From Erysipelotrichaceae bacterium (GTDB lineage Bacteria > Bacillota_I > Bacilli_A > Erysipelotrichales > Erysipelotrichaceae): a DNA stretch of 64,000 bases. How positions within the stretch are numbered: position 1 is the first letter of the stretch; each line of letters begins with the position of its first letter. The notes beneath the pieces are model-generated. The model searched no databases, was not told the DNA's origin, and saw only the letters and a list, made by a program, of their open reading frames with translations. The translations under genes and the position numbers were made by a program. Of this stretch, positions 1 through 64,000 are shown one piece after another. Where the stretch lies: assembly GCA_022772735.1 (NCBI GenBank), contig JALEZD010000003.1, forward strand, positions 1 to 64,000. The letters are read 5' to 3'.

Positions 1-1
1 T

Positions 2-139
2 TTAGAACGAGCGAAAAATGCAACACAAGTACCCACAAGTGAAGAAGCACTTAGACCATATTTAGAGTTAATAGACAACCCAGAATTAGTATTAAAAAAG
101 ATAGAAGAGATATGCGAAAAGAATATAGATAAAGTTTAG
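2..139 (+). CDS. C-terminal end of a membrane-protein paralogue (partial)
   Basis: The reading frame is open from the window edge and stops at 137-139, giving 45 residues. The last 23 residues (DNPELVLKKIEEIC followed by EKNIDKV) match the end of the next gene almost exactly. Over 72-139 versus 1475-1542 the DNA differs at only 2 of 68 bases. This is therefore the tail of a tandem paralogue of the gene at 247. The start lies outside the window and the function is unknown. Confidence 0.75.
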   Translation, partial: LERAKNATQVPTSEEALRPYLELIDNPELVLKKIEEICEKNIDKV

Positions 140-246
140 AAGTAGTTAAATATATAAAAACACATGAAATTGAGTGGATAGATAAAGATACCAAGATACT
201 ATTAGAGGAGTAAAGATATCATAAGATTTATAATAAGGGGATATAT

Positions 247-1542
247 ATGAAATTAAAAAATAGAAAAGGTATGGACTACTGTTTTCCATTAGGGATATTA
301 CAGGATGAAAATGGAGATGTATATTATATAGATCCATTTAAGAGTTTATTTTTAATAATATTATTTCCTATAAGAATATTTTTTCCTGTTAAGTTATATA
401 AGATAACAGATACAGAAGAAAAGAAATTAGCTTATGGAAGATATAGAGGTGGTATATTTTCAGAAATTATATTATTTATACCACCTTTTGGAGTTCTTAT
501 TGAAATAATGTTATATAAACGATTAGATAATATGGAAGCTCTATATAAAAATATAAATTCACCTTTGACCATATTATTTATTATTTTAACTATTATTGTC
601 TTAATATGTATCATGATAAGAAGGCATTATTTATTAAAGGATTTAAAAATTGATATCCAAAATTACGCATTAGTAAAAATAAAGTCAAATGATAAAGTAA
701 CAGTCCACTATATTGCCATTTATGCGTGCCTATTATACATACATATAATTCCTTTGTATGTCAATAGTGGGATACCTAATTTATTAATTTTACTTTTTTA
801 TGTTTTTTTTGTGACAATATCAATTTTGATTTTATTAAACATAGTCTTCAAATATGATGATTTAAAATTTAAAATTATTAAAAAGAGTACTATAGAGGGT
901 AAAAAAGTTAAAAACTATAAACAAACAATAATAAAGGCATTTAATAAAGCGATAGAAGAAAGAGGGATGAAAGAGAGTATAACTCAAACCCCTAAAAGGG
1001 CAAGGTGGATAAATAAAAGAAAATATTGGACAAATCTAATAACAGTTTCAATGGATAAATGGAAAGAGAAGTATTGGATAGATTTAAGTATATGTTTTAG
1101 ATGGGAAGATAACATGGAGTTTGTATCACTAGGATGGTCAATATTAGGTACTGAAGGAGGGATTGACAGATTTGTAATAAAGATAAGTGAAGATACAACA
1201 GAAGAAAAGATACAAGAAGTTGTGGATGAAATAGTTTATAAATACATAAAACATAATGAGATAAACACACCAGAGAATTTAAATAAAAGGATATATATTT
1301 ACAAAGGTAAAGAAATAATACCACAAGGTAACTTTTGGGAAGATTTTAATAAATTTGTATTAAATTACATAGTAGGGGATTATGAAAAAGGATTAGAATA
1401 CTACAATAAAGCAAAAGCAGCATCAGGAGATAGAGAAGTTTCATTAGAAACAATAAAACCATTTTTAGATATAGTAGACAACCCAGAATTAGTATTAAAA
1501 AAGATAGAAGAGATATGTGAAAAGAATATAGATAAAGTGTAG
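247..1542 (+). CDS. Multi-pass membrane protein, possibly DUF443-like N-terminal domain
   Basis: 431 residues. The first ~215 residues hold five hydrophobic segments (about 30-48, 72-88, 105-125, 155-172 and 178-200). The rest is a soluble, charged region. Five membrane spans plus tandem paralogy recall the DUF443 'tandem five-TM' family of Firmicutes; this is a resemblance only. The soluble tail, including the last 23 residues, is shared with the partial gene upstream. The ATG follows an AGGGGATAT ribosome-binding site. Next gene is 75 bases away, so it probably belongs with its paralogue rather than with the two-component system. No enzyme motif was seen. Confidence 0.65.
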   Translation: MKLKNRKGMDYCFPLGILQDENGDVYYIDPFKSLFLIILFPIRIFFPVKLYKITDTEEKKLAYGRYRGGIFSEIILFIPPFGVLIEIMLYKRLDNMEALYKNINSPLTILFIILTIIVLICIMIRRHYLLKDLKIDIQNYALVKIKSNDKVTVHYIAIYACLLYIHIIPLYVNSGIPNLLILLFYVFFVTISILILLNIVFKYDDLKFKIIKKSTIEGKKVKNYKQTIIKAFNKAIEERGMKESITQTPKRARWINKRKYWTNLITVSMDKWKEKYWIDLSICFRWEDNMEFVSLGWSILGTEGGIDRFVIKISEDTTEEKIQEVVDEIVYKYIKHNEINTPENLNKRIYIYKGKEIIPQGNFWEDFNKFVLNYIVGDYEKGLEYYNKAKAASGDREVSLETIKPFLDIVDNPELVLKKIEEICEKNIDKV

Positions 1543-1617
1543 ATAAAATTAAAAACAAATATTAAATTACTAGTATTCTTACTAATCTTAATATATTTTT
1601 AATATAGAGGATTAAAA

Positions 1618-2289
1618 ATGAGAATTTTAGTTGTTGAAGATGAAAAAGATTTAAATACTATTCTTACAAAAATATTTACTAAATCAGGATATCAGGTTGA
1701 TAGCTGTTTTAATGGTGATGAAGCCAAATATAATATTGAACAATTTGAATATGATTTAGTTGTAAGTGATATTATGATGCCAGTTTTTAATGGACTAGAT
1801 CTTTTAAAATGGATGAGAAATAAAAATTACATAACTCCATTTTTACTTTTAACTGCCAAAGATAGTATAAATGATAAAGTTGCTGGTCTTGATATGGGTG
1901 CTGATGATTATTTGATAAAACCATTTAATATAGATGAATTGCTTGCTAGAGTAAGAGTTTTATTAAGAAAAAATTTAACAAATAAATCTAGTATTTTATA
2001 TTGTGGTGATTTAAGTTTGGATATTCTTAAGAAAGAAGTTTTTAGAAATAGTGAAGAAATAAAACTTATACCAAAAGAGTTTATTATTTTAGAATATTTA
2101 ATTAAAAATAAAGGGATTGTGATAAGTAGAGAAAAACTTGAAAATCAAATTTGGAATTTTGATAATTTTGGTAGCTCAAATAATATTGATGTATATATTA
2201 GTAGAATTAGAAAAAAAATTGATGCTAAATTCAGTAAAAAACTTTTACATACAATTAAAGGAGTAGGATGGGTGTTAAAAGATGAATAG
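1618..2289 (+). CDS. OmpR/PhoB-family response regulator
   Basis: 223 residues. The N-terminal receiver domain has the acidic cluster E7/D8, phosphoacceptor D51 in the VVSDIMMP motif, T79 and K101 in LIKPF. The C-terminal half is a winged helix ending in the TIKGVGW motif typical of OmpR-type DNA-binding domains. It overlaps the sensor kinase gene by 8 bases, so the two are co-translated. The likely output is transcriptional control of the downstream PepSY lipoprotein or of envelope genes elsewhere. The ligand is unknown. Confidence 0.93.
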   Translation: MRILVVEDEKDLNTILTKIFTKSGYQVDSCFNGDEAKYNIEQFEYDLVVSDIMMPVFNGLDLLKWMRNKNYITPFLLLTAKDSINDKVAGLDMGADDYLIKPFNIDELLARVRVLLRKNLTNKSSILYCGDLSLDILKKEVFRNSEEIKLIPKEFIILEYLIKNKGIVISREKLENQIWNFDNFGSSNNIDVYISRIRKKIDAKFSKKLLHTIKGVGWVLKDE

Positions 2290-3607
2290 AATGTCCATTA
2301 AAACAAAAATATTAATTTTTTTGGTTATACTTTTATGTATTTTATCTTCTTTTTTAGTGTTTTTTATGGGATTTACAATCAATAGTATTACTGTAAACTC
2401 CTTATCAAACGAATTAGAAACTACGGTTAAAAATAATATTTCAGAGCTTAGTTTTGTGAATAATAAAATAAATGTATCTGAAAATTTTAAATACCATTAC
2501 AGTGGAATTACTACACTAATATATAGTGAAAATAAGACATTACTAATTGGTCAAGTACCTGTTGGATATAGTGGGGATTATGAATTTGAAAATGGAAGTT
2601 TAAAAACAATTTCAATAAATGATGATAAATATTTGATTGTTGATTATTTTGTTTCATTTAATTTTGAGAATAATTTTTGGGTTAGAGGTATAGTTGAATT
2701 ACCTAGCCAATATAAAACTTCAGAAAATGTATTTAAATTATCAATTGTGGCTGTTTGTTTAATGCTTATTGTTGTTACTGTGGGTGGGTATTTAATTTTA
2801 AAAAAATCTTTTTTACCTTTATACAAGATAATTGATGCAGCTAATTCAATAAATGAAGCAAATGATCTAGATGCCAGAATTAAAATGAATAATACTAACA
2901 AGGAATTTAATGATTTAAGAAATACATATAATAGTATGTTTGATAGATTACAAAAATCTTTTGAAAGAGAAAAAAGATTTACAACAGATGTTTCTCATGA
3001 ACTAAGAACACCTGTTTCAATTATCAAAAGTGCCTGTGAATACTCTAGAAAGTTTGAGATGGATATAAGTGAAAAAAACGAAACATTAAAAATGATTGAA
3101 AGACAAAGTGAAAAATTAACAGAATTAATTTCTAAACTTTTAAATATTGCAAGATTAAATCAAGACACTTTAACAGTTAATACTGAAAATATAAATATTT
3201 CAATTTTATTAGAAGAAATATGTAATAACTATGGTATAACTTTTGAAATTGAAGAAGATTTAATTGTTAGTATTGATAAATCTTTATTTTACATTTTAAT
3301 AAACAATTTAATTGAAAATGCAATAAAATATGGTGATGGTAAAGAAGTTAAAGTTGTTGCATTAAAAGAAAGTAATGAAGTAATTGTTAAAGTTATTGAT
3401 AATGGAATTGGTATTAGTAAAGAAAATATTGATAGGATATGGAATAGATTTTATAAAGTTGATGAATCAAGAAATGATGATAGTTTTGGACTTGGATTAT
3501 CTATTGTTGAAAGAATTTCAAAAATACATGAATTAAAAATAAATGTTGAAAGTAAAATTGGTAAAGGAAGTACTTTTTCTGTGCATTTTAATAAAATTTC
3601 ATGTTAA
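2282..3607 (+). CDS. Sensor histidine kinase of the two-component system
   Basis: 441 residues. One membrane span at about 10-32, an extracytoplasmic sensor region of ~115 residues, a second span at about 152-172, then a HAMP region. The HisKA box contains H239 (DVSHELRTP). The ATP-binding domain shows the N box (NNLIENAIKYG), the DNGIGI G1 box and a GLGLSIV G2 box. It is the partner of the preceding regulator. The sensor region is not one I recognise. Confidence 0.94.
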   Translation: MNRMSIKTKILIFLVILLCILSSFLVFFMGFTINSITVNSLSNELETTVKNNISELSFVNNKINVSENFKYHYSGITTLIYSENKTLLIGQVPVGYSGDYEFENGSLKTISINDDKYLIVDYFVSFNFENNFWVRGIVELPSQYKTSENVFKLSIVAVCLMLIVVTVGGYLILKKSFLPLYKIIDAANSINEANDLDARIKMNNTNKEFNDLRNTYNSMFDRLQKSFEREKRFTTDVSHELRTPVSIIKSACEYSRKFEMDISEKNETLKMIERQSEKLTELISKLLNIARLNQDTLTVNTENINISILLEEICNNYGITFEIEEDLIVSIDKSLFYILINNLIENAIKYGDGKEVKVVALKESNEVIVKVIDNGIGISKENIDRIWNRFYKVDESRNDDSFGLGLSIVERISKIHELKINVESKIGKGSTFSVHFNKISC

Positions 3608-3652
3608 TTTCATGTTGGGTTTATAAAATTTAAACTGTAAGGAGAAAATAAA

Positions 3653-4411
3653 ATGAAAAAATTATTATTATTTGTAGTATTTATTACAGGGTGTAGTGTT
3701 AATGGGAAATTAAACTACATTGAAGATTATAAAGCCAAAGTTATTGCACTTGCAGATGCAGGATTGTCTAGCAAAAATGTATCTTTTGAAACTATTTCTT
3801 TAAAAACAAAGGATAATGTTACGTATTACGAGGTTGATTTTAGTTTTGAAGGTAATTCATATGATTATGATATAGATGCATATACAGGTAAAATTATTTC
3901 TAAATCAAATGATATAAAAGAAAATATTACCAAACAAGAACAATCGACACCTTCAAAAACTTCAAATGATTATATTGGTGAAGAAAAAGCAAAAACAATA
4001 GCTATTGAGCATTCAAAAGTTTCAAATGTAACTTATACAAAGGTTAACTTAGATTTAGATGATGGAGTATATAAATATGAGATAGAGTTTTATACAGATG
4101 ATTTTAAAGAATACGATTATGAAATTAACGCAAAAACTGGAGAGGTTATTTCATATGATTATGATGCTGAAAGTTATGCTTCAAACAATCAAGTTGTGAA
4201 TGAAAAAATTAGCCTAGAGCAAGCAAAAGAAATTGCATTAAAGCAAGTACAAGGTGCAACGATTAGTGATATTAAACATATAGAAGTAGACTTAGAAGAT
4301 GGAAAAATAGAATATGATGGGAAAATCATCTACAATAATTTAGAATATGAATTTAGTATTGATGGATACTCTGGAGCAATTAGAAGCTGGGAAGTAGACA
4401 ATGTAGATTAA
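3653..4411 (+). CDS. Lipoprotein with three PepSY-like repeats
   Basis: 252 residues. A short signal peptide ends in the lipobox FITGC (C14). Three repeats follow (about 22-85, 107-165 and 180-250). Each has an alpha-helical A-x-x-I-A segment, then beta strands ending in Y-x-[IV]-[DN]-x-x-[TS]-G-x-I, the PepSY pattern. PepSY domains are thought to inhibit peptidases or sense the envelope. It lies 45 bases after the histidine kinase and may be cotranscribed as an accessory or target of that system. A terminator follows at 4445. Confidence 0.82.
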   Translation: MKKLLLFVVFITGCSVNGKLNYIEDYKAKVIALADAGLSSKNVSFETISLKTKDNVTYYEVDFSFEGNSYDYDIDAYTGKIISKSNDIKENITKQEQSTPSKTSNDYIGEEKAKTIAIEHSKVSNVTYTKVNLDLDDGVYKYEIEFYTDDFKEYDYEINAKTGEVISYDYDAESYASNNQVVNEKISLEQAKEIALKQVQGATISDIKHIEVDLEDGKIEYDGKIIYNNLEYEFSIDGYSGAIRSWEVDNVD

Positions 4412-4444
4412 ATTAGAAATTTTCATCTTAAAACTTGACATATG

Positions 4445-4481
4445 CCCTTTTTACTGGACAAATCCAGAAAGAGGGTTTTTT
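4445..4481 (+). terminator. Intrinsic terminator after the PepSY gene
   Basis: CCCTTTTT-A-CTGGA pairs with TCCAG-AAAGAGGG across a CAAA loop and is followed by six T. Confidence 0.75.
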
Positions 4482-4589
4482 AATTGTATTAATAAATTTG
4501 TATATTTTTATTTGATAGTGATTTTTGGTACATAATTAAAAAATTATATTATTTTATAAGTGATATAATTATTTAAAAGGGTGATTAAT

Positions 4590-5681
4590 ATGAAACAAGT
4601 TATTAGATTTAGACAAGATTTACATAAAATACCAGAGGCTTCATTATATGAATATAAAACAAAAGAATATATTTTAAATAAAATAAAAAATTTAAATTGT
4701 GAGATAAAAGAGATTGGTGAAACAAGTTTAGTCGCATATTTTAATAAAAATAAAAAGAATACAATTGCATTAAGATGTGATATGGATGCATTACCTATAA
4801 AAGAAATAAATGAAATTGATTATAAATCAGTTATTGATGGATATTCACATGCATGCGGACATGATGGACATATGGCAATGATTTTAGAATGTGCATATTT
4901 TTTAAATGAAAACAATGATGTTGAGAATAATGTTTTGTTGATATTTCAGGCTGCTGAAGAAAATATGAGAGGTGCAGACATTATTGTTTCATCAAATGTT
5001 TTGAAACATTATAATGTAAAACATGTTTTTGGAATGCATATTTGGCCAAATTTGAACAACAATGAAATATATACAAAAGAAAATGAACTATGTGCAATGA
5101 CTTCAGAATTAGATATAGAAGTGGTTGGGAAATCAGTTCATGTTGCAAATAGTGAAGAAGGAATAGATACGATATATATTTCCACATGTTTATTAAATGA
5201 CTTATATAGTTTTGAAAAAAGTTTAGATTCATCTATTTTAAGATTATTGAAATTTGGAAAAATTACATCAGGAGTAATTAGAAATGTAATAAGTGATAAT
5301 ACTTTAATTCAGGGTACACTTAGAACATATAATCAAAAAGATTTTGATAAAATCTTAAATAAAATAAAATCAATTGCGAATAATTACGAAGAAAAATATA
5401 AATGTAAAATTAATATTAACAATACCACACCATGTAAAGCGGTAATAAATAATGAACAACTTGCGCTAAGGTTTTTTAACGAGGAAAAAGTATCAAGGTT
5501 AAATAAGCCCTATCTTCAAGGGGAAGATTTTGGTTCTTACTGTCAAGCTTATGATTCATGCTTTTTTATGTTAGGGTGTGGATTTAATACTCAATTACAC
5601 ACTAATACATTTAATTTTGATGAAGAAGTATTAATTACTGGTTCAGATTTTTTCAAAAAAATAACTAAAATGGAGTTTTAA
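4590..5681 (+). CDS. M20-family amidohydrolase / peptidase
   Basis: 363 residues from the chosen ATG. Metal-binding motifs of the M20D (hippurate hydrolase / IAA-amino acid hydrolase) group are visible: the RCDMDALPI strand, HACGHDGHM, and the catalytic AAEE pair. It should hydrolyse an N-acyl amino acid or small peptide in the cytoplasm; the substrate cannot be read. A GTG at 4581 is also in frame, but that GTG is part of the AAGGGTG ribosome-binding site, so the ATG nine bases later is preferred. It ends one base before the NUDIX gene, suggesting an operon. Confidence 0.85.
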   Translation: MKQVIRFRQDLHKIPEASLYEYKTKEYILNKIKNLNCEIKEIGETSLVAYFNKNKKNTIALRCDMDALPIKEINEIDYKSVIDGYSHACGHDGHMAMILECAYFLNENNDVENNVLLIFQAAEENMRGADIIVSSNVLKHYNVKHVFGMHIWPNLNNNEIYTKENELCAMTSELDIEVVGKSVHVANSEEGIDTIYISTCLLNDLYSFEKSLDSSILRLLKFGKITSGVIRNVISDNTLIQGTLRTYNQKDFDKILNKIKSIANNYEEKYKCKININNTTPCKAVINNEQLALRFFNEEKVSRLNKPYLQGEDFGSYCQAYDSCFFMLGCGFNTQLHTNTFNFDEEVLITGSDFFKKITKMEF

Positions 5682-5682
5682 T

Positions 5683-6240
5683 ATGGAAAAGAAAATTAGT
5701 AGTGAAAGAATATATGAAGGAAAAATAATAAATCTTAGAAAAGATAAAGTATTGTTACCAAATAATGAGTTTACTTTTAGAGAGGTTATTGAGCATAATG
5801 GTGGTGTTGCGATTGCACTTGAAAATGATGACGGGAAGTTTTTCTTGGTAAATCAATTTAGATATGGTTCACAAAAAAACATGTTGGAGTTTCCTGCTGG
5901 AAAAAAAGAAAAAGGTGAAGATTCACTTTCAACCGCAAAAAGAGAAATTATTGAAGAAACAGGTTATAGTGGAAAAGATTATATGTATCTTGGAAGTATT
6001 GTTCCAACAGGAGCATACTTAGAAGAGATTATAGATATGTATTATGCAAAAGTTGACATGTTTTATGGTCAAAATTTGGATAGTGATGAGTTTATTATTG
6101 TTGAACAATATACACTTGATGACATTATTAATAAAATAATGAAAAATGAAATTATTGATGCTAAAACCATTGCAATGGCATTTAAGATTAAAGAGATAAA
6201 ATCATTAACAAATATTAATATTACAAACTATATCAAATAA
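5683..6240 (+). CDS. nudF: NUDIX hydrolase, ADP-ribose pyrophosphatase type
   Basis: 185 residues. The NUDIX box is complete (G-x5-E-x7-REIIEETGY) and is preceded by the EFPAGKKE strand typical of ADP-ribose pyrophosphatases. The N-terminus (KISSERIYEGKIINLRKD) also fits the NudF/YqkG family, which cleaves ADP-ribose to AMP and ribose 5-phosphate. It follows the amidohydrolase with one base between them. Confidence 0.88.
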   Translation: MEKKISSERIYEGKIINLRKDKVLLPNNEFTFREVIEHNGGVAIALENDDGKFFLVNQFRYGSQKNMLEFPAGKKEKGEDSLSTAKREIIEETGYSGKDYMYLGSIVPTGAYLEEIIDMYYAKVDMFYGQNLDSDEFIIVEQYTLDDIINKIMKNEIIDAKTIAMAFKIKEIKSLTNINITNYIK

Positions 6241-6283
6241 AAAAATTAGTTTATAATAGATATATTATAGAAAGGTGAAGAAA

Positions 6284-7291
6284 ATGCCTAATTATAGATA
6301 TAGACCAAACTACAAAAAACCTAAAGATAACAACTGGATAGTAATCTTTATTCTTTTCATGATTTTTGGTGGAGGAAGTGCTATTGCAGGAATTATTTCA
6401 GGCTTGTTTCCACTTTTGATTATTGGATTTGTTATATATGGAATTATGAATTCAAAAAATGGAGGAAATTCATTTAAAAAGTATTCATCTTCATTTGAAA
6501 ATAGTACATTTAGATCTTATAGAAACAATAGTTATAGACCAATTTATAACACTTTTAATGGTGTTAATAATGATTATGAAAATATAAATAAAAAACTTGC
6601 GCTATATTTTGAGGTTAATAAGAGTTTAAATGTAATGCATGATATTTCACTTAGATTAAAAAGTGATGCCTATATATCATTAAGTAGTTTAAATGTTTAT
6701 AAAAATGATAATTATGTATGTACTCTTGATGAATTTAAGTCTAGATACCCAGACATCCATTCTCAAATAATTAAATGGTTAGAGAACTTTGATGTTGAAT
6801 ATTATCTTAACAAAAAAACTGAGGATAAAAAGGTTGAACAACAAAGTAGTTCAAAATCTAAAAATTTTATTAAAGAAATTAATGATTTAAATACTGAAAT
6901 ACCTGATGAAGGAATAAGTAATGGTTTATATGAAACAAGTGCACTTTTAAAACAAATAGAAGATATTGAAACAAAATTTCCTACATCAAGTGCTAAGTTA
7001 GATAAATTGTATGAGTACTATTTACCTATGCTTATTAAAAACTTGAATCAATACAAAACTTTACAAGCTGCACAAAGTAATTCGAGTTTTGAAGATACAA
7101 GGTTAAAACTACAAAAAAATATTACATTAATTAATGAAGCGATTAAAACAATTATTGCAAGTTTGTGTGAAGAAGATTTTATTAATTTATCTGCAGATAT
7201 AAGTACATTAGAGTCATTGCTTAAAAAAGACGGTTTGGCTGGAGGAAATAGAATTTCTACATATAAAGGTGGTGTAAAATCTGATGAATGA
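6284..7291 (+). CDS. xpaC: XpaC-like membrane protein of the TelA operon
   Basis: 335 residues. Two close hydrophobic segments (about 18-35 and 38-52) sit near the N-terminus. A long helical cytoplasmic region follows. The stretch around YEYYLPMLIKNLNQY and the ending SADISTLESLLKKDGL match the XpaC (5-bromo-4-chloroindolyl phosphate hydrolysis) family, which neighbours telA in many Firmicutes. The GTG at 6275 overlaps the ribosome-binding site (AAAGGTG), so the ATG at 6284 is taken. It overlaps the next gene by 8 bases. Confidence 0.78.
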   Translation: MPNYRYRPNYKKPKDNNWIVIFILFMIFGGGSAIAGIISGLFPLLIIGFVIYGIMNSKNGGNSFKKYSSSFENSTFRSYRNNSYRPIYNTFNGVNNDYENINKKLALYFEVNKSLNVMHDISLRLKSDAYISLSSLNVYKNDNYVCTLDEFKSRYPDIHSQIIKWLENFDVEYYLNKKTEDKKVEQQSSSKSKNFIKEINDLNTEIPDEGISNGLYETSALLKQIEDIETKFPTSSAKLDKLYEYYLPMLIKNLNQYKTLQAAQSNSSFEDTRLKLQKNITLINEAIKTIIASLCEEDFINLSADISTLESLLKKDGLAGGNRISTYKGGVKSDE

Positions 7292-7742
7292 GAAAAAAGA
7301 TGTATTAGATGTTATTGATGAAATGCTTGAAAAGATTGATAATTGTAATGAAAATTCTGATGATTTTAAAAATGAATTAGATAAAAAGTTAAATGATATT
7401 GCTAGTGAAAAAGGTTTTTCTGATTTTAATTCAATGATAAATTTACAAGTAAGCAATAATGAAGTAAATTTGTATATTAAAAATGCAATTGATAATGTTG
7501 ATTATGATGAAAAACATAATGGATTATATAAAGAGGGACATCAAGAAGCATTAAACAAATATTTTAATTTGATAAAAAAGAAAAATATGGATGAATTAAA
7601 AAAAGAATGTAAGGAAGAAGAGAGATCTATAAATAGATTATCATCAATAAGAGATGAGAAACTAAATGGTTATAAAGACGGTTTATATTTATTTAATATA
7701 ATTTTAGAAGATGCATTAAATCAAGGAAAAAATAATGAGTGA
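7284..7742 (+). CDS. Small acidic helical protein of the XpaC-TelA operon, unknown function
   Basis: 152 residues, soluble, highly charged and predicted helical, with no signal peptide or membrane span. I recognise no family. It overlaps both neighbours by 8 bases, so it is translationally coupled between xpaC and the AAA gene. It probably acts with them, perhaps as an adaptor. That role is inferred from position only. Confidence 0.75.
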   Translation: MNEKKDVLDVIDEMLEKIDNCNENSDDFKNELDKKLNDIASEKGFSDFNSMINLQVSNNEVNLYIKNAIDNVDYDEKHNGLYKEGHQEALNKYFNLIKKKNMDELKKECKEEERSINRLSSIRDEKLNGYKDGLYLFNIILEDALNQGKNNE

Positions 7743-9747
7743 TAAATTAAATAAACAAAAAGAAGAATTAATGAAAGAAGTTCTTAGAAAAAAGAGAACT
7801 ACTTATTTTGAGAATGTAGATGCAGTTAGTTACCTAAACAATAAAAAAACTATTAACGAGGCAAACAGTGTTTTAGAAGAACTTAATAGTATTTTATCTA
7901 AACAACAAAAAGATTTAGAACTTATGAGTGCGGAAAATAGTAGTGAAATTGATATGAATAAGTTACAAAAGGATATTGAAAAAGATTTTGGGGTTGTTAT
8001 TGAACCTAAAAATTTTACTTTAAATAATGTTTCTAAAGAAAAATTTATTGAAATTCAAAATGAATTGAAAGAATTTATTATAGGGCAAGATGAAGCAGTT
8101 AATAATATTATTAAAGCATTTAGAAGACCTTATGTAATGAATGATAGAGATAATAAGTCTAGAAATTCTATAATTGTTAGAGGAAAAGTAGGTTTAGGGA
8201 AACACACATTAGTAACAAAAGTTGCAAGTTTATTATATAAAAATAATATTATTTTAAGTGATGAAGTCTATACGATTGACATGAGTTTATATACATCATC
8301 ATCTCAAGAACAACTCTTTTTACAAGATTTATATGTTGCAATAAAAGGTAAGGGTGTAGTTATTTGTTTTGAAAATTTTGAACAAGGTTTTGCACCATTT
8401 TTAAGAATGATTAATGATTTAGTTGTAAGTGGTAAAATGATGTTGAATAAGCGTTATGTAATTAATAAAGGTCAACTTGTTGAAGCGCAGACTGGGCTTG
8501 TTAGTGATGTTGTTAGTAGTTTAAGTGCTGAGGGTAAATATCTAGTCTTTATCAGCAATAACAAACTTTCTAAGATTATTGATGCTTTTGGGACATCATT
8601 TATGGATAATATTGGTGATGTTGTTGAACTTGATGAGATACAAGATGATATCTTAAAAGAAATAGTTAATATTAAACTTGATGAGTTAATTTTAAAATGT
8701 AAAACAAATTTGAAGTTAAATATAAATAAAGATGAAGATTTATTGAATTATATAATAAATACTTACAATAAAGATAATGGATTAGATTCAATAGATGAGA
8801 TGATTTTAGATTTATATAAAGAGCTTTCAGAATTGAAATTAAAAGATTTTATTAATGACAATATAGTCGCAAATATTTTGATAGAGAATAATAGTGTTTT
8901 ATTAAATGTTGATAATAATAAATTCTCTTTAACAAAATCTCAAAAGAATGATTTGGATGAAATTAATAAAGAACTTGATGAAATTATTGGGTTATCTGAA
9001 GTTAAAAAATATATAAAATCATTACAAAGTCATATTCTAGTTCAAAAAATGAGAAAACAACAAGGGCTAAAAAGTAGTGATGTGAGTAAACATATGATCT
9101 TTAAGGGTAATCCTGGAACAGGTAAAACAACTATTGCTAGATTGATAAGTAGATATATGAAAGCAATTGGAGCACTTAGTCAAGGTCAACTTGTTGAGGT
9201 TACTAGAAGTGATTTAGTTGGTAAATATGTTGGACATACTGCCCCATTAACAATGCAAGTAATTAAATCTGCGCTTGGTGGAGTACTATTTATTGATGAA
9301 GCTTATTCACTTTATAGAGGAAAAGATGACAGTTTTGGTTTAGAAGCAATTGATACTCTTGTTAAGGCTATGGAAGATTATAGAGATGATTTAATTGTTA
9401 TTCTTGCTGGATATTCACACGAAATGGCTACATTCCTTGAATCTAATTCAGGATTAAAATCTAGATTTAACAATATTATTGAATTTACAGATTATACAGG
9501 TAATGAATTATATGAAATAGCAATAAGTATTGCAAAAAGTAAGGGATATACTATTGATGAAAATGCAAAGGATGCTCTTGTGAATTTCTTTATTCAAAAA
9601 CAAGAAACTGATGCAAAAAGTAGTGGAAATGGTAGATTGTCAAGAAATGTTGTTGAAGATGCAATATTAAAACAAGCAGAGAGAGTTATTAAAGACAATA
9701 GTGCACAAATTGATATCTTAAAATTAGAAGATTTTGATTTGAATTAA
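7735..9747 (+). CDS. Double AAA+ protein with degenerate first and CbbX/SpoVK-type second domain
   Basis: 670 residues. Residues ~1-90 are helical. A first AAA-like domain (about 105-300) resembles Clp-type modules (FIIGQDEAV). Its P-loop ends G-K-H instead of G-K-[ST] (G150-H157), and the Walker B region (VVICFENFEQ) lacks the Asp-Glu pair. The second domain (about 405-650) is intact: GNPGTGKTT at 458-466, the KYVGHTA pore-like loop, and Walker B VLFIDEA with D521/E522, close to CbbX/SpoVK ATPases. It likely remodels a partner, perhaps TelA or the membrane XpaC. Operon position supports this; the target is unknown. Confidence 0.85.
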   Translation: MSDKLNKQKEELMKEVLRKKRTTYFENVDAVSYLNNKKTINEANSVLEELNSILSKQQKDLELMSAENSSEIDMNKLQKDIEKDFGVVIEPKNFTLNNVSKEKFIEIQNELKEFIIGQDEAVNNIIKAFRRPYVMNDRDNKSRNSIIVRGKVGLGKHTLVTKVASLLYKNNIILSDEVYTIDMSLYTSSSQEQLFLQDLYVAIKGKGVVICFENFEQGFAPFLRMINDLVVSGKMMLNKRYVINKGQLVEAQTGLVSDVVSSLSAEGKYLVFISNNKLSKIIDAFGTSFMDNIGDVVELDEIQDDILKEIVNIKLDELILKCKTNLKLNINKDEDLLNYIINTYNKDNGLDSIDEMILDLYKELSELKLKDFINDNIVANILIENNSVLLNVDNNKFSLTKSQKNDLDEINKELDEIIGLSEVKKYIKSLQSHILVQKMRKQQGLKSSDVSKHMIFKGNPGTGKTTIARLISRYMKAIGALSQGQLVEVTRSDLVGKYVGHTAPLTMQVIKSALGGVLFIDEAYSLYRGKDDSFGLEAIDTLVKAMEDYRDDLIVILAGYSHEMATFLESNSGLKSRFNNIIEFTDYTGNELYEIAISIAKSKGYTIDENAKDALVNFFIQKQETDAKSSGNGRLSRNVVEDAILKQAERVIKDNSAQIDILKLEDFDLN

Positions 9748-9788
9748 TATTAATATATTAGTAAACTATAGATAGAGAGGTTAAAAAC

Positions 9789-10922
9789 ATGACTGGACAA
9801 AATGAAAAAATTAGTTTAACACTTTCACCTAAAAAAGATGAAATCGAAGAAGTTAAAGTAGAGGAAGTTGAAGAAATTAAAATTGCTAGATTTGATGAAA
9901 GTACACTTAGCGATGAAGAGAAAAAGGTTGTAGATGAATTTTCAAAGCAAATTGATATTACGCAATCTGATGTTATACTTCAATATGGTTCCGAAGCTCA
10001 AAAGAAGATTGCTCATTTTAGTGACTCAGCGCTTTCAAATGTAAGGACAAAAGATTTAGGAGAGGTTGGAAGTTTACTAAGCAATTTAGTTGTTGAACTT
10101 AAAAATTTTGATGTAGATGAAAAAGATAATGCAATTACTAGCTTTTTTAAAAAGGCTGCAAATAAAGCTAATAGTTTAAAAGCTAAATATGATAAAGCTG
10201 AATTGAATGTTGAAAAAATTGTTAAAATATTAGAAGAACATCAAATTACATTATTAAAGGATATCGCACTTTTGGATGAGTTATATGAAATAAATATGAC
10301 AAATTTCAAAGAACTTTCAATGTATATTCTTGCAGGTGAGAAAAAATTAAATGAAGTAAAAAATACTGTACTACCAGAGTTAATAAAGAAGGCTGAATTA
10401 TCTGGTTTACCAGAAGACTCTCAAGCTGCCAATGACTTGGCAAATGCTTGTAATAGATTTGAAAAGAAACTACATGATTTGGAATTGACTCGTGCAATAT
10501 CTATTCAAATGGCACCACAGATTAGACTTATCCAAAATAATGACACATTGATGACTGAAAAAATCCAGTCTACTCTTGTAAATACAATTCCTTTATGGAA
10601 ATCACAAATGTTACTTGCACTAGGTGTTAACCATTCTAAAGAAGCAATGGAAGCACAAAGAGAAGTTACAAATATGACAAATTCTTTACTTAAAAAGAAT
10701 GCTGAAACTCTTAAAATGGCAACAATTGAAACTGCCAAAGAATCTGAAAGAGGTATTGTTGATATTCAAACTCTTCAATTTACAAATGAAAAATTAATTT
10801 CTACACTTGATGAAGTTATTAAAATTCAAACTGAAGGAAGGGCTAAACGTGCTGAAGCTCAACAAGAACTTGCAAGAATTGAAAATGAATTAAATAAAAA
10901 ATTACTTGAAATAAAACAATAA
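9789..10922 (+). CDS. telA: TelA family protein (toxic anion resistance)
   Basis: 377 residues, almost entirely helical with coiled-coil character. Typical TelA (PF05816) segments are present: a central region ending FFKKAANK, the L-x-x-I-[AT]-L-L-D-x-L-Y-x-x-N motif (IALLDELYEINMTN), the QMAPQIRLIQNND block, and the WKSQMLLALG segment. TelA proteins are linked to tellurite and other envelope stress, but their biochemistry is unclear. It is the last gene of the operon, 41 bases after the AAA gene, with its own ribosome-binding site and a terminator right after the stop. Confidence 0.92.
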   Translation: MTGQNEKISLTLSPKKDEIEEVKVEEVEEIKIARFDESTLSDEEKKVVDEFSKQIDITQSDVILQYGSEAQKKIAHFSDSALSNVRTKDLGEVGSLLSNLVVELKNFDVDEKDNAITSFFKKAANKANSLKAKYDKAELNVEKIVKILEEHQITLLKDIALLDELYEINMTNFKELSMYILAGEKKLNEVKNTVLPELIKKAELSGLPEDSQAANDLANACNRFEKKLHDLELTRAISIQMAPQIRLIQNNDTLMTEKIQSTLVNTIPLWKSQMLLALGVNHSKEAMEAQREVTNMTNSLLKKNAETLKMATIETAKESERGIVDIQTLQFTNEKLISTLDEVIKIQTEGRAKRAEAQQELARIENELNKKLLEIKQ

Positions 10923-10943
10923 AAAGGGCATTGCCCTTTTTTA
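10923..10943 (+). terminator. Terminator after telA
   Basis: AAAGGGC-ATT-GCCCTTTTTT follows the telA stop directly. Confidence 0.85.
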
Positions 10944-11053
10944 GTTATAAATTATTGTTGATAGACTATTTACAATGTTTGTTTTTTTCTTACAATATAG
11001 CTATAGATTGATATTGTTAGTGTAATAAATATAAGAATGGAGGGTGCTTTGTT

Positions 11054-11887
11054 ATGAAGTATTACAACTACAATAGAAACAAAAACAAATATAATGAGTT
11101 TCAATATAGTTTAGATGTGATTATTAAACTACTTATTTTTACAATGATTTTGGCATTTGTGTTACAAGTTTTAAATATTAAATTAATTGGAATAAACAAA
11201 GAGTTTTTGATATTAGATTACTATATACTTGGAGATGTTTTTTTATCACTTTTTACAATATTTATATGTTGGGGATTGCCTTTATTTATAGGAGTTATTA
11301 GCTGTAACCATTTCTTATATTTTAGTGGTTTAAATGAAAAAATATTCAATAGAATAGATAGAAGTAAATTTATTATTGGAAGAGCTTTAAAAAGTTCACT
11401 CTTAGGGTTCTTTTTAACTTTAATATTTTATTTGTTTTGTTTTATATTTTTGGTGATTATTTTTAAAGTTTCAAATCCAAGTATGGAAATTTCTGTAACA
11501 CTAAAATCATATACGAATGTATTGCTACCTTATTACTATTTTGAAAATCCTTTATTATATTTAGGTACATATATTTTAGTTATTTCACTATTCGGTTCAG
11601 TTTTTTCAACTATAGGATTTTATTTATCGTTATTAATTAAAAATAAGTTTTTTATTTATTGCTTACCATTTATTATTATGATGATTTATTCAATCTTAGC
11701 TAATTTTACCCCTATGCATTTTGGAGGATTATTTGATTATACAAATATTGCGATGTTTTCTCCAATAGGATTTAGATATTTTTCTAAAGATTTTCAAATT
11801 ATTTGTGGATTAATTACACCAATAATACTTTTAATACTAAACTATATTTTGATAATTATTAAGTCCAAAAGAGAATATACACTATGA
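11054..11887 (+). CDS. ABC-2-like membrane subunit of an exporter
   Basis: 277 residues with six hydrophobic segments (about 27-45, 62-84, 114-136, 168-190, 200-217 and 250-268). No signal peptide or enzymatic motif. It begins a four-gene operon with a second membrane protein, an ABC ATPase and an anchored protein, so it is probably one half of the translocation pathway. The ribosome-binding site is GGAGGGTG. It overlaps the next gene by 4 bases (ATGA). Substrate unknown; peptide export or bacteriocin immunity is a common role for such sets. Confidence 0.75.
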   Translation: MKYYNYNRNKNKYNEFQYSLDVIIKLLIFTMILAFVLQVLNIKLIGINKEFLILDYYILGDVFLSLFTIFICWGLPLFIGVISCNHFLYFSGLNEKIFNRIDRSKFIIGRALKSSLLGFFLTLIFYLFCFIFLVIIFKVSNPSMEISVTLKSYTNVLLPYYYFENPLLYLGTYILVISLFGSVFSTIGFYLSLLIKNKFFIYCLPFIIMMIYSILANFTPMHFGGLFDYTNIAMFSPIGFRYFSKDFQIICGLITPIILLILNYILIIIKSKREYTL

Positions 11888-12525
11888 TAAAATACTTACA
11901 TTTAAATAAAAAAATAATGATAACTCTAATATTGAATTTGTTTTTTGTAACTTTACAATCATTTTTAATACAAAGTGTTATTTCTAAAAACGATTATTTA
12001 CAAGTTTATTTTGGAAGTTATTTTTCATATACATTTTTTTTGGTTACTATTCCATTAATTTTATTAATAAATTCTGAAATTAATAAGAACTATAATCTAA
12101 TTTGTGTAAGAGTTAGAATGGGATATATACCTAGAGAAATTTTAAATGTATTACTTTGTGTATTAATGGCAATAGAGTTATCAATTTTTAATATTATAAT
12201 TATAGTATTTATTTCATATATAAAAAGTAATACTTTTAATTTATATTTGATTTACTATTTTTCTAATAAAATTTTATTGATTTCTATTACACTTGTACTT
12301 TTTACACAAGCAATCAGGCTGTTTTTAAATAAACCAATTACTTTATTAATTGGCTTTGCATTTTCTATACTTTTACAAGTATATAATATGGTTAGTATTG
12401 ATATTAAATATGGAAGTTTTTTTGATAATCCGTTATTTATAAAAATTATCATATTTTTGCTAGTAATATCAATTTTATGTATATTTTTTCATTGTATAAA
12501 AGAAAGGGTAATTTATGATAAGTAA
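11884..12525 (+). CDS. Second ABC-2-like membrane subunit
   Basis: 213 residues with about six membrane spans and short loops. I recognise no named family. The 4-base overlap with the upstream membrane gene and the 11-base overlap with the downstream ATPase show tight coupling. It most likely pairs with the 11054 product in the membrane. Confidence 0.72.
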   Translation: MIKYLHLNKKIMITLILNLFFVTLQSFLIQSVISKNDYLQVYFGSYFSYTFFLVTIPLILLINSEINKNYNLICVRVRMGYIPREILNVLLCVLMAIELSIFNIIIIVFISYIKSNTFNLYLIYYFSNKILLISITLVLFTQAIRLFLNKPITLLIGFAFSILLQVYNMVSIDIKYGSFFDNPLFIKIIIFLLVISILCIFFHCIKERVIYDK

Positions 12526-13168
12526 TAAACTTGAATTAAAAAACTTTTGTAAATCATTTAAAGATAACATACTTTTTCAAAATGTAAATGTAGAATTTAC
12601 AGGAGGGAATGTTTATGGGATTGTTGGACCAAATGGGTGTGGGAAATCGGTATTACTAAAGTGCATATGTGCTTTACTAAATCCAACACAAGGAGAAATA
12701 ATCTATAATAATGAAATAATAACAATGAACAACATTGTAAAAATGAATATAGGTGCAAGCATTGAAAAGCCTACACTTATAGACGATTTAACGGTTATGC
12801 AAAATTTATTATTTCTGGCATCATTTAAAAAAACAATTGATAAAAAGGAAATAAATTATTGGATTGAATACTTTGATTTACTAAAATATAAAAACAAAAA
12901 AATAAAAGAATGTTCTTTAGGAACAAAGCAAAAAACTGCGATAATTCAAGCTATTATGGAAGATCAAAATTTAATATTGTTAGATGAGGTTACAAACAGT
13001 CTAGATCAAAAATCAAAAGAAAAGCTTTTTAATTTAATAGAGACTTTAAAAGAAAATAAAAAAATAGTGATATATGTGAATCATAGTAAAGATGAAATAA
13101 ATAGATTGTGTGATGTTGTTTACAAAATTGAAGATGAAGGACTACATTTATGCGAAAAATTTTTATAA
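12515..13168 (+). CDS. ABC transporter ATP-binding protein (exporter type)
   Basis: 217 residues. Walker A is GPNGCGKSVL, the signature is an unusual SLGTKQ in place of LSGGQ, Walker B is LILLDEVTNSLD, and the switch His lies in VNHSKDE. The SxGxxQ signature and small size fit exporters of the bacitracin/lantibiotic-immunity class (BcrA-like). It powers the two membrane subunits encoded just upstream. It overlaps the next gene by 19 bases. Confidence 0.88.
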   Translation: MISNKLELKNFCKSFKDNILFQNVNVEFTGGNVYGIVGPNGCGKSVLLKCICALLNPTQGEIIYNNEIITMNNIVKMNIGASIEKPTLIDDLTVMQNLLFLASFKKTIDKKEINYWIEYFDLLKYKNKKIKECSLGTKQKTAIIQAIMEDQNLILLDEVTNSLDQKSKEKLFNLIETLKENKKIVIYVNHSKDEINRLCDVVYKIEDEGLHLCEKFL

Positions 13169-13815
13169 TTGTTTTTATATTTTTAATCATTATTAGTGCA
13201 ATGATAGGGATGTACTTAAGACCTTACTATAAAAATACAAATATATATGATATGAATAATGCAAGGGTAAAAGTTGATACTGAAATATCATTTATCGAAC
13301 TATCATATAAAGATAGAATCAACTATGAAAATTCGTTTAATAATGAAATAGTAGCAAGAGTTGAATTTAAATCAAGAAAAATTTATGGTAATAAAGTTAT
13401 AGCAAATGTTCAAGTGAAAGATGTATTTTTAGGAGATATTTCTCAAAAAAATATAAATATTATTGAAGATATAGAATATTCAATTGAAGATGGAGAAACA
13501 ATAATTTTATCAAAAGGGCTTTATATTCCAATGCAGCAAGGAAAAGAGTATATTGTTAATATAAAGAAAGTAGCGAACAATTTATACTTATTCACAACAA
13601 TTGATTTCAGTTGCTATATAGCTGAAGAAACTTATGATGTTTTTGAAATAAAAGAAATGTATGAGTCAATAACTCCAGATATTTATATGAAAAATATTAT
13701 ATTAACACTGAGTAAAGATTACGAATCTACGATAGAAAATGTTACAACTGATGAATATATAAAAATAAAAAATTTATCTATAGAAAACGCTAAAAAATAT
13801 ATGTCATTTAAATAA
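13150..13815 (+). CDS. Membrane-anchored extracytoplasmic protein of the exporter operon
   Basis: 221 residues. One N-terminal hydrophobic segment (about 4-20) acts as an uncleaved anchor or signal; no lipobox Cys is present. The remainder is a hydrophilic beta-rich domain of unknown family. The start lies inside the ATPase gene. Position suggests an accessory or immunity subunit of the ABC exporter. A terminator follows. Confidence 0.7.
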   Translation: MRKIFIIVFIFLIIISAMIGMYLRPYYKNTNIYDMNNARVKVDTEISFIELSYKDRINYENSFNNEIVARVEFKSRKIYGNKVIANVQVKDVFLGDISQKNINIIEDIEYSIEDGETIILSKGLYIPMQQGKEYIVNIKKVANNLYLFTTIDFSCYIAEETYDVFEIKEMYESITPDIYMKNIILTLSKDYESTIENVTTDEYIKIKNLSIENAKKYMSFK

Positions 13816-13826
13816 TCGTTTATTAT

Positions 13827-13867
13827 AAAACAAGATAATTGTTTAAAAACTAAATATCTTGTTTTTT
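13827..13867 (+). terminator. Terminator closing the exporter operon
   Basis: AAAACAAGATA pairs with TATCTTGTTTT around a 17-base loop and runs into a T-rich tail. Confidence 0.65.
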
Positions 13868-13887
13868 ATTTACAAACAGGTTATTCC

Positions 13888-13917
13888 TTGAAAAAAATAT
13901 TAATAATATGATAATAT
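13888..13917 (+). promoter_or_regulatory. Promoter of the hydrogenase-like / importer operon
   Basis: TTGAAA (13888-13893) and TAATAT (13912-13917) are 18 bases apart. The predicted start of transcription is only ~15 bases before the ATG at 13939, so the leader is very short. Confidence 0.55.
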
Positions 13918-13938
13918 AGTTTAGCTGGAGGTTAGTAT

Positions 13939-14586
13939 ATGCTAACTATTGTAAATAATACTGTCTTAAAAAAGTATATTTGGTTAAATCCAGTTATAAC
14001 TTCATCTTATGATGAAACTAGTTTAATTAAATGTATTAGTGAAATTGGTTTTGAAATAGTAAAACCTAAGGAAAAACATTTAGATATTGTATTAGCTAAA
14101 TATAAAAGAGAACTATTAAACACAAAAAAACCCATTCTCGATAAAAGATGTCCACTTATTGTTGAACATTATAAAGATAGAATGGAAGATTTTAAAGATG
14201 TTGATATAGATCCGATTTTAATTCATGTTTCAAAAGAACTTAGCAACAGAGATGATTTAATGGATGGAATTAAATATATAATTACTCCATGTACTAGCCT
14301 TAAAAAAATTGGTGAAAATTTGAAATTAAAAAATACAGTTTTTTATACTTGGGATGAATTTGTATTTGAACATAATATTTCAATTGTTGGAAATAAGTTG
14401 GAGAATTCACCAATTCCTTTAGGTTTTTTTGATTCAATTAGCGACAATATTTTAAAAGTAACAGAAGGGCAATTAAAAATAAGTAAAAAGGATTTAAAAG
14501 ATTATGATATCGTAGAAGGTCTATACTGCTTAAATGGATGTCATAATGGAGACGGAGTAACATGCATAAAAAGAAAAAAACAATAA
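13939..14586 (+). CDS. Small [FeFe]-hydrogenase-like protein (H-cluster domain remnant)
   Basis: 215 residues. Three spaced motifs mirror the signature motifs of the iron-only hydrogenase large-subunit C-terminal domain: RCPLIVEHYKD (C71, motif 1), ITPCTSLKK (C118, motif 2) and EGLYCLNGCHNGDG (C197, C201, motif 3). The normal domain is ~300 residues or more, and motif 1 here lacks the usual TSC before Cys-Pro. No ferredoxin-like N-terminus is present. It is therefore more likely a redox or sensory relative than a working hydrogenase. It is the first gene of an operon with an SsuABC-like importer and overlaps the permease by 25 bases. Confidence 0.6.
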   Translation: MLTIVNNTVLKKYIWLNPVITSSYDETSLIKCISEIGFEIVKPKEKHLDIVLAKYKRELLNTKKPILDKRCPLIVEHYKDRMEDFKDVDIDPILIHVSKELSNRDDLMDGIKYIITPCTSLKKIGENLKLKNTVFYTWDEFVFEHNISIVGNKLENSPIPLGFFDSISDNILKVTEGQLKISKKDLKDYDIVEGLYCLNGCHNGDGVTCIKRKKQ

Positions 14587-15320
14587 TAAGTTTAAGTTTT
14601 ATACTATTAATTTGGTATATTATCTCTAGCTTGAATATATATACTTCTTACTTATTACCAAGCCCAATTTCAGTTTTTAATTCTTTTATTGAACTAGTTA
14701 AATCCAATGTATTAATTATTCATATTATTAGTAGTATGAATAGAGTTTTTATCGGTTATGGAATTTCACTTTTTATAGCTATATTTTTGGGTATGATTAC
14801 ATTGTTTTTTACAAAATTTATGGACTATTTTGATTGGATTATTAAATTTTTAAAAGTAGTACCACCATTAAGTTTAATTCCTTTGATTATTTTATGGTTT
14901 GGTATAGGAGAAACTTCAAAGATAATAATTATTGTTTTGGCTTCGTTTTTTCCAATATATTTGAATATTGATAAAGGATTAAAAAGTGTTGATCCTAAAT
15001 TAATTGATGTTGGAAAGGCATTTAATTTTGATGATTTTAAAATTCTATACAAAATAATAATTCCATCAGCAATACCTGATATTCTTGTGGGCATGAGAAT
15101 AGGTATGGGATATAGTTTTAGGGCTATTATTGGTGCTGAAATGATTGCGGCAAGTAGTGGGCTAGGATATATGATAAATTTTGCAAAATCAATGTTACAC
15201 ACTGATGTTGTGATTGTAGGAATAATTTGTATTGGGCTTCTTGGTTATATTAGTGATGAAATTTTTAAAATTTTAATAAATTATTATTTAAAGGATACAA
15301 AAGGTAATGGCTGGAATTGA
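14562..15320 (+). CDS. ABC importer permease, SsuC/TauC type
   Basis: 252 residues with six membrane spans. The EAA-like cytoplasmic loop is recognisable (DVGKAFNFDDFKILYKIIIP followed by SAIPDILVGMRIGMG), as in nitrate/sulfonate/taurine permeases. It sits between the hydrogenase-like gene and the ATPase, overlapping both. The ligand cannot be inferred from the permease alone. Confidence 0.87.
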   Translation: MHKKKKTIISLSFILLIWYIISSLNIYTSYLLPSPISVFNSFIELVKSNVLIIHIISSMNRVFIGYGISLFIAIFLGMITLFFTKFMDYFDWIIKFLKVVPPLSLIPLIILWFGIGETSKIIIIVLASFFPIYLNIDKGLKSVDPKLIDVGKAFNFDDFKILYKIIIPSAIPDILVGMRIGMGYSFRAIIGAEMIAASSGLGYMINFAKSMLHTDVVIVGIICIGLLGYISDEIFKILINYYLKDTKGNGWN

Positions 15321-16011
15321 ATTAAAAGGTGTAAATAAATCCTATAATTTAAATGGTAATAAAATTTCGGTTTTAAAAGACTTTAGCTTAAGTTTAAAAA
15401 CTAATGAAATTACAGTGATTTTAGGGAAAAGTGGTTGTGGAAAGACAACATTATTAAAATTGATACAAGGTTTAGAGAATATTGATAGTGGAAAAATTGT
15501 TTATGAAAATTTAAAGATAACAACTGTTTTTCAAGAGAGTTTACTTATGCCTTGGCTAAATGTATATGATAATATAATTTTTTCACTTAACAAAAAAGAT
15601 ATAATACAAAACGAAATTAATGATTTATTAAATTTGATTGGATTAAAAAATTATGAAAAAGCATTCCATTCTTCATTATCTGGTGGTATGAAAGCAAGAG
15701 TTTCACTTGCAAGAGCTTTGGCATATAATCCAGATTATATATTAATGGATGAACCTTTTGCATCACTTGATTATTTTACAAAGGAGCAAATGCAAAATGA
15801 AGTTATTAAGTTACAAAAACATAAAAAATGTGGAATATTGTTTGTAACTCATTCAATTGATGAAGCTCTACTTTTAGCACATAAAATAATTATTATTGAT
15901 AGTGGCAACATTAAAGAAACATATGAAATAACCGATGAAGAAAGAGATTTACTTAGTAGTAAATTTATTGAGTTAAAAAAATTGATAATAAAAAATTTGA
16001 AGGAGAGATGA
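15307..16011 (+). CDS. ABC importer ATPase, SsuB/TauB type
   Basis: 234 residues. Walker A GKSGCGKTT, Q-loop in VFQESLLMPWLNV (the xPW motif typical of SsuB/TauB ATPases), signature LSGGMKAR, Walker B ILMDEPFASLD, switch VTHSIDEA. It overlaps the permease by 14 bases. The TGA stop overlaps an ATG (ATGA) just before the lipoprotein gene. Confidence 0.92.
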   Translation: MAGIELKGVNKSYNLNGNKISVLKDFSLSLKTNEITVILGKSGCGKTTLLKLIQGLENIDSGKIVYENLKITTVFQESLLMPWLNVYDNIIFSLNKKDIIQNEINDLLNLIGLKNYEKAFHSSLSGGMKARVSLARALAYNPDYILMDEPFASLDYFTKEQMQNEVIKLQKHKKCGILFVTHSIDEALLLAHKIIIIDSGNIKETYEITDEERDLLSSKFIELKKLIIKNLKER

Positions 16012-16013
16012 TT

Positions 16014-16973
16014 ATGAAAAAACTTATATTGGCGATGTCATTTATGATGGTTTTAACTGCTTGTTCAAGCAACAGTGCTTCAATTAAAAAAGCAGAAAAT
16101 GAAGATGCAAAACTTAGTGTAGATAAGCTTACTCTTACTTATGTTACATCTCCATTAAATGTTCCATCAATTATTGAAAAAGAAAAAGGACTATTTTCTA
16201 GTGAACTTAAAGATGTTGAAGTTGTTTATTCTGATATAACATCTGGTTCAGAGCAAAGTACAGCACTTGCAAGTGGAGATGTTCAATTTTTACATGCAAT
16301 AGGTGGTTCATCAGTTGTTGCTGCTGCAGCATCAGGACTTGATATAAAAATTGTAAATATGTATAGTAGAGCACCAAAAGCATTTGCACTATTTAGTAAA
16401 GATGGAAGTATAAAATCTGCAAAAGATTTAGTTGGTAAAAAAATTGCTGGACCAATGGGAACAAATTTACATGAGTTATTAGTTTCTTATTTAAAATCAG
16501 AAAATTTATCACTTAATGATGTAGAATTTTTAAACCTTTCAATTCCAGATGCATATGCTGGTCTTGAAAGTGGAAACATTGATGTTGCATTATTGGGTGG
16601 ACCTGCAGCATATAAAGCAAAGCAAGCTGGATTTAATATGATTGTTGATGGAGAAGGATATATAGAAGCAATTATCGCTGTAGCAACAACACAAAAATAT
16701 TATGACGAACATAAAGATGTTATTGATAAATTAATTAAAGTTCAAAGTGATATTAGAGAAGAAATGAAAAATAACCCAGAAGAAGTTAAAAAGACTGTTG
16801 TAGAAATTTTAGGTATTAGTGAAGAAGCGTATGATGAAATGTTTTCTCAATATGATTTTTCAATGGAAGTTACACAAAAAGACATTGATGGATTACAAAA
16901 AACTGCAGATTTTATGTTTGAATCAGAAATGATTAAAGAAAAAATTAATGCCAGTGACTTATTTATTAAGTAG
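16014..16973 (+). CDS. Solute-binding lipoprotein, SsuA/NMT1-like
   Basis: 319 residues. The signal peptide ends in the lipobox LTAC. The mature part is a periplasmic-binding-protein fold of the SsuA/NMT1 class (YVTSPLNVP ... EKEKGLF near the N-terminus; KSAKDLVGKKIAGPMGT hinge strand; GNIDVALLGGPAA). The ATG at 16008 abuts the AGGAGA ribosome-binding site, so the ATG at 16014 is chosen. It delivers the unknown ligand to the permease encoded upstream. Confidence 0.88.
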   Translation: MKKLILAMSFMMVLTACSSNSASIKKAENEDAKLSVDKLTLTYVTSPLNVPSIIEKEKGLFSSELKDVEVVYSDITSGSEQSTALASGDVQFLHAIGGSSVVAAAASGLDIKIVNMYSRAPKAFALFSKDGSIKSAKDLVGKKIAGPMGTNLHELLVSYLKSENLSLNDVEFLNLSIPDAYAGLESGNIDVALLGGPAAYKAKQAGFNMIVDGEGYIEAIIAVATTQKYYDEHKDVIDKLIKVQSDIREEMKNNPEEVKKTVVEILGISEEAYDEMFSQYDFSMEVTQKDIDGLQKTADFMFESEMIKEKINASDLFIK

Positions 16974-17057
16974 TTTTATTAATTTAATCCCTTTTTGCTA
17001 TGTGATATTTGTTTAACAAATAAATATATAATATAATTAAAAAAAAGGAGGAGAATG

Positions 17058-17483
17058 ATGCAAACTAAAAGATATAAACCAAGTTATTTTAAGCTAATTT
17101 CAGGAATAGTATCAGCATTTTTTGCCATGATTGTATGCTTTTATATTGCGAGTATTTTTCTGGATGTAACAGTTTCTGCAATTATTGGGATATTAATAGG
17201 TATATGTATTATTTTTATTGTAATTAGCGAATTTAAACAGTTTGTTGAAATTAATAATGGTTCTGTTTTATTTAAGCATGGAAAGAAAATAAATGTTTTT
17301 GAGATAGAAAAATGTAAATTTTCAGCATATACCGACAATAATTCACAAACAATATATGTCTATGATGAAAATGGTATAAAACATGATATAGATTGTTCAG
17401 GAATAAGTAACAAAAACTTTTATGAATTAATTAATGATTTGAATATTATTGGTGATAATTCACCTGTTACAAAACTAAATTAG
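17058..17483 (+). CDS. Small membrane protein with PH-like cytoplasmic domain
   Basis: 141 residues. Two adjacent hydrophobic segments (about 11-32 and 37-55) are followed by a beta-rich domain whose strand pattern (VEINNGSVLFKHGKKI) recalls bacterial PH-like DUFs. No named family is certain. A strong AAAGGAGG lies 6 bases before this ATG; the ATG at 17055 would be too close. It is probably cotranscribed with the next small membrane gene. Confidence 0.65.
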   Translation: MQTKRYKPSYFKLISGIVSAFFAMIVCFYIASIFLDVTVSAIIGILIGICIIFIVISEFKQFVEINNGSVLFKHGKKINVFEIEKCKFSAYTDNNSQTIYVYDENGIKHDIDCSGISNKNFYELINDLNIIGDNSPVTKLN

Positions 17484-17494
17484 AGGGAGAAATT

Positions 17495-17926
17495 ATGGAG
17501 TTCTTGAAACAAAATTGGTATATTGGTTTATTCGTAGTTTTTGCAGTTGTTTATTATATTGGGCTAATGCTTTATATGAACAAGCAAAAAAACAAAAAAA
17601 ATAAATGGTTTGAGGAAAACCCTACTGCTGCAAAAGTAATAGTTGAAAATAAACAAAAAGGTATCCACTCAGTTACAATTAGAATTTTATCTGTAGATGG
17701 GAAACCAGTAGAGTTTTTTTCAGAAAAAACTAAACAAGTTTTAGGTTTATTACCTGGAACTCATGTTATTCAATCAACAGCATCATCTACAAGACCTGGT
17801 GTAATGCATAAAACAGTAACAAAAGAATATGGTCCAACTAACCAAGAAGTTACTGTTGAAGCAAATAAAACATATATTTATGATTTTGATCATAAAGAAG
17901 AAAGATATACATTTAATGAAAAATAA
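17495..17926 (+). CDS. Single-span membrane protein of unknown function
   Basis: 143 residues. One N-terminal span (about 8-28) is followed by a basic stretch (NKQKNKKNKW), which places the remaining ~110 residues inside the cell. That part is beta-rich and I do not recognise it. It starts 11 bases after the previous gene with a GAGGGAG ribosome-binding site and ends at a terminator. Confidence 0.68.
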   Translation: MEFLKQNWYIGLFVVFAVVYYIGLMLYMNKQKNKKNKWFEENPTAAKVIVENKQKGIHSVTIRILSVDGKPVEFFSEKTKQVLGLLPGTHVIQSTASSTRPGVMHKTVTKEYGPTNQEVTVEANKTYIYDFDHKEERYTFNEK

Positions 17927-17950
17927 GCTCACTTCAAAATGAGCTTTTTT
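17926..17950 (+). terminator. Terminator after the small membrane genes
   Basis: AGCTCA and TGAGCT pair across an 8-base loop, followed by T5. Confidence 0.8.
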
Positions 17951-18021
17951 AATTCACTAAAGGTGATGAAAATAGAGACAGCGTTTTATAGAAAATACTG
18001 AGTTTTTATTTGAATATTATA

Positions 18022-18048
18022 TATAATTTTTAGTGTATATGAGGGGGA
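18022..18048 (+). promoter_or_regulatory. -10 element and GGGGGAAT ribosome-binding site of the surface gene at 18052
   Basis: TATAAT is at 18022-18027 and GAGGGGGAAT at 18041-18050. GGGGAAT is the complement of the ATTCCCC carried in the loops of the predicted small RNA at 31636. The -35 element is unclear. Confidence 0.5.
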
Positions 18049-18051
18049 ATT

Positions 18052-19443
18052 ATGTTAAAGAATACATTGAAAATTATTTTTTCGTTTTTAACAATTATAG
18101 TTATGTATAGTTCTTTAAATATATTTGCACAAGAAAGTAATACAGTTAGCAATATTACATTAGATGTAAATTTAAATGAAGGAACATCAACCAATATTCC
18201 TACAACTGTTAATGTTTCATTAAATAATAATGAATATACAATCTCAAAAAATGATTTACAGTTTAATCCAGTAAGAACAGGATTTGAATTTGCGGGATGG
18301 ATAGTTGAAGCGGAAGTAATGTTATATGAACAGGGTGCACCAATATTTGATATGGAAGGATTCATCATTGGCTTTGAAACAGTAGCAGCTGGTGTAGAGA
18401 AGATAGCTATATCAAATAATGATTTTTTAGAAAAAGATATAAAAGTTCATTTAAGTGAAAATAAAGTATTAGATAAATTAATTTTATCTGCAAAATGGAA
18501 TAAAGTTGAATATGTAATTGCTAAATTTAATCTTGATGGTGGATTTGCACCACAAGATAACTTGAATATATTTGAAGATTATACAACTTCAATTATTACA
18601 GATGTTAACTCTGAACAATTAATTGAAACAGATGAATTTAAATATTTAGAAAATATTATACCTGTTAAAGATGGATATGTTTTTAAAGGTTGGAATGTTG
18701 AACAAGAACTAGAACTGTATGTAAATCAACCAATATTTGATATGGAGGGAGGTTTTGTTGGCTATTCAAAAGAGTTTGAAAAAGTAGAAAGCAGATTGAT
18801 TTATGATAATTACAATACTTCAAATATTTTCACATTCAAGAGTAATGCTATGGAAGTTGTTAAATATATTAAGTTTACAGCTATTTGGGAAAAGATAGAA
18901 AAAATTAAAATAGGTAAACATTTATGGAATGATTTAAATAAAGATGGTATATATGATGGTGTTGAAGAATCAGGAGTAGGTCTTACGGTACAATTATTTG
19001 ATACAAATAATGTAAAAATAAGCGAAACAATTACTGATGAACAAGGAAATTATGAGTTTATTGCTGATAAAAATTCTAAATATAAATTAAAATTTATTTT
19101 ACCTAATGACTATGAAATTACAACTAACTTTAATAATAAAGCAGCACAAAATTTAAATATTGTTGAAATAGATATTGATACAAAAGATGCAGATGATTAC
19201 TCATATAATATTGGGTATGTAAAAAGAGAAAATATACCAGTAAAAATTGAAGAAAAAAACAAAATAGAAATAAGTGTGAAACCTACACCAGAAACAACTG
19301 TTACTCCAAAAGAAAATATAGTTGTAAATCCAATACAAAAACAATGGAAAATACCAAACACTAGCAGCAACAATCATATATTTGCCTATATCTTAACGAT
19401 TGGGATTTCATTATTTTTAACATACAAATTAAAAAAACAGTAG
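18052..19443 (+). CDS. Wall-anchored surface protein with SdrD_B-like domain and IPNTS signal
   Basis: 463 residues. A signal peptide ends near the NIFAQE cleavage site (about residue 25). Two InlB/Listeria-Bacteroides-like modules follow, each with a YxxxPIFDMEG segment and F.GW motif (residues ~30-150 and ~160-280). An SdrD_B-like domain starts at GKHLWNDLNKDGIYDG (about 285-390). A linker leads to KIPNTS, a hydrophobic span and a KLKKQ tail. Unlike the six other surface proteins here, it lacks the C-x13-C module. A sortase is not encoded in the window. Confidence 0.85.
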   Translation: MLKNTLKIIFSFLTIIVMYSSLNIFAQESNTVSNITLDVNLNEGTSTNIPTTVNVSLNNNEYTISKNDLQFNPVRTGFEFAGWIVEAEVMLYEQGAPIFDMEGFIIGFETVAAGVEKIAISNNDFLEKDIKVHLSENKVLDKLILSAKWNKVEYVIAKFNLDGGFAPQDNLNIFEDYTTSIITDVNSEQLIETDEFKYLENIIPVKDGYVFKGWNVEQELELYVNQPIFDMEGGFVGYSKEFEKVESRLIYDNYNTSNIFTFKSNAMEVVKYIKFTAIWEKIEKIKIGKHLWNDLNKDGIYDGVEESGVGLTVQLFDTNNVKISETITDEQGNYEFIADKNSKYKLKFILPNDYEITTNFNNKAAQNLNIVEIDIDTKDADDYSYNIGYVKRENIPVKIEEKNKIEISVKPTPETTVTPKENIVVNPIQKQWKIPNTSSNNHIFAYILTIGISLFLTYKLKKQ

Positions 19444-19448
19444 ATATA

Positions 19449-19480
19449 GTAGTAAAACTTCATTTATAAAGTTTTACTAC
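19449..19480. terminator. Bidirectional hairpin between convergent genes
   Basis: A perfect 12-base stem (GTAGTAAAACTT / AAGTTTTACTAC) with an 8-base loop separates the surface gene from the convergent solute-binding-like gene. A T8 run follows a few bases later on the plus strand. Confidence 0.65.
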
Positions 19481-19494
19481 ATACTGTCTTTTTT

Positions 19495-20409
19495 TTATAA
19501 TCTTTTTGCGGATGGTATGTACTCACAATATAAATCATAAAAATCTTTAGAATTTAAAGAATTAATGAAATTATTTGATTGGAATAATTGTGTTAAAGTA
19601 TTTTCCTGAGATGAGTTTACTTCTGAAATATTTGTGCAATTTATTAAATCACCATTTTTAGAATAAAAATCTAAAAGTTCTTTATCAAACAATAGTTTAC
19701 ATACTGTTTTTGCATCTTCTTCGTTAATTGATTTTCTTACAGTAAAATATGAAGGAAGTAATATTGGACCATCATTTGAAACACTCATAAACTTAGATTG
19801 ATTATCGGCAGTTAATGAATAAATTGATGGAACAATCGAACAATCTGTATTATTTATTTTTGTACTTTGAAATGAATTTATTGGCATATTTGTAATTGTA
19901 GAATTTTTTAAAATATTTTTTATATTTTCTTTTCCGTATTTATACCAAATCGATTTTACAATTGTTTTTCCAGCAGAATTATTTATACCACCAAAACTTA
20001 TTTTAAATTCAGTCGATATATCTAAAATATTTTTATTTGAAAAATCTTTATTTCCATATAGAACTAATGGAATAATTACAAATGGTAATAAATATTCATT
20101 TTTTTTCACTGAAACAACAGAGGATGTATTTTTTAATGGAAGCCAATTTTCACATGAATATAAATTTCCTAATTTATCAAATATTTTTTTATTCTCAAAA
20201 ACTTCCAAATCGCTAGAAACAATTATATCTGGTAAAAAATCATTGTTTAAAATATATTCTGACATATGATATTCATATCCAACACCAAAATATTTAATGA
20301 TTAAATTAATGTTATAATCTAAAAGTTTTGTTTTTAATTTTTCTAAAAATTTCTTTTCAAAACCATGTAAGATACAAATATGATTCCAAAATAAAACTAT
20401 ATCTTTCAT
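19495..20409 (-). CDS. Cytosolic solute-binding-like protein (no signal peptide)
   Basis: 304 residues. The layout resembles an extracellular solute-binding fold (LPDIIVSSDLEVFE early strand, LPFVIIPLVLYGNKD, SFGGINNSAGKTIVKSIWYKYG hinge region). It starts MKDIVLFWNH with no signal peptide or lipobox. It therefore probably stays in the cytoplasm, as a carrier, sensor or enzyme. It overlaps the ABC ATPase gene by 4 bases and is third in the GTPase-ATPase-binding protein operon. Family assignment is tentative. Confidence 0.6.
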   Translation of the reverse strand: MKDIVLFWNHICILHGFEKKFLEKLKTKLLDYNINLIIKYFGVGYEYHMSEYILNNDFLPDIIVSSDLEVFENKKIFDKLGNLYSCENWLPLKNTSSVVSVKKNEYLLPFVIIPLVLYGNKDFSNKNILDISTEFKISFGGINNSAGKTIVKSIWYKYGKENIKNILKNSTITNMPINSFQSTKINNTDCSIVPSIYSLTADNQSKFMSVSNDGPILLPSYFTVRKSINEEDAKTVCKLLFDKELLDFYSKNGDLINCTNISEVNSSQENTLTQLFQSNNFINSLNSKDFYDLYCEYIPSAKRL

Positions 20410-21149
20410 AATAAATCTCCATTTCTTAATTTTTCTTGAATAATTAGATTTTTTTTGTATTGTTTTTCTAATTTTTTAAGTAATTTTTCTTCATCAATTG
20501 TTTTATTCACAACTTTTTTAATAGAACCGTTTTGCATTATAATTCTGGATTTTGCCATTAAAGCAATTTGTGGGTCATGAGTAACAAGAAGTATTAATTT
20601 ATTTGTGTTGTATAAGGTTTTTAAAGCAGTAATTTTATTTATACCTGCATTTTCTATTTCATCAATTAATACTATTGGACTATCACAAATAAGTGCAATA
20701 TCTGCGATCATTAAAGCTCTTGTTTGACCACCGCTAAGTAAATTCAAATTTTGATTTTTATGTATTGGTTCTGATGCAATAGTATTCGCAAGATTTATAA
20801 CTTCATTAAAAGGTATATTTTTATTTCTGCATTTGTTATGAAGATTAATAAATTCTTCTACACTACTGTCTAAAACAAATCTCATGTTTTGGCTTAAATG
20901 TGCAATCATGTTGCTAGAAAAATCATATCTATCTTCATCTTTTATTAATTTATCGTTAATTAAAATTTTTCTTTTTGTTACAGAATCTTCATTAACGAGT
21001 TGCTCTATATCTTTTATAAGTCTGCTTTTTCCTGAACCTGTGTTTCCGATTATTGCATACATATTACCAACATATAAATTTATTTTGTCAAAATTTTCTT
21101 TGTTTTTAGATTTATCATTACCAGCAATGATGGTTATATTTTTAATCAT
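20406..21149 (-). CDS. Orphan ABC ATPase of the GTPase operon
   Basis: 247 residues. Walker A GNTGSGKS, signature LLSGGQTRAL, Walker B IVLIDEIENAG and switch VTHD are all intact. The C-terminus is a charged helical tail of ~40 residues. No permease accompanies it in the operon. It overlaps both neighbours by 4 bases (ATGA), so all three products are probably made in equal amounts. It may drive a cytoplasmic assembly step rather than transport; that is inference. Confidence 0.8.
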   Translation of the reverse strand: MIKNITIIAGNDKSKNKENFDKINLYVGNMYAIIGNTGSGKSRLIKDIEQLVNEDSVTKRKILINDKLIKDEDRYDFSSNMIAHLSQNMRFVLDSSVEEFINLHNKCRNKNIPFNEVINLANTIASEPIHKNQNLNLLSGGQTRALMIADIALICDSPIVLIDEIENAGINKITALKTLYNTNKLILLVTHDPQIALMAKSRIIMQNGSIKKVVNKTIDEEKLLKKLEKQYKKNLIIQEKLRNGDLL

Positions 21150-21844
21150 ATTTCCTCCATGAAATCAATCTTTTTTACAATACCTTGTTGAAAAGCACAT
21201 CCAACTCTTTTTTCACCAATACAGTATGAACAAACTGCAGAAGGCATTGTGTGTCTTAATACATCATTATCATATGTTGTAGTGTCTTCTTTAGATATTA
21301 TGTAATTTGCAATTGAATCAACACCATATCCAGCAACTGCATCTACAGGAAAAATTTTTGCATGGCTATTTATCTGTTTGATTTTCCAAATGATTATTTC
21401 TTTTTCAGCTTGTGAAATCATATCAATTTTTGTTAACACAATAAAATCTGCCTGTAAAACCATTGGTCCAAGTTGAGAAGGTGATTTTGTAGTAGAACTT
21501 GCATCAAGTATGCATCCTGCAAGTGTATTTTTTGTCGCAGGAGAACATCTATTACATAAACCAGCTGTTTCTATCAACAAGTAGTCTGAATTATGTTTTA
21601 TTGCCCATGTCCAAAGTTCAAAAAGATTTGATACCAAAAAATGGTCAGGGCATATATCTTCGCTTATTCCAGATGAAACAGGGATATTGAATTTTTTAAA
21701 AATATTTTTATCGCTATCTTCAATGCAGTCAATTTTGCATACTGCAGGAATATATCTTTTTTTTATTAAAAATGGAATTATCCAATTTAATACAGAGGTT
21801 TTTCCTACAGAAGACAAACCAGAAAATAATACAATTTTTTTCAT
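21146..21844 (-). CDS. G3E-like (CobW/HypB/UreG) metal-chaperone GTPase
   Basis: 232 residues. P-loop GLSSVGKT (9-16), a CPDH motif at 65-68, ETAGLCNRC at 92-100 with a Cys pair, the TKID guanine-specificity motif at 138-141, and a C-terminal CSYC ... C cluster (205, 208, 216). G3E GTPases deliver Ni, Co or Zn to target enzymes; the CPDH motif recalls the Cys-Pro-His of UreG. Extra cysteines suggest metal or Fe-S binding. The ATG two codons upstream abuts the AAGGA site, so this ATG is chosen. It is first in its operon and divergent from the Crp/Fnr gene. Confidence 0.75.
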   Translation of the reverse strand: MKKIVLFSGLSSVGKTSVLNWIIPFLIKKRYIPAVCKIDCIEDSDKNIFKKFNIPVSSGISEDICPDHFLVSNLFELWTWAIKHNSDYLLIETAGLCNRCSPATKNTLAGCILDASSTTKSPSQLGPMVLQADFIVLTKIDMISQAEKEIIIWKIKQINSHAKIFPVDAVAGYGVDSIANYIISKEDTTTYDNDVLRHTMPSAVCSYCIGEKRVGCAFQQGIVKKIDFMEEI

Positions 21845-21892
21845 AAACATTCCTTTTCTTTTCTAAAGACTACTATAAAAAACACATATATT

Positions 21893-21910
21893 AAGTATCA
21901 TATGATACTT
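21893..21910. promoter_or_regulatory. 18-bp palindromic operator between divergent genes
   Basis: AAGTATCATATGATACTT is a perfect palindrome. It lies where the -35 elements of both divergent promoters should be: TATAGT on the minus strand at 21872-21877 and TATAAT on the plus strand at 21931-21936. The adjacent Crp/Fnr protein is the obvious candidate binder. Confidence 0.6.
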
Positions 21911-21927
21911 TTTATGAAAAAAATCTA

Positions 21928-21936
21928 TGTTATAAT
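21928..21936 (+). promoter_or_regulatory. Extended -10 promoter of the Crp/Fnr operon
   Basis: TG-T-TATAAT at 21928-21936 is a perfect extended -10. The -35 zone is covered by the palindrome at 21893-21910. Confidence 0.6.
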
Positions 21937-21974
21937 TTTAATAGTTAGCTTCTTCTAACTAAGGCGGTGATTTT

Positions 21975-22577
21975 ATTAATAAAATTTGTGTTTTTGAGAA
22001 TGTAGAGGTAGACCTAGAAATTTCATTTTTAAAGAAAATTAGAAAAAATCAAATTGTAGATGATTATATAAATGGTATTGAATGTGTTGGGATAATAAAA
22101 GAAGGTATTATTGATGTTTACAGTATGGCTCTTGATGGAAAAGAGGTTAAACTTTCAACATTAAATAAAAATGATGCATTTGGAATATGTAATTTATTTT
22201 ATAAAAATGATATAAGTACAATTTTGAAAGCTAAGATAGATTGTGAGATAATAATGATACCAAAAGAAGAGTTGCGTAAAATTATTTTGTCTGACAAAAA
22301 TGTATTAGAAAATTATTTATCAATCTGCAATAAAAAAATCCAGTTTTTATTAAATAGAATTGAGAATTTAACTGTGCAATCTTCAAAAGATAAACTGTTG
22401 GAATATTTATACTCAAAATCAGATAACAGTGGATTAGTACATTGTAAGTGTAGTAGAGAAGATATTGCATGTGAGCTTGGCTTTAGTAGGGCTACACTAT
22501 TTAGAGAAATATCTAGATTAAAGAAAAATAAAATAATAAGTGTAAAATCAGGAAAAATTTATATAAATATTAATTAA
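21975..22577 (+). CDS. Crp/Fnr-family regulator, probable AUU start
   Basis: 200 residues if read from ATT at 21975. The cyclic-nucleotide-like beta barrel (KICVFENVEVD near the N-terminus) leads to a helix and a C-terminal winged helix (SREDIACELGFSRATLFREI). The frame is open from a stop at 21960-21962, and no ATG, GTG or TTG occurs in it before 22125, which would remove a third of the sensor domain. AAGGCGGTGAT at 21961-21971, almost the exact anti-16S sequence, sits at ideal distance from the ATT. An AUU start like that of infC is therefore likely; a frameshift is the alternative. It has a Cys at residue 5 but no clear Fnr-type four-Cys set. Confidence 0.75.
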   Translation: MNKICVFENVEVDLEISFLKKIRKNQIVDDYINGIECVGIIKEGIIDVYSMALDGKEVKLSTLNKNDAFGICNLFYKNDISTILKAKIDCEIIMIPKEELRKIILSDKNVLENYLSICNKKIQFLLNRIENLTVQSSKDKLLEYLYSKSDNSGLVHCKCSREDIACELGFSRATLFREISRLKKNKIISVKSGKIYININ

Positions 22578-22586
22578 GGAGGAAAA

Positions 22587-23570
22587 ATGAAAATTAAAAA
22601 TTTATTTTGTTTATTAATTGTTTTTTTGATGTTGATTAGTGGATGTACTTCAAAGCCTAAAGAAGTTGCATTTGAAACTTCAGTTGATGTAAAAATTGCG
22701 ACATTGAAAGGACCTACATCAATGGGATTAGTTAAATTTATGAATGATGTTGATGAAAAAATAATTACAGGTAACAATTATCAATTTGAGATATTGTCTG
22801 CAGTTGATGAAATTGCACCAAAAATTGTAAAGGGTGAAGTTGATATTGCGACTGTTCCTGCAAATTTGGCATCGGTAATATATAACAATTCAAAAGGTGC
22901 TGTAGAGGTACTTGCGATTAATACGTTAGGTGTGTTATATATTTGTCAGATAGGAGATAGTGTAAAAACAGTTAAGGATTTAGCTAATAAAACAATTTAT
23001 GCGAGTGGAAAAGGTGCAACTCCAGAATATGTATTAAATTATATTTTAAGTAAAAATGGTTTAGAAGTAGGTAAAGATGTAAATGTTGAATGGAAAAATG
23101 AACATGCAGAGTGTGTAAGTGCTTTAGCACAAGATGAAAATGGAATTGCGATGTTACCTCAACCGTTTGTAAGTGTTGCACAAACAAAAAATGAAAAAAT
23201 TAATATTGCGCTTGACCTTACAAAAGAGTGGAATTCAATTGAAAATAGTGGAGAACTTATAACAGGTGTTGTTATTGCTAGAAAAGATTTTATTGAAAAA
23301 CAACCTGGTGCAATAAGTGATTTTATGGCTAACTATAAAGCTTCAGTTGAATATGTTAATTTAAATATTGATGATGCTGCAAAACTTGTAGGTAAATATG
23401 ATATAGTATTGGAACCTATTGCACAAAAAGCTATTCCACATAGTAATATAACTTTTATTACTGGCACAGAAATGAAAACTAAGTTATCAGAATACTTGAA
23501 TGTTTTATTTAGTTTAAATCCAAAGTCTGTTGGTGGTGAATTGCCAAAAGATGATTTCTATTATGAATGA
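22587..23570 (+). CDS. Solute-binding lipoprotein of the second importer
   Basis: 327 residues. The signal peptide ends in LISGC. The mature protein has the KIATLKGPTSMGLVKFM strand and KGEVDIATVPANLASV, both typical of an NMT1/SsuA-like group often found beside such permeases in clostridia. It begins 9 bases after the Crp/Fnr stop with an AGGAGG site, so the regulator and importer are one operon. The ligand is unknown. Confidence 0.87.
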   Translation: MKIKNLFCLLIVFLMLISGCTSKPKEVAFETSVDVKIATLKGPTSMGLVKFMNDVDEKIITGNNYQFEILSAVDEIAPKIVKGEVDIATVPANLASVIYNNSKGAVEVLAINTLGVLYICQIGDSVKTVKDLANKTIYASGKGATPEYVLNYILSKNGLEVGKDVNVEWKNEHAECVSALAQDENGIAMLPQPFVSVAQTKNEKINIALDLTKEWNSIENSGELITGVVIARKDFIEKQPGAISDFMANYKASVEYVNLNIDDAAKLVGKYDIVLEPIAQKAIPHSNITFITGTEMKTKLSEYLNVLFSLNPKSVGGELPKDDFYYE

Positions 23571-24312
23571 GAATGGTAAAAAGATTTTATATTTAATATT
23601 TTGGATATTGTTATGGCATTTAACTAGTATTATTTTAAATCAAGAGATACTTTTAGTATCTCCTTTTATAGTTTTAAAAAGACTACTTATTTTATTTCAA
23701 GATCAAGATTTTTATTATTCAATATTTTTATCTCTATCAAGAATTTTTATTGGTTTTTTTATTGCATTAATAAGCTCAATTATTTGTTCAATTATTTCCT
23801 ATAAGAATAAAGAGTTTAAAAGTTTTTTATCTCCTTTAATCTTTACTATTAAATCTACTCCAGTTGCATCAATTGTTATTTTGATATTAATTTGGGTTTC
23901 ATCTAAATATTTATCAATTGTTATATCATTTTTAATGGTATTTCCTATTTTTTATGAAAATATACTTATGGGTTTAACAAACACAAACAAAGAATTACTT
24001 GAAATGGCAAAAGTTTTTAATATCAGTATATATAATAGAATAAAATATATTTATTCATCAGAAGTTTTACCTTATTTTAAAAGTGCTTTTAAATTGGCTA
24101 TAGGTATGAGTTTTAAATCTGGTATTGCTGCTGAAGTTATTGGATTACCTAAATATTCTATTGGAGAAAATTTATATAATTCAAAAATATATTTTGATAC
24201 AGCTAATTTGTTTTCATGGACCATTGTTATTATTGTGTTGAGTATTATATTTGAAAAGTTTTTTGTTTATATAATTAATAAGGGTGTCGATTGTATTTTT
24301 ATGAAGGAGTAA
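23551..24312 (+). CDS. Permease of the second SsuABC-like importer
   Basis: About 253 residues with six membrane spans and the EAA-like loop LLEMAKVFNISIYNRIKYIY. The start is uncertain: ATG at 23551 (GGTGGTGA 11 bases before) or ATG at 23563, both overlapping the end of the binding-protein gene. It belongs to the BPD_transp_1 permease superfamily. Confidence 0.83.
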   Translation: MISIMNENGKKILYLIFWILLWHLTSIILNQEILLVSPFIVLKRLLILFQDQDFYYSIFLSLSRIFIGFFIALISSIICSIISYKNKEFKSFLSPLIFTIKSTPVASIVILILIWVSSKYLSIVISFLMVFPIFYENILMGLTNTNKELLEMAKVFNISIYNRIKYIYSSEVLPYFKSAFKLAIGMSFKSGIAAEVIGLPKYSIGENLYNSKIYFDTANLFSWTIVIIVLSIIFEKFFVYIINKGVDCIFMKE

Positions 24313-24314
24313 CT

Positions 24315-24896
24315 ATGATAAGTATTAAAAATTTGTGTAAAACTTATAAAGAAACATTAGTTTTTAATGAGTACAATGTTGATTTTTCAAAGGGTATAGT
24401 TAATGTATTGACAGGAAAATCTGGTTGTGGGAAAACAACTCTTTTAAAAATACTTTTAAAGCTAGAAGATATGGATTCTGGGCAGGTTGTTGGAATTGAT
24501 AATTTGAAATTTTCTGCAGTATTTCAAGAAGATAGACTTTGTGATAATTTAACTGTTTCAATGAATGTTAGATTGCCTATACTTAATAAAGACGAAACAA
24601 AAACTAAAGAAGAAATAAAAGAAAATTTAAATAAGATAGGATTAAATGGATTGGCAAATAAAAAGGTATCTAATTTATCTGGTGGTATGAAAAGAAGAGT
24701 TAGTATTTTAAGAGCATTAATGAGTGACTTTGATATAATTGTTTTTGATGAGGCATTAAAAGGTTTAGATAATGACACTAAAGACTTAGTTATGAATTTA
24801 ATAAATGAAAAAATAAATGGAAAAACCGTATTTTGGGTAACACATGATATAAATGAAGTAAAATATTTTGAAAAATATAAGGTTTTTAATATTTGA
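24315..24896 (+). CDS. ATPase of the second SsuABC-like importer
   Basis: 193 residues. Walker A GKSGCGKTT, Q-loop VFQEDRL, signature LSGGMKRR, Walker B IIVFDEALKGLD and switch VTHDINE. It is shorter than usual (most are ~240), ending soon after the switch His, so the C-terminal helices are missing. The ATG follows GAAGGAG and comes 2 bases after the permease stop. Confidence 0.87.
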   Translation: MISIKNLCKTYKETLVFNEYNVDFSKGIVNVLTGKSGCGKTTLLKILLKLEDMDSGQVVGIDNLKFSAVFQEDRLCDNLTVSMNVRLPILNKDETKTKEEIKENLNKIGLNGLANKKVSNLSGGMKRRVSILRALMSDFDIIVFDEALKGLDNDTKDLVMNLINEKINGKTVFWVTHDINEVKYFEKYKVFNI

Positions 24897-24905
24897 TAAT
24901 TTTAT

Positions 24906-24928
24906 GTTGATAGAAATATCAACTTTTT
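24906..24928 (+). terminator. Terminator after the second importer
   Basis: GTTGAT and ATCAAC pair across AGAAAT, followed by T5. Confidence 0.75.
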
Positions 24929-24968
24929 AATTTGTAGTAGTTAATTATAAACTTTATGCTTGTAGCTA

Positions 24969-24997
24969 TTGACATAAAAAGATATTTGAAGGAAAAT
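24969..24997 (+). promoter_or_regulatory. Probable queT promoter
   Basis: TTGACA (24969) and GAAAAT (24992) are spaced 17 bases apart. I see no preQ1 riboswitch consensus in the short leader. Confidence 0.45.
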
Positions 24998-25029
24998 TGA
25001 TAATGTTTTTTTAGAAAGAGAGTTTAATT

Positions 25030-25536
25030 ATGAATAATACAAAAAAGTATGTAATTATTGCGATGATTGCGGCTATATATACTGCAGTTTCACTTGCGAT
25101 TGCACCATTTTCATTTGGGAATATACAAGTTAGAGTTGCGGAAGCATTAACTTTATTGCCACTTATATATTTTCCATCAATTTTTGGAGTAGTTTTAGGT
25201 TGTTTTTTAACTAACTTAATTGGGGCTATGATGGGTGTAAACATATTAGGTTTTTTAGATGCGATAATAGGGACACTTGCGACATTAATTGCTGCATACA
25301 TTACATATAAATATAGAGATAAAAAAATTAAAGGAATTCCAGTTATATCAATTTTGGCACCAGTTGTTGTTAATGCGGTAGTTATTGGTCTAGAATTAGG
25401 TTTCGTTTTATTTCCAGATAACATTATTGTTGGAAGTTTAATTAGCGGATTAGAAGTTGGAATTGGTGAGTTTATTTCTGTGGTAATTGGATATTTTATT
25501 GTTAAAGAACTTGCTAAAAAGAAAATATTTGAATAA
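25030..25536 (+). CDS. queT: Queuosine-precursor ECF transporter S component
   Basis: 168 residues with five to six membrane spans. The segments SFGNIQVRVAEALTLLPL and VVLGCFLTNLIGAMMG are characteristic of the QueT family, which captures a queuosine precursor for the energy-coupling-factor module. The ECF ATPases and T subunit are not in the window. It is a single-gene unit bounded by terminators. Confidence 0.9.
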   Translation: MNNTKKYVIIAMIAAIYTAVSLAIAPFSFGNIQVRVAEALTLLPLIYFPSIFGVVLGCFLTNLIGAMMGVNILGFLDAIIGTLATLIAAYITYKYRDKKIKGIPVISILAPVVVNAVVIGLELGFVLFPDNIIVGSLISGLEVGIGEFISVVIGYFIVKELAKKKIFE

Positions 25537-25556
25537 GAGCTAAAGGCTCTTTTTTA
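25536..25556 (+). terminator. Terminator after queT
   Basis: AGAGC-TAAAG-GCTCT followed by T5. Confidence 0.8.
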
Positions 25557-25593
25557 TATGTTATAATATTTTTTGAAGAAAAGAGAATTAATT

Positions 25594-26214
25594 ATGGGAT
25601 TATTTATTACATTTGAAGGACCAGATGGAAGTGGAAAAACTACTGCCTCTAAGGGTGTTTATGATAAATTATTAAATGAGGGGTTTGATGTTATTTATAC
25701 TAGAGAACCAGGTGGAATAGAAATTGCTGAGCAAATTAGAAAAGTAATTTTGGATGTAAATAATACAAATATGGATTATAAAACTGAAGCGTTGCTTTAT
25801 GCAGCAAGCAGAAGACAACATTTAGTTGAAAAGGTTTTACCTGCATTAGATGACAATAAGATTGTGATATGTGATAGATTTATCGACAGTTCACTTGCAT
25901 ATCAAGGTTATGCAAGAGGGTTAGGTATAGATGAAATATTTGAAATAAATATGTTTGCGATAGAAAATCATATGCCTGATAAAACTATATTCCTTGATAT
26001 TGATGCAAATACAGCACTAGATAGAATAAAGTCGAGGATTGAAAAAGATAGATTGGATATTGAAGGTTTACAATTCCATAATAAAGTTTTTGAAGGATAT
26101 CAAAATGTTATTGATAGATTTAAGGATAGAATAGTTAAAATTGATGCTAGACTTACTCCTGATGAAATTATTGAATTATGTTATAAAGAGGTTATAAAGT
26201 TAATTAATGTATAA
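25594..26214 (+). CDS. tmk: Thymidylate kinase
   Basis: 206 residues. P-loop [13 protein letters not shown][FY] motif [13 protein letters not shown] and the TREPGG segment identify Tmk, which phosphorylates dTMP to dTDP. An in-frame TTG at 25573 lacks a ribosome-binding site, whereas the ATG at 25594 follows AAAGAGAA. It heads the tmk-holB-ricT-rsmI cluster and overlaps holB by 8 bases. Confidence 0.95.
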
Positions 26215-27175
26215 ACAAATACTTAAAAATACACAACCAATAGTTTATAGAATTTTAAACAATTTAATGACCAGTAAAAATTTTGGTCATGCTTTTTTAA
26301 TTGTTGGACAAAATGGTACACCAAAAACAGAAACAGCTTTTTTTATTGCACAAAGTATTTTATGTAACACAAGTGAATTGGCATGTGAAGCTTGTAATAA
26401 TTGCATAAGAGTAAAAGAAAATAACTATGCAGATTTAATGTATTTTGATGGTTTAAAAAACACCTTAAAGAAAGAAGATGTAATAGATATTAAGAGTAAA
26501 TTCTCCCTTACTCCACTTGAAGAAAATGGTAAGAAAATTTATATAATAGATAATATTGATAAATCATCTATAAGTGCTTTAAATAGTCTTTTAAAATTTT
26601 TAGAGGAACCAAGTGAAGATACAATTGCAATATTCACATGTGAAAGCATTGAAAAAGTTTTATCTACAATTGTTTCTAGATGTCAGATTATTTATTTAAA
26701 AAATCCAGATGTTAATCTTTATATGAATAATGCGATTGATAAGGGCATAAATAATTTGGATGCTTATTTAATAAGTAATATAAAGCCAAACTATGATATA
26801 AATGATGTAATTGAAGATGAAGATTATCAAATTGCATTAGTTAGCGCAAAAAAGTTTTTGATGGGATTTAATGATTTGTATGGTGTTCTATATTACATTC
26901 AAAAAGAAATATTTACTAAAGATAGTGTAAAAAATATTAAAATATTAACTTATATGCTTGATATAATATCTTTGTTTTTTATTGATACATATAAAGGTGT
27001 TAGTATTAATTTGGATTGGTATAGTGAATTATTAAATACATATGTAAAAAAGGATTATACAAATGTGATATTATTGCTTATAGAAGCTAAGGATAAATTA
27101 AATATTAATAACTTTAATGTTAGTTTGGTTTTAGAACAAATGTTTTACAAAGTGATTGAGGAGGTTAACAAATGA
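26207..27175 (+). CDS. holB: DNA polymerase III delta' subunit
   Basis: 322 residues. N-terminal AAA+ fold with [17 protein letters not shown], where the P-loop is degenerate (no GKT), as usual for delta'. A zinc module (CEACNNCIR) and the sensor region FLEEPSEDT / SRCQIIYLK follow. It is part of the clamp loader. It overlaps tmk by 8 and ricT by 4 bases. Confidence 0.92.
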
Positions 27176-28053
27176 GTGAAGTAGAAACTCCAGTTTATAG
27201 ATATTTTGTTTCAATAAAATTTAAAGGTGGTAATAAGGCTTATAGTTTTAAAACAGATGATGAAACAATCGAGTATGGTGATTATTTGGTTGTTGAAACA
27301 TCACAAGGGGTTGAACTTGGAGAATGCATTAGTCCTTTAAGAGATATTAGTTTATACACAAGCGAAAATGAACTTAAGCCAGTACTTAGAAAAGCTTTAG
27401 AAAGTGATCACAAAGATTTTGAAGATAATATACTCAAAGCAAAAGAAGCAATGAAATATTGTGAAGAAAAGATTGCTGAGCTAAATTTGAATATGCAGCT
27501 TATAAGTGCGGATTATACTTTAGATAAAAGTAAAATTTTGTTTGTTTATCTTGCGGATGAAAGAGTTGATTTTAGAGAACTTCTAAAAGTCCTTGCATCA
27601 GAATTTAAATGCAGAATTGAATTAAAACAAATTGGCGCAAGAGATCGAGCAAAAGTTGTTGGTGGTATTGGTGTTTGTGGTAGAGAATGTTGTTGTTCAA
27701 GTTTTAAGGAAAATTTTGATATTATTAGTATAAATATGGCTAAAAATCAATTACTTGCATTAAATATTCCTAAGTTGAGTGGTCAGTGTGGAAAACTTAA
27801 ATGTTGTTTAAAGTTTGAAGATGACGAATATCAAGAAATGGTTGATGGATTACCAAAACTTAGCAGTAAGGTTGATTATAATGGTAAAAGTTATTCTGTA
27901 ATGTCTATTAATCCTATTAAGGAAATTATTAGAATTCAAAATTATGATGAAGTTTTAGATTTGACTATTAGTGAATTAAAGGAAAAAGCAACAATACATA
28001 AACCTATAGTTATGAAGAAAAAAGGTGGATGTAATGGCTGTTGTAAAAAATAG
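27172..28053 (+). CDS. ricT: RicT/YaaT (PSP1-domain) protein
   Basis: 293 residues. The PSP1 C-terminal domain has GARDRAKVVGGIGVCGRECC and GQCGKLKCCLKFE, the Cys-rich core of the family, plus a C-terminal CNGCCKK. In Bacillus, RicT works with RicA and RicF as an Fe-S complex affecting RNase Y. The position between holB and rsmI is the conserved Bacilli arrangement. Confidence 0.93.
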   Translation: MSEVETPVYRYFVSIKFKGGNKAYSFKTDDETIEYGDYLVVETSQGVELGECISPLRDISLYTSENELKPVLRKALESDHKDFEDNILKAKEAMKYCEEKIAELNLNMQLISADYTLDKSKILFVYLADERVDFRELLKVLASEFKCRIELKQIGARDRAKVVGGIGVCGRECCCSSFKENFDIISINMAKNQLLALNIPKLSGQCGKLKCCLKFEDDEYQEMVDGLPKLSSKVDYNGKSYSVMSINPIKEIIRIQNYDEVLDLTISELKEKATIHKPIVMKKKGGCNGCCKK

Positions 28054-28062
28054 GAGGCTTTA

Positions 28063-28917
28063 ATGATTTCTCAAAAAAGTTTTCAAAATGAAAAACCTAC
28101 TTTATATTTAGTACCAACACCGATTGGGAATTTAGATGAAATGATGCCTCGTGCAATAGAAATACTAAAAATGGTTGATATTATTGCGGCAGAGGATACT
28201 AGAGTAACTATTAGTCTTTTAAAAAAATTTGAAATAAATACAAGAGTTATCCAACATCAAACACATAATGAAATTGAGTCATCTCAGGGGTTAATAAACT
28301 TATTAAATAAAGGTTATAACATAGCTTTGGTGAGTGATGCTGGGTATCCATTAATTAGTGATCCTGGGCAAAATATTGTAGAATTAGCCGTTAATAATGG
28401 TTTTAATGTTGTACCAATATCAGGATGCAATGCAGCACTTAATGCACTTGTGGCTAGTGGATTACAAGTTCAACCATTTACTTTTGTTGGTTTCTTAAGT
28501 GCAAATAAAACTGAAAGAATTAAAGAATTAAATTTTTATAAAAATTTTCCAACTACTTTAATTTTTCATGAAGCACCTCATAGAATTGAAAAAATGTTAA
28601 ATGATTGTTTTGAAGTTTTAGGTGATAGAAAAATATGTTTAGCAAGAGAAATAACTAAATGTCATGAAGAATTTATAAGAGGAACTTTATCTGAAGTTAT
28701 CAAACATATAGATAGCTTAAAGGGTGAAATGGTTGTTGTTATTGAAGGATATAAAGAAGAAAAAAATGTTGCGATTGATATGGGTAATATTTTAAATCTT
28801 GTAAATAAAAAAATTGAAGAAGGATTTAGTAAAAGTGAAGCAATAAAAGATGTTGCTAAATTTACTGGAATATCAAAAAATAAAATATATGATTTAGTTC
28901 ATAGTAAAAAAAATTAG
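28063..28917 (+). CDS. rsmI: 16S rRNA 2'-O-ribose C1402 methyltransferase
   Basis: 284 residues. The tetrapyrrole-methylase fold is clear: LYLVPTPIGNLDEM, AAEDTRVT, VSDAGYPLISDPG and IFHEAPHRIE. RsmI methylates C1402 in the ribosomal decoding centre with SAM. It starts 9 bases after ricT with an AGGAGG site and ends the cluster. Confidence 0.95.
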   Translation: MISQKSFQNEKPTLYLVPTPIGNLDEMMPRAIEILKMVDIIAAEDTRVTISLLKKFEINTRVIQHQTHNEIESSQGLINLLNKGYNIALVSDAGYPLISDPGQNIVELAVNNGFNVVPISGCNAALNALVASGLQVQPFTFVGFLSANKTERIKELNFYKNFPTTLIFHEAPHRIEKMLNDCFEVLGDRKICLAREITKCHEEFIRGTLSEVIKHIDSLKGEMVVVIEGYKEEKNVAIDMGNILNLVNKKIEEGFSKSEAIKDVAKFTGISKNKIYDLVHSKKN

Positions 28918-28922
28918 TTGTT

Positions 28923-28952
28923 TAAAAGGAAAACCTGCATGGTTTTCTTTTA
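28923..28952 (+). terminator. Hairpin terminator after rsmI
   Basis: TAAAAGGAAAACC pairs with GGTTTTCTTTTA across TGCAT. It is AT-rich with only a short U tail. Confidence 0.55.
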
Positions 28953-28995
28953 ATATTGTAGTATTAATATATGATACAATATAGATGGTGATAAT

Positions 28996-30321
28996 ATGTT
29001 AAATGATACTATAGTTGCAATATCTACACCCTTACAAGAAGGAGCTATATCCATAATTAGATTGAGTGGAAAAGAAGCGATAGATATTGTTAATAAAATA
29101 TTTGATAAGGATTTAAATAAAAAGCAGTCTCATACTATTACCTATGGGATGATTAAAGATTTAGATGGAAATTATATTGATGAAGTTTTAGTCAGTGTTT
29201 TTAAATCACCTAAAAGTTATACTACTGAAGATGTTGTAGAGATAAACTGTCATGGGGGAGTTTTTATAACAAGAACAATATTGAGTTTATGTGTTTCTTG
29301 TGGTGCTAGAATTGCAAGAAGAGGGGAATTTACAGAAAGAGCTTATTTAAATGGCAGAATAGATTTAAGTCAAGCTGAAAGTATAAATGATATTATTAGT
29401 GCAAAAAATAAGACGGATGCAAAAAGTGCAATTTATTCTTTAAAAGGAAGTGTAAGAGAACTAATTGAGCCACTTATTGATAGTTTAGTTCAAATTATTT
29501 CACATATTGAGGTTAATATTGATTATCCAGAATATGAAGATATTGAAATGTTAAGTAATAATACTATTATCCCCTTAACAAAAAATTGGATTAAACAAAT
29601 TGATGAAATAATTATTAAATCTCAAAATTCATTAAGTATTAAAGATGGTATTAATACAGTAATTCTTGGGAAACCAAATGTTGGAAAGAGTAGTTTATTA
29701 AATGCACTTTTAGAAGAGGATAAAGCAATAGTTACAGATATTGCAGGTACAACAAGAGATCTTGTTGAGGGTAGAATTAGATTAAATAATATTACATTAA
29801 ATTTAATTGATACGGCTGGTATTAGAGAAACAGAAGATAAGGTAGAACAAATTGGAATAACAAAAAGTTTGGATGCTTTAAAAAATGCAGAATTAGTTAT
29901 TGTTGTATTAGACGCAAGTAAAGATAAAGATGAAGAAGATGAAAAACTTTTAGAAATTACTAAAGATTATGAAAGAATAGTTGTTTATAACAAGGCTGAT
30001 ATTATTAAAAAAGGTGAATTGCATATTTCTGCATTAAATAAAGATGTAAATAGTTTGATATATGCAATAGAAAAAAAATATGAAACTCAAATTCATGCGA
30101 GTAATGAAAATACATTAAATAATGAAAGGCAAATTGGGCTTGCGATTGCTGCAAGAAATTCAATGAATAGTGCTATTTCAATGCTTGAAAATGGAGTTGA
30201 ATTAGATTTAGTTACAATTGATTTACAAAATTCATATAATTCTTTAAAAGAGATTATCGGAGAAGTTTCAAGAGAAGATTTATTAGATGAATTGTTTAGT
30301 AGATTCTGTTTAGGAAAGTGA
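28996..30321 (+). CDS. mnmE: tRNA modification GTPase MnmE
   Basis: 441 residues. N-terminal formyl-THF-like domain (ATPLQEGAISIIRLSG), helical domain, and an inserted G domain (GKPNVGKSSLLN, DIAGTTRD, DTAGI, NKAD). The C-terminus is FCLGK, the catalytic C-x-G-K tail. With MnmG it makes the cmnm5 group on wobble uridine. TGA ends the gene at 30319-30321. Confidence 0.97.
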   Translation: MLNDTIVAISTPLQEGAISIIRLSGKEAIDIVNKIFDKDLNKKQSHTITYGMIKDLDGNYIDEVLVSVFKSPKSYTTEDVVEINCHGGVFITRTILSLCVSCGARIARRGEFTERAYLNGRIDLSQAESINDIISAKNKTDAKSAIYSLKGSVRELIEPLIDSLVQIISHIEVNIDYPEYEDIEMLSNNTIIPLTKNWIKQIDEIIIKSQNSLSIKDGINTVILGKPNVGKSSLLNALLEEDKAIVTDIAGTTRDLVEGRIRLNNITLNLIDTAGIRETEDKVEQIGITKSLDALKNAELVIVVLDASKDKDEEDEKLLEITKDYERIVVYNKADIIKKGELHISALNKDVNSLIYAIEKKYETQIHASNENTLNNERQIGLAIAARNSMNSAISMLENGVELDLVTIDLQNSYNSLKEIIGEVSREDLLDELFSRFCLGK

Positions 30322-30329
30322 GGATTTTT

Positions 30330-30752
30330 ATGGAATTATTAATTAAAAGAGTTCTAGCGACATTAATCGACACATTTATTATTTCTATACCAAGTATGAT
30401 TATTAATACTATTTTAGGGTTAATTGGTTTTTTTGTAAGCATCATTCCATTTATGTGGGGCATTGGCAGATGGATAAGTAATTTAGGTGTGTTTTTTATT
30501 CTTTTTGTTTTATATAATGCACTTATGGAGTATTTGTATGGTGGAACAATCGGTAAAAAATTATTAAAAATAAAAGTTATTAGTGAAGATGAAACATTAT
30601 TTAGCATATTTTGTAGATCATTTTTAAAAACAGTTTCAATATCAAGTTTTTATAGTTTTTTTGCAGTATGTTCAATTATGTTAATGGTGTTTTCTGATCC
30701 AAAAACTTCAATACATGATAAACTCATGAATACTTACGTTGATGTTAAGTAG
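30330..30752 (+). CDS. RDD-family membrane protein
   Basis: 140 residues with three membrane spans. The N-terminal LIKRVLATLIDTFII has the R..A..[IL]D pattern and GTIGKKLLKIKV the second conserved segment of RDD proteins, whose function is mostly unknown (some are Na+/H+ antiporters). A GTG at 30318 overlaps the mnmE stop but is part of a GTGAGGA ribosome-binding site; the ATG at 30330 is preferred. Confidence 0.78.
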   Translation: MELLIKRVLATLIDTFIISIPSMIINTILGLIGFFVSIIPFMWGIGRWISNLGVFFILFVLYNALMEYLYGGTIGKKLLKIKVISEDETLFSIFCRSFLKTVSISSFYSFFAVCSIMLMVFSDPKTSIHDKLMNTYVDVK

Positions 30753-30760
30753 GTGATACT

Positions 30761-31534
30761 TTGGATAAAATTGGATGGATTGATAGTCATTGTCATATAT
30801 GTTCTAAAGAATTTGATGGTGATATTAATGAAGTAATAAAAAAAGCAACAGATGAAAATGTAGTGAGAATGATGATTATTTGTTGTGATATGGATGAGGT
30901 TGAAAAGGCAATAGAGCTCAAAAAACAAAATGATATTTTTGATATTGCTTGTGGAATTCATCCAGAAGATGAAAAAACACTAAATAAAGAAACTTGGGAA
31001 AAATTTTTAGAATATTCAAAAAGTGAGTATATAAGTGCGATAGGTGAAATTGGATTAGATTATTATTGGAATAATGATAATAAGGATGACCAAAAAGATT
31101 TATTTATCAAACAAATAAATATAGCTAAAAAGTTAAATAAACCTATTATTGTACACTCACGAGATGCAATGCAAGATACTTTTGATATTTTAAAATCGAA
31201 TATAGTTGATGGAGTTTTACATAGCTATTCTGGTAGTGAAGAAATGGCAATGGAATTTGTTAAATTAGGATATTATATTTCTCTTGGAGGACCAGTGACT
31301 TTTAAAAATGCAATAAAACCAAAGGAAGTTGCAAAAGTTGTACCAATAGATAAACTACTTATTGAAACTGATAGCCCATATTTAACTCCAACCCCTTTTA
31401 GAGGTAAAAGAAATGAGCCTTCATATGTTAAATATACTGGTGAATATATTTGTGAATTAAGAAATATTAACCAAGAAATATTTAAGAAACAATTGTGTCT
31501 TAACTATGATAAACTCTTTAAAAATACCAAATAG
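30761..31534 (+). CDS. tatD: TatD-family metal-dependent DNase
   Basis: 257 residues. IDSHCH metal ligands, IGEIGLDYYW, HSRDAMQDT and IETDSPYLTP are all present. It acts on 3' ends of nucleic acids in the cytoplasm. The start is TTG, eight bases after the RDD stop and preceded by AGGTGAT; no ATG lies before the essential DSHCH motif. Confidence 0.93.
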   Translation: MDKIGWIDSHCHICSKEFDGDINEVIKKATDENVVRMMIICCDMDEVEKAIELKKQNDIFDIACGIHPEDEKTLNKETWEKFLEYSKSEYISAIGEIGLDYYWNNDNKDDQKDLFIKQINIAKKLNKPIIVHSRDAMQDTFDILKSNIVDGVLHSYSGSEEMAMEFVKLGYYISLGGPVTFKNAIKPKEVAKVVPIDKLLIETDSPYLTPTPFRGKRNEPSYVKYTGEYICELRNINQEIFKKQLCLNYDKLFKNTK

Positions 31535-31620
31535 TCCCTAGGGAAATATTTCAAAATTTTCTTGGGTTAAGTTATTTTGGGAAATATTTATAAAAAATGG
31601 ACTTTATTTAAAAAAAAAGA
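31535..31620. other. Upstream region of the small RNA with an 11-bp direct repeat
   Basis: GGGAAATATTT occurs at 31541-31551 and 31579-31589, 38 bases apart. A TCCCTAGGGA palindrome lies directly after the tatD stop (31535-31544). No gene is visible. The repeats end about 34 bases before the small-RNA -10 element and could bind a regulator. Confidence 0.35.
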
Positions 31621-31629
31621 TGTTATAAT
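31621..31629 (+). promoter_or_regulatory. Extended -10 promoter of the small RNA
   Basis: TG-T-TATAAT is a perfect extended -10. The -35 is weak (TGGACT at 31598, 20-base spacer). Confidence 0.6.
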
Positions 31630-31635
31630 AAACAA

Positions 31636-31727
31636 GCGAACACAAGTTCGTATAGAGAACGCAATAACATTCCCCGTAGCGTCTTCTCTATTAGGCAATA
31701 CGCACATTCCCCGCGTATTGTTTTTTT
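31636..31727 (+). ncRNA. Predicted ~90-nt small RNA with twin C-rich loops
   Basis: Three hairpins follow the promoter. Hairpin 1: CGAAC/GTTCG (31637-31650). Hairpin 2: TAGAGAACGC pairs with GCG-TC-TTCTCTA (31653-31690) around a loop holding AACATTCCCCG. Hairpin 3: CAATACGC/GCGTATTG (31696-31720), a perfect 8-base stem with loop ACATTCCCC, then T7, which makes it a terminator. The same C-rich loop appears twice. GCACATTCCCC (31702-31712) is complementary to GGGGAATGTGC at 52742-52752, the ribosome-binding site of a surface gene. It resembles in plan the CU-rich sRNAs of Listeria (LhrC) and Staphylococcus. It is not a sequence I know. Confidence 0.7.
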
Positions 31728-31747
31728 ATTTATCTTAGTAATATAAT
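31718..31747 (+). promoter_or_regulatory. Promoter giving a leaderless rnmV mRNA
   Basis: TTGTTT (31718-31723) and TATAAT (31742-31747) are 18 bases apart. The rnmV ATG at 31754 falls where transcription should begin, and no ribosome-binding site precedes it. Confidence 0.45.
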
Positions 31748-31753
31748 TGATAT

Positions 31754-32296
31754 ATGAAAATAAAAGAAGTGATTGTTGTTGAAGGGAAAAATGATACCCT
31801 TAATTTAAAAAGATATTTTGATTGTGATACCATTGAAACTCATGGAACTTGTTTAAGTGATTTTACTATAAAATTAATTAAAAAGATAAATGAAAAAAGA
31901 GGTGTAATTATTTTAAGTGATCCTGATAGTCCGGGTGATTATATTAGGACAATGTTAAATAAAAAAATTCCTAATTTAAAACATGCCTTTTTGAATAAAG
32001 AAGATGCAAGAAGTGAAAAAAAAGTTGGAGTGGAACATGCAGGATATGAAGCTTTAAAAAAGGCTTTAGATAATGTCATATCTTATGGTGATTGTGTTGG
32101 AAACATAGGAATTAATGATATGGTAAGGTTTGGTTTAACAGGCAGCGAAAATAGTAAAGATAAACGATATGAATTAGCTAAATTTTTTAATTTAGGAAAG
32201 GCAAATACAAAAACTCTTATCAAAAGAATGAATATGATGGGACTTAATGTTAGTGATATTGAAGAGGTAATTTTAAATGATAGCAAGCATAAGTAA
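31754..32296 (+). CDS. rnmV: Ribonuclease M5
   Basis: 180 residues. The Toprim motifs VVVEGKNDT and ILSDPDSPGDYIR match RNase M5, which matures 5S rRNA with ribosomal protein L18. The gene order tatD-rnmV-ksgA-ispE is the Bacilli norm. No Shine-Dalgarno is present; see the promoter entry. It overlaps ksgA by 20 bases. Confidence 0.94.
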   Translation: MKIKEVIVVEGKNDTLNLKRYFDCDTIETHGTCLSDFTIKLIKKINEKRGVIILSDPDSPGDYIRTMLNKKIPNLKHAFLNKEDARSEKKVGVEHAGYEALKKALDNVISYGDCVGNIGINDMVRFGLTGSENSKDKRYELAKFFNLGKANTKTLIKRMNMMGLNVSDIEEVILNDSKHK

Positions 32297-33122
32297 AACA
32301 AATGAAATATTAAATAAATACAACTTGCGAGCAAAAAAAGGTTTTGGTCAAAATTTTATTATTGAAAGTGGAGTTGTTGCGAAGATTGCATCATCATCAT
32401 TTTCTGATGAAGCAGTTATAGAAATTGGACCAGGTATTGGTGCACTTACAGAACAATTAGCACTTATTTCTAAAAAAGTTATATCGTTTGAAATTGATGA
32501 AAACTTAATTCCTGTTTTAGATGAAGTATTAAAAGAATACAAAAATGTTGAGATTGTTAATAAAGATTTTTTAGAGATTAATTTGAAAGAAGTAGTTGAT
32601 AAGCTTTTGCTTGAATATAAAAAGGTTTCTATTTGTGCAAATTTACCATATTACATTACAACTCCTATACTGTTTAAAATATTTGAGAGTAATGCAAGTG
32701 TCGATTATATAACTGTTATGGTTCAAAAAGAGGTTGCGGATAGATTTAAGGCAAAATGTAATAGTTCAGATTACAATGCATTAAGTGTCATAACTCAATA
32801 TTTATATGATGTTTCTTTGGTTATGGTTGTTAGTGCAAGTGTGTTTAATCCAAAACCTAATGTTGATTCTGCAGTTATACAATTTAAAAGAAAAAATGTT
32901 GATGAAAATTTTGATAGAGAAAAGTTTTTTAAATTTGTAAAGATGTGTTTTAAACAAAGAAGAAAAACTTTATATAACAATTTGAAAGACTCGATTAGTA
33001 AGGAAATTATTAATAAGGTTTTATTAGAAAATGGTTTGAAAGAAAGTGTTAGAGCACAAGAAATTAGTTTGAATACATTTATAAAATTATTTGAAAACTT
33101 TAAAGGATATGAGGTGTTTTAA
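32277..33122 (+). CDS. rsmA: 16S rRNA dimethyladenosine transferase
   Basis: 281 residues. KKGFGQNFI, the SAM motif EIGPGIGALTEQL, and the catalytic NLPYYITTPI motif identify RsmA/KsgA, which dimethylates A1518 and A1519 of 16S rRNA. The start lies inside rnmV. The last base of its TAA is the first base of the ispE ATG. Confidence 0.96.
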   Translation: MIASISKTNEILNKYNLRAKKGFGQNFIIESGVVAKIASSSFSDEAVIEIGPGIGALTEQLALISKKVISFEIDENLIPVLDEVLKEYKNVEIVNKDFLEINLKEVVDKLLLEYKKVSICANLPYYITTPILFKIFESNASVDYITVMVQKEVADRFKAKCNSSDYNALSVITQYLYDVSLVMVVSASVFNPKPNVDSAVIQFKRKNVDENFDREKFFKFVKMCFKQRRKTLYNNLKDSISKEIINKVLLENGLKESVRAQEISLNTFIKLFENFKGYEVF

Positions 33123-33958
33123 TGAGAGATAAAGCATATGCAAAAATTAACCTTAGTTTAGATGTTATATGTAGAAGAGATGATGGTTATCATGAATTAT
33201 CTATGGTTATGACTCCAATAAATTTTTACGATATAGTTGAAATTGAAATAAGTGATACCATGAGTATCACTCAAAGTGTTGGGTTTATTCCACTTGATGA
33301 GAGTAATACAGCATTAAAAGCGATAAAGATAATGAGAGAAGAATTTGGATTTAAGGAAAACTTTAAAATAAATATAATTAAACATATTCCTACACAAGCA
33401 GGTTTGGCTGGTGGAAGTGCTGATGCAGCAGCAACAATAAGAATTGTTAAGAAACTTTTAAATATACAAGCTAGTGAAGAAAAAATGATTGAGATTGCCA
33501 AAAAGGTTGGTGCAGATGTTCCTTTTTGTTATAAAAATGTTTCTGCGATTGTTGAAGGAATTGGTGAAAAGATAAAACCATTTAAAGTGAAAGAAAAGTA
33601 TAAAATTTTGTTAGTAAAACCAAAAAAAGGAGTTTCAACTAAACTTGCATTTTCTAGTTTGGATTTTAATAGTATAGTTCATCCTAATACAGAACTAATG
33701 AAAATTGCTTTAGAAAATGGTGATTATAAAAGTGTGATACAAAATTTAGGTAATTCATTAGAACAACCATCTTTTAAACTTGTACCATCAATAAAACTAA
33801 TAAAAGAAAAGCTGTTAGAATTTGGGTTTGATGGAGCTCTTATGTCGGGTTCGGGTTCTACTGTATTTGGAATAAGTAAAGATGATGAAATTATTAGTTT
33901 GGCTAACAATCACTTTAGAAAACTTGGTTATTTTGTTAGAATCACAACAATATTGTGA
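33122..33958 (+). CDS. ispE: 4-diphosphocytidyl-2-C-methyl-D-erythritol kinase
   Basis: 278 residues. GHMP-kinase signatures are clear: AYAKINLSLDV, the ATP loop PTQAGLAGGSADAAA, and GFDGALMSGSGSTVF. It phosphorylates CDP-ME in the MEP isoprenoid pathway, so this organism makes isoprenoids by that route. Directly fused by a 1-base overlap to ksgA. Confidence 0.95.
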   Translation: MRDKAYAKINLSLDVICRRDDGYHELSMVMTPINFYDIVEIEISDTMSITQSVGFIPLDESNTALKAIKIMREEFGFKENFKINIIKHIPTQAGLAGGSADAAATIRIVKKLLNIQASEEKMIEIAKKVGADVPFCYKNVSAIVEGIGEKIKPFKVKEKYKILLVKPKKGVSTKLAFSSLDFNSIVHPNTELMKIALENGDYKSVIQNLGNSLEQPSFKLVPSIKLIKEKLLEFGFDGALMSGSGSTVFGISKDDEIISLANNHFRKLGYFVRITTIL

Positions 33959-33996
33959 GTTATAAATTGGTAATATTACATAAGTGATAAAAAAAC

Positions 33997-34021
33997 AGAG
34001 ATGTTTTTTGCATTCATCTCT
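33997..34021. terminator. Bidirectional terminator between ispE and the convergent lipoprotein gene
   Basis: AGAGATG and CATCTCT pair, with A-rich and T-rich flanks on either side. Confidence 0.7.
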
Positions 34022-34033
34022 ATTTTTAATTGT

Positions 34034-34501
34034 TTATTTTTGTGGTTCGTAAAATACTACAGCTTTTTTAATTTTTTTAGGTTGTAAAACTGTTTTATCT
34101 GTTACTTCATCTTCGTATAATCCAATTACATCATTTTTCTTATACTCACCAAACACGGGTACAAAATATATTTCAGCTCCTAAATTAGGATCAAGCTCTA
34201 CACTCTGTCCATTATGTGTAATAAAGTAACAATCTATTGTAAGTGCTTCATCATCATATGTAGCAACAAACTTATTTAGACTATTATCATTAAGTATTTC
34301 TTGAACATTAGATTCAAGAGCCTCTTTTGGAATATCTGAATCATTAGAAACAGTTTCATTAGGTGAAGCAGTTGGCTCAACAGTCATAACTGTTTCAAAA
34401 GTTGAAGTTGGTACGGTAGTAGTTTCAACTTTTTTTTGATTACTACAACCTATAACCAGTGTAGTTAGTATTAGTAATAAATATTTTTTCAAACTAATCA
34501 T
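34034..34501 (-). CDS. Small lipoprotein of unknown function
   Basis: 155 residues. Signal peptide with lipobox VIGC (C19), then a Thr/Pro/Ser-rich linker (~20-60) and a small beta-rich domain (~65-150). No family recognised. The plus-strand region opposite it carries no gene. Confidence 0.72.
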   Translation of the reverse strand: MISLKKYLLLILTTLVIGCSNQKKVETTTVPTSTFETVMTVEPTASPNETVSNDSDIPKEALESNVQEILNDNSLNKFVATYDDEALTIDCYFITHNGQSVELDPNLGAEIYFVPVFGEYKKNDVIGLYEDEVTDKTVLQPKKIKKAVVFYEPQK

Positions 34502-34534
34502 TCCTTTCTACAATCACTTATATACTACACAATT

Positions 34535-34792
34535 CTAAATTTTCTTGTTTTTATATATGTATATAAACTTATCAATTATTTTTAGTATGATTAGCCAAAA
34601 AATAAATAATAAATATTTTCGACTCATTATTGAATAAATTAATAATAGTAGTAATATTCCTGCCAGTATAAACTTAAATTTATATTTGTTTAGCTCTAAA
34701 AATATTTCATTTTTGCCGATGTGTTTTTTTAAGAAGAAATCAGTAATAACTAATATTATTACTACTAATAAATTTATATTGTTTATTTTCAT
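34535..34792 (-). CDS. Small membrane protein
   Basis: 85 residues from the chosen start, with three hydrophobic segments. A longer frame begins at 34879 but has no ribosome-binding site. The internal ATG at 34792 is preceded by TTGGAGTG at good spacing, so it is preferred. It probably precedes the lipoprotein gene in one transcript. No family recognised. Confidence 0.5.
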   Translation of the reverse strand: MKINNINLLVVIILVITDFFLKKHIGKNEIFLELNKYKFKFILAGILLLLLIYSIMSRKYLLFIFWLIILKIIDKFIYIYKNKKI

Positions 34793-35305
34793 ATCGATAC
34801 ACTCCAATTTCTCTATAATTTTGATAACTAACTGACAATAAAAGTAAACTTTATTTAATTTTGATTTAAATTTAAACATTGTATAAAAAAGAACTAAATT
34901 AGAAATATTTATTAAAAAGTACTAATAAAGTGTCCTTTGTACAACTATATTTGAACATTCTAGATTTTATTATTTGATTTAATATAAATTAATCTGTTTT
35001 TAAAACATTGTAGATTGTAATAACTCATAACCATCATCTTATATCATATAAGATTATTACAAACAACATTGCTAGTTCTAATTTAATTATAAGCAATAAA
35101 TAAATAAAAACAAATGCTAGAAGGTAATTTTTATGGTTGTAAAGTTTTTATTGTAAACCACAAAAAAGTACAAAGTTTATGTGTTTAAATGGATTGTAAA
35201 AACAGGTGAATAACTTAATAAAATTAAAAAAATCGTTGATAAATTTTTTACAAAGGAATAAACTTAATGTGTATTAAATACATTATACGTGGGGAGAGGT
35301 ATATC
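34793..35305. other. Long AT-rich intergenic region
   Basis: About 510 bases without a convincing gene. It holds a stem at about 35037-35055 (ATCTTATAT / ATATAAGAT) and, near 35233, a weak TTGATA promoter-like element for the surface gene at 35306. No known RNA was recognised. Confidence 0.4.
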
Positions 35306-37015
35306 ATGAAGAGATTACTTAATAGATTTTTTTGCTTTGTTTTAGTATTGTTTTTAATATCAACAAGCTTTTTTTATGCAAATGCAGAAAGTATGGATAA
35401 TTTAAATTGTGCAATATACAACAACATAAATGAAAAAGTTAGAGTTGATAAACTTGAACAGGTAATATTTGGATATGACTTTGCGACAGGCAACATGGGT
35501 ATTTTAAATACAAATAGGTTGAATGAGAGTTCATATATTAAAGAAAATGTTATTGCAAATATAACAAATGATGGAACGATTAAAGAAGGAGATTATTTTA
35601 CATACGAGTTGGACAAAGCTAGTAGACTTGGGGGGTTTTTAATTCCGGAAGCTATAAAAGTTGATGATATATATGTAGTTAATCCACAAGGAGTTTCAGA
35701 AGTTTTTGCGTATGCATTTTATGATGCTTCTAAAAATATAATTACCTATGTATTGAGCGATTTTATTGAAAAAGTTAACAGTGTTGATTTCGATTTGGAA
35801 CAAGGATGGATAATAAAATCGGATATAGTAAAATATAATGGTGCATACACATTTAAAGATAAATTTGCGAATAAAGAAATTAGTTATACTTATGAAATAG
35901 ATTATGGCGCAAACTATGATGAAAGAATGCAAGGAAATACATTCAGTTTGGTCTCTAGATTTTTGAATATTAATCCTAATGATAAAACTTATGAACAAAT
36001 TGGGATATTAAATCCAAGAGGTCAAGCATTTTCTGATGGATTTGCTGTTGAATATATAAGTGGTGTTGAAAATGGTGAATATGTTACACCACTAAATGAT
36101 CAAAGTATATTTAAAATTTTTGAAGTTCCTGATGATTATCAAATTCCAGATACATTTAATATAGAATTTGACAAATTAAATGATGTGACAGACACATTCG
36201 CAAAACTGGATGGTTTACAAGGTTTTACAAAATATGAAATGCCTATGGAATCAACATCTAAAAGATATATATTTTATTTAAAAAATAATTATCTATCTAG
36301 AAAAGAACAAAATGCAGATGGTGTAATGGTTGAAACACAAAGAACAATAAGCAGTGGATTTAATGTTGTTATTACAAATTCTGCGAATACTAACCATACA
36401 GTATCTAACAAGATAATGGAAGATACGTTCTCTAGTTTAGCAGGTGGTGCTGATGCAAGAAAATCATATTGTCAAAGAGATAGAAAATTATCAATTGAAA
36501 AAAGTGATTTAGTTGATGCGAATAAAAAACTTGAAGGTGCAAAGTTTGAAATTAGAAAAGATGGAAATGTTTTAGAAACAATCACAACAGACTCTAATGG
36601 AGTTGCATATAGCAGTAAATTGCCATTAGGAACATATATTATTAAAGAAGTTGAAGCTCCTTCAGGCTATGAAATATTAAATGAAGAAACATCTATAGAA
36701 TTAGTAAGTACGGACGAATCAATTAAAATTTTAAATATCACAAATAAAAAAATACCTGAGGTAATTAAACCAACACCTTTACCAACACCAACGCCTAAAG
36801 TAACACCAAGCCCAACGCCAGAAATTAAAAAAACATGTGAAGATGAAGGTAAAGTTTGGGATGATTCAAAACAAATGTGTGTAGTAAAAACCAATAAAAT
36901 AAAAAATATGTCTTATAAAGTTCCTAATACAAGTGTTAGTCTAAATATTACAGGATATGCACTTATGTGCTTTAGCGCAACATTTATTTTGTTGAAAAAA
37001 GTATTTAAAATATAA
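35306..37015 (+). CDS. Wall-anchored surface protein with SpaA-like domain, C-x13-C module and VPNTS
   Basis: 569 residues from the ATG that follows GTGGGGAGAGG (an upstream in-frame ATG at 35267 lacks such a site). Signal peptide ends at about ANAES. Residues ~30-390 form a beta-rich adhesin-like region I do not recognise. A SpaA/Cna-B prealbumin-like domain follows (about 392-485: LSIEKSDLVDANKKLEGAKF, LPLGTYIIKEVEAPSGYE); Lys in IEKSD and Glu in IKEVEAP suit an intramolecular isopeptide bond. Then a Thr/Pro linker, TCEDEGKVWDDSKQMC, KVPNTS, a span and a basic end. Confidence 0.87.
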   Translation: MKRLLNRFFCFVLVLFLISTSFFYANAESMDNLNCAIYNNINEKVRVDKLEQVIFGYDFATGNMGILNTNRLNESSYIKENVIANITNDGTIKEGDYFTYELDKASRLGGFLIPEAIKVDDIYVVNPQGVSEVFAYAFYDASKNIITYVLSDFIEKVNSVDFDLEQGWIIKSDIVKYNGAYTFKDKFANKEISYTYEIDYGANYDERMQGNTFSLVSRFLNINPNDKTYEQIGILNPRGQAFSDGFAVEYISGVENGEYVTPLNDQSIFKIFEVPDDYQIPDTFNIEFDKLNDVTDTFAKLDGLQGFTKYEMPMESTSKRYIFYLKNNYLSRKEQNADGVMVETQRTISSGFNVVITNSANTNHTVSNKIMEDTFSSLAGGADARKSYCQRDRKLSIEKSDLVDANKKLEGAKFEIRKDGNVLETITTDSNGVAYSSKLPLGTYIIKEVEAPSGYEILNEETSIELVSTDESIKILNITNKKIPEVIKPTPLPTPTPKVTPSPTPEIKKTCEDEGKVWDDSKQMCVVKTNKIKNMSYKVPNTSVSLNITGYALMCFSATFILLKKVFKI

Positions 37016-37021
37016 AAATAA

Positions 37022-37056
37022 AAATTAACTTCTATTATAAGAGGTTAATTTTTTTA
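37022..37056. terminator. Terminator after the 35306 gene
   Basis: AATTAACTTCT pairs with AGAGGTTAATT and T7 follows. The polysaccharide deacetylase gene is convergent, so it may serve both. Confidence 0.75.
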
Positions 37057-37067
37057 ATTTCTATAGT

Positions 37068-38270
37068 TTATCTTGCATTATAATATACTTTTCCATTTTC
37101 AAGAGGAATTCCTTTTGCGGTTAATAATTCTTCAACACTAACTAATTGATAACCTTGTTCAACTAACATTGGAATAACTTCAAGGGCTGCATCTTTAGAT
37201 GTTCCGTGTATATCATGCATTAAAATAATACTTCCATCTTTTGCATTGTCTAGAATATTTTTAATTACTTTATCTTTATTTTTAACTTTCCAATCAAGTG
37301 TATCTACATCCCACATTATTAAAGGATATGGAGATTTACTTTTTACATGGTCATTTACTGCACCATATGGAGGTCTAAATGTTTTAATTGAATATCTACC
37401 ATTTGTAGCTTGTTTAACTAAATCATTTACCAAATTGAATTGTTTATCTAGTTCTTCATCATCAACTTTTGTTAAATATTGATGATCCCATGAGTGTCCA
37501 CCAACTTCTGATCCAGAATCAACTATGGCACTAATTATATCTTCATTACCTTTTATTCTATTTCCAAGTACAAAGAATGTTGCATGTGCGTTATATTCAT
37601 TAAGTTTGTTTAAAATCTCTAAAGTATATTTTTTTGATGGTCCATCATCAAATGTTAATGCAATCATTGGTTTATTTGGATCAATCTCAATTGGATTTTC
37701 TTTTATCTCAGGGGCATCCTCAATTGTGTCTGCAATAAATCCTTTATCTTTAAATACGAAATTAATAAAATTTGCACTATTGTTATAAGGGATTTGTATA
37801 AAAAGAGGTAGACCTTCGGTATTAGGGTGAGTAAGTGTTATAAATTCATCATCAAATGATGATTGGCTAAAATATGAATTGAAGTCACTAAGTTCATTTA
37901 GAAAAACTCCATCTTTATATAAATCGCCCAACATATCTTTTTGAGAATAAATATTATAAACAAACTGTTTTTTTATTTTTTCTTGTTCATCAGTAGTAAA
38001 TAATGATGAATTAAGTTGTAGAGTTTCTTTTTTGATTTTTATTGTGGGTATATTATCAACTAATAGTACTTCAAAACCTTTTTCAATTTTTTCTTCAGCA
38101 TATTTACCTTTTCCAAGGGTATGTCTAAGATTTTTATTTTCAAATTGATTTTGTATAAACAAGATCCCAAGAGCTATAGATAAAGTGAAAATCAACAGAA
38201 CAAGAATACTTGCGAGTACTTTAGTTGTATTATTTTTTCTTTTTCTTGTAATTTTCCTTCTTTTTTTCAT
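37068..38270 (-). CDS. Membrane-anchored polysaccharide deacetylase
   Basis: 400 residues. Basic N-terminus, one membrane span (about 21-44), a ~150-residue extracytoplasmic domain, then a NodB domain: LTFDDGPS (catalytic and metal Asp), GGHSWDHQ (metal His pair), TFRPPYGA and LMHDIHG. It should remove N-acetyl groups from peptidoglycan or another wall glycan, a common lysozyme-resistance trait. The ATG at 38270 follows AGAGGT at 7 bases; an earlier TTG/ATG is less well placed. Confidence 0.9.
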   Translation of the reverse strand: MKKRRKITRKRKNNTTKVLASILVLLIFTLSIALGILFIQNQFENKNLRHTLGKGKYAEEKIEKGFEVLLVDNIPTIKIKKETLQLNSSLFTTDEQEKIKKQFVYNIYSQKDMLGDLYKDGVFLNELSDFNSYFSQSSFDDEFITLTHPNTEGLPLFIQIPYNNSANFINFVFKDKGFIADTIEDAPEIKENPIEIDPNKPMIALTFDDGPSKKYTLEILNKLNEYNAHATFFVLGNRIKGNEDIISAIVDSGSEVGGHSWDHQYLTKVDDEELDKQFNLVNDLVKQATNGRYSIKTFRPPYGAVNDHVKSKSPYPLIMWDVDTLDWKVKNKDKVIKNILDNAKDGSIILMHDIHGTSKDAALEVIPMLVEQGYQLVSVEELLTAKGIPLENGKVYYNAR

Positions 38271-38381
38271 GTGCATTACCTCTTGTAACAATGGTATTTT
38301 ATATCATATTATTGATAATTATTCTTAATCTTTCTTAAGCTTGCTTAAGTATTTTTAATAAATTATGTTAAAAAGGTGTTT

Positions 38382-38939
38382 TTACACACCCTTTTCTTTT
38401 AAAAAATTATATAGCATTCCTTTCTCAAGTGCTGAGGTATCTTTTTGTAAAATTTGTGCAATTTTATAAGCAAATTCAAATGATGTTGCTGGACCTCTGC
38501 TTGTAATAATATTTTCTGATACAACTACAATATCCTCTTTATACACTCCAGATTTTAACTCATTATCATACCCAGGATATGATGTGTATTCTTTATTTTT
38601 TAATAATCCTGCTTTTTCTAATACTATAGGAGCTGCACATATTGCGCAAATATATTTGTTTTTATTATTTGCTTTTTGGATTAAAGATATTAGATATTCA
38701 TCCTCTTTTAGATTTGTAGCTCCAGGTAATCCCCCAGGTAGAATAATCACATCATAATCAGCTATACTACCATCTAGCTTTTTATCACATATAACTTTTA
38801 TTCCATGAGAACCAGTTACTTCCAAACTATTTAATGAAATCATCTCACAGTTAATATCCAATCTTCTTAAAATATCTATTGTAGTTATTGCTTCAATTTC
38901 TTCAAAACCATTCGCAAGTATTATTCCAACTTTAGTCAT
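38382..38939 (-). CDS. DJ-1/PfpI-family protein
   Basis: 185 residues. LANGFEEIEAIT (with the conserved Glu), DVIILPGGLPGA and the nucleophile elbow YICAICAAPIVL (Cys) fit the DJ-1/ThiJ/YajL group, linked to carbonyl stress or deglycase activity. An A-x-P-x-x-L after the nucleophile Cys is typical. A terminator lies at the 3' end (AGGGTGT / ACACCT, about 38369-38396). Confidence 0.88.
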   Translation of the reverse strand: MTKVGIILANGFEEIEAITTIDILRRLDINCEMISLNSLEVTGSHGIKVICDKKLDGSIADYDVIILPGGLPGATNLKEDEYLISLIQKANNKNKYICAICAAPIVLEKAGLLKNKEYTSYPGYDNELKSGVYKEDIVVVSENIITSRGPATSFEFAYKIAQILQKDTSALEKGMLYNFLKEKGV

Positions 38940-38981
38940 ATTATATCCTCCACTTTAATTATATTTTATTTAGTAAATAAA

Positions 38982-39006
38982 AAAACCCTGAATTTTACAG
39001 GGTTAA
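38982..39006 (-). terminator. Terminator of the CAP-protein gene
   Basis: On the minus strand AACCCTG and CAGGGTT pair across a 7-base loop and are followed by T7. Confidence 0.8.
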
Positions 39007-39009
39007 AAT

Positions 39010-40023
39010 TTAATATACAATTGCACACCACATGCTTCCGCTATATCCAATGGCAACTGTTTTATAGTTCCCATCACTCATTAAAATTGCACGATGATTT
39101 TTCGAACTCATCCACCAGTTGAATTTTGATTCGACTGAGCTACCAGCATAGGTTAATACTTCTAATGGACTATTTGAAAAACTTACATTTTGATCAATAA
39201 GTGCAGTTTTATAATGAGAACCATCAGGTCTATAGTGAGATAAATAACCTGCAGCTTCATTTGCTCTAATTGCAACTGCCAATTGTCCGTTTTCATCTGC
39301 AAGGGCTAAAGGTTCAAGTCCGATATTGCTTCTTTCTGCATTAATCAAATCAAGCATATATTGAATATCATCTCCACTATATACAACATTTGAAACTCTT
39401 TGTGCATCTTTAGTTACATTAACTTCTAAAACAGTTTGGTATCTATTTCCACTTTCATCACTTGCTGCAAAAATAACTTCATATTTTCCAACGGTTGATA
39501 CATCAACATTGTTTATTATTGCAACTGTAGGATATACCTTTGAATTATCGTATGCATATTTAACATAAACCCATGGATCAAATACATCATTTAATGCAAC
39601 ATCAACTTTATCTTGTGTTAAAACTAACTCTGGTATTGTTGTATCAATGAATTCAAAGTTTACATCTAAACTCATTGAGTTTGTGGTTAATGTTTGTACA
39701 TCCTGTTTATTTACAATATTCAATAATACCTTTTTTTTGACATTTGAAACCTTTGTTCCATCTAAATGGTCTTCTATAAAAAAAGATGTTTTATCAAAAT
39801 CAACATTTTCAAGAATGATTGTTTTATCTATTTTAACAATTTCATTCAATATTTGTGTTTTTATAAGGTTTGGCATATCTGCATGGTTGATTGGTACAAT
39901 CACACTGATTTCGTTTTTTTCTATTTCAATTTCATTAGCATTAACTATATTTTTATTTGCTGAAATTGTTATAAACATAATACATAACAAGCAATATATA
40001 GCTATTTTTTTGAGTTGAATCAT
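39010..40023 (-). CDS. Secreted CAP-domain protein with Ig-like domain
   Basis: 337 residues. Signal peptide to about residue 28. A beta-rich region, then a bacterial Ig-like domain (about 130-210: KYEVIFAASDESGN) and a C-terminal CAP/SCP domain (about 218-337) with LINAERSNIGLEPL, SHYRPDGSHYKT, WMSSKNHRAILMS and AIGYSG. CAP proteins such as YkwD bind or process wall material. It has no sorting signal, so it is likely secreted or loosely wall-bound. Confidence 0.9.
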   Translation of the reverse strand: MIQLKKIAIYCLLCIMFITISANKNIVNANEIEIEKNEISVIVPINHADMPNLIKTQILNEIVKIDKTIILENVDFDKTSFFIEDHLDGTKVSNVKKKVLLNIVNKQDVQTLTTNSMSLDVNFEFIDTTIPELVLTQDKVDVALNDVFDPWVYVKYAYDNSKVYPTVAIINNVDVSTVGKYEVIFAASDESGNRYQTVLEVNVTKDAQRVSNVVYSGDDIQYMLDLINAERSNIGLEPLALADENGQLAVAIRANEAAGYLSHYRPDGSHYKTALIDQNVSFSNSPLEVLTYAGSSVESKFNWWMSSKNHRAILMSDGNYKTVAIGYSGSMWCAIVY

Positions 40024-40077
40024 CTGAAAACTCCTTTCAACTTAATGAAAATCATAACAAAAATTAAGTAAAAAAAG

Positions 40078-40103
40078 CAAACTAGTGAATATTATCACTA
40101 GTT
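40078..40103 (-). terminator. Terminator of rarA
   Basis: AACTAGTGA and TCACTAGTT pair across a short loop overlapping the rarA stop; on the minus strand it is followed by a T-run. Confidence 0.75.
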
Positions 40104-41367
40104 ATTTATGTTTGATCGAATTTAATTTTTTCAAATTAGATGTCCTTTTTATGTTTGCAAGAGTCTTATAATTTTCAAAAAGTTGCTTCTCATATGAACT
40201 ATTAATATATGGTTTAAAAAACTTTATGTCTTTAATTTGTTCTGGAAGATATTGAATATACGGCCAAGTATCTTTTAAATCATATTTGTATTTTTCGTCA
40301 TCATTTAAATTTGTAGGATTTAATTTTAAGTAATCAGGTATTTTATAATATGATTCATTTACTAAATCATTGGCACTATGTATTGCTTCACAAGCAGATC
40401 TGCTTTTAGGCGATAAAGTTAAATCAATCACTGCAACACTCAAAGGTATAGATGCCTCTGGGAAACCGACTCTTTTTGAAGCATCAATTGCATTTATACA
40501 TCTTGCGATTGCAGATGGATTTGCAAGACCAATATCTTCATAGGCAATCACAAGCAACCTTCTTTCAATAGAATCTAAATCTCTTGATTGTATTAATACT
40601 GCAAGATAGTATAATGCAGCATTAACATCACTTCCTCTAATTGATTTTTGAAATGCACTTAGAATGTCATAATGTCCATCACCATCTTTAAATGTATTAA
40701 CATTATTCATATTCCCATATTTTTTTACTAAGGATACATCAATATTTTCTTCAGTAGAAATTGATAGTATATCTAGAAGGTTTAGTGCATATCTAACATC
40801 ACCATTAGATTTTTTGGCTATTAAATTTAATGCATCATCATCAATAGTTAACCTATTATTTAAACCTTCAGGTAAAGACAGGGCTCTTAAAATAGTTTTT
40901 TCAATATCTTTTTCATCTAAAGGTTTTATTTCAAAAATTTGACATCTACTTCTTATTGCTGGATTAATTGAGAAAAAAGGATTTGCGGTTGTAGCACCAA
41001 TGATTGTTATTAAACCTTCTTCTATATGAGGTAACAGTAAATCTTGTTTATCTTTATTTAATCTATGTATTTCATCAACTATTAAAACTAAACCGTTACT
41101 TAGTTTAGCTTGTAAAAAAATAGAATCTAAATCTTTTTTGTTTCCTGTTACAGCATTAAAAGTTTTATGAGGCATGTTTAATGAGTTTGCGATTACGGTT
41201 GCTAAAGTGGTTTTCCCACAACCTGGTGGACCATAAAAAATCATAGAAAATAATCTTTTGTTCTCTATCATTTTTGTAATTATTTTATTTTCACCAATCA
41301 AGTGTTCTTGACCAAAAATTTCATCTAATGAATTTGGTCTTACTCTAAAAGCTAGTGGTTCAATCAT
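40102..41367 (-). CDS. rarA: Replication-associated recombination protein A (MgsA/RarA)
   Basis: 421 residues. AAA+ clamp-loader-like ATPase: LAFRVRPNSLDEIFGQEHL, Walker A GPPGCGKTT, Walker B VDEIHRL, sensor GATTANPFFSIN and arginine finger RSRCQIFE. The C-terminal tetramerisation domain (YLAVLIQSRD, YEDIGLANPSA) is complete. It acts at stalled forks. Divergent from dtd with ~60 bases between them. Confidence 0.95.
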   Translation of the reverse strand: MIEPLAFRVRPNSLDEIFGQEHLIGENKIITKMIENKRLFSMIFYGPPGCGKTTLATVIANSLNMPHKTFNAVTGNKKDLDSIFLQAKLSNGLVLIVDEIHRLNKDKQDLLLPHIEEGLITIIGATTANPFFSINPAIRSRCQIFEIKPLDEKDIEKTILRALSLPEGLNNRLTIDDDALNLIAKKSNGDVRYALNLLDILSISTEENIDVSLVKKYGNMNNVNTFKDGDGHYDILSAFQKSIRGSDVNAALYYLAVLIQSRDLDSIERRLLVIAYEDIGLANPSAIARCINAIDASKRVGFPEASIPLSVAVIDLTLSPKSRSACEAIHSANDLVNESYYKIPDYLKLNPTNLNDDEKYKYDLKDTWPYIQYLPEQIKDIKFFKPYINSSYEKQLFENYKTLANIKRTSNLKKLNSIKHK

Positions 41368-41428
41368 ATATTTTTCCTCTTAATTATATTTAATTATATA
41401 ATAATATATAGAAAGAGGTAGTTGTTTT

Positions 41429-41875
41429 ATGAAAGTTGTAGTACAAAGAGTTTCAAAAGCAAGTGTAGAAGTTGATAAAAAACTTATTAATGAAATTAAT
41501 TTAGGTTTTTTACTTTTAGTTGGTATAAAAGATGGGGATGATAAATTAACTGTTGAAAAAGTCGCAAGAAAGATTGCAGGCTTAAGAATTTTTGATGACA
41601 TTGATGGGAAAATGAATTTATCATTAAATCAGGTTGGTGGAGAAGTTCTTTCTATTTCTCAATTTACACTTTATGGAGATTGTAAAAAAGGCTTTAGACC
41701 AAGTTTTATTAGTGCTGCAAAACCAGATGTTGCAAAAGAATTGTATGAGTATTTTAATGAATGTTTAAGAAATAATAATGTAATCTGTAAAGAGGGTATT
41801 TTTCAAGCAGAAATGAATATTAATTTAATAAATAATGGACCAATAACTATAATTATTGATTCAAATGATTTATAA
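41429..41875 (+). CDS. dtd: D-aminoacyl-tRNA deacylase
   Basis: 148 residues. MKVVVQRVSKASVEV at the N-terminus, SQFTLYGDCKKGFRPSF, and the cis Gly-Pro motif NNGPITIII. It hydrolyses D-aminoacyl-tRNAs. A good GAAAGAGG site precedes the ATG. Confidence 0.95.
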   Translation: MKVVVQRVSKASVEVDKKLINEINLGFLLLVGIKDGDDKLTVEKVARKIAGLRIFDDIDGKMNLSLNQVGGEVLSISQFTLYGDCKKGFRPSFISAAKPDVAKELYEYFNECLRNNNVICKEGIFQAEMNINLINNGPITIIIDSNDL

Positions 41876-41904
41876 TCTTTAAAGGAAATTGATAGGAGTT
41901 TTTG

Positions 41905-42765
41905 ATGGCAGAAATAATATATGGAAATTTAATCGCAAAAGATGTTAAAAATGAATTAAAAGAACAAATTGAACTTTTAAAAAGAGAAAAAAAGAAAATC
42001 CCATTTTTATGTGTAGTATTAGTTGGTAATAATCCTGCATCTCTTTCATATATAAAAGGTAAAGAAAAAGCGTGTAATGAAATAGGTATGGATTCACAAA
42101 TAATTCACTTAGATGAAAACACAAGTGAAAAAGAATTAATATTAAAAATAAATGAACTAAATAATGATGAAAAAATTGATGGTATTCTTGTGCAGATGCC
42201 ACTTCCTTCACATATTGATGAAAATAGAGTTATGGAATCTATTTCAAGTTTTAAAGATGTTGATGGTTTAAATCCGTATAATATAGGTAAGTTATATTTA
42301 AAGGAAGATGGAATGATACCTTGTACACCATTAGGTATTGTTGAACTTTTAAAAAGAAGTAATATTACTATTAAAAGTAAAAAAGTTGTAGTAATAGGTA
42401 GAAGCAAATTAGTCGGTAATCCAGTTGCAAAATTATTACTAGATGAAAATGCAACAGTAACTATTTGTCATTCAAAAACAGAAAATTTAAAAGAAATTGC
42501 AAAGAGTGCAGATATTTTGATTGTTGCGATAGGTAGAGAAAAGTTTGTTGATAAGACATTTGTTAAGGATAATGCAGTTGTAATCGATGTTGGTATTAAC
42601 AGAAATAGTGAAGGTAAATTAGTTGGGGATGTCGATTTTGATGATGTAAAAGAGGTTGCGTCTTATATAACACCTGTACCTAAAGGAGTTGGTCCAATGA
42701 CAATTGCAATGCTTTTATCAAATACATTTAAAGCATATTTAAATAAGGAGAAAATAAATGGTTGA
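41905..42765 (+). CDS. folD: Bifunctional methylene-THF dehydrogenase / cyclohydrolase
   Basis: 286 residues. SYIKGKEKACNEIGM, GILVQMPLPSHI, DVDGLNP, the NADP-binding VVIGRSKLVGNPVA and TPVPKGVGPMTIAML are FolD signatures. The ATG at 41905 follows TAGGAG; the in-frame TTG at 41902 is less likely. It overlaps the next gene by 8 bases. Confidence 0.95.
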   Translation: MAEIIYGNLIAKDVKNELKEQIELLKREKKKIPFLCVVLVGNNPASLSYIKGKEKACNEIGMDSQIIHLDENTSEKELILKINELNNDEKIDGILVQMPLPSHIDENRVMESISSFKDVDGLNPYNIGKLYLKEDGMIPCTPLGIVELLKRSNITIKSKKVVVIGRSKLVGNPVAKLLLDENATVTICHSKTENLKEIAKSADILIVAIGREKFVDKTFVKDNAVVIDVGINRNSEGKLVGDVDFDDVKEVASYITPVPKGVGPMTIAMLLSNTFKAYLNKEKING

Positions 42766-42964
42766 GTATGGATTAGATGATATTGTTGAAATGAAAAAAG
42801 AACATCCTTGTAGAAAATCAAAAGAATGGAAAATTATTAGGATGGGTGCAGATATTAAAATAAAATGTTTAGGATGTGGCAGTTCAGTTATGTTTCCTAG
42901 AACAGAGTTTGAAAGAAAAATGAAAAGAATAATTAAACATACAGAAGGGAAAGAGGTAAACTAA
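42758..42964 (+). CDS. yyzM: DUF951 / YyzM-like small protein
   Basis: 68 residues. DIVEMKKEHPCRKSKEWKI, IRMGADIKIKCLGCG and VMFPRTEFERK match DUF951 closely. Three Cys (HPC, CLGC) suggest metal or nucleic-acid binding. It precedes ychF, as in many Bacilli, sharing one base with it. Confidence 0.88.
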   Translation: MVEYGLDDIVEMKKEHPCRKSKEWKIIRMGADIKIKCLGCGSSVMFPRTEFERKMKRIIKHTEGKEVN

Positions 42965-44064
42965 TGGCATTAACAGCAGGTATAGTAGGACTTCCAAATG
43001 TTGGTAAATCTACATTATTCAATGCAATAACAAAATCACAAGTTGAAGCTGCAAATTATCCATTTGCGACAATCAAGCCAAATGTTGGAGTAGTAGAAGT
43101 ACCAGATAAAAGACTTAATGAAATAATTAAGCTTGTTAAACCTAAAAAAACAGTGTATACAACTTTTGAATTTACAGATATTGCTGGGCTTGTAAAAGGT
43201 GCAAGTAAGGGAGAAGGTTTAGGTAACCAATTTTTATCTAATATTAGAGAAACTGATGCAATTGTTCATGTTGTAAGATGTTTTGAAAATTCTGATATTA
43301 CCCATGTTGAGGGTGGAGTTGATCCGATAAGAGATATTGAAATAATTAATTTAGAATTAGGTATTGCGGATTTACAAAGTTTAGAAAACAGAATATCTAA
43401 AATTGAAAGAAAAGCACAAGCGAAAGATAAAGATGCAATGTTTGAATACGGCATTTTAAAACGATTGATTGATGCATTAAAAAGTGATAAACCTGCAAGA
43501 AGTGTAGAACTTAGCAAAGATGAAGAAATTTTGGCTAGAACTTTTAATCTTTTAACATCAAAGCCTGTTATATATGTTGCGAATATTGCAGAGAGTGATA
43601 TTGCAAGTCCTGAGAATAATGAAAACTATTTAAAGGTTAAAGAGTTTGCAAAAAAAGAGGGTAGTGATGTAATTGCAGTAAGCGCAAAAATTGAAGAAGA
43701 GTTATCAGCATTAGATAAAGATGAAAAAGAAATGTTTTTAGAGGAATTGGGAATAAGTGAAAGTGGATTAGATAGAGTTATTAAAGCTGCTTATCATTTA
43801 TTAGACTTACAAACATATTTTACTGTTGGTGAAGCTGAATGTAGAGCATGGACTTTTAAAAAAGGCATGAGTGCACCTGAATGTGCTGGTGTAATACATA
43901 CAGATTTTAAAAGAGGGTTTATAAAAGCTGAAACATATAGTTATGATGACTTGATGCAATTTAAAAGTGAAACCGCAATAAAAGAAAACGGTAAGTTACG
44001 TCAAGAAGGAAAAGATTATATAGTAAAAGATGGAGATATATTATTTTTTAAATTTAATGTTTGA
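42964..44064 (+). CDS. ychF: Redox-regulated ribosome-associated ATPase YchF
   Basis: 366 residues. Obg-like G domain (GLPNVGKSTLFN, DIAGLVKGAS) whose NxxE-type specificity motif favours ATP, a coiled-coil insert, and a C-terminal TGS domain (YFTVGEAECRAWTF, DGDILFFKFN). Standard length. Confidence 0.96.
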   Translation: MALTAGIVGLPNVGKSTLFNAITKSQVEAANYPFATIKPNVGVVEVPDKRLNEIIKLVKPKKTVYTTFEFTDIAGLVKGASKGEGLGNQFLSNIRETDAIVHVVRCFENSDITHVEGGVDPIRDIEIINLELGIADLQSLENRISKIERKAQAKDKDAMFEYGILKRLIDALKSDKPARSVELSKDEEILARTFNLLTSKPVIYVANIAESDIASPENNENYLKVKEFAKKEGSDVIAVSAKIEEELSALDKDEKEMFLEELGISESGLDRVIKAAYHLLDLQTYFTVGEAECRAWTFKKGMSAPECAGVIHTDFKRGFIKAETYSYDDLMQFKSETAIKENGKLRQEGKDYIVKDGDILFFKFNV

Positions 44065-44098
44065 TGTGTTAAAATATAATTGAATAGGAGGCATATTT

Positions 44099-44422
44099 AT
44101 GAAAATAGTTTTAGCGATTGTTTCTAATGATGATAGTTCAAGTGTTTCTTCTGCATTAAATAAAGCAAATTATTCTGTGACTAGACTTGCGACAACAGGT
44201 GGTTTTTTAAGAGCAGGTAATACAACAATGATTATAGGTACTGAAGATAAGAATGTTGATGATGTAATAAAAATAATCGGAAACGAGAGTAAACGCAGAA
44301 CAGAAATAGTTCCTTCTACAGCAAGCTATGATATAGGAAGATATGCAAGTTTTCCTGTTGAAGTTCAAGTTGGTGGTGCCACAATATTTGTCATTGACGT
44401 TGAACAATTTATTAAAGTATAA
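44099..44422 (+). CDS. darA: Cyclic-di-AMP receptor (PII-like)
   Basis: 107 residues. The PII-like fold with LATTGGFLRAGNTTM and GGATIFVIDVEQF matches DarA/PstA (YaaQ). It binds c-di-AMP. In Bacillus the gene lies near tmk; here it stands alone after ychF, with its own AGGAGG site and terminator. Confidence 0.92.
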   Translation: MKIVLAIVSNDDSSSVSSALNKANYSVTRLATTGGFLRAGNTTMIIGTEDKNVDDVIKIIGNESKRRTEIVPSTASYDIGRYASFPVEVQVGGATIFVIDVEQFIKV

Positions 44423-44430
44423 AGATTATT

Positions 44431-44458
44431 AATGAAGTCAAAATTGGCTTCATTTTTT
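44431..44458 (+). terminator. Terminator after darA
   Basis: AATGAAG pairs with CTTCATT and is followed by T6. Confidence 0.8.
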
Positions 44459-44553
44459 TGTTTTGTTGGGGAATAAAAACATACATGTTCGGATTGTAAA
44501 AATATCGTAATTATGGAATAATTTGATTATAGTTTTTATATAGGGGGAAATGT

Positions 44554-46593
44554 ATGAAAAGCACAGTTTTAAAGGTATTTTTGTTATTTTTTGTGATTTT
44601 ATCTGGTTTTAGTTTTTATACGCATGCTGAAACGATAAACACAAAAAATTATACTGTTGAAGGAGATTTGCTAATAGGGTATGATGGTGTTTCTTTTTCA
44701 AGTACAGAATCAAGTATGTTTGTTGTAAATAGAACAAAGGAAGAATTTAGTATTTTAGGCGAATTATATATTGATTCAATAAAAACTGAACTAAATAATA
44801 TTGCAAGTGAAAAACTTGGAAGCAAAAATGAATATTCGAGATATCAAAATATAATTTTAAGTGAAACAAATTTAACTTTTTCAGCCAAATTTAATTTTCC
44901 ATCTGAAATTGATTTATCAAATATTGGTTTAAGTTTGAATAATTTTAGTGGTTCAAATAATTTAGGTGTTCATAATGAATTGTTTTATATAAATAGCTCA
45001 AATATTATAAATGAAGCAAATGGAACAAAAACTTTAAATGTTGAATTTAAGGTTTATGACAATGTTTTTTTAACTTTTAAAGATTTATATGACAAAGTTT
45101 ATTCTATGAATGATTTAGGATTAATGATTAATGGATTAAGTTTTTTAGATGGTTCAACTGCTAATAAGAGTTATGAAGTGACAGGGTTAATTACTGGTAA
45201 TTTATCTACAAAGGCAACAGTAAATAACAGTTTAGGAGTTTTTGTAAGTGAAAAATTTGAGATATCATGGGGTGGTCAACAAAGGAATGGTTTTAATGAT
45301 GTAAATCACCCAAATGAAAGTGATATGTACTTATCAATATATTTAAAAGATGTTAAATTGGTTGACCTAGAAGGTGATTTAAGTGTAGCACCAGATGAAA
45401 ATACAGATTATGATAGTACAGATACAGCACCTTATGTTGTTGAAAATAGAGATAATAAAATTTTTATAGGAGCTTATTTGGAAACAAGCAAAATAAAGGA
45501 TCAAATCAATAATATTGCAAAGGAGATTTTAGATCCGTACCATATGAATGATCCTCTTGTATATGAAAATATCAAGCTTGAAAATTTAGATACAGCCTTT
45601 ACTTCATACATTTATTTTGAAAAAGAGTTTGATGTTAATTCAATCGACAATAATTCAATACGTTTAAGAGCTGTAGATTCTAATTTAGCAATTGTTGATT
45701 ATAATGGAATATACGAAATTAAAAATATTAAAAAAGATGAAACTTATGTAGATTCTAATGGACAAGAGTACAAATTAGTACAAGTTGATTTTGGTTTAAA
45801 GAACAGTGTCGTAATTAATAATTTTAAGGAAATTTATGATTTAGTTTCAAATGAGCCAAATTTATTTTTAGAGCTTAATAATGCAAAATTGAATAGTAGT
45901 GAAGTTAACAATGGTGAATATTATTCACTATATGGGTTTGTTAATGGAAGTTTTTATTCAGATGCTAAAGTTTCTATTTTAGGTGTAGGTAATTTGGAAA
46001 AATCATTTGAGTTTGATTGGCAAGCAGTTCAAGGAGATGGAAAAGACTTATATTTAAAAGATGTTAATGATATTGCGCTGACAGTAAGATTACTTGAAAC
46101 AAAAAATGTTTCTTATAATTTTAAATCAGAAAATGCAAATGATACATTGCCAGCTGGCTTGCTTGATAGATTATCAAATAAAAATAAAACAAATGTTGCT
46201 TTTGATACAGAAGTTAATGTAAATGATATTGATATAAGTGATTTTCCAGTTGCAGAAAAAGATGGTGTTTGGAAATTTGTAGGCTGGGATAAAAATAGTA
46301 TAAAAATTGGTAATGACAATATTACATTTACAGGTTCTTGGAGATTTGTGAAGAACGATAAACAATCAACAACAAATAACACATCTATAACTTCATCAAG
46401 TACAAGTAAAAAAGTGACATGTGCTGATGAAGGCAAGGTTTGGAATGAGTCAAAAGGAGCTTGTTTAAACAATGTTTTAAGAGTAATTCCTAATACAGGG
46501 AGTAGAGAATCTCTTGGAATATATATTGTAATAGCAGCAGTGGGATTTATTTTATTGGTAATTTTAAGATTGAAATTTAGAAAAAAGAAATAA
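44554..46593 (+). CDS. Large surface protein with duplicated domain, SHIRT-like domain, C-x13-C and IPNTG
   Basis: 679 residues. Signal peptide to about 25. Two copies of a ~200-residue domain (about 60-250 and 300-510), each with an I-x-x-[QE]-[LI]-x-x-[IV]-A helix near its start and an F-[ED]-[IF]-[SD]-W strand near its end. A SHIRT-like module follows (about 515-605; GVWKFVGWDKNS ... FTGSWRF). Then a Ser/Thr linker, TCADEGKVWNESKGAC, VIPNTG, a hydrophobic span and RKKK. The ribosome-binding site is AGGGGGAAA. It probably faces the outside as an adhesin or fibre. Confidence 0.87.
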   Translation: MKSTVLKVFLLFFVILSGFSFYTHAETINTKNYTVEGDLLIGYDGVSFSSTESSMFVVNRTKEEFSILGELYIDSIKTELNNIASEKLGSKNEYSRYQNIILSETNLTFSAKFNFPSEIDLSNIGLSLNNFSGSNNLGVHNELFYINSSNIINEANGTKTLNVEFKVYDNVFLTFKDLYDKVYSMNDLGLMINGLSFLDGSTANKSYEVTGLITGNLSTKATVNNSLGVFVSEKFEISWGGQQRNGFNDVNHPNESDMYLSIYLKDVKLVDLEGDLSVAPDENTDYDSTDTAPYVVENRDNKIFIGAYLETSKIKDQINNIAKEILDPYHMNDPLVYENIKLENLDTAFTSYIYFEKEFDVNSIDNNSIRLRAVDSNLAIVDYNGIYEIKNIKKDETYVDSNGQEYKLVQVDFGLKNSVVINNFKEIYDLVSNEPNLFLELNNAKLNSSEVNNGEYYSLYGFVNGSFYSDAKVSILGVGNLEKSFEFDWQAVQGDGKDLYLKDVNDIALTVRLLETKNVSYNFKSENANDTLPAGLLDRLSNKNKTNVAFDTEVNVNDIDISDFPVAEKDGVWKFVGWDKNSIKIGNDNITFTGSWRFVKNDKQSTTNNTSITSSSTSKKVTCADEGKVWNESKGACLNNVLRVIPNTGSRESLGIYIVIAAVGFILLVILRLKFRKKK

Positions 46594-46599
46594 ATTTAG

Positions 46600-46634
46600 C
46601 AAAATGCAGGAGTTATAAAACCCTGTATTTTTTG
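46600..46634 (+). terminator. Terminator after the 44554 gene
   Basis: AAAATGCAGG and CCTGTATTTTT pair across a short loop. Confidence 0.65.
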
Positions 46635-46697
46635 TTTGAATTAATCTCAGTTAATGAGAGTTTATGAAAAACGTATTCTAAAATTCAGAGTCAAAGG

Positions 46698-46726
46698 TTG
46701 TCTTTTCATTGGTTATGTAGGATAAT
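46698..46726 (+). promoter_or_regulatory. Promoter of the 46752 surface gene
   Basis: TTGTCT (46698) and GATAAT (46721) are 17 bases apart; the leader is short and contains GTGGGGAGAT. Confidence 0.5.
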
Positions 46727-46751
46727 ATTTAAGATAAAGTGGGGAGATATT

Positions 46752-48263
46752 ATGAAAAAAAGTATTTTTAAATTTGCATTGGCACTTATTTTTTCTTTAT
46801 CAATTTTAAATGTCAATGTATTTGCAGAACAACCTGTTGGTACAGATGCTACAAGTAATACAGGAACTGAAGCAGGTAGTACAGAAAATGCAGATGCTAG
46901 TGCATCATCAACAAGTGGAACAGCACAGCCTGCAGATACAACTGCTCAACCTACAGATACTACAGCACAACCAGCAGATGCAACAGCATCTCAACCAGCA
47001 ACGCAACCTAGTGCTGAAAGTGTTTTGAATCTGAGAAATGGTGTAAATGCTGCAAGTGTATACAAAGCTGAGACAACACTAGATGGGGATATGTTTATCA
47101 GCAAAGATGGAACAAATTATGATACAACAACACAACAACCAATAGTTGTTGAGGAACCTATAAATACTATAAAAGTTGGCTCATTTTTAGATGTTTCAAA
47201 AATAAGAGATCAAGTTGTTCAAGTTGCAGCTGATATTTTAGGATCATTTAATAACCCAGCATTGTATAGTCAAATAAGTCTTACTGATACAGTATCAACT
47301 TTCCAAGTGGTAATCACATTAGATTCAGGCTTAGATGCAGGTGCAGCATTACCTGTGTTAAAAAAATACAATGATGCAACCGGACAACCTGAAGCATACA
47401 ATGGTATTTGGAGTATAAATAGTGCAAGAGAAGGTGAAACCTCTTTTGTAATAAATTTTTCAATAGATGGAAGTAACTTTACTACATATGAAGCATTAAG
47501 AAATGCAATTGTTGCAGAACCAAACCTATTCTTAGAACTTGAAAATGTTAAAATAAAGGATAATGTCCTTCATGAAACAAATTATTCTGTTAAGGGTGAT
47601 TTAAGTGGTTCATTTAGTTCAAAAGCATCTGCTATGGGTGTTTCAAGAGATATTCAACTAACTTGGAATCTTGCACAAAAAGCAGGTGGAGCAGACTCTG
47701 TTGTAACAAACGGTGTAGGTGCAACTTTGAAATTTGTGAGACAATTAAGAACTGTTAAATATAGTTTTGAAAAAGCTGACGGCACAACACTTAATCTTCC
47801 TGCAGAACTTATTGCAAGATTGCCACAAGATGCAAGAATTCCAACTAAAACTTTAGTTGATACAAGTGCAATTAATGTTAGTAACTATGAAGATGTTGCA
47901 AATAATGGAACTTGGTCATTTGTAGGTTGGGATAAAGCGAATGCGACTGTTGAGGCTGATGATATTACATTTGTTGGGAAATGGAAATTTACATTAAAAA
48001 CTCCTAGTAACCCTTCAACTCCAACACCTTCAACTCCTACAACTGTGAAAACAACAACTGTTCAACCAAAAGCTAAATGGACATGTGCAGATGAAGGAAA
48101 AGTATGGAATGAATCAAAACAAATGTGTGTAGTTGCAACAACTGTTAAATCAAACGCATATAAAGTTCCAAATACATCAAGTTTAGGAAGTTTATTTGGT
48201 AATTACATATTAAGTATGTTGTCTATTGCTGGCTTAATAGTTATTAAAAAAATAAAGAAATAA
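46752..48263 (+). CDS. Surface protein with one shared domain, SHIRT-like domain, C-x13-C and VPNTS
   Basis: 503 residues from the ATG after GGGGAGATAT. Signal peptide ends at VFAEQ. A Ala/Thr/Gln/Pro-rich region (~25-85) with near-repeats of QPADTTA leads into one copy of the ~200-residue domain also found in its neighbours (KIRDQVVQVAADIL ... IQLTWNLAQKAGGADSV). A SHIRT-like module (GTWSFVGWDKANAT), Thr/Pro linker, TCADEGKVWNESKQMC, KVPNTS, a span and KKIKK complete it. Confidence 0.88.
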   Translation: MKKSIFKFALALIFSLSILNVNVFAEQPVGTDATSNTGTEAGSTENADASASSTSGTAQPADTTAQPTDTTAQPADATASQPATQPSAESVLNLRNGVNAASVYKAETTLDGDMFISKDGTNYDTTTQQPIVVEEPINTIKVGSFLDVSKIRDQVVQVAADILGSFNNPALYSQISLTDTVSTFQVVITLDSGLDAGAALPVLKKYNDATGQPEAYNGIWSINSAREGETSFVINFSIDGSNFTTYEALRNAIVAEPNLFLELENVKIKDNVLHETNYSVKGDLSGSFSSKASAMGVSRDIQLTWNLAQKAGGADSVVTNGVGATLKFVRQLRTVKYSFEKADGTTLNLPAELIARLPQDARIPTKTLVDTSAINVSNYEDVANNGTWSFVGWDKANATVEADDITFVGKWKFTLKTPSNPSTPTPSTPTTVKTTTVQPKAKWTCADEGKVWNESKQMCVVATTVKSNAYKVPNTSSLGSLFGNYILSMLSIAGLIVIKKIKK

Positions 48264-48268
48264 TGATT

Positions 48269-48304
48269 AAATCCTTCATCTTTATATAAGAAGAAGGATT
48301 TTTT
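48269..48304 (+). terminator. Terminator after the 46752 gene
   Basis: AATCCTTC and GAAGGATT pair, followed by T5. Confidence 0.75.
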
Positions 48305-48427
48305 AATTTAAATTTTTGGATTTAGTAAAAGAGTAAATCTTAAAAAACTTTAAGAAAAGCCACTTTAAGTTGAATTGTATATAGTATGATGAGATAATAA
48401 CCCCTGAGTAATGGAGGATATAATACA

Positions 48428-49801
48428 ATGTTTAAAAGTACAAAAATAATTCTTTCTTTTTGTTTAATTTTTACACTTTTTACTATAAACGCATTTGCAG
48501 AAACAAAGAATTTAGAAGGGGATTTATATTTAAGTAAAGATAATGTTAGTTTTGATTCAACAAATGATGAACCATTTAAGATGAAAGAACCTGAAAAAGA
48601 ATTGTATTTGGGAGCATCTTTAAATACTTCAAAAATAAATGAACAACTAAAAGAAGTTGCCGCAAAAGAACTTGGAGAATTTAATAAAGAGGAGTTGTAT
48701 CAATTTATTAATTTTTTAGATATAGCTACTGAATTTACTGCAGAATTCACATTTGATGGTGTGTTTAATATTGATAAAGTGAATGAAAGTAATGTTGAAC
48801 TTAGGAGCTATGTAAAAAATGGAGATTCATTAAATGCCAGTACATATGATGGAATGTGGAAAATAGCTCGTGTTGAACCTAATTTGGACAATAAAAAGAT
48901 TAAAGTCAATTTTCAGTTAAAGTCAAACTACCCTATTGGGGATTACCCTAGTTTTGCATTATTAAAAATTGCATTAGAAAAAGAAAAAGATTTATTTTTA
49001 ACAATAAAAGGGATTGAAGTAGAGGATTGGGCAAAACATAATACAAACTATAAAATTAGTGGAACAGTAAATGGAAGTTTTCTTGCTGTTGCTAATTATC
49101 CGAACACTCAAGACCCACAAAATCCAATAACAAAAAAACTTGAATTTAATTGGACTGGAGTACAAGAAACTGAAGGAGCAGACTCAGTTTCACCAAATGA
49201 AATTGCAACAACATTAAAATATGAAAGAATTCTTAGAAAGGTTTCATACAAATTTACTACAGATAGTCAAATAGCATTGCCTGATGCAATAAAAAATAGA
49301 TTACCTCAAGTAAGTGAACATCCAACAAGAGAAGTTGTCACTCCACAAAATGTTGATTTATCAGATTACACTGATAATGTTAATAGAGGCGTATGGAAGT
49401 TTGAAAGTTGGAATCAAAATGCATTTTCAATTATAGATACAGATGTGGAGTTTGTCGGAAAATGGAAGTTTGAAGCAAATCCAGTAACACCTCCACCAGT
49501 AGTAACACCAATACCATCAACTCCTACACCAACTCCATCAGTAAATAATGCAAAAACTTCAACTGTTACAAATGTAAAACCTGCAAGTACATCAAAACCA
49601 AAATTAACTTGCGAAGATGAAGGTAAAGTATGGAATGAAACAAAACAAATGTGTGTTGCTAAAGAAGTTTTAGTAAGTAAATACGCTCATAAAGTTCCTA
49701 ATACAGGAAGCAAATCAAATATATTAATGAGCATAGTAACAATACTTATTTCTGTGTCTGGATTGTTTATTTTAAAAACAAAATTTAAAAATAAAAATTA
49801 A
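48428..49801 (+). CDS. Surface protein with shared domain, SHIRT-like domain, C-x13-C and VPNTG
   Basis: 457 residues. Signal peptide to about AFAET. The shared ~200-residue domain (KINEQLKEVAAKELG ... KKLEFNWTGVQETEGADSV), then a SHIRT-like module ending FVGKWKF, a Pro/Thr linker, TCEDEGKVWNETKQMC, KVPNTG, a span and KNKN. Unlike its relatives its ribosome-binding site is ATGGAGG, not GGGGA, so it would escape C-rich-loop pairing. Confidence 0.87.
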   Translation: MFKSTKIILSFCLIFTLFTINAFAETKNLEGDLYLSKDNVSFDSTNDEPFKMKEPEKELYLGASLNTSKINEQLKEVAAKELGEFNKEELYQFINFLDIATEFTAEFTFDGVFNIDKVNESNVELRSYVKNGDSLNASTYDGMWKIARVEPNLDNKKIKVNFQLKSNYPIGDYPSFALLKIALEKEKDLFLTIKGIEVEDWAKHNTNYKISGTVNGSFLAVANYPNTQDPQNPITKKLEFNWTGVQETEGADSVSPNEIATTLKYERILRKVSYKFTTDSQIALPDAIKNRLPQVSEHPTREVVTPQNVDLSDYTDNVNRGVWKFESWNQNAFSIIDTDVEFVGKWKFEANPVTPPPVVTPIPSTPTPTPSVNNAKTSTVTNVKPASTSKPKLTCEDEGKVWNETKQMCVAKEVLVSKYAHKVPNTGSKSNILMSIVTILISVSGLFILKTKFKNKN

Positions 49802-49836
49802 TTGTGATTATAAAAAATAGTCACAATTTTTTTTTG
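49800..49836 (+). terminator. Terminator after the 48428 gene
   Basis: AATTGTGA and TCACAATT pair and are followed by a long T run. Confidence 0.8.
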
Positions 49837-49908
49837 AGCAAACAAGTGGAATAAAAAAATTCAATTTGATATTATTAGCTGGTTTTAATATAAACAAAAG
49901 GAGAAACT

Positions 49909-50298
49909 ATGATTAAATCAATCGGGCAAGTAATGCTATATGTAAATGATACAGAAAATGCAAAAAATTTTTGGATAAATAAAGTGGGTTTTAAACTAAT
50001 TGAAGAATTAGTTAACGAATACGAAGGGGTAAAATATTTTTCTTATGTTATTGCACCTGAAGAAAAATCAGACGTTCAATTTGTGCTACATAGTAAAGAG
50101 TTTGTTTCTAAAGTAAGCCCAGAAGTTGGATTAGGAAATCCATCAATTTTAATGTCTAGCTTAGATATCGAAAATACATACAACATGTTTATTAAAAATG
50201 GAGTAAAAGCTAATCCAATCGTAAATGTGTTTGAAGGAAAAGTATTTAATTTCTGTGATGAAGAAGAAAATTATTATGCAATAAGAGAGGTAAAATAA
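49909..50298 (+). CDS. VOC/glyoxalase-family protein
   Basis: 129 residues with the paired beta-alpha-beta-beta-beta layout (SIGQVMLYVNDTENAKNFWINKVGF). Possible metal ligands are not the full glyoxalase I set, so the substrate is open. It ends one base before a second VOC gene, forming a small cassette between surface-protein genes. Confidence 0.82.
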   Translation: MIKSIGQVMLYVNDTENAKNFWINKVGFKLIEELVNEYEGVKYFSYVIAPEEKSDVQFVLHSKEFVSKVSPEVGLGNPSILMSSLDIENTYNMFIKNGVKANPIVNVFEGKVFNFCDEEENYYAIREVK

Positions 50299-50299
50299 A

Positions 50300-50710
50300 A
50301 TGATTAAAGAGATAGGAGTTTATTTTGTTACTAACGGTAACGGATTAGAAGCAGTAGAATTTTATAAAGAAAAATTAAATGCAGAAGTTAAATCGCTTAC
50401 TCTTTTTGGAGATTTTATGCCAGAATGCCCAGATGAATATAAAAAATTAGTTATGAATGCTCAACTTTATGTTGATGGTATAAGAATTCAATTATCTGAT
50501 GAAAATCCTGAATTTGAATATAAAGGTGGAACAAATATGGCTGCCACAATAATCGCAAAAGATGTTGAAACAGCTAAAAAATATTATCAAAATTTAACAG
50601 AAGATTGCCAAAAAATATTCATGGAATTACAAGAAGTTCCATGGTCACCTGCATATGCTGGATTTGTAGATAAATTCGGAATGATGTGGCAAATTAATGT
50701 TGAAATCTAA
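50300..50710 (+). CDS. PhnB-like VOC-family protein
   Basis: 136 residues. EIGVYFVTNGNGLEAVEFYKEKL and the ending VDKFGMMWQINVE match the PhnB-like branch of the VOC superfamily (demethylmenaquinone-methyltransferase-like / 3-dmu-9-3mt). Biochemical role not known. It is cotranscribed with the previous gene. Confidence 0.83.
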   Translation: MIKEIGVYFVTNGNGLEAVEFYKEKLNAEVKSLTLFGDFMPECPDEYKKLVMNAQLYVDGIRIQLSDENPEFEYKGGTNMAATIIAKDVETAKKYYQNLTEDCQKIFMELQEVPWSPAYAGFVDKFGMMWQINVEI

Positions 50711-50746
50711 AAATCAAATCTTAAGAATTAATGTAATAAGAATATT

Positions 50747-50766
50747 TTTATTGCAATTGCAATAAA
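50747..50766. promoter_or_regulatory. 20-bp perfect palindrome over the -35 of the 50802 gene
   Basis: The half site TTTATTGCAA is followed directly by its inverse. It covers TTGCAA (50751-50756), which with TATAAT (50773-50778, 16-base spacer) makes a promoter. A dimeric regulator probably binds here. Confidence 0.6.
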
Positions 50767-50801
50767 TACGTATATAATTTTTAAAAGCGGGGAGAGGTAA
50801 A

Positions 50802-52628
50802 ATGAAAAAAACTATTAAAACGTGTATGGCGTTATTTTGTTCTGTTTTAATTGTTGTAAGTTCTTCAATGACAAATGTTTTTGCAGAAGGCACAACTGAA
50901 GATTTACAACCAGTTGAAACAACTAATGAAACAGCTGAAAAAGTAAATGAAACTACAAATGTTGAAACACAAACATTACCAGAAAATACAGAAGAAACTC
51001 AACCAACTGAAACAGTTGTTGAGCAACCAAGTGAAAATACAACATCAGAAAATACACCTTCTGAAAATATAGAACAACCAATAGAAGTTGAGAATAAAGA
51101 AGAAACATCTGAGGAAGCAACTACAACAAGTGCAGAAGTAAATAAAGAAGAAGTGTCTACTAATGTTGCACCAGCAGCACTTCAAGCTACACCAGTCACA
51201 ACAACTGGCTCAACAGGCTTTAGAAGTAGTGGAATAACTGCACCAGTTACAACTGCAAGTGCACCAGCAGGTTATACAACATTAACTATGAAAATTAATG
51301 ATAATACTGCAGAAGCTACAAAAAGCTATCAAAGTGAAAATGATGTGATTGGCATGCCTGATGGATGGGGAGACTCAAACTGGCATATTAGAACATATAG
51401 AAAAATATTTTTAGGTTGGACACCTGTTGAAAATTATACTGGTGCCCCAGAAGAAACAATATATAGCTATGGTGAAACAGTAAAAACTCTTGTTGAAAAT
51501 GGTGATGCAAATAAGCCATTATATCCAGTATATGCAAGCATGTTTGATGCACTTGCATTAGAATCAGAGTTAACTGGAATGATTGAAATTAATAAATCAA
51601 TGACAGCTGAAGAAACTTTACCAAATTCAGAAGTTAAAGAGAGTTTAGGATTTGAATCAGGAACTCCTGCAAAAACTGCAACGGTTTATTTCAATCCTTC
51701 AACAAATGCTTATGAAGTTTCTTTAGATACACACTTTAGATTCAGTAATAATAAAGTTGCAGCTATTGTTGCAGCAAATCCTGTTGGATTATTAAAAACA
51801 GCAGAGGGAATTACTGATTTTGGTGGTCAAAATCCAACAGCGTATAGTTATGTTGATTTACATGTAAAATTAGATCCAAGAGTAGATGTAGCAACTGCAT
51901 TCAATAATGTAACATTTACAAGTGGATTGTTTATGGCACGTGCTGTTTTAGATGAGAACTATAATGTTGTTAAAACAATCGATACTTTACCATTAAGTGG
52001 AGAAAAGAGTGCAACATTCAGCTTTGACAATCCAAATAAATTTAAAACATTTATTATTAGAACTACTTTAAGAAACTATGGACAAGATGGTGGTTCTAAC
52101 CAAGCATATAGAACAAATAACTTATCTTCTGACTTTATTTTTGGAGATATGATATTGTCAAGCGGTGATAAAACTAATGTCACTATAAATAAACCAGTTG
52201 CAGAAGCAATCAAAGATACAGGAGATGAATTGGTTTTTGATGGACATATTGATGGAAAAGCTGCAATAAATACTGCTATACTTCCTTTTCCATTAAATTT
52301 ATTTGCACCAAGAAGTATGAGTATAGATAGAGTTGATTCATCTAATACAGTTAACATTAAATTTGTAACTGATAATAGAGTAAAACCTGTAACTCCAGAA
52401 GTAAAACCAACTACTCCAACAACACCAACTGTTACAAAGGTTGAGCCAAAACTAACATGTGCTGATGAAGGAAAAGTATGGAATGAATCAAAACAAGCAT
52501 GTGTGATTGAGGGTGCTTTAAAAGTACATGTAGTTCCAAATACTGCAACAAATATTAGCTCATTGAGTTATTATGTTATAAGCTTGATTTCTGTTTTGGG
52601 AATTGCAGTTTTAAAAATAAAAAAATAA
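50802..52628 (+). CDS. Surface protein with shortened SHIRT-like strand, C-x13-C and VPNTA
   Basis: 608 residues. Signal peptide to about FAEGT, then a ~110-residue Thr/Glu/Asn/Pro-rich region. An InlB-like module (FLGWTPVENYTG) and large beta-rich region follow. Near residue 525 only one SHIRT-like strand (NTVNIKFVTDNRVKP) remains before the linker, where the neighbour at 52755 has a full module. The last ~65 residues (TCADEGKVWNESKQAC, VVPNTA, span) are almost identical to that neighbour. The ribosome-binding site is GCGGGGAGAGG. Confidence 0.87.
   Translation: MKKTIKTCMALFCSVLIVVSSSMTNVFAEGTTEDLQPVETTNETAEKVNETTNVETQTLPENTEETQPTETVVEQPSENTTSENTPSENIEQPIEVENKEETSEEATTTSAEVNKEEVSTNVAPAALQATPVTTTGSTGFRSSGITAPVTTASAPAGYTTLTMKINDNTAEATKSYQSENDVIGMPDGWGDSNWHIRTYRKIFLGWTPVENYTGAPEETIYSYGETVKTLVENGDANKPLYPVYASMFDALALESELTGMIEINKSMTAEETLPNSEVKESLGFESGTPAKTATVYFNPSTNAYEVSLDTHFRFSNNKVAAIVAANPVGLLKTAEGITDFGGQNPTAYSYVDLHVKLDPRVDVATAFNNVTFTSGLFMARAVLDENYNVVKTIDTLPLSGEKSATFSFDNPNKFKTFIIRTTLRNYGQDGGSNQAYRTNNLSSDFIFGDMILSSGDKTNVTINKPVAEAIKDTGDELVFDGHIDGKAAINTAILPFPLNLFAPRSMSIDRVDSSNTVNIKFVTDNRVKPVTPEVKPTTPTTPTVTKVEPKLTCADEGKVWNESKQACVIEGALKVHVVPNTATNISSLSYYVISLISVLGIAVLKIKK
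52416..52605 (+). repeat. 190-bp near-identical 3' segment, copy 1
   Basis: It matches 54804-54993 with 2 differences (52511 and 52559). It encodes the linker, C-x13-C module, sorting signal and span. Such identity over otherwise diverged genes points to recent gene conversion or duplication. Confidence 0.85.
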
Positions 52629-52639
52629 TTTATTAATTA

Positions 52640-52675
52640 GAGTGTTTATCCAATTGTGATAGACACTTTTTTAAT
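52640..52675 (+). terminator. Terminator after the 50802 gene
   Basis: AGTGTTTATC pairs with GATAGACACT and T6 follows. Confidence 0.8.
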
Positions 52676-52702
52676 AAAAGTTTGAAAACCAAAATAAAAT
52701 TA

Positions 52703-52730
52703 TTGAAATATTGTCATAAAATTATATAAT
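52703..52730 (+). promoter_or_regulatory. Promoter of the 52755 surface gene
   Basis: TTGAAA (52703-52708) and TATAAT (52725-52730) are 16 bases apart. Transcription should begin near 52737, so the ribosome-binding site is almost at the 5' end of the mRNA. Confidence 0.6.
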
Positions 52731-52741
52731 CAAGTAGGACG

Positions 52742-52752
52742 GGGGAATGTGC
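52742..52752 (+). promoter_or_regulatory. Ribosome-binding site complementary to the small-RNA loop
   Basis: GGGGAATGTGC can form 11 contiguous pairs with 31702-31712 of the predicted small RNA. The GTG inside it (52749) is an in-frame start candidate, but the ATG at 52755 has the better spacing. Confidence 0.55.
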
Positions 52753-52754
52753 AT

Positions 52755-55022
52755 ATGTCAAAAACAAAGAAACTTTTACTTTTTGTTTTTAGTATAATAT
52801 TTTTGATTTCTGGAATACCTTTAACAGAAATATTAGCTGAAAACACAGAAGAGGCTGTTTTAAGTGGTGAAAATACATCGACAGAAACAATCTCAGAATC
52901 TAATGAAAATACAGAAACATCAAATGAAGAACAACCAATAGAAATAACCAACAATAATGAAACACCTCAAACTAATACAGAGGCAGAATCTAGTGAAAAT
53001 AAAGCTGGTGAATCTGTATCAGATTCAGGTTTAACTGTGGAAGAATCTGCTAAAGAACAACCAGCAGAATCAATAAATTCTAATATATCAGAATCAACTA
53101 ATACACCAATAGAAACAAATGAAAATACTTCAGAATCTGTAGGTGTAACTAGCTTTAGAGCAGCTAATACTGCAAGTTTGGCACCAGCATCAACATTGAC
53201 AGTAAAAATGAGTGGTCAATATTCTGGAACATCTGGTGATGTACATAGTTTTAATAAAAGTGAAATTAGAACTTTTACGAGCATGGATAGTGAACTTGGT
53301 CGTGGAGATGAACATGAGGGTTTATTTAACCACTTAAGAACAAATTTTGTCGGATGGACAGATATGCCTTTAAAAGCTGATGGAGATGTTCAAGATGGAG
53401 CAAGACTTTATTTACCAAAAGATAAATTATCAACTGCGTTTCCAAATGGTTTAACAGGAAATGATGAGCTATATGCTGTATATGTAAATTTAAATTTAAA
53501 TGTATCTTCAAGTAACATTTGGGGTATTTTAAGTATGCTTAATGGTAAGGTAGAAGATGTAGTTGGGTTAAAAGATTTAATTAACTCTGATAAGAATGTA
53601 GAAATAAATGGTAGTGTTGATGAAGAGAGTGCTTTGCCATTTACAGAAGTTAGTAAAGTAGAAACAGGTACGGAAAAGATTTTAGATGAAACTGGTAAAG
53701 ATGTTGATGTTGAGTCAACTACAATCTTAGACTTCTATAAAACAGCAAAAGATACAGATGTTCATGAAGTTGTTTTAAAATCATCTTTTGAAATGAATGA
53801 GAGAACTGCACTTCTTGTATATGCTAATCCGGGATTTGGATATGAATGGAAAGGTGTATTGACAGAAAACTATAAAACAGTAGAAATGATGACTGATAAA
53901 GTAGGAAAAGATGCAGGATACACACATATTGATTTAACAATAACAATTGATGATAGAGTAAATATTCCAGATAATTTTTATTTAGGTTTTAAAAATTATT
54001 CGTATAGACCTTTATATGTAAGAGATGACAATGGATATTTAGATATTTTAAATCCAAATGATGGAAGCAATCTAGGTGCAACAAAGGATTCTTTTAACTC
54101 ACTTATAAGTAATACATCACCTGATGTGTTTTTTGCGGTAAGCAATCCAAATAAGAGCAATAAATTTGTTATTAGAACTATACTAAGAGATGGTGTAGAA
54201 AGAATAAATTCTATTGATGCAGATAGTACAGAGTCTGCTGCAGAAAAGGTTATTACAAGTACAGAACTAGTTCTTTACACAAAAGAAGAACTTAAAACAA
54301 TGATTCCTAATTTATCTGAAGAAGAGTTAAATAAAAAAATATTTACTGTTGATGATACTGTTGTAAAAGAACTTGCAAAAACAAACGGAATGGATACTCT
54401 TAAAATTTCCGGATATGTTGATGGTGTTGCAAGGTCTTCTGTAGGAGTACATAATTTACCATTTTTGGGGTCATCAAATTTATACACATTTACACCTGTT
54501 TTAAGAACGTATTCTAATCTATTAAAACTTGGATATATTGATACATTTGATGTTAAATATGAGTTTTTATCAGACTCAGGAGTGCAATTACCTGCATCAG
54601 TAGTTAGTTTATTACCTCCAACACTTATAAATCAAAAATCAACAACTAATGTTGTACCACCTCTTTCATTCCCAAGTGTTAATGAAAATGGAGGAAGATG
54701 GGTATTTGTTGGATGGAATCTTGCAAATCAGGTAGTGGTTGATAGTGATTTAACATTTGTAGGAACATGGAAATTTATTAAAGATTCAATTCCTACTTCA
54801 ATACCAACAACACCAACTGTTACAAAGGTTGAGCCAAAACTAACATGTGCTGATGAAGGAAAAGTATGGAATGAATCAAAACAAGCATGTGTGATTGAAG
54901 GTGCTTTAAAAGTACATGTAGTTCCAAATACTGCAACAAATATTAGTTCATTGAGTTATTATGTTATAAGCTTGATTTCTGTTTTGGGAATTGTAGCATT
55001 AAAACTTAAATCAAACAAATAA
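52755..55022 (+). CDS. Largest surface protein: InlB-like, SHIRT-like, C-x13-C and VPNTA
   Basis: 755 residues. Signal peptide to about ILAEN, then a ~100-residue Glu/Ser/Thr/Asn-rich region. An InlB-like module (TNFVGWTDMP), a long beta-rich region, a full SHIRT-like module (VKYEFLSDSGVQLP ... VFVGWNLAN ... FVGTWKF, about 605-690), linker, TCADEGKVWNESKQAC, VVPNTA, span and KSNK. Its 3' 190 bases match the 50802 gene. Start choice is explained in the ribosome-binding-site entry. Confidence 0.88.
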   Translation: MSKTKKLLLFVFSIIFLISGIPLTEILAENTEEAVLSGENTSTETISESNENTETSNEEQPIEITNNNETPQTNTEAESSENKAGESVSDSGLTVEESAKEQPAESINSNISESTNTPIETNENTSESVGVTSFRAANTASLAPASTLTVKMSGQYSGTSGDVHSFNKSEIRTFTSMDSELGRGDEHEGLFNHLRTNFVGWTDMPLKADGDVQDGARLYLPKDKLSTAFPNGLTGNDELYAVYVNLNLNVSSSNIWGILSMLNGKVEDVVGLKDLINSDKNVEINGSVDEESALPFTEVSKVETGTEKILDETGKDVDVESTTILDFYKTAKDTDVHEVVLKSSFEMNERTALLVYANPGFGYEWKGVLTENYKTVEMMTDKVGKDAGYTHIDLTITIDDRVNIPDNFYLGFKNYSYRPLYVRDDNGYLDILNPNDGSNLGATKDSFNSLISNTSPDVFFAVSNPNKSNKFVIRTILRDGVERINSIDADSTESAAEKVITSTELVLYTKEELKTMIPNLSEEELNKKIFTVDDTVVKELAKTNGMDTLKISGYVDGVARSSVGVHNLPFLGSSNLYTFTPVLRTYSNLLKLGYIDTFDVKYEFLSDSGVQLPASVVSLLPPTLINQKSTTNVVPPLSFPSVNENGGRWVFVGWNLANQVVVDSDLTFVGTWKFIKDSIPTSIPTTPTVTKVEPKLTCADEGKVWNESKQACVIEGALKVHVVPNTATNISSLSYYVISLISVLGIVALKLKSNK
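54804..54993 (+). repeat. 190-bp near-identical 3' segment, copy 2
   Basis: Partner of 52416-52605 at a constant offset of 2388 bases. Confidence 0.85.
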
Positions 55023-55054
55023 AGATACAATTCAACATTAAAATTGAAAAAATA

Positions 55055-55088
55055 AAAGTGGAAATATTAAAAATAAGTTCCACTTTTT
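55055..55088 (+). terminator. Terminator after the 52755 gene
   Basis: AAAGTGGAA pairs with TTCCACTTT, then T-rich. Confidence 0.75.
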
Positions 55089-55165
55089 GTTTGTTGAAAT
55101 TAAATAGTAATTTTTAATATAAATAATTGATGAAATTAATAAAATTTTATAAAATATAAAACGCC

Positions 55166-55191
55166 AAAATGATAACTTATTCTATCATTTT
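55166..55191. promoter_or_regulatory. Inverted repeat before the tdk promoter
   Basis: AAAATGATA and TATCATTTT are 8 bases apart, directly upstream of an extended -10 (TG-T-TATAAT, 55196-55204). It may be an operator or a second terminator. Confidence 0.4.
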
Positions 55192-55232
55192 TATGTGTTA
55201 TAATTGTTTGGGAATATGTTAGGAGTAAAATT

Positions 55233-55844
55233 ATGAGTATGATGTATAATCAATATAGACCTGGATGGGTAGAGGTTATTTCAGGTTGTATGTTTGCAGG
55301 AAAAACGGAAGAATTAATAAGAAGAATAAAAGTTTTAGAGTTTGCTAAAAAAAATATTAAAGTATTTAAACCTGCAATAGATAATAGATATAGTAATACA
55401 AAAGTTGTTTCGCATGCAGGAAGTAGTGTTGAGGCTATAGTTATTGAAAAAGCTGAAGATATATTTGACTACATAGATGATAATACAGATGTTGTAGCAA
55501 TTGATGAAGTGCAATTTTTTGATGAAGCAGTAACAGAGGTTTGTGATGTTTTAGCCAAACAAGGCAAAAGAGTAATGGTTGCAGGACTTGATACTGATTT
55601 TAGAGGAGAACCATTTGGAGTAATGCCTGTATTAATTACAGAAGCAGAGTTTGTTACAAAACTTACAGCAGTTTGTAATATATGTGGTTCACCAGCAACT
55701 AGAACACAAAGGCTTGTGAATAATGAACCTGCAAGTTATGATGACGAAACTATTCTAGTTGGCGCAAGTGAATCATATGAGGCAAGATGTAGACATTGCC
55801 ATACAATTAAAAATAAAAAATCAATTTTAAAGAAAGGTATTTAG
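55233..55844 (+). CDS. tdk: Thymidine kinase
   Basis: 203 residues. P-loop [14 protein letters not shown], the DExQ-like VAIDEVQFF, and a C-terminal zinc site (CNICG ... CRHCH). It salvages thymidine to dTMP. Starts the tdk-prfA-prmC cluster, with one base before prfA. Confidence 0.95.
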
Positions 55845-55845
55845 T

Positions 55846-56916
55846 ATGAATCCAATGATTGAAAAACTAGTTATCGCAAATGATAGATATCTAGAAATAA
55901 ATGATTTAATGCTTAAAGATGAAATTATTAGTAATCCGAAAGAACTTACAAAACTGGCAAAAGAACAAGCTGGTATTAAACAGTTGGTTGACGCATATGA
56001 AAAATATACAAATCTTCAAAGTAATATTGATCAAGCAAATATAATGCTTCAAGAAGATGATGCTGAACTTAGAGAAATGGCACAAATGGAACTTGATGAA
56101 AGTGTCATAAAAATGGAAGAATTATTAAAAGATATTCAACTATTGTTAATTCCAAAAGATCCAAATGATGACCATAACGTAATTATGGAAATTCGTGGTG
56201 GTGCTGGTGGAGATGAAGGAAATATTTTTGCTGGTGACTTATTTAGAATGTATTCAAGATATGCTGAAGGAAAAGGCTGGAAAGTTCAAGTTTTAGAAGC
56301 GAGTGAATCTGAAGCAGGAGGATTTACTCAAATTATTTTCTCAATTAAAGGAAATGATGTATATAAAGAATTAAAATTTGAATCTGGAGCGCATAGAGTT
56401 CAAAGAGTACCAAAAACTGAAACACAGGGAAGAATTCATACTTCAACTGCAACAGTACTTTGTCAAGCTGAAGCAGAAGATGAAGATATAGAAATCTCTA
56501 TGTCTGATTTAACAATTGAAACTCATAGAGCATCAGGTGCTGGTGGACAACATGTTAATAAGACAGATAGTGCAGTTAGAATTGTTCATATACCAACAGG
56601 TATAACAGTAAATTGCCAAGATGGAAGAAGCCAAATTGAAAATAGAGAAACAGCACTTAGATTAATTAAAACTAGAGTAATGGAAGAATATCAAAGAATT
56701 AAAGATGAAGAAGCAGGAATTGAAAGACGAGCAAAAATTGGAACAGGTGATAGATCTGAAAAAATAAGAACTTACAATTATCCACAAAACAGAGTTACAG
56801 ATCACAGAATTGGTTTGACTATCACTCAATTAGATAGAATTGTTGAAGGTAAACTTGATGATATTATTTCAGGTTTATTAGCTGAGGAACAAAAACAGAA
56901 ATTAGAGAATAGTTAA
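55846..56916 (+). CDS. prfA: Peptide chain release factor 1
   Basis: 356 residues. The PxT-like region, GGQ motif in GAGGQHVNKTDSAVR, and normal RF1 length. It ends translation at UAA and UAG. One base separates it from prmC, whose product methylates the GGQ glutamine. Confidence 0.96.
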   Translation: MNPMIEKLVIANDRYLEINDLMLKDEIISNPKELTKLAKEQAGIKQLVDAYEKYTNLQSNIDQANIMLQEDDAELREMAQMELDESVIKMEELLKDIQLLLIPKDPNDDHNVIMEIRGGAGGDEGNIFAGDLFRMYSRYAEGKGWKVQVLEASESEAGGFTQIIFSIKGNDVYKELKFESGAHRVQRVPKTETQGRIHTSTATVLCQAEAEDEDIEISMSDLTIETHRASGAGGQHVNKTDSAVRIVHIPTGITVNCQDGRSQIENRETALRLIKTRVMEEYQRIKDEEAGIERRAKIGTGDRSEKIRTYNYPQNRVTDHRIGLTITQLDRIVEGKLDDIISGLLAEEQKQKLENS

Positions 56917-56917
56917 A

Positions 56918-57766
56918 ATGACATTTAGAGAGCTAGTAATTAAATATAAAAAACTTTGTGTTGAAAAAAATGTTCCTGAAGAAACAGTTATGGTATATTT
57001 GGTTGAATTATCTCAAAGAGATAGTTATAACTTATATATGAATTTTGAAAATGAAGTTCCACAAACACTTTTAAATGAGTTTGAAAAAGGAATGAGTAGA
57101 GTTTTAGAACACGAACCAGTTCAACATGTTCTTGGATATTCATGGTTTTATGGCTATAAATTTGTTGTGAATCCTAATGTGTTAATTCCAAGAGTCGAAA
57201 CTGAAGAACTTGTATCATATATTTTAAGTAGAATGGATGAGTTTTTTAATGGGAATAGTAAACTTACTGCATGTGATATTGGAACAGGTTCTGGTGCACT
57301 TGCTATATCATTAAAAAAAGAAGAAGACAGTTTAAATATGTATGCAAGTGATATTAGTGAAGAAGCATTATCTATTGCAAAATTAAATGCTAAAAATAAT
57401 AATGCAGATATTAAATTCTTATCTGGTGATATGTTACAGCCATTTATTGATAATAAAATAAATCTAGATATATTAATATGTAATCCACCATATATACCAA
57501 ATAATGAAGTTTTAGAAGATTTTGTATTTGAACATGAGCCACATGTAGCACTTTTTGGTGGAGAAGATGGTTTAAAATTTTATAGAGAAATTTTTAAAAA
57601 TTGCAAAAAAATACTTAATAAAAAAAGTTTTATGGCTTTTGAAATAGGTTATAATCAAAAAGAAGCACTCAAAGATTTATTAAATGAATATTTACCAAAT
57701 ACAAAATTTGAATTTATTAAAGATATAAATAATAAAAATAGAATGTTATTTGTTTATTTTGATTAA
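56918..57766 (+). CDS. prmC: Release factor glutamine methyltransferase
   Basis: 282 residues. SAM motif DIGTGSGALAISL and the catalytic CNPPYIP. N-terminal helical domain (EPVQHVLGYSWFYG) as in PrmC. It methylates RF1 encoded just upstream. Confidence 0.95.
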   Translation: MTFRELVIKYKKLCVEKNVPEETVMVYLVELSQRDSYNLYMNFENEVPQTLLNEFEKGMSRVLEHEPVQHVLGYSWFYGYKFVVNPNVLIPRVETEELVSYILSRMDEFFNGNSKLTACDIGTGSGALAISLKKEEDSLNMYASDISEEALSIAKLNAKNNNADIKFLSGDMLQPFIDNKINLDILICNPPYIPNNEVLEDFVFEHEPHVALFGGEDGLKFYREIFKNCKKILNKKSFMAFEIGYNQKEALKDLLNEYLPNTKFEFIKDINNKNRMLFVYFD

Positions 57767-57783
57767 GGGCATAAGCCCTTTTT
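57765..57783 (+). terminator. Terminator after prmC
   Basis: AAGGGC-ATAA-GCCCTT followed by T-rich sequence. Confidence 0.8.
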
Positions 57784-57880
57784 AAATTAAAAAATAAATA
57801 CTATATATAGTAATGGCGGTTATAAATTGAGTGTTAATTTTCATTTTAAAAATGCTATACTAGACAAGTGAGGGAAACAT

Positions 57881-58642
57881 ATGAATCAAAATGATAAAAT
57901 ACTTCATTTAGCTACTTTAACAGGATATTATGTACTTTGTTGTGGTGGAGAAACTTATAGAGTAGAAGATACAATTTGTAGAATACTGTCAAATTATAAA
58001 ATGGAAAATGTTAATGCATTTACGTCACCAACGGTGGTAATTGCATCATGTATGTATGAAGGAAAAACATATACAAAAGTACTTAGAGTTAATGATAGAA
58101 GTGCTGATATGGATATGATGGATAAACTTAATCAACTATCTAGAGATTCAAAAGACATTGATGTTGATGAATTTGAAAGACGATTAAACAAAATAATACT
58201 TTCTGAAAATAAAGAGGATATTAAAACTGTTTTATTTGCTGGATTAGTTGCTTTTGGATTTACACTATTTTTTAAAGGGAGTATCATTGATTCTATGTGT
58301 TCATTTTTGCTAGGTTCTATTGTAAAAATTCTTATTATCTTCCTTAAGAAAAAAGAAATAAACAACTTTATGATTACCCTTGTTGCTTCTTTTATGATAA
58401 CTATTTCCTCATTATTTTTAAAAAGTAATAATTTAATTGCAAGTAAAGATATAGTAATAATAGGTACAATAATGTTACTAGTACCAGGTTTGGCAATCAC
58501 AAATGCTATTAAAGATTTTTTATCAAATGATTTAGTAAGTGGTACAACTCGTGCAATGGAAGCATTCATAATCGCAATATTTGTTGCGGTTGGGAGTGGA
58601 TTAGCATTAACATTTTGGATTAAACTTGGTGGATTAATATGA
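57881..58642 (+). CDS. ThrE-like exporter, N-terminal half (DUF1212)
   Basis: 253 residues. A soluble N-terminal region with GGETYRVEDTI is followed by five membrane spans, as in the N-terminal half of threonine/serine exporters. The C-terminal half is a separate gene that overlaps by 4 bases. Amino-acid export is likely, with the exact substrate unknown. Confidence 0.88.
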   Translation: MNQNDKILHLATLTGYYVLCCGGETYRVEDTICRILSNYKMENVNAFTSPTVVIASCMYEGKTYTKVLRVNDRSADMDMMDKLNQLSRDSKDIDVDEFERRLNKIILSENKEDIKTVLFAGLVAFGFTLFFKGSIIDSMCSFLLGSIVKILIIFLKKKEINNFMITLVASFMITISSLFLKSNNLIASKDIVIIGTIMLLVPGLAITNAIKDFLSNDLVSGTTRAMEAFIIAIFVAVGSGLALTFWIKLGGLI

Positions 58643-59061
58643 TACTTAGACTATTAGGAGCATTTATTGCAGCATATGGATTTGGATATATTTATAATAT
58701 CAAGGGAAAAAAATTAACTTATGTTTCTATTGGTGGTTTATTAGGAGCATTTATTTACGAAATGTGTATAGTTTTTAATATTAGTGAGTTTGCATCATTA
58801 CTTTTAAGTTCAATTGGAATATCGTTGTATGCTGAAATAATGGCAAGATATTTGAAAACACCAGTTACAGGCTTCATATTAATTGCATTAATAATTTTAG
58901 TGCCAGGTGGAGGTATGTATTACACCATGCTATATGCATTATCATCAAACATAGATATGTCAATACTAGTAGGTATTGATACTCTTGCAAAGGCAGGATG
59001 TTTAGCATTAGGAGCAATAATTGTTTCAAGTGTAAAAAAATTATTTATTAAAAAAATATAA
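58639..59061 (+). CDS. ThrE-like exporter, C-terminal half (DUF3815)
   Basis: 140 residues with four to five spans and ILVPGGGMYYTML, the conserved segment of ThrE_2 proteins. It works with the preceding product. The split ThrE arrangement is common in Firmicutes. Confidence 0.87.
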   Translation: MILRLLGAFIAAYGFGYIYNIKGKKLTYVSIGGLLGAFIYEMCIVFNISEFASLLLSSIGISLYAEIMARYLKTPVTGFILIALIILVPGGGMYYTMLYALSSNIDMSILVGIDTLAKAGCLALGAIIVSSVKKLFIKKI

Positions 59062-59078
59062 CCAGAGAAATTTGGTTA
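59057..59078. terminator. Hairpin between convergent genes
   Basis: ATAACCA and TGGTTAT pair across about 8 bases with T-rich flanks; it overlaps the end of the ThrE_2 gene. Confidence 0.5.
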
Positions 59079-59083
59079 TATTT

Positions 59084-59710
59084 TTAGTTGCTTAATGATT
59101 TTACTACTTGTTTTAAATTTGATAGTCTATATGAATTTCTTAGTAATGTGTATAAACCTATTCCAAGGGTTGAAAAGAATACTGACATAAATATATGCGA
59201 ACTAATTCCTAGTGAATCAAGCAGTGCGATGTTGAATATAGATACAAATGCAGATATTACCATTGCGAATATACCGAAAATGTTTTTCTTTTTTCTTTCC
59301 TCATATAATTTTTCTAAATTCATTTTATCAATATATGAAACTCTATGCCCAAATAATTTGTTAAATTGAGTTTTATATTTTTTTAAAGATATAAACATAG
59401 AAACTATTGAAACAAATAAGCATAATAAAAATGCAAATGGAGCTATAAATTCAAAAATTGTATTTTCTAAAAATAATAAACCTATAAAAAGTGGCAAAAA
59501 ACTAAATAATATACCTGATATACCAAGAGCTGATTTATCAGATTCTTTATCAGCAATATCTATCTCTTTAGCAAGTTGTTCTATCTTTATGTGTGGATCA
59601 TAAGTTTTTCTCAGGTTGTTTTTACTGCTTGTATCTTTTTCTATTTCATCAAGCGCATTTATTAGTGCACTACTATCAATTAATTCTTCTGCTTCATATA
59701 TTTTATTCAT
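59084..59710 (-). CDS. Four-span membrane protein of unknown function
   Basis: 208 residues. A ~65-residue charged N-terminal region, two span pairs (about 83-115 and 145-190) and a short C-tail. I recognise no family. It is a single gene, convergent with the ThrE pair. Confidence 0.65.
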   Translation of the reverse strand: MNKIYEAEELIDSSALINALDEIEKDTSSKNNLRKTYDPHIKIEQLAKEIDIADKESDKSALGISGILFSFLPLFIGLLFLENTIFEFIAPFAFLLCLFVSIVSMFISLKKYKTQFNKLFGHRVSYIDKMNLEKLYEERKKKNIFGIFAMVISAFVSIFNIALLDSLGISSHIFMSVFFSTLGIGLYTLLRNSYRLSNLKQVVKSLSN

Positions 59711-59794
59711 TTGATATACCTCTAATATTGTTACCTTAATCTAAATAATATCATAAATTATATCACTATGATAAACTTAAATTAGGTGATTAAA

Positions 59795-60373
59795 ATGATT
59801 ATTGAAAAAAAGGATTACAAGTATGCAGTTGATGTTTTAAAAAAAGATGGAATAATTGCTTATCCAACAGATACAGTTTATGGTTTAGCAATACGATATA
59901 ACTCAAATAAAGCTTTGGAAAATTTGATTAATAGAAAAAAACGACCAAAAGAAAAATCATTTCCTATTATGGTTAGTAATTTAAAAATGTTAAAAAAAGT
60001 TGCAATTGTAAATGAAAGAAGTGAAGAGATAATTAATAGATTGATGCCAGGAGCATTAACAGTTGTTTTGAATAAAAATGATGAGACAGGGACAATTGCG
60101 ATAAGAATGGCTCATGAAGAAACATTAAAGAAAATTATTGAAGAACTTAATGAACCAATATATTTGACAAGTGCTAATTTATCAAATTATCCAACATGCA
60201 ATTCCCCAGATGAGATTGTTATGTATAATTTGGCAGATGTTATTGTGAATGGTGAAACAAAAGAGGGAATAGCAAGTACAATTGTTGATTTAACAGGTGA
60301 TGATATTAAAATTTTAAGACAAGGACCAATAAGTTTAGATGATATTTTAAATAAGGAGAATAAAAATGGATAA
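59795..60373 (+). CDS. tsaC: Threonylcarbamoyl-AMP synthase
   Basis: 192 residues. [25 protein letters not shown] and [11 protein letters not shown] identify the Sua5/YrdC/YwlC family, which starts t6A synthesis on tRNA. It is short and lacks the extra Sua5 C-terminal domain. A GTG at 59786 is within the AGGTGA ribosome-binding site, so the ATG at 59795 is used. It overlaps glyA by 8 bases. Confidence 0.93.
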
Positions 60374-61583
60374 ACAATTATTAGATGCAATAAAACAAGA
60401 AGAATATAGACAAAAAAACAATATTGAGCTTATCGCATCAGAAAACTTCGTTTCAAAGGATGTTTTAGAGGCTGCAGGAAGTATACTTACAAATAAATAT
60501 GCAGAAGGATATCCAAATAAAAGGTATTATGGCGGATGTGAAATGGTGGATATTGTTGAAACTCTAGCAATAGAAAGAGCTAAACAAATTTTTGGTGCAG
60601 AACATGCGAATGTTCAACCACATTCAGGTTCTCAAGCAAATATGGCTGTATATATGTCTGTATTAAAACCCAATGACAAAATAATGGGTATGGATTTAAA
60701 TTCTGGCGGGCATTTAACACATGGATTTTCTATGAACTTTAGTGGACAACTTTATAATGTTGTATCATATGGTGTAAATAAAGATACAGAAATGCTTGAT
60801 TATGATGAAATATTAAAGCTTGCAAAAATAGAAAAACCAAAAATGATTGTTGTTGGAGCAAGTGCTTATTCAAGAGAAATAGATTTTAAAAAATTTAGAG
60901 AAATTTGTGATGAAGTTCAAGCATATTTGATGGTGGATATGGCACATATAGCAGGGCTTGTTGCGGCAAAATTGCATAATAATCCAGTTGTTTATGCAGA
61001 TTTTGTGACCAGCACAACCCATAAAACTTTAAGAGGTCCTCGTGGTGGTTTGATTTTGTGTAAAAAAGAATATGCCAATATTATTGATAAAACTGTATTT
61101 CCTGGAATACAGGGTGGTCCATTAATGCATATTATTGCAGCAAAAGCAGCTTGTTTCTATGAAGTTTTACAACCTGAATTTAAAGAATATGCAAGTAATA
61201 TAATAAAAAACTGTAAAGCACTTGGAGAGTCTTTAAAGGAAGAAGGATTTAGACTTGTAAGTGGAGGAAGTGATAATCACTTAATAAATGTAGATGTTAA
61301 ATCTTCTATTAATATGACAGGAAAAACTGCTGAAAAACTCTTAGATGAAGTTAATATTACTTGTAATAAAAATACAATTCCATATGATAGTGAAAAACCT
61401 TTTACAGCAAGTGGTATAAGACTAGGAAGTGCTGCAATGACTACTAAGGGATTTAATGAAGAAGAATTTAAACTTATTGGTAAACTAATAAGCAAGGTTT
61501 TAAAAAATCCTGATGATGAAAATATTAAAGCTCAAGTAAAAGAAGAAGTTAAAAATCTTGTTGAAAAACATCCTTTTTACTAG
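60366..61583 (+). CDS. glyA: Serine hydroxymethyltransferase
   Basis: 405 residues. PLP-enzyme signatures: [36 protein letters not shown], the PLP lysine in [12 protein letters not shown], and [13 protein letters not shown]. Makes glycine and methylene-THF, supplying FolD. Normal length; a terminator follows. Confidence 0.97.
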
Positions 61584-61607
61584 AATCAAAATTTACATAA
61601 CAAAATA

Positions 61608-61638
61608 ACAAAAAAGCCTGTCAATATGACAGGTTTTT
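61608..61638 (+). terminator. Terminator after glyA
   Basis: AAAAAAGCCTGTCA pairs with TGACAGGTTTTTTT across a 2-base turn. Confidence 0.85.
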
Positions 61639-61915
61639 TTGATTTATGTTAGGATAAAATCCTTTAAAGAGGGAAGTTTATTAAGTGTGTGTGATGGGAT
61701 CCCTCATGCAATATTTTTTATTTATACATATGTAGTACAAATAAAAGGCTAAAATATTACACTATCTAAAATATCATACTTATCAGTTAGCGTCAACTAA
61801 CATTTTTTTAGTTTATTTGTTTTTTGTCATTGTGAATTAAATAATTTTAAGGAATACACTTCATGTAGTACAAATAGTGGTATAATGTTTTAGATATGAA
61901 AGGATAAAATAATAT
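61639..61915. other. upp upstream region with repeated promoter-like element and small hairpin
   Basis: ATGTAGTACAAATA occurs at 61730-61743 and 61863-61876. Each copy is followed within 5 bases by a -10-like box (TAAAAT at 61749, TATAAT at 61881). Between them GTTAG-CGTCAA-CTAAC (61786-61801) runs into A-T7, a weak terminator. I see no PyrR site or known riboswitch. Confidence 0.45.
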
Positions 61916-62536
61916 ATGTTAAATGTACTTAATCACCCACTAATTACTCATAAATTAGCTCATATGAGAGATAAAAACACAGGGACAAAGGATTTTAGAC
62001 AAAATCTAGATGAGATTGCTGGACTTATGGCTTATGAGGTTTGTAGAGATTTACCTACAATGAAAACTGTTGTAGAAACTCCAATTGGACCATGTGATAC
62101 TTATGTTTTATCAAAGGATATTGTTTTAGTACCTATTTTGCGTGCTGGTCTTGGACTTGTTAATGGAATAACTGATTTAATTCCTACTGCAAAAGTTGGT
62201 TTTATAGGGCTATACAGAGATGAAGAGACATTAGAACCACACGAATATTTTGTTAAAATGCCAAGCAATATTAATGATGCAGTTAACTTGGTTTTAGATC
62301 CAATGCTTGCGACTGGAGGAAGTGCTGTTGCGGCTATTGATTTACTTAAAAAAAGAGGCGCAAGAAATATTAAACTTGTTTGTCTAGTTGCTGCACCAGA
62401 AGGAGTAAAAGCTGTTGTTGATAAACATCCAGATGTAGATATTTATTTAGCTGCACTTGATGATAAATTAAATGAAAAAGGTTATATTGTTCCAGGACTT
62501 GGAGATGCTGGGGATAGAATTTTTGGAACAAAATAG
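61916..62536 (+). CDS. upp: Uracil phosphoribosyltransferase
   Basis: 206 residues. [43 protein letters not shown] (PRPP loop) and [12 protein letters not shown]. It salvages uracil to UMP. Sits before the atp operon as in Bacillus. Confidence 0.97.
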
Positions 62537-62710
62537 ATGAGTAAAACTACTTTAAAGTTTGTAAGTAGAATAGTTTTAGGACTTGTCATAGCGATATTTT
62601 TAGGTAGATATTTAGATGATGAATTTAATACAACACCTTTAATTATGCTCGTTATGATAATTTATGTAATTGTAGGAAGTTTATATATATTAATTAAGGA
62701 AGAGAAATGA
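62537..62710 (+). CDS. Small AtpZ-like ATP synthase assembly protein
   Basis: 57 residues starting directly after the upp stop and overlapping the next gene by 4 bases (ATGA). Two membrane spans flank a short loop (FLGRYLDDEFNTTP), the plan of the AtpZ/AtpI-like small proteins found before atpI. The LGRYLDD motif and the spacing support it. Confidence 0.75.
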   Translation: MSKTTLKFVSRIVLGLVIAIFLGRYLDDEFNTTPLIMLVMIIYVIVGSLYILIKEEK

Positions 62711-63069
62711 GTGAAAAAGAGATTTATAAAAAGGTAATTTTATACGGGTTATTACTTAGTGTGATTTTGTCTTTGATTTTATATTTGATTTTAAAAGATA
62801 TATCAATTATTAAAGGTATTTTTTTAGGAGTTTTTGCTAGAATTATAGGTTTTGTTGCAATAATTATTAATTCATTCTCAATATTATCTGATAGTAAAAA
62901 TGCGTATAAATCTGTTGTTGGTTATTTTGTAAGACTAGTTTTTTATGGATTGGTAGTTGTTTTAGCAATAAAAATTAATATTAATATAATTGGTTTACTT
63001 ATAGGACTTTCTATAATTAATGTTGTCTTATATTTAACTCAGATGACACTTTTGAAAGGAGGCAAGTAG
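62707..63069 (+). CDS. atpI: ATP synthase subunit I
   Basis: 120 residues with four spans. Low sequence conservation is normal for AtpI, which helps assemble the c-ring. Position between the AtpZ-like gene and atpB, and a 1-base overlap with atpB, make the call. Confidence 0.78.
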   Translation: MSEKEIYKKVILYGLLLSVILSLILYLILKDISIIKGIFLGVFARIIGFVAIIINSFSILSDSKNAYKSVVGYFVRLVFYGLVVVLAIKININIIGLLIGLSIINVVLYLTQMTLLKGGK

Positions 63070-63761
63070 TGGAAGGTAGTATAGTTGTTAAGATTGGAAG
63101 TTTAATAATAGATATACATGCAAGTATTATTAACTGGTTAATGGTAAGTTTATTTACTACTTTATTACTTGTATTTGTAGGCAATAAATTTAAAAAAGCT
63201 GATGTAACAAAAGCACCCAAAGGAATAGTTTTAGTATTTGAAGAAATTGCAAAAGTAACTTTAAATGTTGTAAAAGGCAATTTAAAAGAAAAAACATGGA
63301 AATATATACCACTTTTTGGAACAACAATGATGGTCATGTTGATTTCAAATTTACTTGGATTAATAGGACTTCAACCGCCAACATCAAATTTAAGTGTTAA
63401 TGCAACATTATCAATAATGATGTTTATACTTATTCAATTTAGTGATATTAAATTACATGGTATCATTGGTAAATTAAAGGCTTGGGCTAGTCCAATGGTA
63501 ATATTATTTCCATTAAATGTGATTGGGGATTTGGCACTTCCAGTATCACTAACATTGAGACTTTTTGGAAATATGCTTGGTGGAAGCGTAATTATTGCAC
63601 TAATTTATTTGATATTAAAATCATTAATGCCATTTAGTTTTGTAGGATATGCAATAACACCATTTTTACACATGTATTTTGATGTGTTTACTGCTTTTAT
63701 GCAAACGTATATTTATTATACATTAGCTTCATTCTTTCTTGGTGGAGCAATTGAAGAATAG
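63069..63761 (+). CDS. atpB: F0F1 ATP synthase subunit a
   Basis: 230 residues with five to six spans. The conserved Arg lies in SLTLRLFGNMLGG and the C-terminus has AFMQTYIYYTLASFFLGGA. The start is GTG at the atpI stop. It forms the ion half-channels with the c-ring. Confidence 0.95.
   Translation: MEGSIVVKIGSLIIDIHASIINWLMVSLFTTLLLVFVGNKFKKADVTKAPKGIVLVFEEIAKVTLNVVKGNLKEKTWKYIPLFGTTMMVMLISNLLGLIGLQPPTSNLSVNATLSIMMFILIQFSDIKLHGIIGKLKAWASPMVILFPLNVIGDLALPVSLTLRLFGNMLGGSVIIALIYLILKSLMPFSFVGYAITPFLHMYFDVFTAFMQTYIYYTLASFFLGGAIEE

Positions 63762-64000
<239 letters not shown>

Follow-up and report, generated by a model that had tools for sequence, protein, structure and literature searches.

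C-rich small RNAs in other bacteria

Small RNAs that present C-rich sequences to ribosome-binding sites (RBSs) are known from several Firmicutes. In the LhrC1-5 RNAs of Listeria monocytogenes a stem-loop and the loop of the terminator both contain UCCC motifs, and these bind the Shine-Dalgarno (SD) sequence of lapB, the gene of an anchored adhesin (PMC4132741); oppA and tcsA are further targets of LhrC (PMC5880928). Envelope stress induces LhrC through LisRK. RsaE and RoxS of Staphylococcus and Bacillus likewise use unpaired C-rich motifs for G-rich RBSs (PMC6435200, PMC4409812). Binding of lrgA by RsaE needs the AGGGGA RBS of this mRNA (PMC6435200), so pairing of the kind considered below works elsewhere in Firmicutes. 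C-rich hairpin loops also serve as seeds in the short RNAs 6C/B11 of mycobacteria (PMC12395582) and sX13 of Xanthomonas (PMC3771888). For Erysipelotrichaceae or Erysipelothrix our literature search found no described regulatory sRNA.

The window analysed here comprises 64,000 nucleotides of an Erysipelotrichaceae genome (contig JALEZD010000003.1), whose assembly consists of 1.79 Mb in 27 contigs. Between tatD and rnmV it holds a structured RNA element, the loop sequence of which matches the starts of most anchored adhesin genes. Judged from these matches, the element is probably an undescribed switch that turns down cell-wall-anchored adhesins in this uncultured Erysipelotrichaceae-type bacterium.

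In its presumed working, LhrC is the closest analogue, while none of our tests indicates homology. Both RNAs are short and have redundant C-rich motifs, here UUCCCC, which all three species compared show both in hairpin 2 and in the loop of the terminator. LhrC blocks SD sequences of surface-protein genes; for the present RNA, complementary sites are enriched at the starts of anchored proteins, the translation of which it may block likewise. However, Listeria possesses five LhrC copies per genome and our genomes one, the fixed motif is longer (ACAUUCCCCG), a third motif in the linker is missing, the genomic place is different, and there is neither a sequence nor a covariance match in Rfam (a comparison that covers LhrC only if it is in the set). 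Because of the lack of homology and of multiple copies we regard the element as LhrC-like in its working, not as an LhrC. The seed is C-rich as in RsaE and RoxS, but the sRNA has no Rfam match to suggest homology with them; RsaE consists of two stem-loops with motifs partly in the linker and targets mainly central metabolism, and RsaE/RoxS are conserved across Bacillales, whereas the present sRNA is limited to one genus. 6C/B11 and sX13 differ in their high-GC hosts and other motifs, with no detectable homology. The present element suggests that two unrelated RNAs, LhrC and the one described here, reached the same solution of redundant C-rich loops tuning down surface adhesins.

Structure of the tatD-rnmV element

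The gap between the end of tatD (31534) and the start of rnmV (31754) holds an extended -10 promoter followed by three hairpins and a run of seven T. The original prediction of an element of about 90 bases with these parts is confirmed for 31634-31727 (about 94 nt, forward strand), with ends deduced from the sequence and the element itself supported by its folding z-score, its homologues at the same locus and the genus-limited matches of a covariance model. The promoter, TGTTATAAT at 31621-31629 (forward strand), has no clear -35 box and places the start of the sRNA at about 31634-31636. Hairpin 1 (31637-31650, forward strand; CGAAC-ACAA-GTTCG) is a 5' stem-loop with a loop that is not conserved. 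Hairpin 2 (31652-31691, forward strand) exposes an unpaired loop of 16 bases, AATAACATTCCCCGTA, in which 13 of 13 core columns are invariant. Hairpin 3 forms the intrinsic terminator (31693-31727, forward strand) with an 11-pair stem, a loop of 9 bases, ACATTCCCC, and the T7 run; its pairing spans 31693-31723 and the T7 run occupies 31721-31727. As had been claimed, two of the hairpin loops display an identical C-rich sequence: ACATTCCCCG lies at 31667-31676 in hairpin 2 and again at 31704-31713 in hairpin 3 (both forward strand), and a window-wide search found no further exact copy.

The minimum free energy of the sRNA is -29.0 kcal/mol, compared to a mean of -12.4 kcal/mol in shuffled sequences (z = -6.1), and none of 200 shuffles reached it. 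We identified both promoter and terminator by reading the sequence together with the predicted fold. The promoter, in which no clear -35 box is present, was not flagged by a simple motif scan, and a simple terminator scan missed the terminator because its 9-base loop exceeds the scanner limit of 8. No Rfam model reached its gathering score in any part of the window, and none matched the sRNA strand at E-values up to 10; the element thus fits no family in Rfam, in line with its earlier description as an unrecognised RNA. A match to IR_84 on the minus strand, seen at a relaxed threshold, has 16.9 bits against a gathering score of 51 and is attributable to chance.

Upstream of the promoter, at about 31540-31590 of the window, a direct repeat, GGGAAATATTT, occurs in the source genome only. 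It is a possible operator, or due to chance.

Given its position directly behind tatD and the intrinsic terminator at its end, the element could in principle do no more than terminate transcription of tatD, its remaining hairpins being due to chance. Its own extended -10, its three hairpins, folding z-scores of about -6 in three species and loops that are conserved while the flanks diverge make such an explanation extremely improbable. Being intergenic and compactly structured, with a promoter and a terminator of its own, the element has the general characteristics of a trans-acting base-pairing sRNA.

Conservation and distribution

We compared the source genome (G000) with two genus-mates (G001 and G002). 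Both possess the element at the same position before rnmV, the protein product of which is 66% identical, and locus, promoter and terminator of the sRNA are common to all three species. The promoter is found at equal distance, as TGTTATAAT in G002 and as TGATACAAT in G001, and the homologous RNAs of G001 and G002 fold with z-scores of -6.1 and -6.6, respectively.

The loop core ATTCCCCG is unchanged in all six loops of the three species. In the alignment 21 of 22 loop columns are invariant compared to 10 of 22 in the terminator stem, yet all cells of the latter are still paired and five of its 11 pairs are altered on both sides. Over the whole structure 94.9% of the cells are paired and six pairs changed on both sides, against 2.4 in shuffled alignments (six were reached in 1 of 500) and 0-2 when the structure was slid along the alignment. 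The structured RNA, its conservation and its fixed loops on covarying stems are thereby established, and the proposed selection on loop sequence is supported: freely varying loops in relatives had been named beforehand as a ground for refutation, and the loops do not vary as freely as the stems. The accompanying claim that the stems differ applies to hairpins 1 and 3 and to the inner part of hairpin 2, but not to the outer stem of hairpin 2, which is well conserved (14 of 16 columns). In G001 the stem of hairpin 1 is kept with other bases (CGAGTA/TACTCG); it is out of register in the three-species alignment, yet forms a stem of its own.

The distribution of the sRNA is narrow. A covariance model matched three of 273 genomes of the family, all of this genus and each with a single match, and the twin-loop pattern occurred in two of 395 genomes of the class, namely G000 and G002. 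A DNA search of 146 relatives gave only the genus below an E-value of 0.001, the other matches being noise caused by the T run or by short words. In the other genera examined the intergenic element is absent at rnmV, and in several the upstream gene is different as well. One candidate from another genus (G030, locus L050, about 1410-1490), a C-rich stretch with a T-run terminator before rnmV, was rejected because shuffles of it fold equally well (z = -0.14).

The position next to rnmV raises the question of a 5' leader or attenuator, in which the terminator hairpin would decide on read-through into the gene of RNase M5. A distance of 26 nt separates the terminator from rnmV, which follows downstream with the same orientation, and the three species share this synteny. 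However, a TATAAT at 31742-31747 (forward strand), 6 nt upstream of the rnmV ATG, is likely the gene's own promoter, and the same box stands downstream of the terminator and 6-7 nt before the ATG in all three genomes. According to this sequence transcription of rnmV probably starts separately and yields a leaderless mRNA, and the promoter-like -10 makes a leader role of the element unlikely. Moreover, the folds of the three species show no evident alternative antiterminator, and a leader does not explain fixed loops with matching sites at distant genes. We therefore give attenuation of rnmV very little probability.

Predicted target sites in the window

All RBSs of the window were read. GGGGA precedes the genes at 18052, 35306, 44554, 46752, 50802 and 52755, and six predicted target sites result, all on the forward strand. 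The best, GGGGAATGTGCATATG at 52742-52757, lies at the RBS of the CDS 52755-55022, which encodes an anchored SHIRT-domain protein; within this site GGGGAATGTGC is a perfect 11-nt complement of GCACATTCCCC in hairpin 3, and the duplex energy ranks first among 346 genes. Two further SHIRT-domain proteins have predicted sites at their RBSs, GGGGAAATGTATG at 44544-44556 (CDS 44554-46593) and GGGGAGATATTATG at 46741-46754 (CDS 46752-48263), as do an anchored surface protein to which no domain could be assigned (GGGGAGAGGTAAAATG at 50789-50804; CDS 50802-52628), an anchored SpaA/Big_8-domain protein (GGGGAGAGGTATATCATG at 35291-35308; CDS 35306-37015) and an anchored SdrD_B-domain protein (GGGGGAATTATG at 18043-18054; CDS 18052-19443). 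The six proteins are adhesin-like, with a signal peptide, a PNT-type sorting motif and a C-terminal membrane segment, and their domains include SHIRT, SpaA and SdrD_B. The gene of a seventh protein of this kind, at 48428, is preceded by an ordinary GGAGG instead. Compared to shuffles, the six predicted target genes show no excess similarity in their upstream sequences, which speaks against an inherited or copied 5' UTR as the source of the match to the loop.

Five anchored adhesin-like genes lie clustered at 44554-55022; four of them have SHIRT domains, and the genes are likely recent paralogues. Most of the proteins share a tail resembling CADEGKVWNESKQxC before the sorting motif.

Besides the six predicted targets, only one unrelated gene in the window, that at 247 (247-1542), has a GGGGA RBS. 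It encodes an uncharacterised non-surface protein of 431 aa without Pfam match.

Enrichment at starts of anchored proteins

A first pattern search in three genomes looked for the complement of the loop followed by a start codon. It placed GGGGAATGT at starts of secreted proteins, including one within the window (52742), and GGGGAA with a start codon was about 1.3 to 1.9 times as frequent as in the control. Since this pattern is too noisy alone, a test based on gene classes was adopted. Several sites of the 9-mer GGGGAATGT were dropped as targets, as they lie inside or antisense to genes.

The sample for the class-based test comprised 346 genes on sampled stretches of G000, none of them from contigs selected by a pattern match; gene starts were picked by an SD-weighted script, and further anchored proteins were located by domain search independently of their RBSs. 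Sites complementary to the loop are enriched at the starts of anchored surface proteins: GGGG[AG] occurs within 20 nt before the start in 8 of 11 anchored genes (six of these eight in the window) compared to 4 of 335 others (Fisher p = 1.7e-11). The surface genes of the sample are partly paralogous, and collapsed to protein families the contrast is 3 of 5 against 4 of 335 (p = 5e-5). GGGG is missing from three of the 11 anchored genes (48428, L309 and L242), L309 having GGAGTGT instead.

Ranked by the energy of their duplex with the hairpin 2 loop, the anchored genes stand apart from the others with an AUC of 0.92; for the anti-Shine-Dalgarno the AUC is 0.59. The core ACAUUCCCCG reaches an AUC of 0.90, which was matched by 0 of 200 full shuffles and by 4 of 200 shuffles that kept CCCC; the signal is therefore mostly CCCC, to which the flanks contribute a little. 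Outside the sRNA the full 9-mer GGGGAATGT occurs nine times in G000 and three times in G002, in each genome twice at starts of anchored surface proteins. Co-folding of the whole sRNA, which cannot represent contacts of the loop only, gave clear gains at only three of the six sites in the window; for a control gene that lacks GGGG the gain was -4.9.

At L245 (12447-18290) a 1948-aa anchored protein with M26 (IgA1-protease-type) and Rib domains has the RBS GGGGAATGTG, a 10-nt match to the sRNA loop.

The concentration of GGGGA/GGGGAAUGU sites on anchored surface proteins supports the suggestion, made when the element was first noticed, that its C-rich loops may pair with RBSs as those of Listeria LhrC do. 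Identical twin loops on differing stems are also typical of RNAs that act as protein sponges, and the element might be a decoy for an RNA-binding protein, in the manner of CsrB and CsrA, with pairing to mRNAs incidental. In that case, however, enrichment of the complement rather than of the motif itself at mRNA starts is unexpected; the motif is devoid of GGA, and no protein partner suggests itself. A decoy thus appears highly improbable.

Proposed function

We consider it likely that the element is a trans-acting sRNA of about 94 nt that represses the translation of adhesins by means of its twin loops; transcription, pairing and repression are all inferred here. Transcription of the sRNA would be driven by its own extended -10, in the gap separating tatD from rnmV, and stop at its own terminator, with hairpin 1 probably shielding the 5' end. 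Hairpins 2 and 3 would display two copies of one seed, ACAUUCCCCG, which may pair with GGGGA, at best with GGGGAAUGU(GC), at the RBS or start codon of mRNAs of anchored adhesin-like proteins. The loops would thus compete with ribosomes on these mRNAs and block initiation of translation, by which a single RNA could lower much of the surface protein repertoire of the cell.

A broader reading, to which we assign even chances, is that this genus-specific sRNA is the single post-transcriptional switch for most of the anchored repertoire, with unrelated adhesins (SHIRT, SpaA, SdrD_B, Cna_B/VWA pilin-like and Rib/M26) each having kept or gained the complement of the loop at their starts. The distribution of the sites suggests that a GGGGA (G-quartet) RBS can mark one functional class of genes within a genome. 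With the sRNA come a predicted regulon and a pairing rule that is open to test.

Predicted target sites in related genomes

In G002 the 9-mer GGGGAATGT lies on the RBS of a VWA/Cna_B pilin-like protein (L320). A second copy spans the start codon (ATGGGGAATGT) of a VPNTG-anchored Cna_B protein with a separate SD (L229), and owing to this position it is not a variant of the RBS. A third anchored protein (L321) has GGGGAAT.

The target picture is weaker in G001 than in G002. The one sortase-type anchored protein found there has no GGGG at its start, a membrane-anchored Big_3/glucosaminidase protein (L314) has GGGGGAAG, and the general frequency of GGGG[AG] is higher (28 of 429). Among relatives that lack the sRNA, a very small control, about 800 kb contained only one anchored protein, without GGGG.

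UCCC-type motifs in general recognise G-rich RBSs, and several opp (oligopeptide transport) genes of G001 (L294, L225), which belong to a known target class of LhrC (PMC5880928), have GGGGA RBSs. A genuine sRNA with C-rich loops could accordingly act mainly on metabolic or transport mRNAs, as RsaE/RoxS do, and GGGGA at surface-protein genes would then have another cause. We regard this as unlikely, since in G000 the excess of GGGG[AG] is confined to anchored proteins, with the 4 of 335 elsewhere as background, and the extended match to GGGGAAUGU falls on anchored proteins as well. Regulation of anchored adhesins remains our preferred reading.

A single in-frame stop interrupts the gene of a large VPNTS-anchored surface protein on contig C19 of G001 (L313/L322); the start of this gene lacks GGGG.
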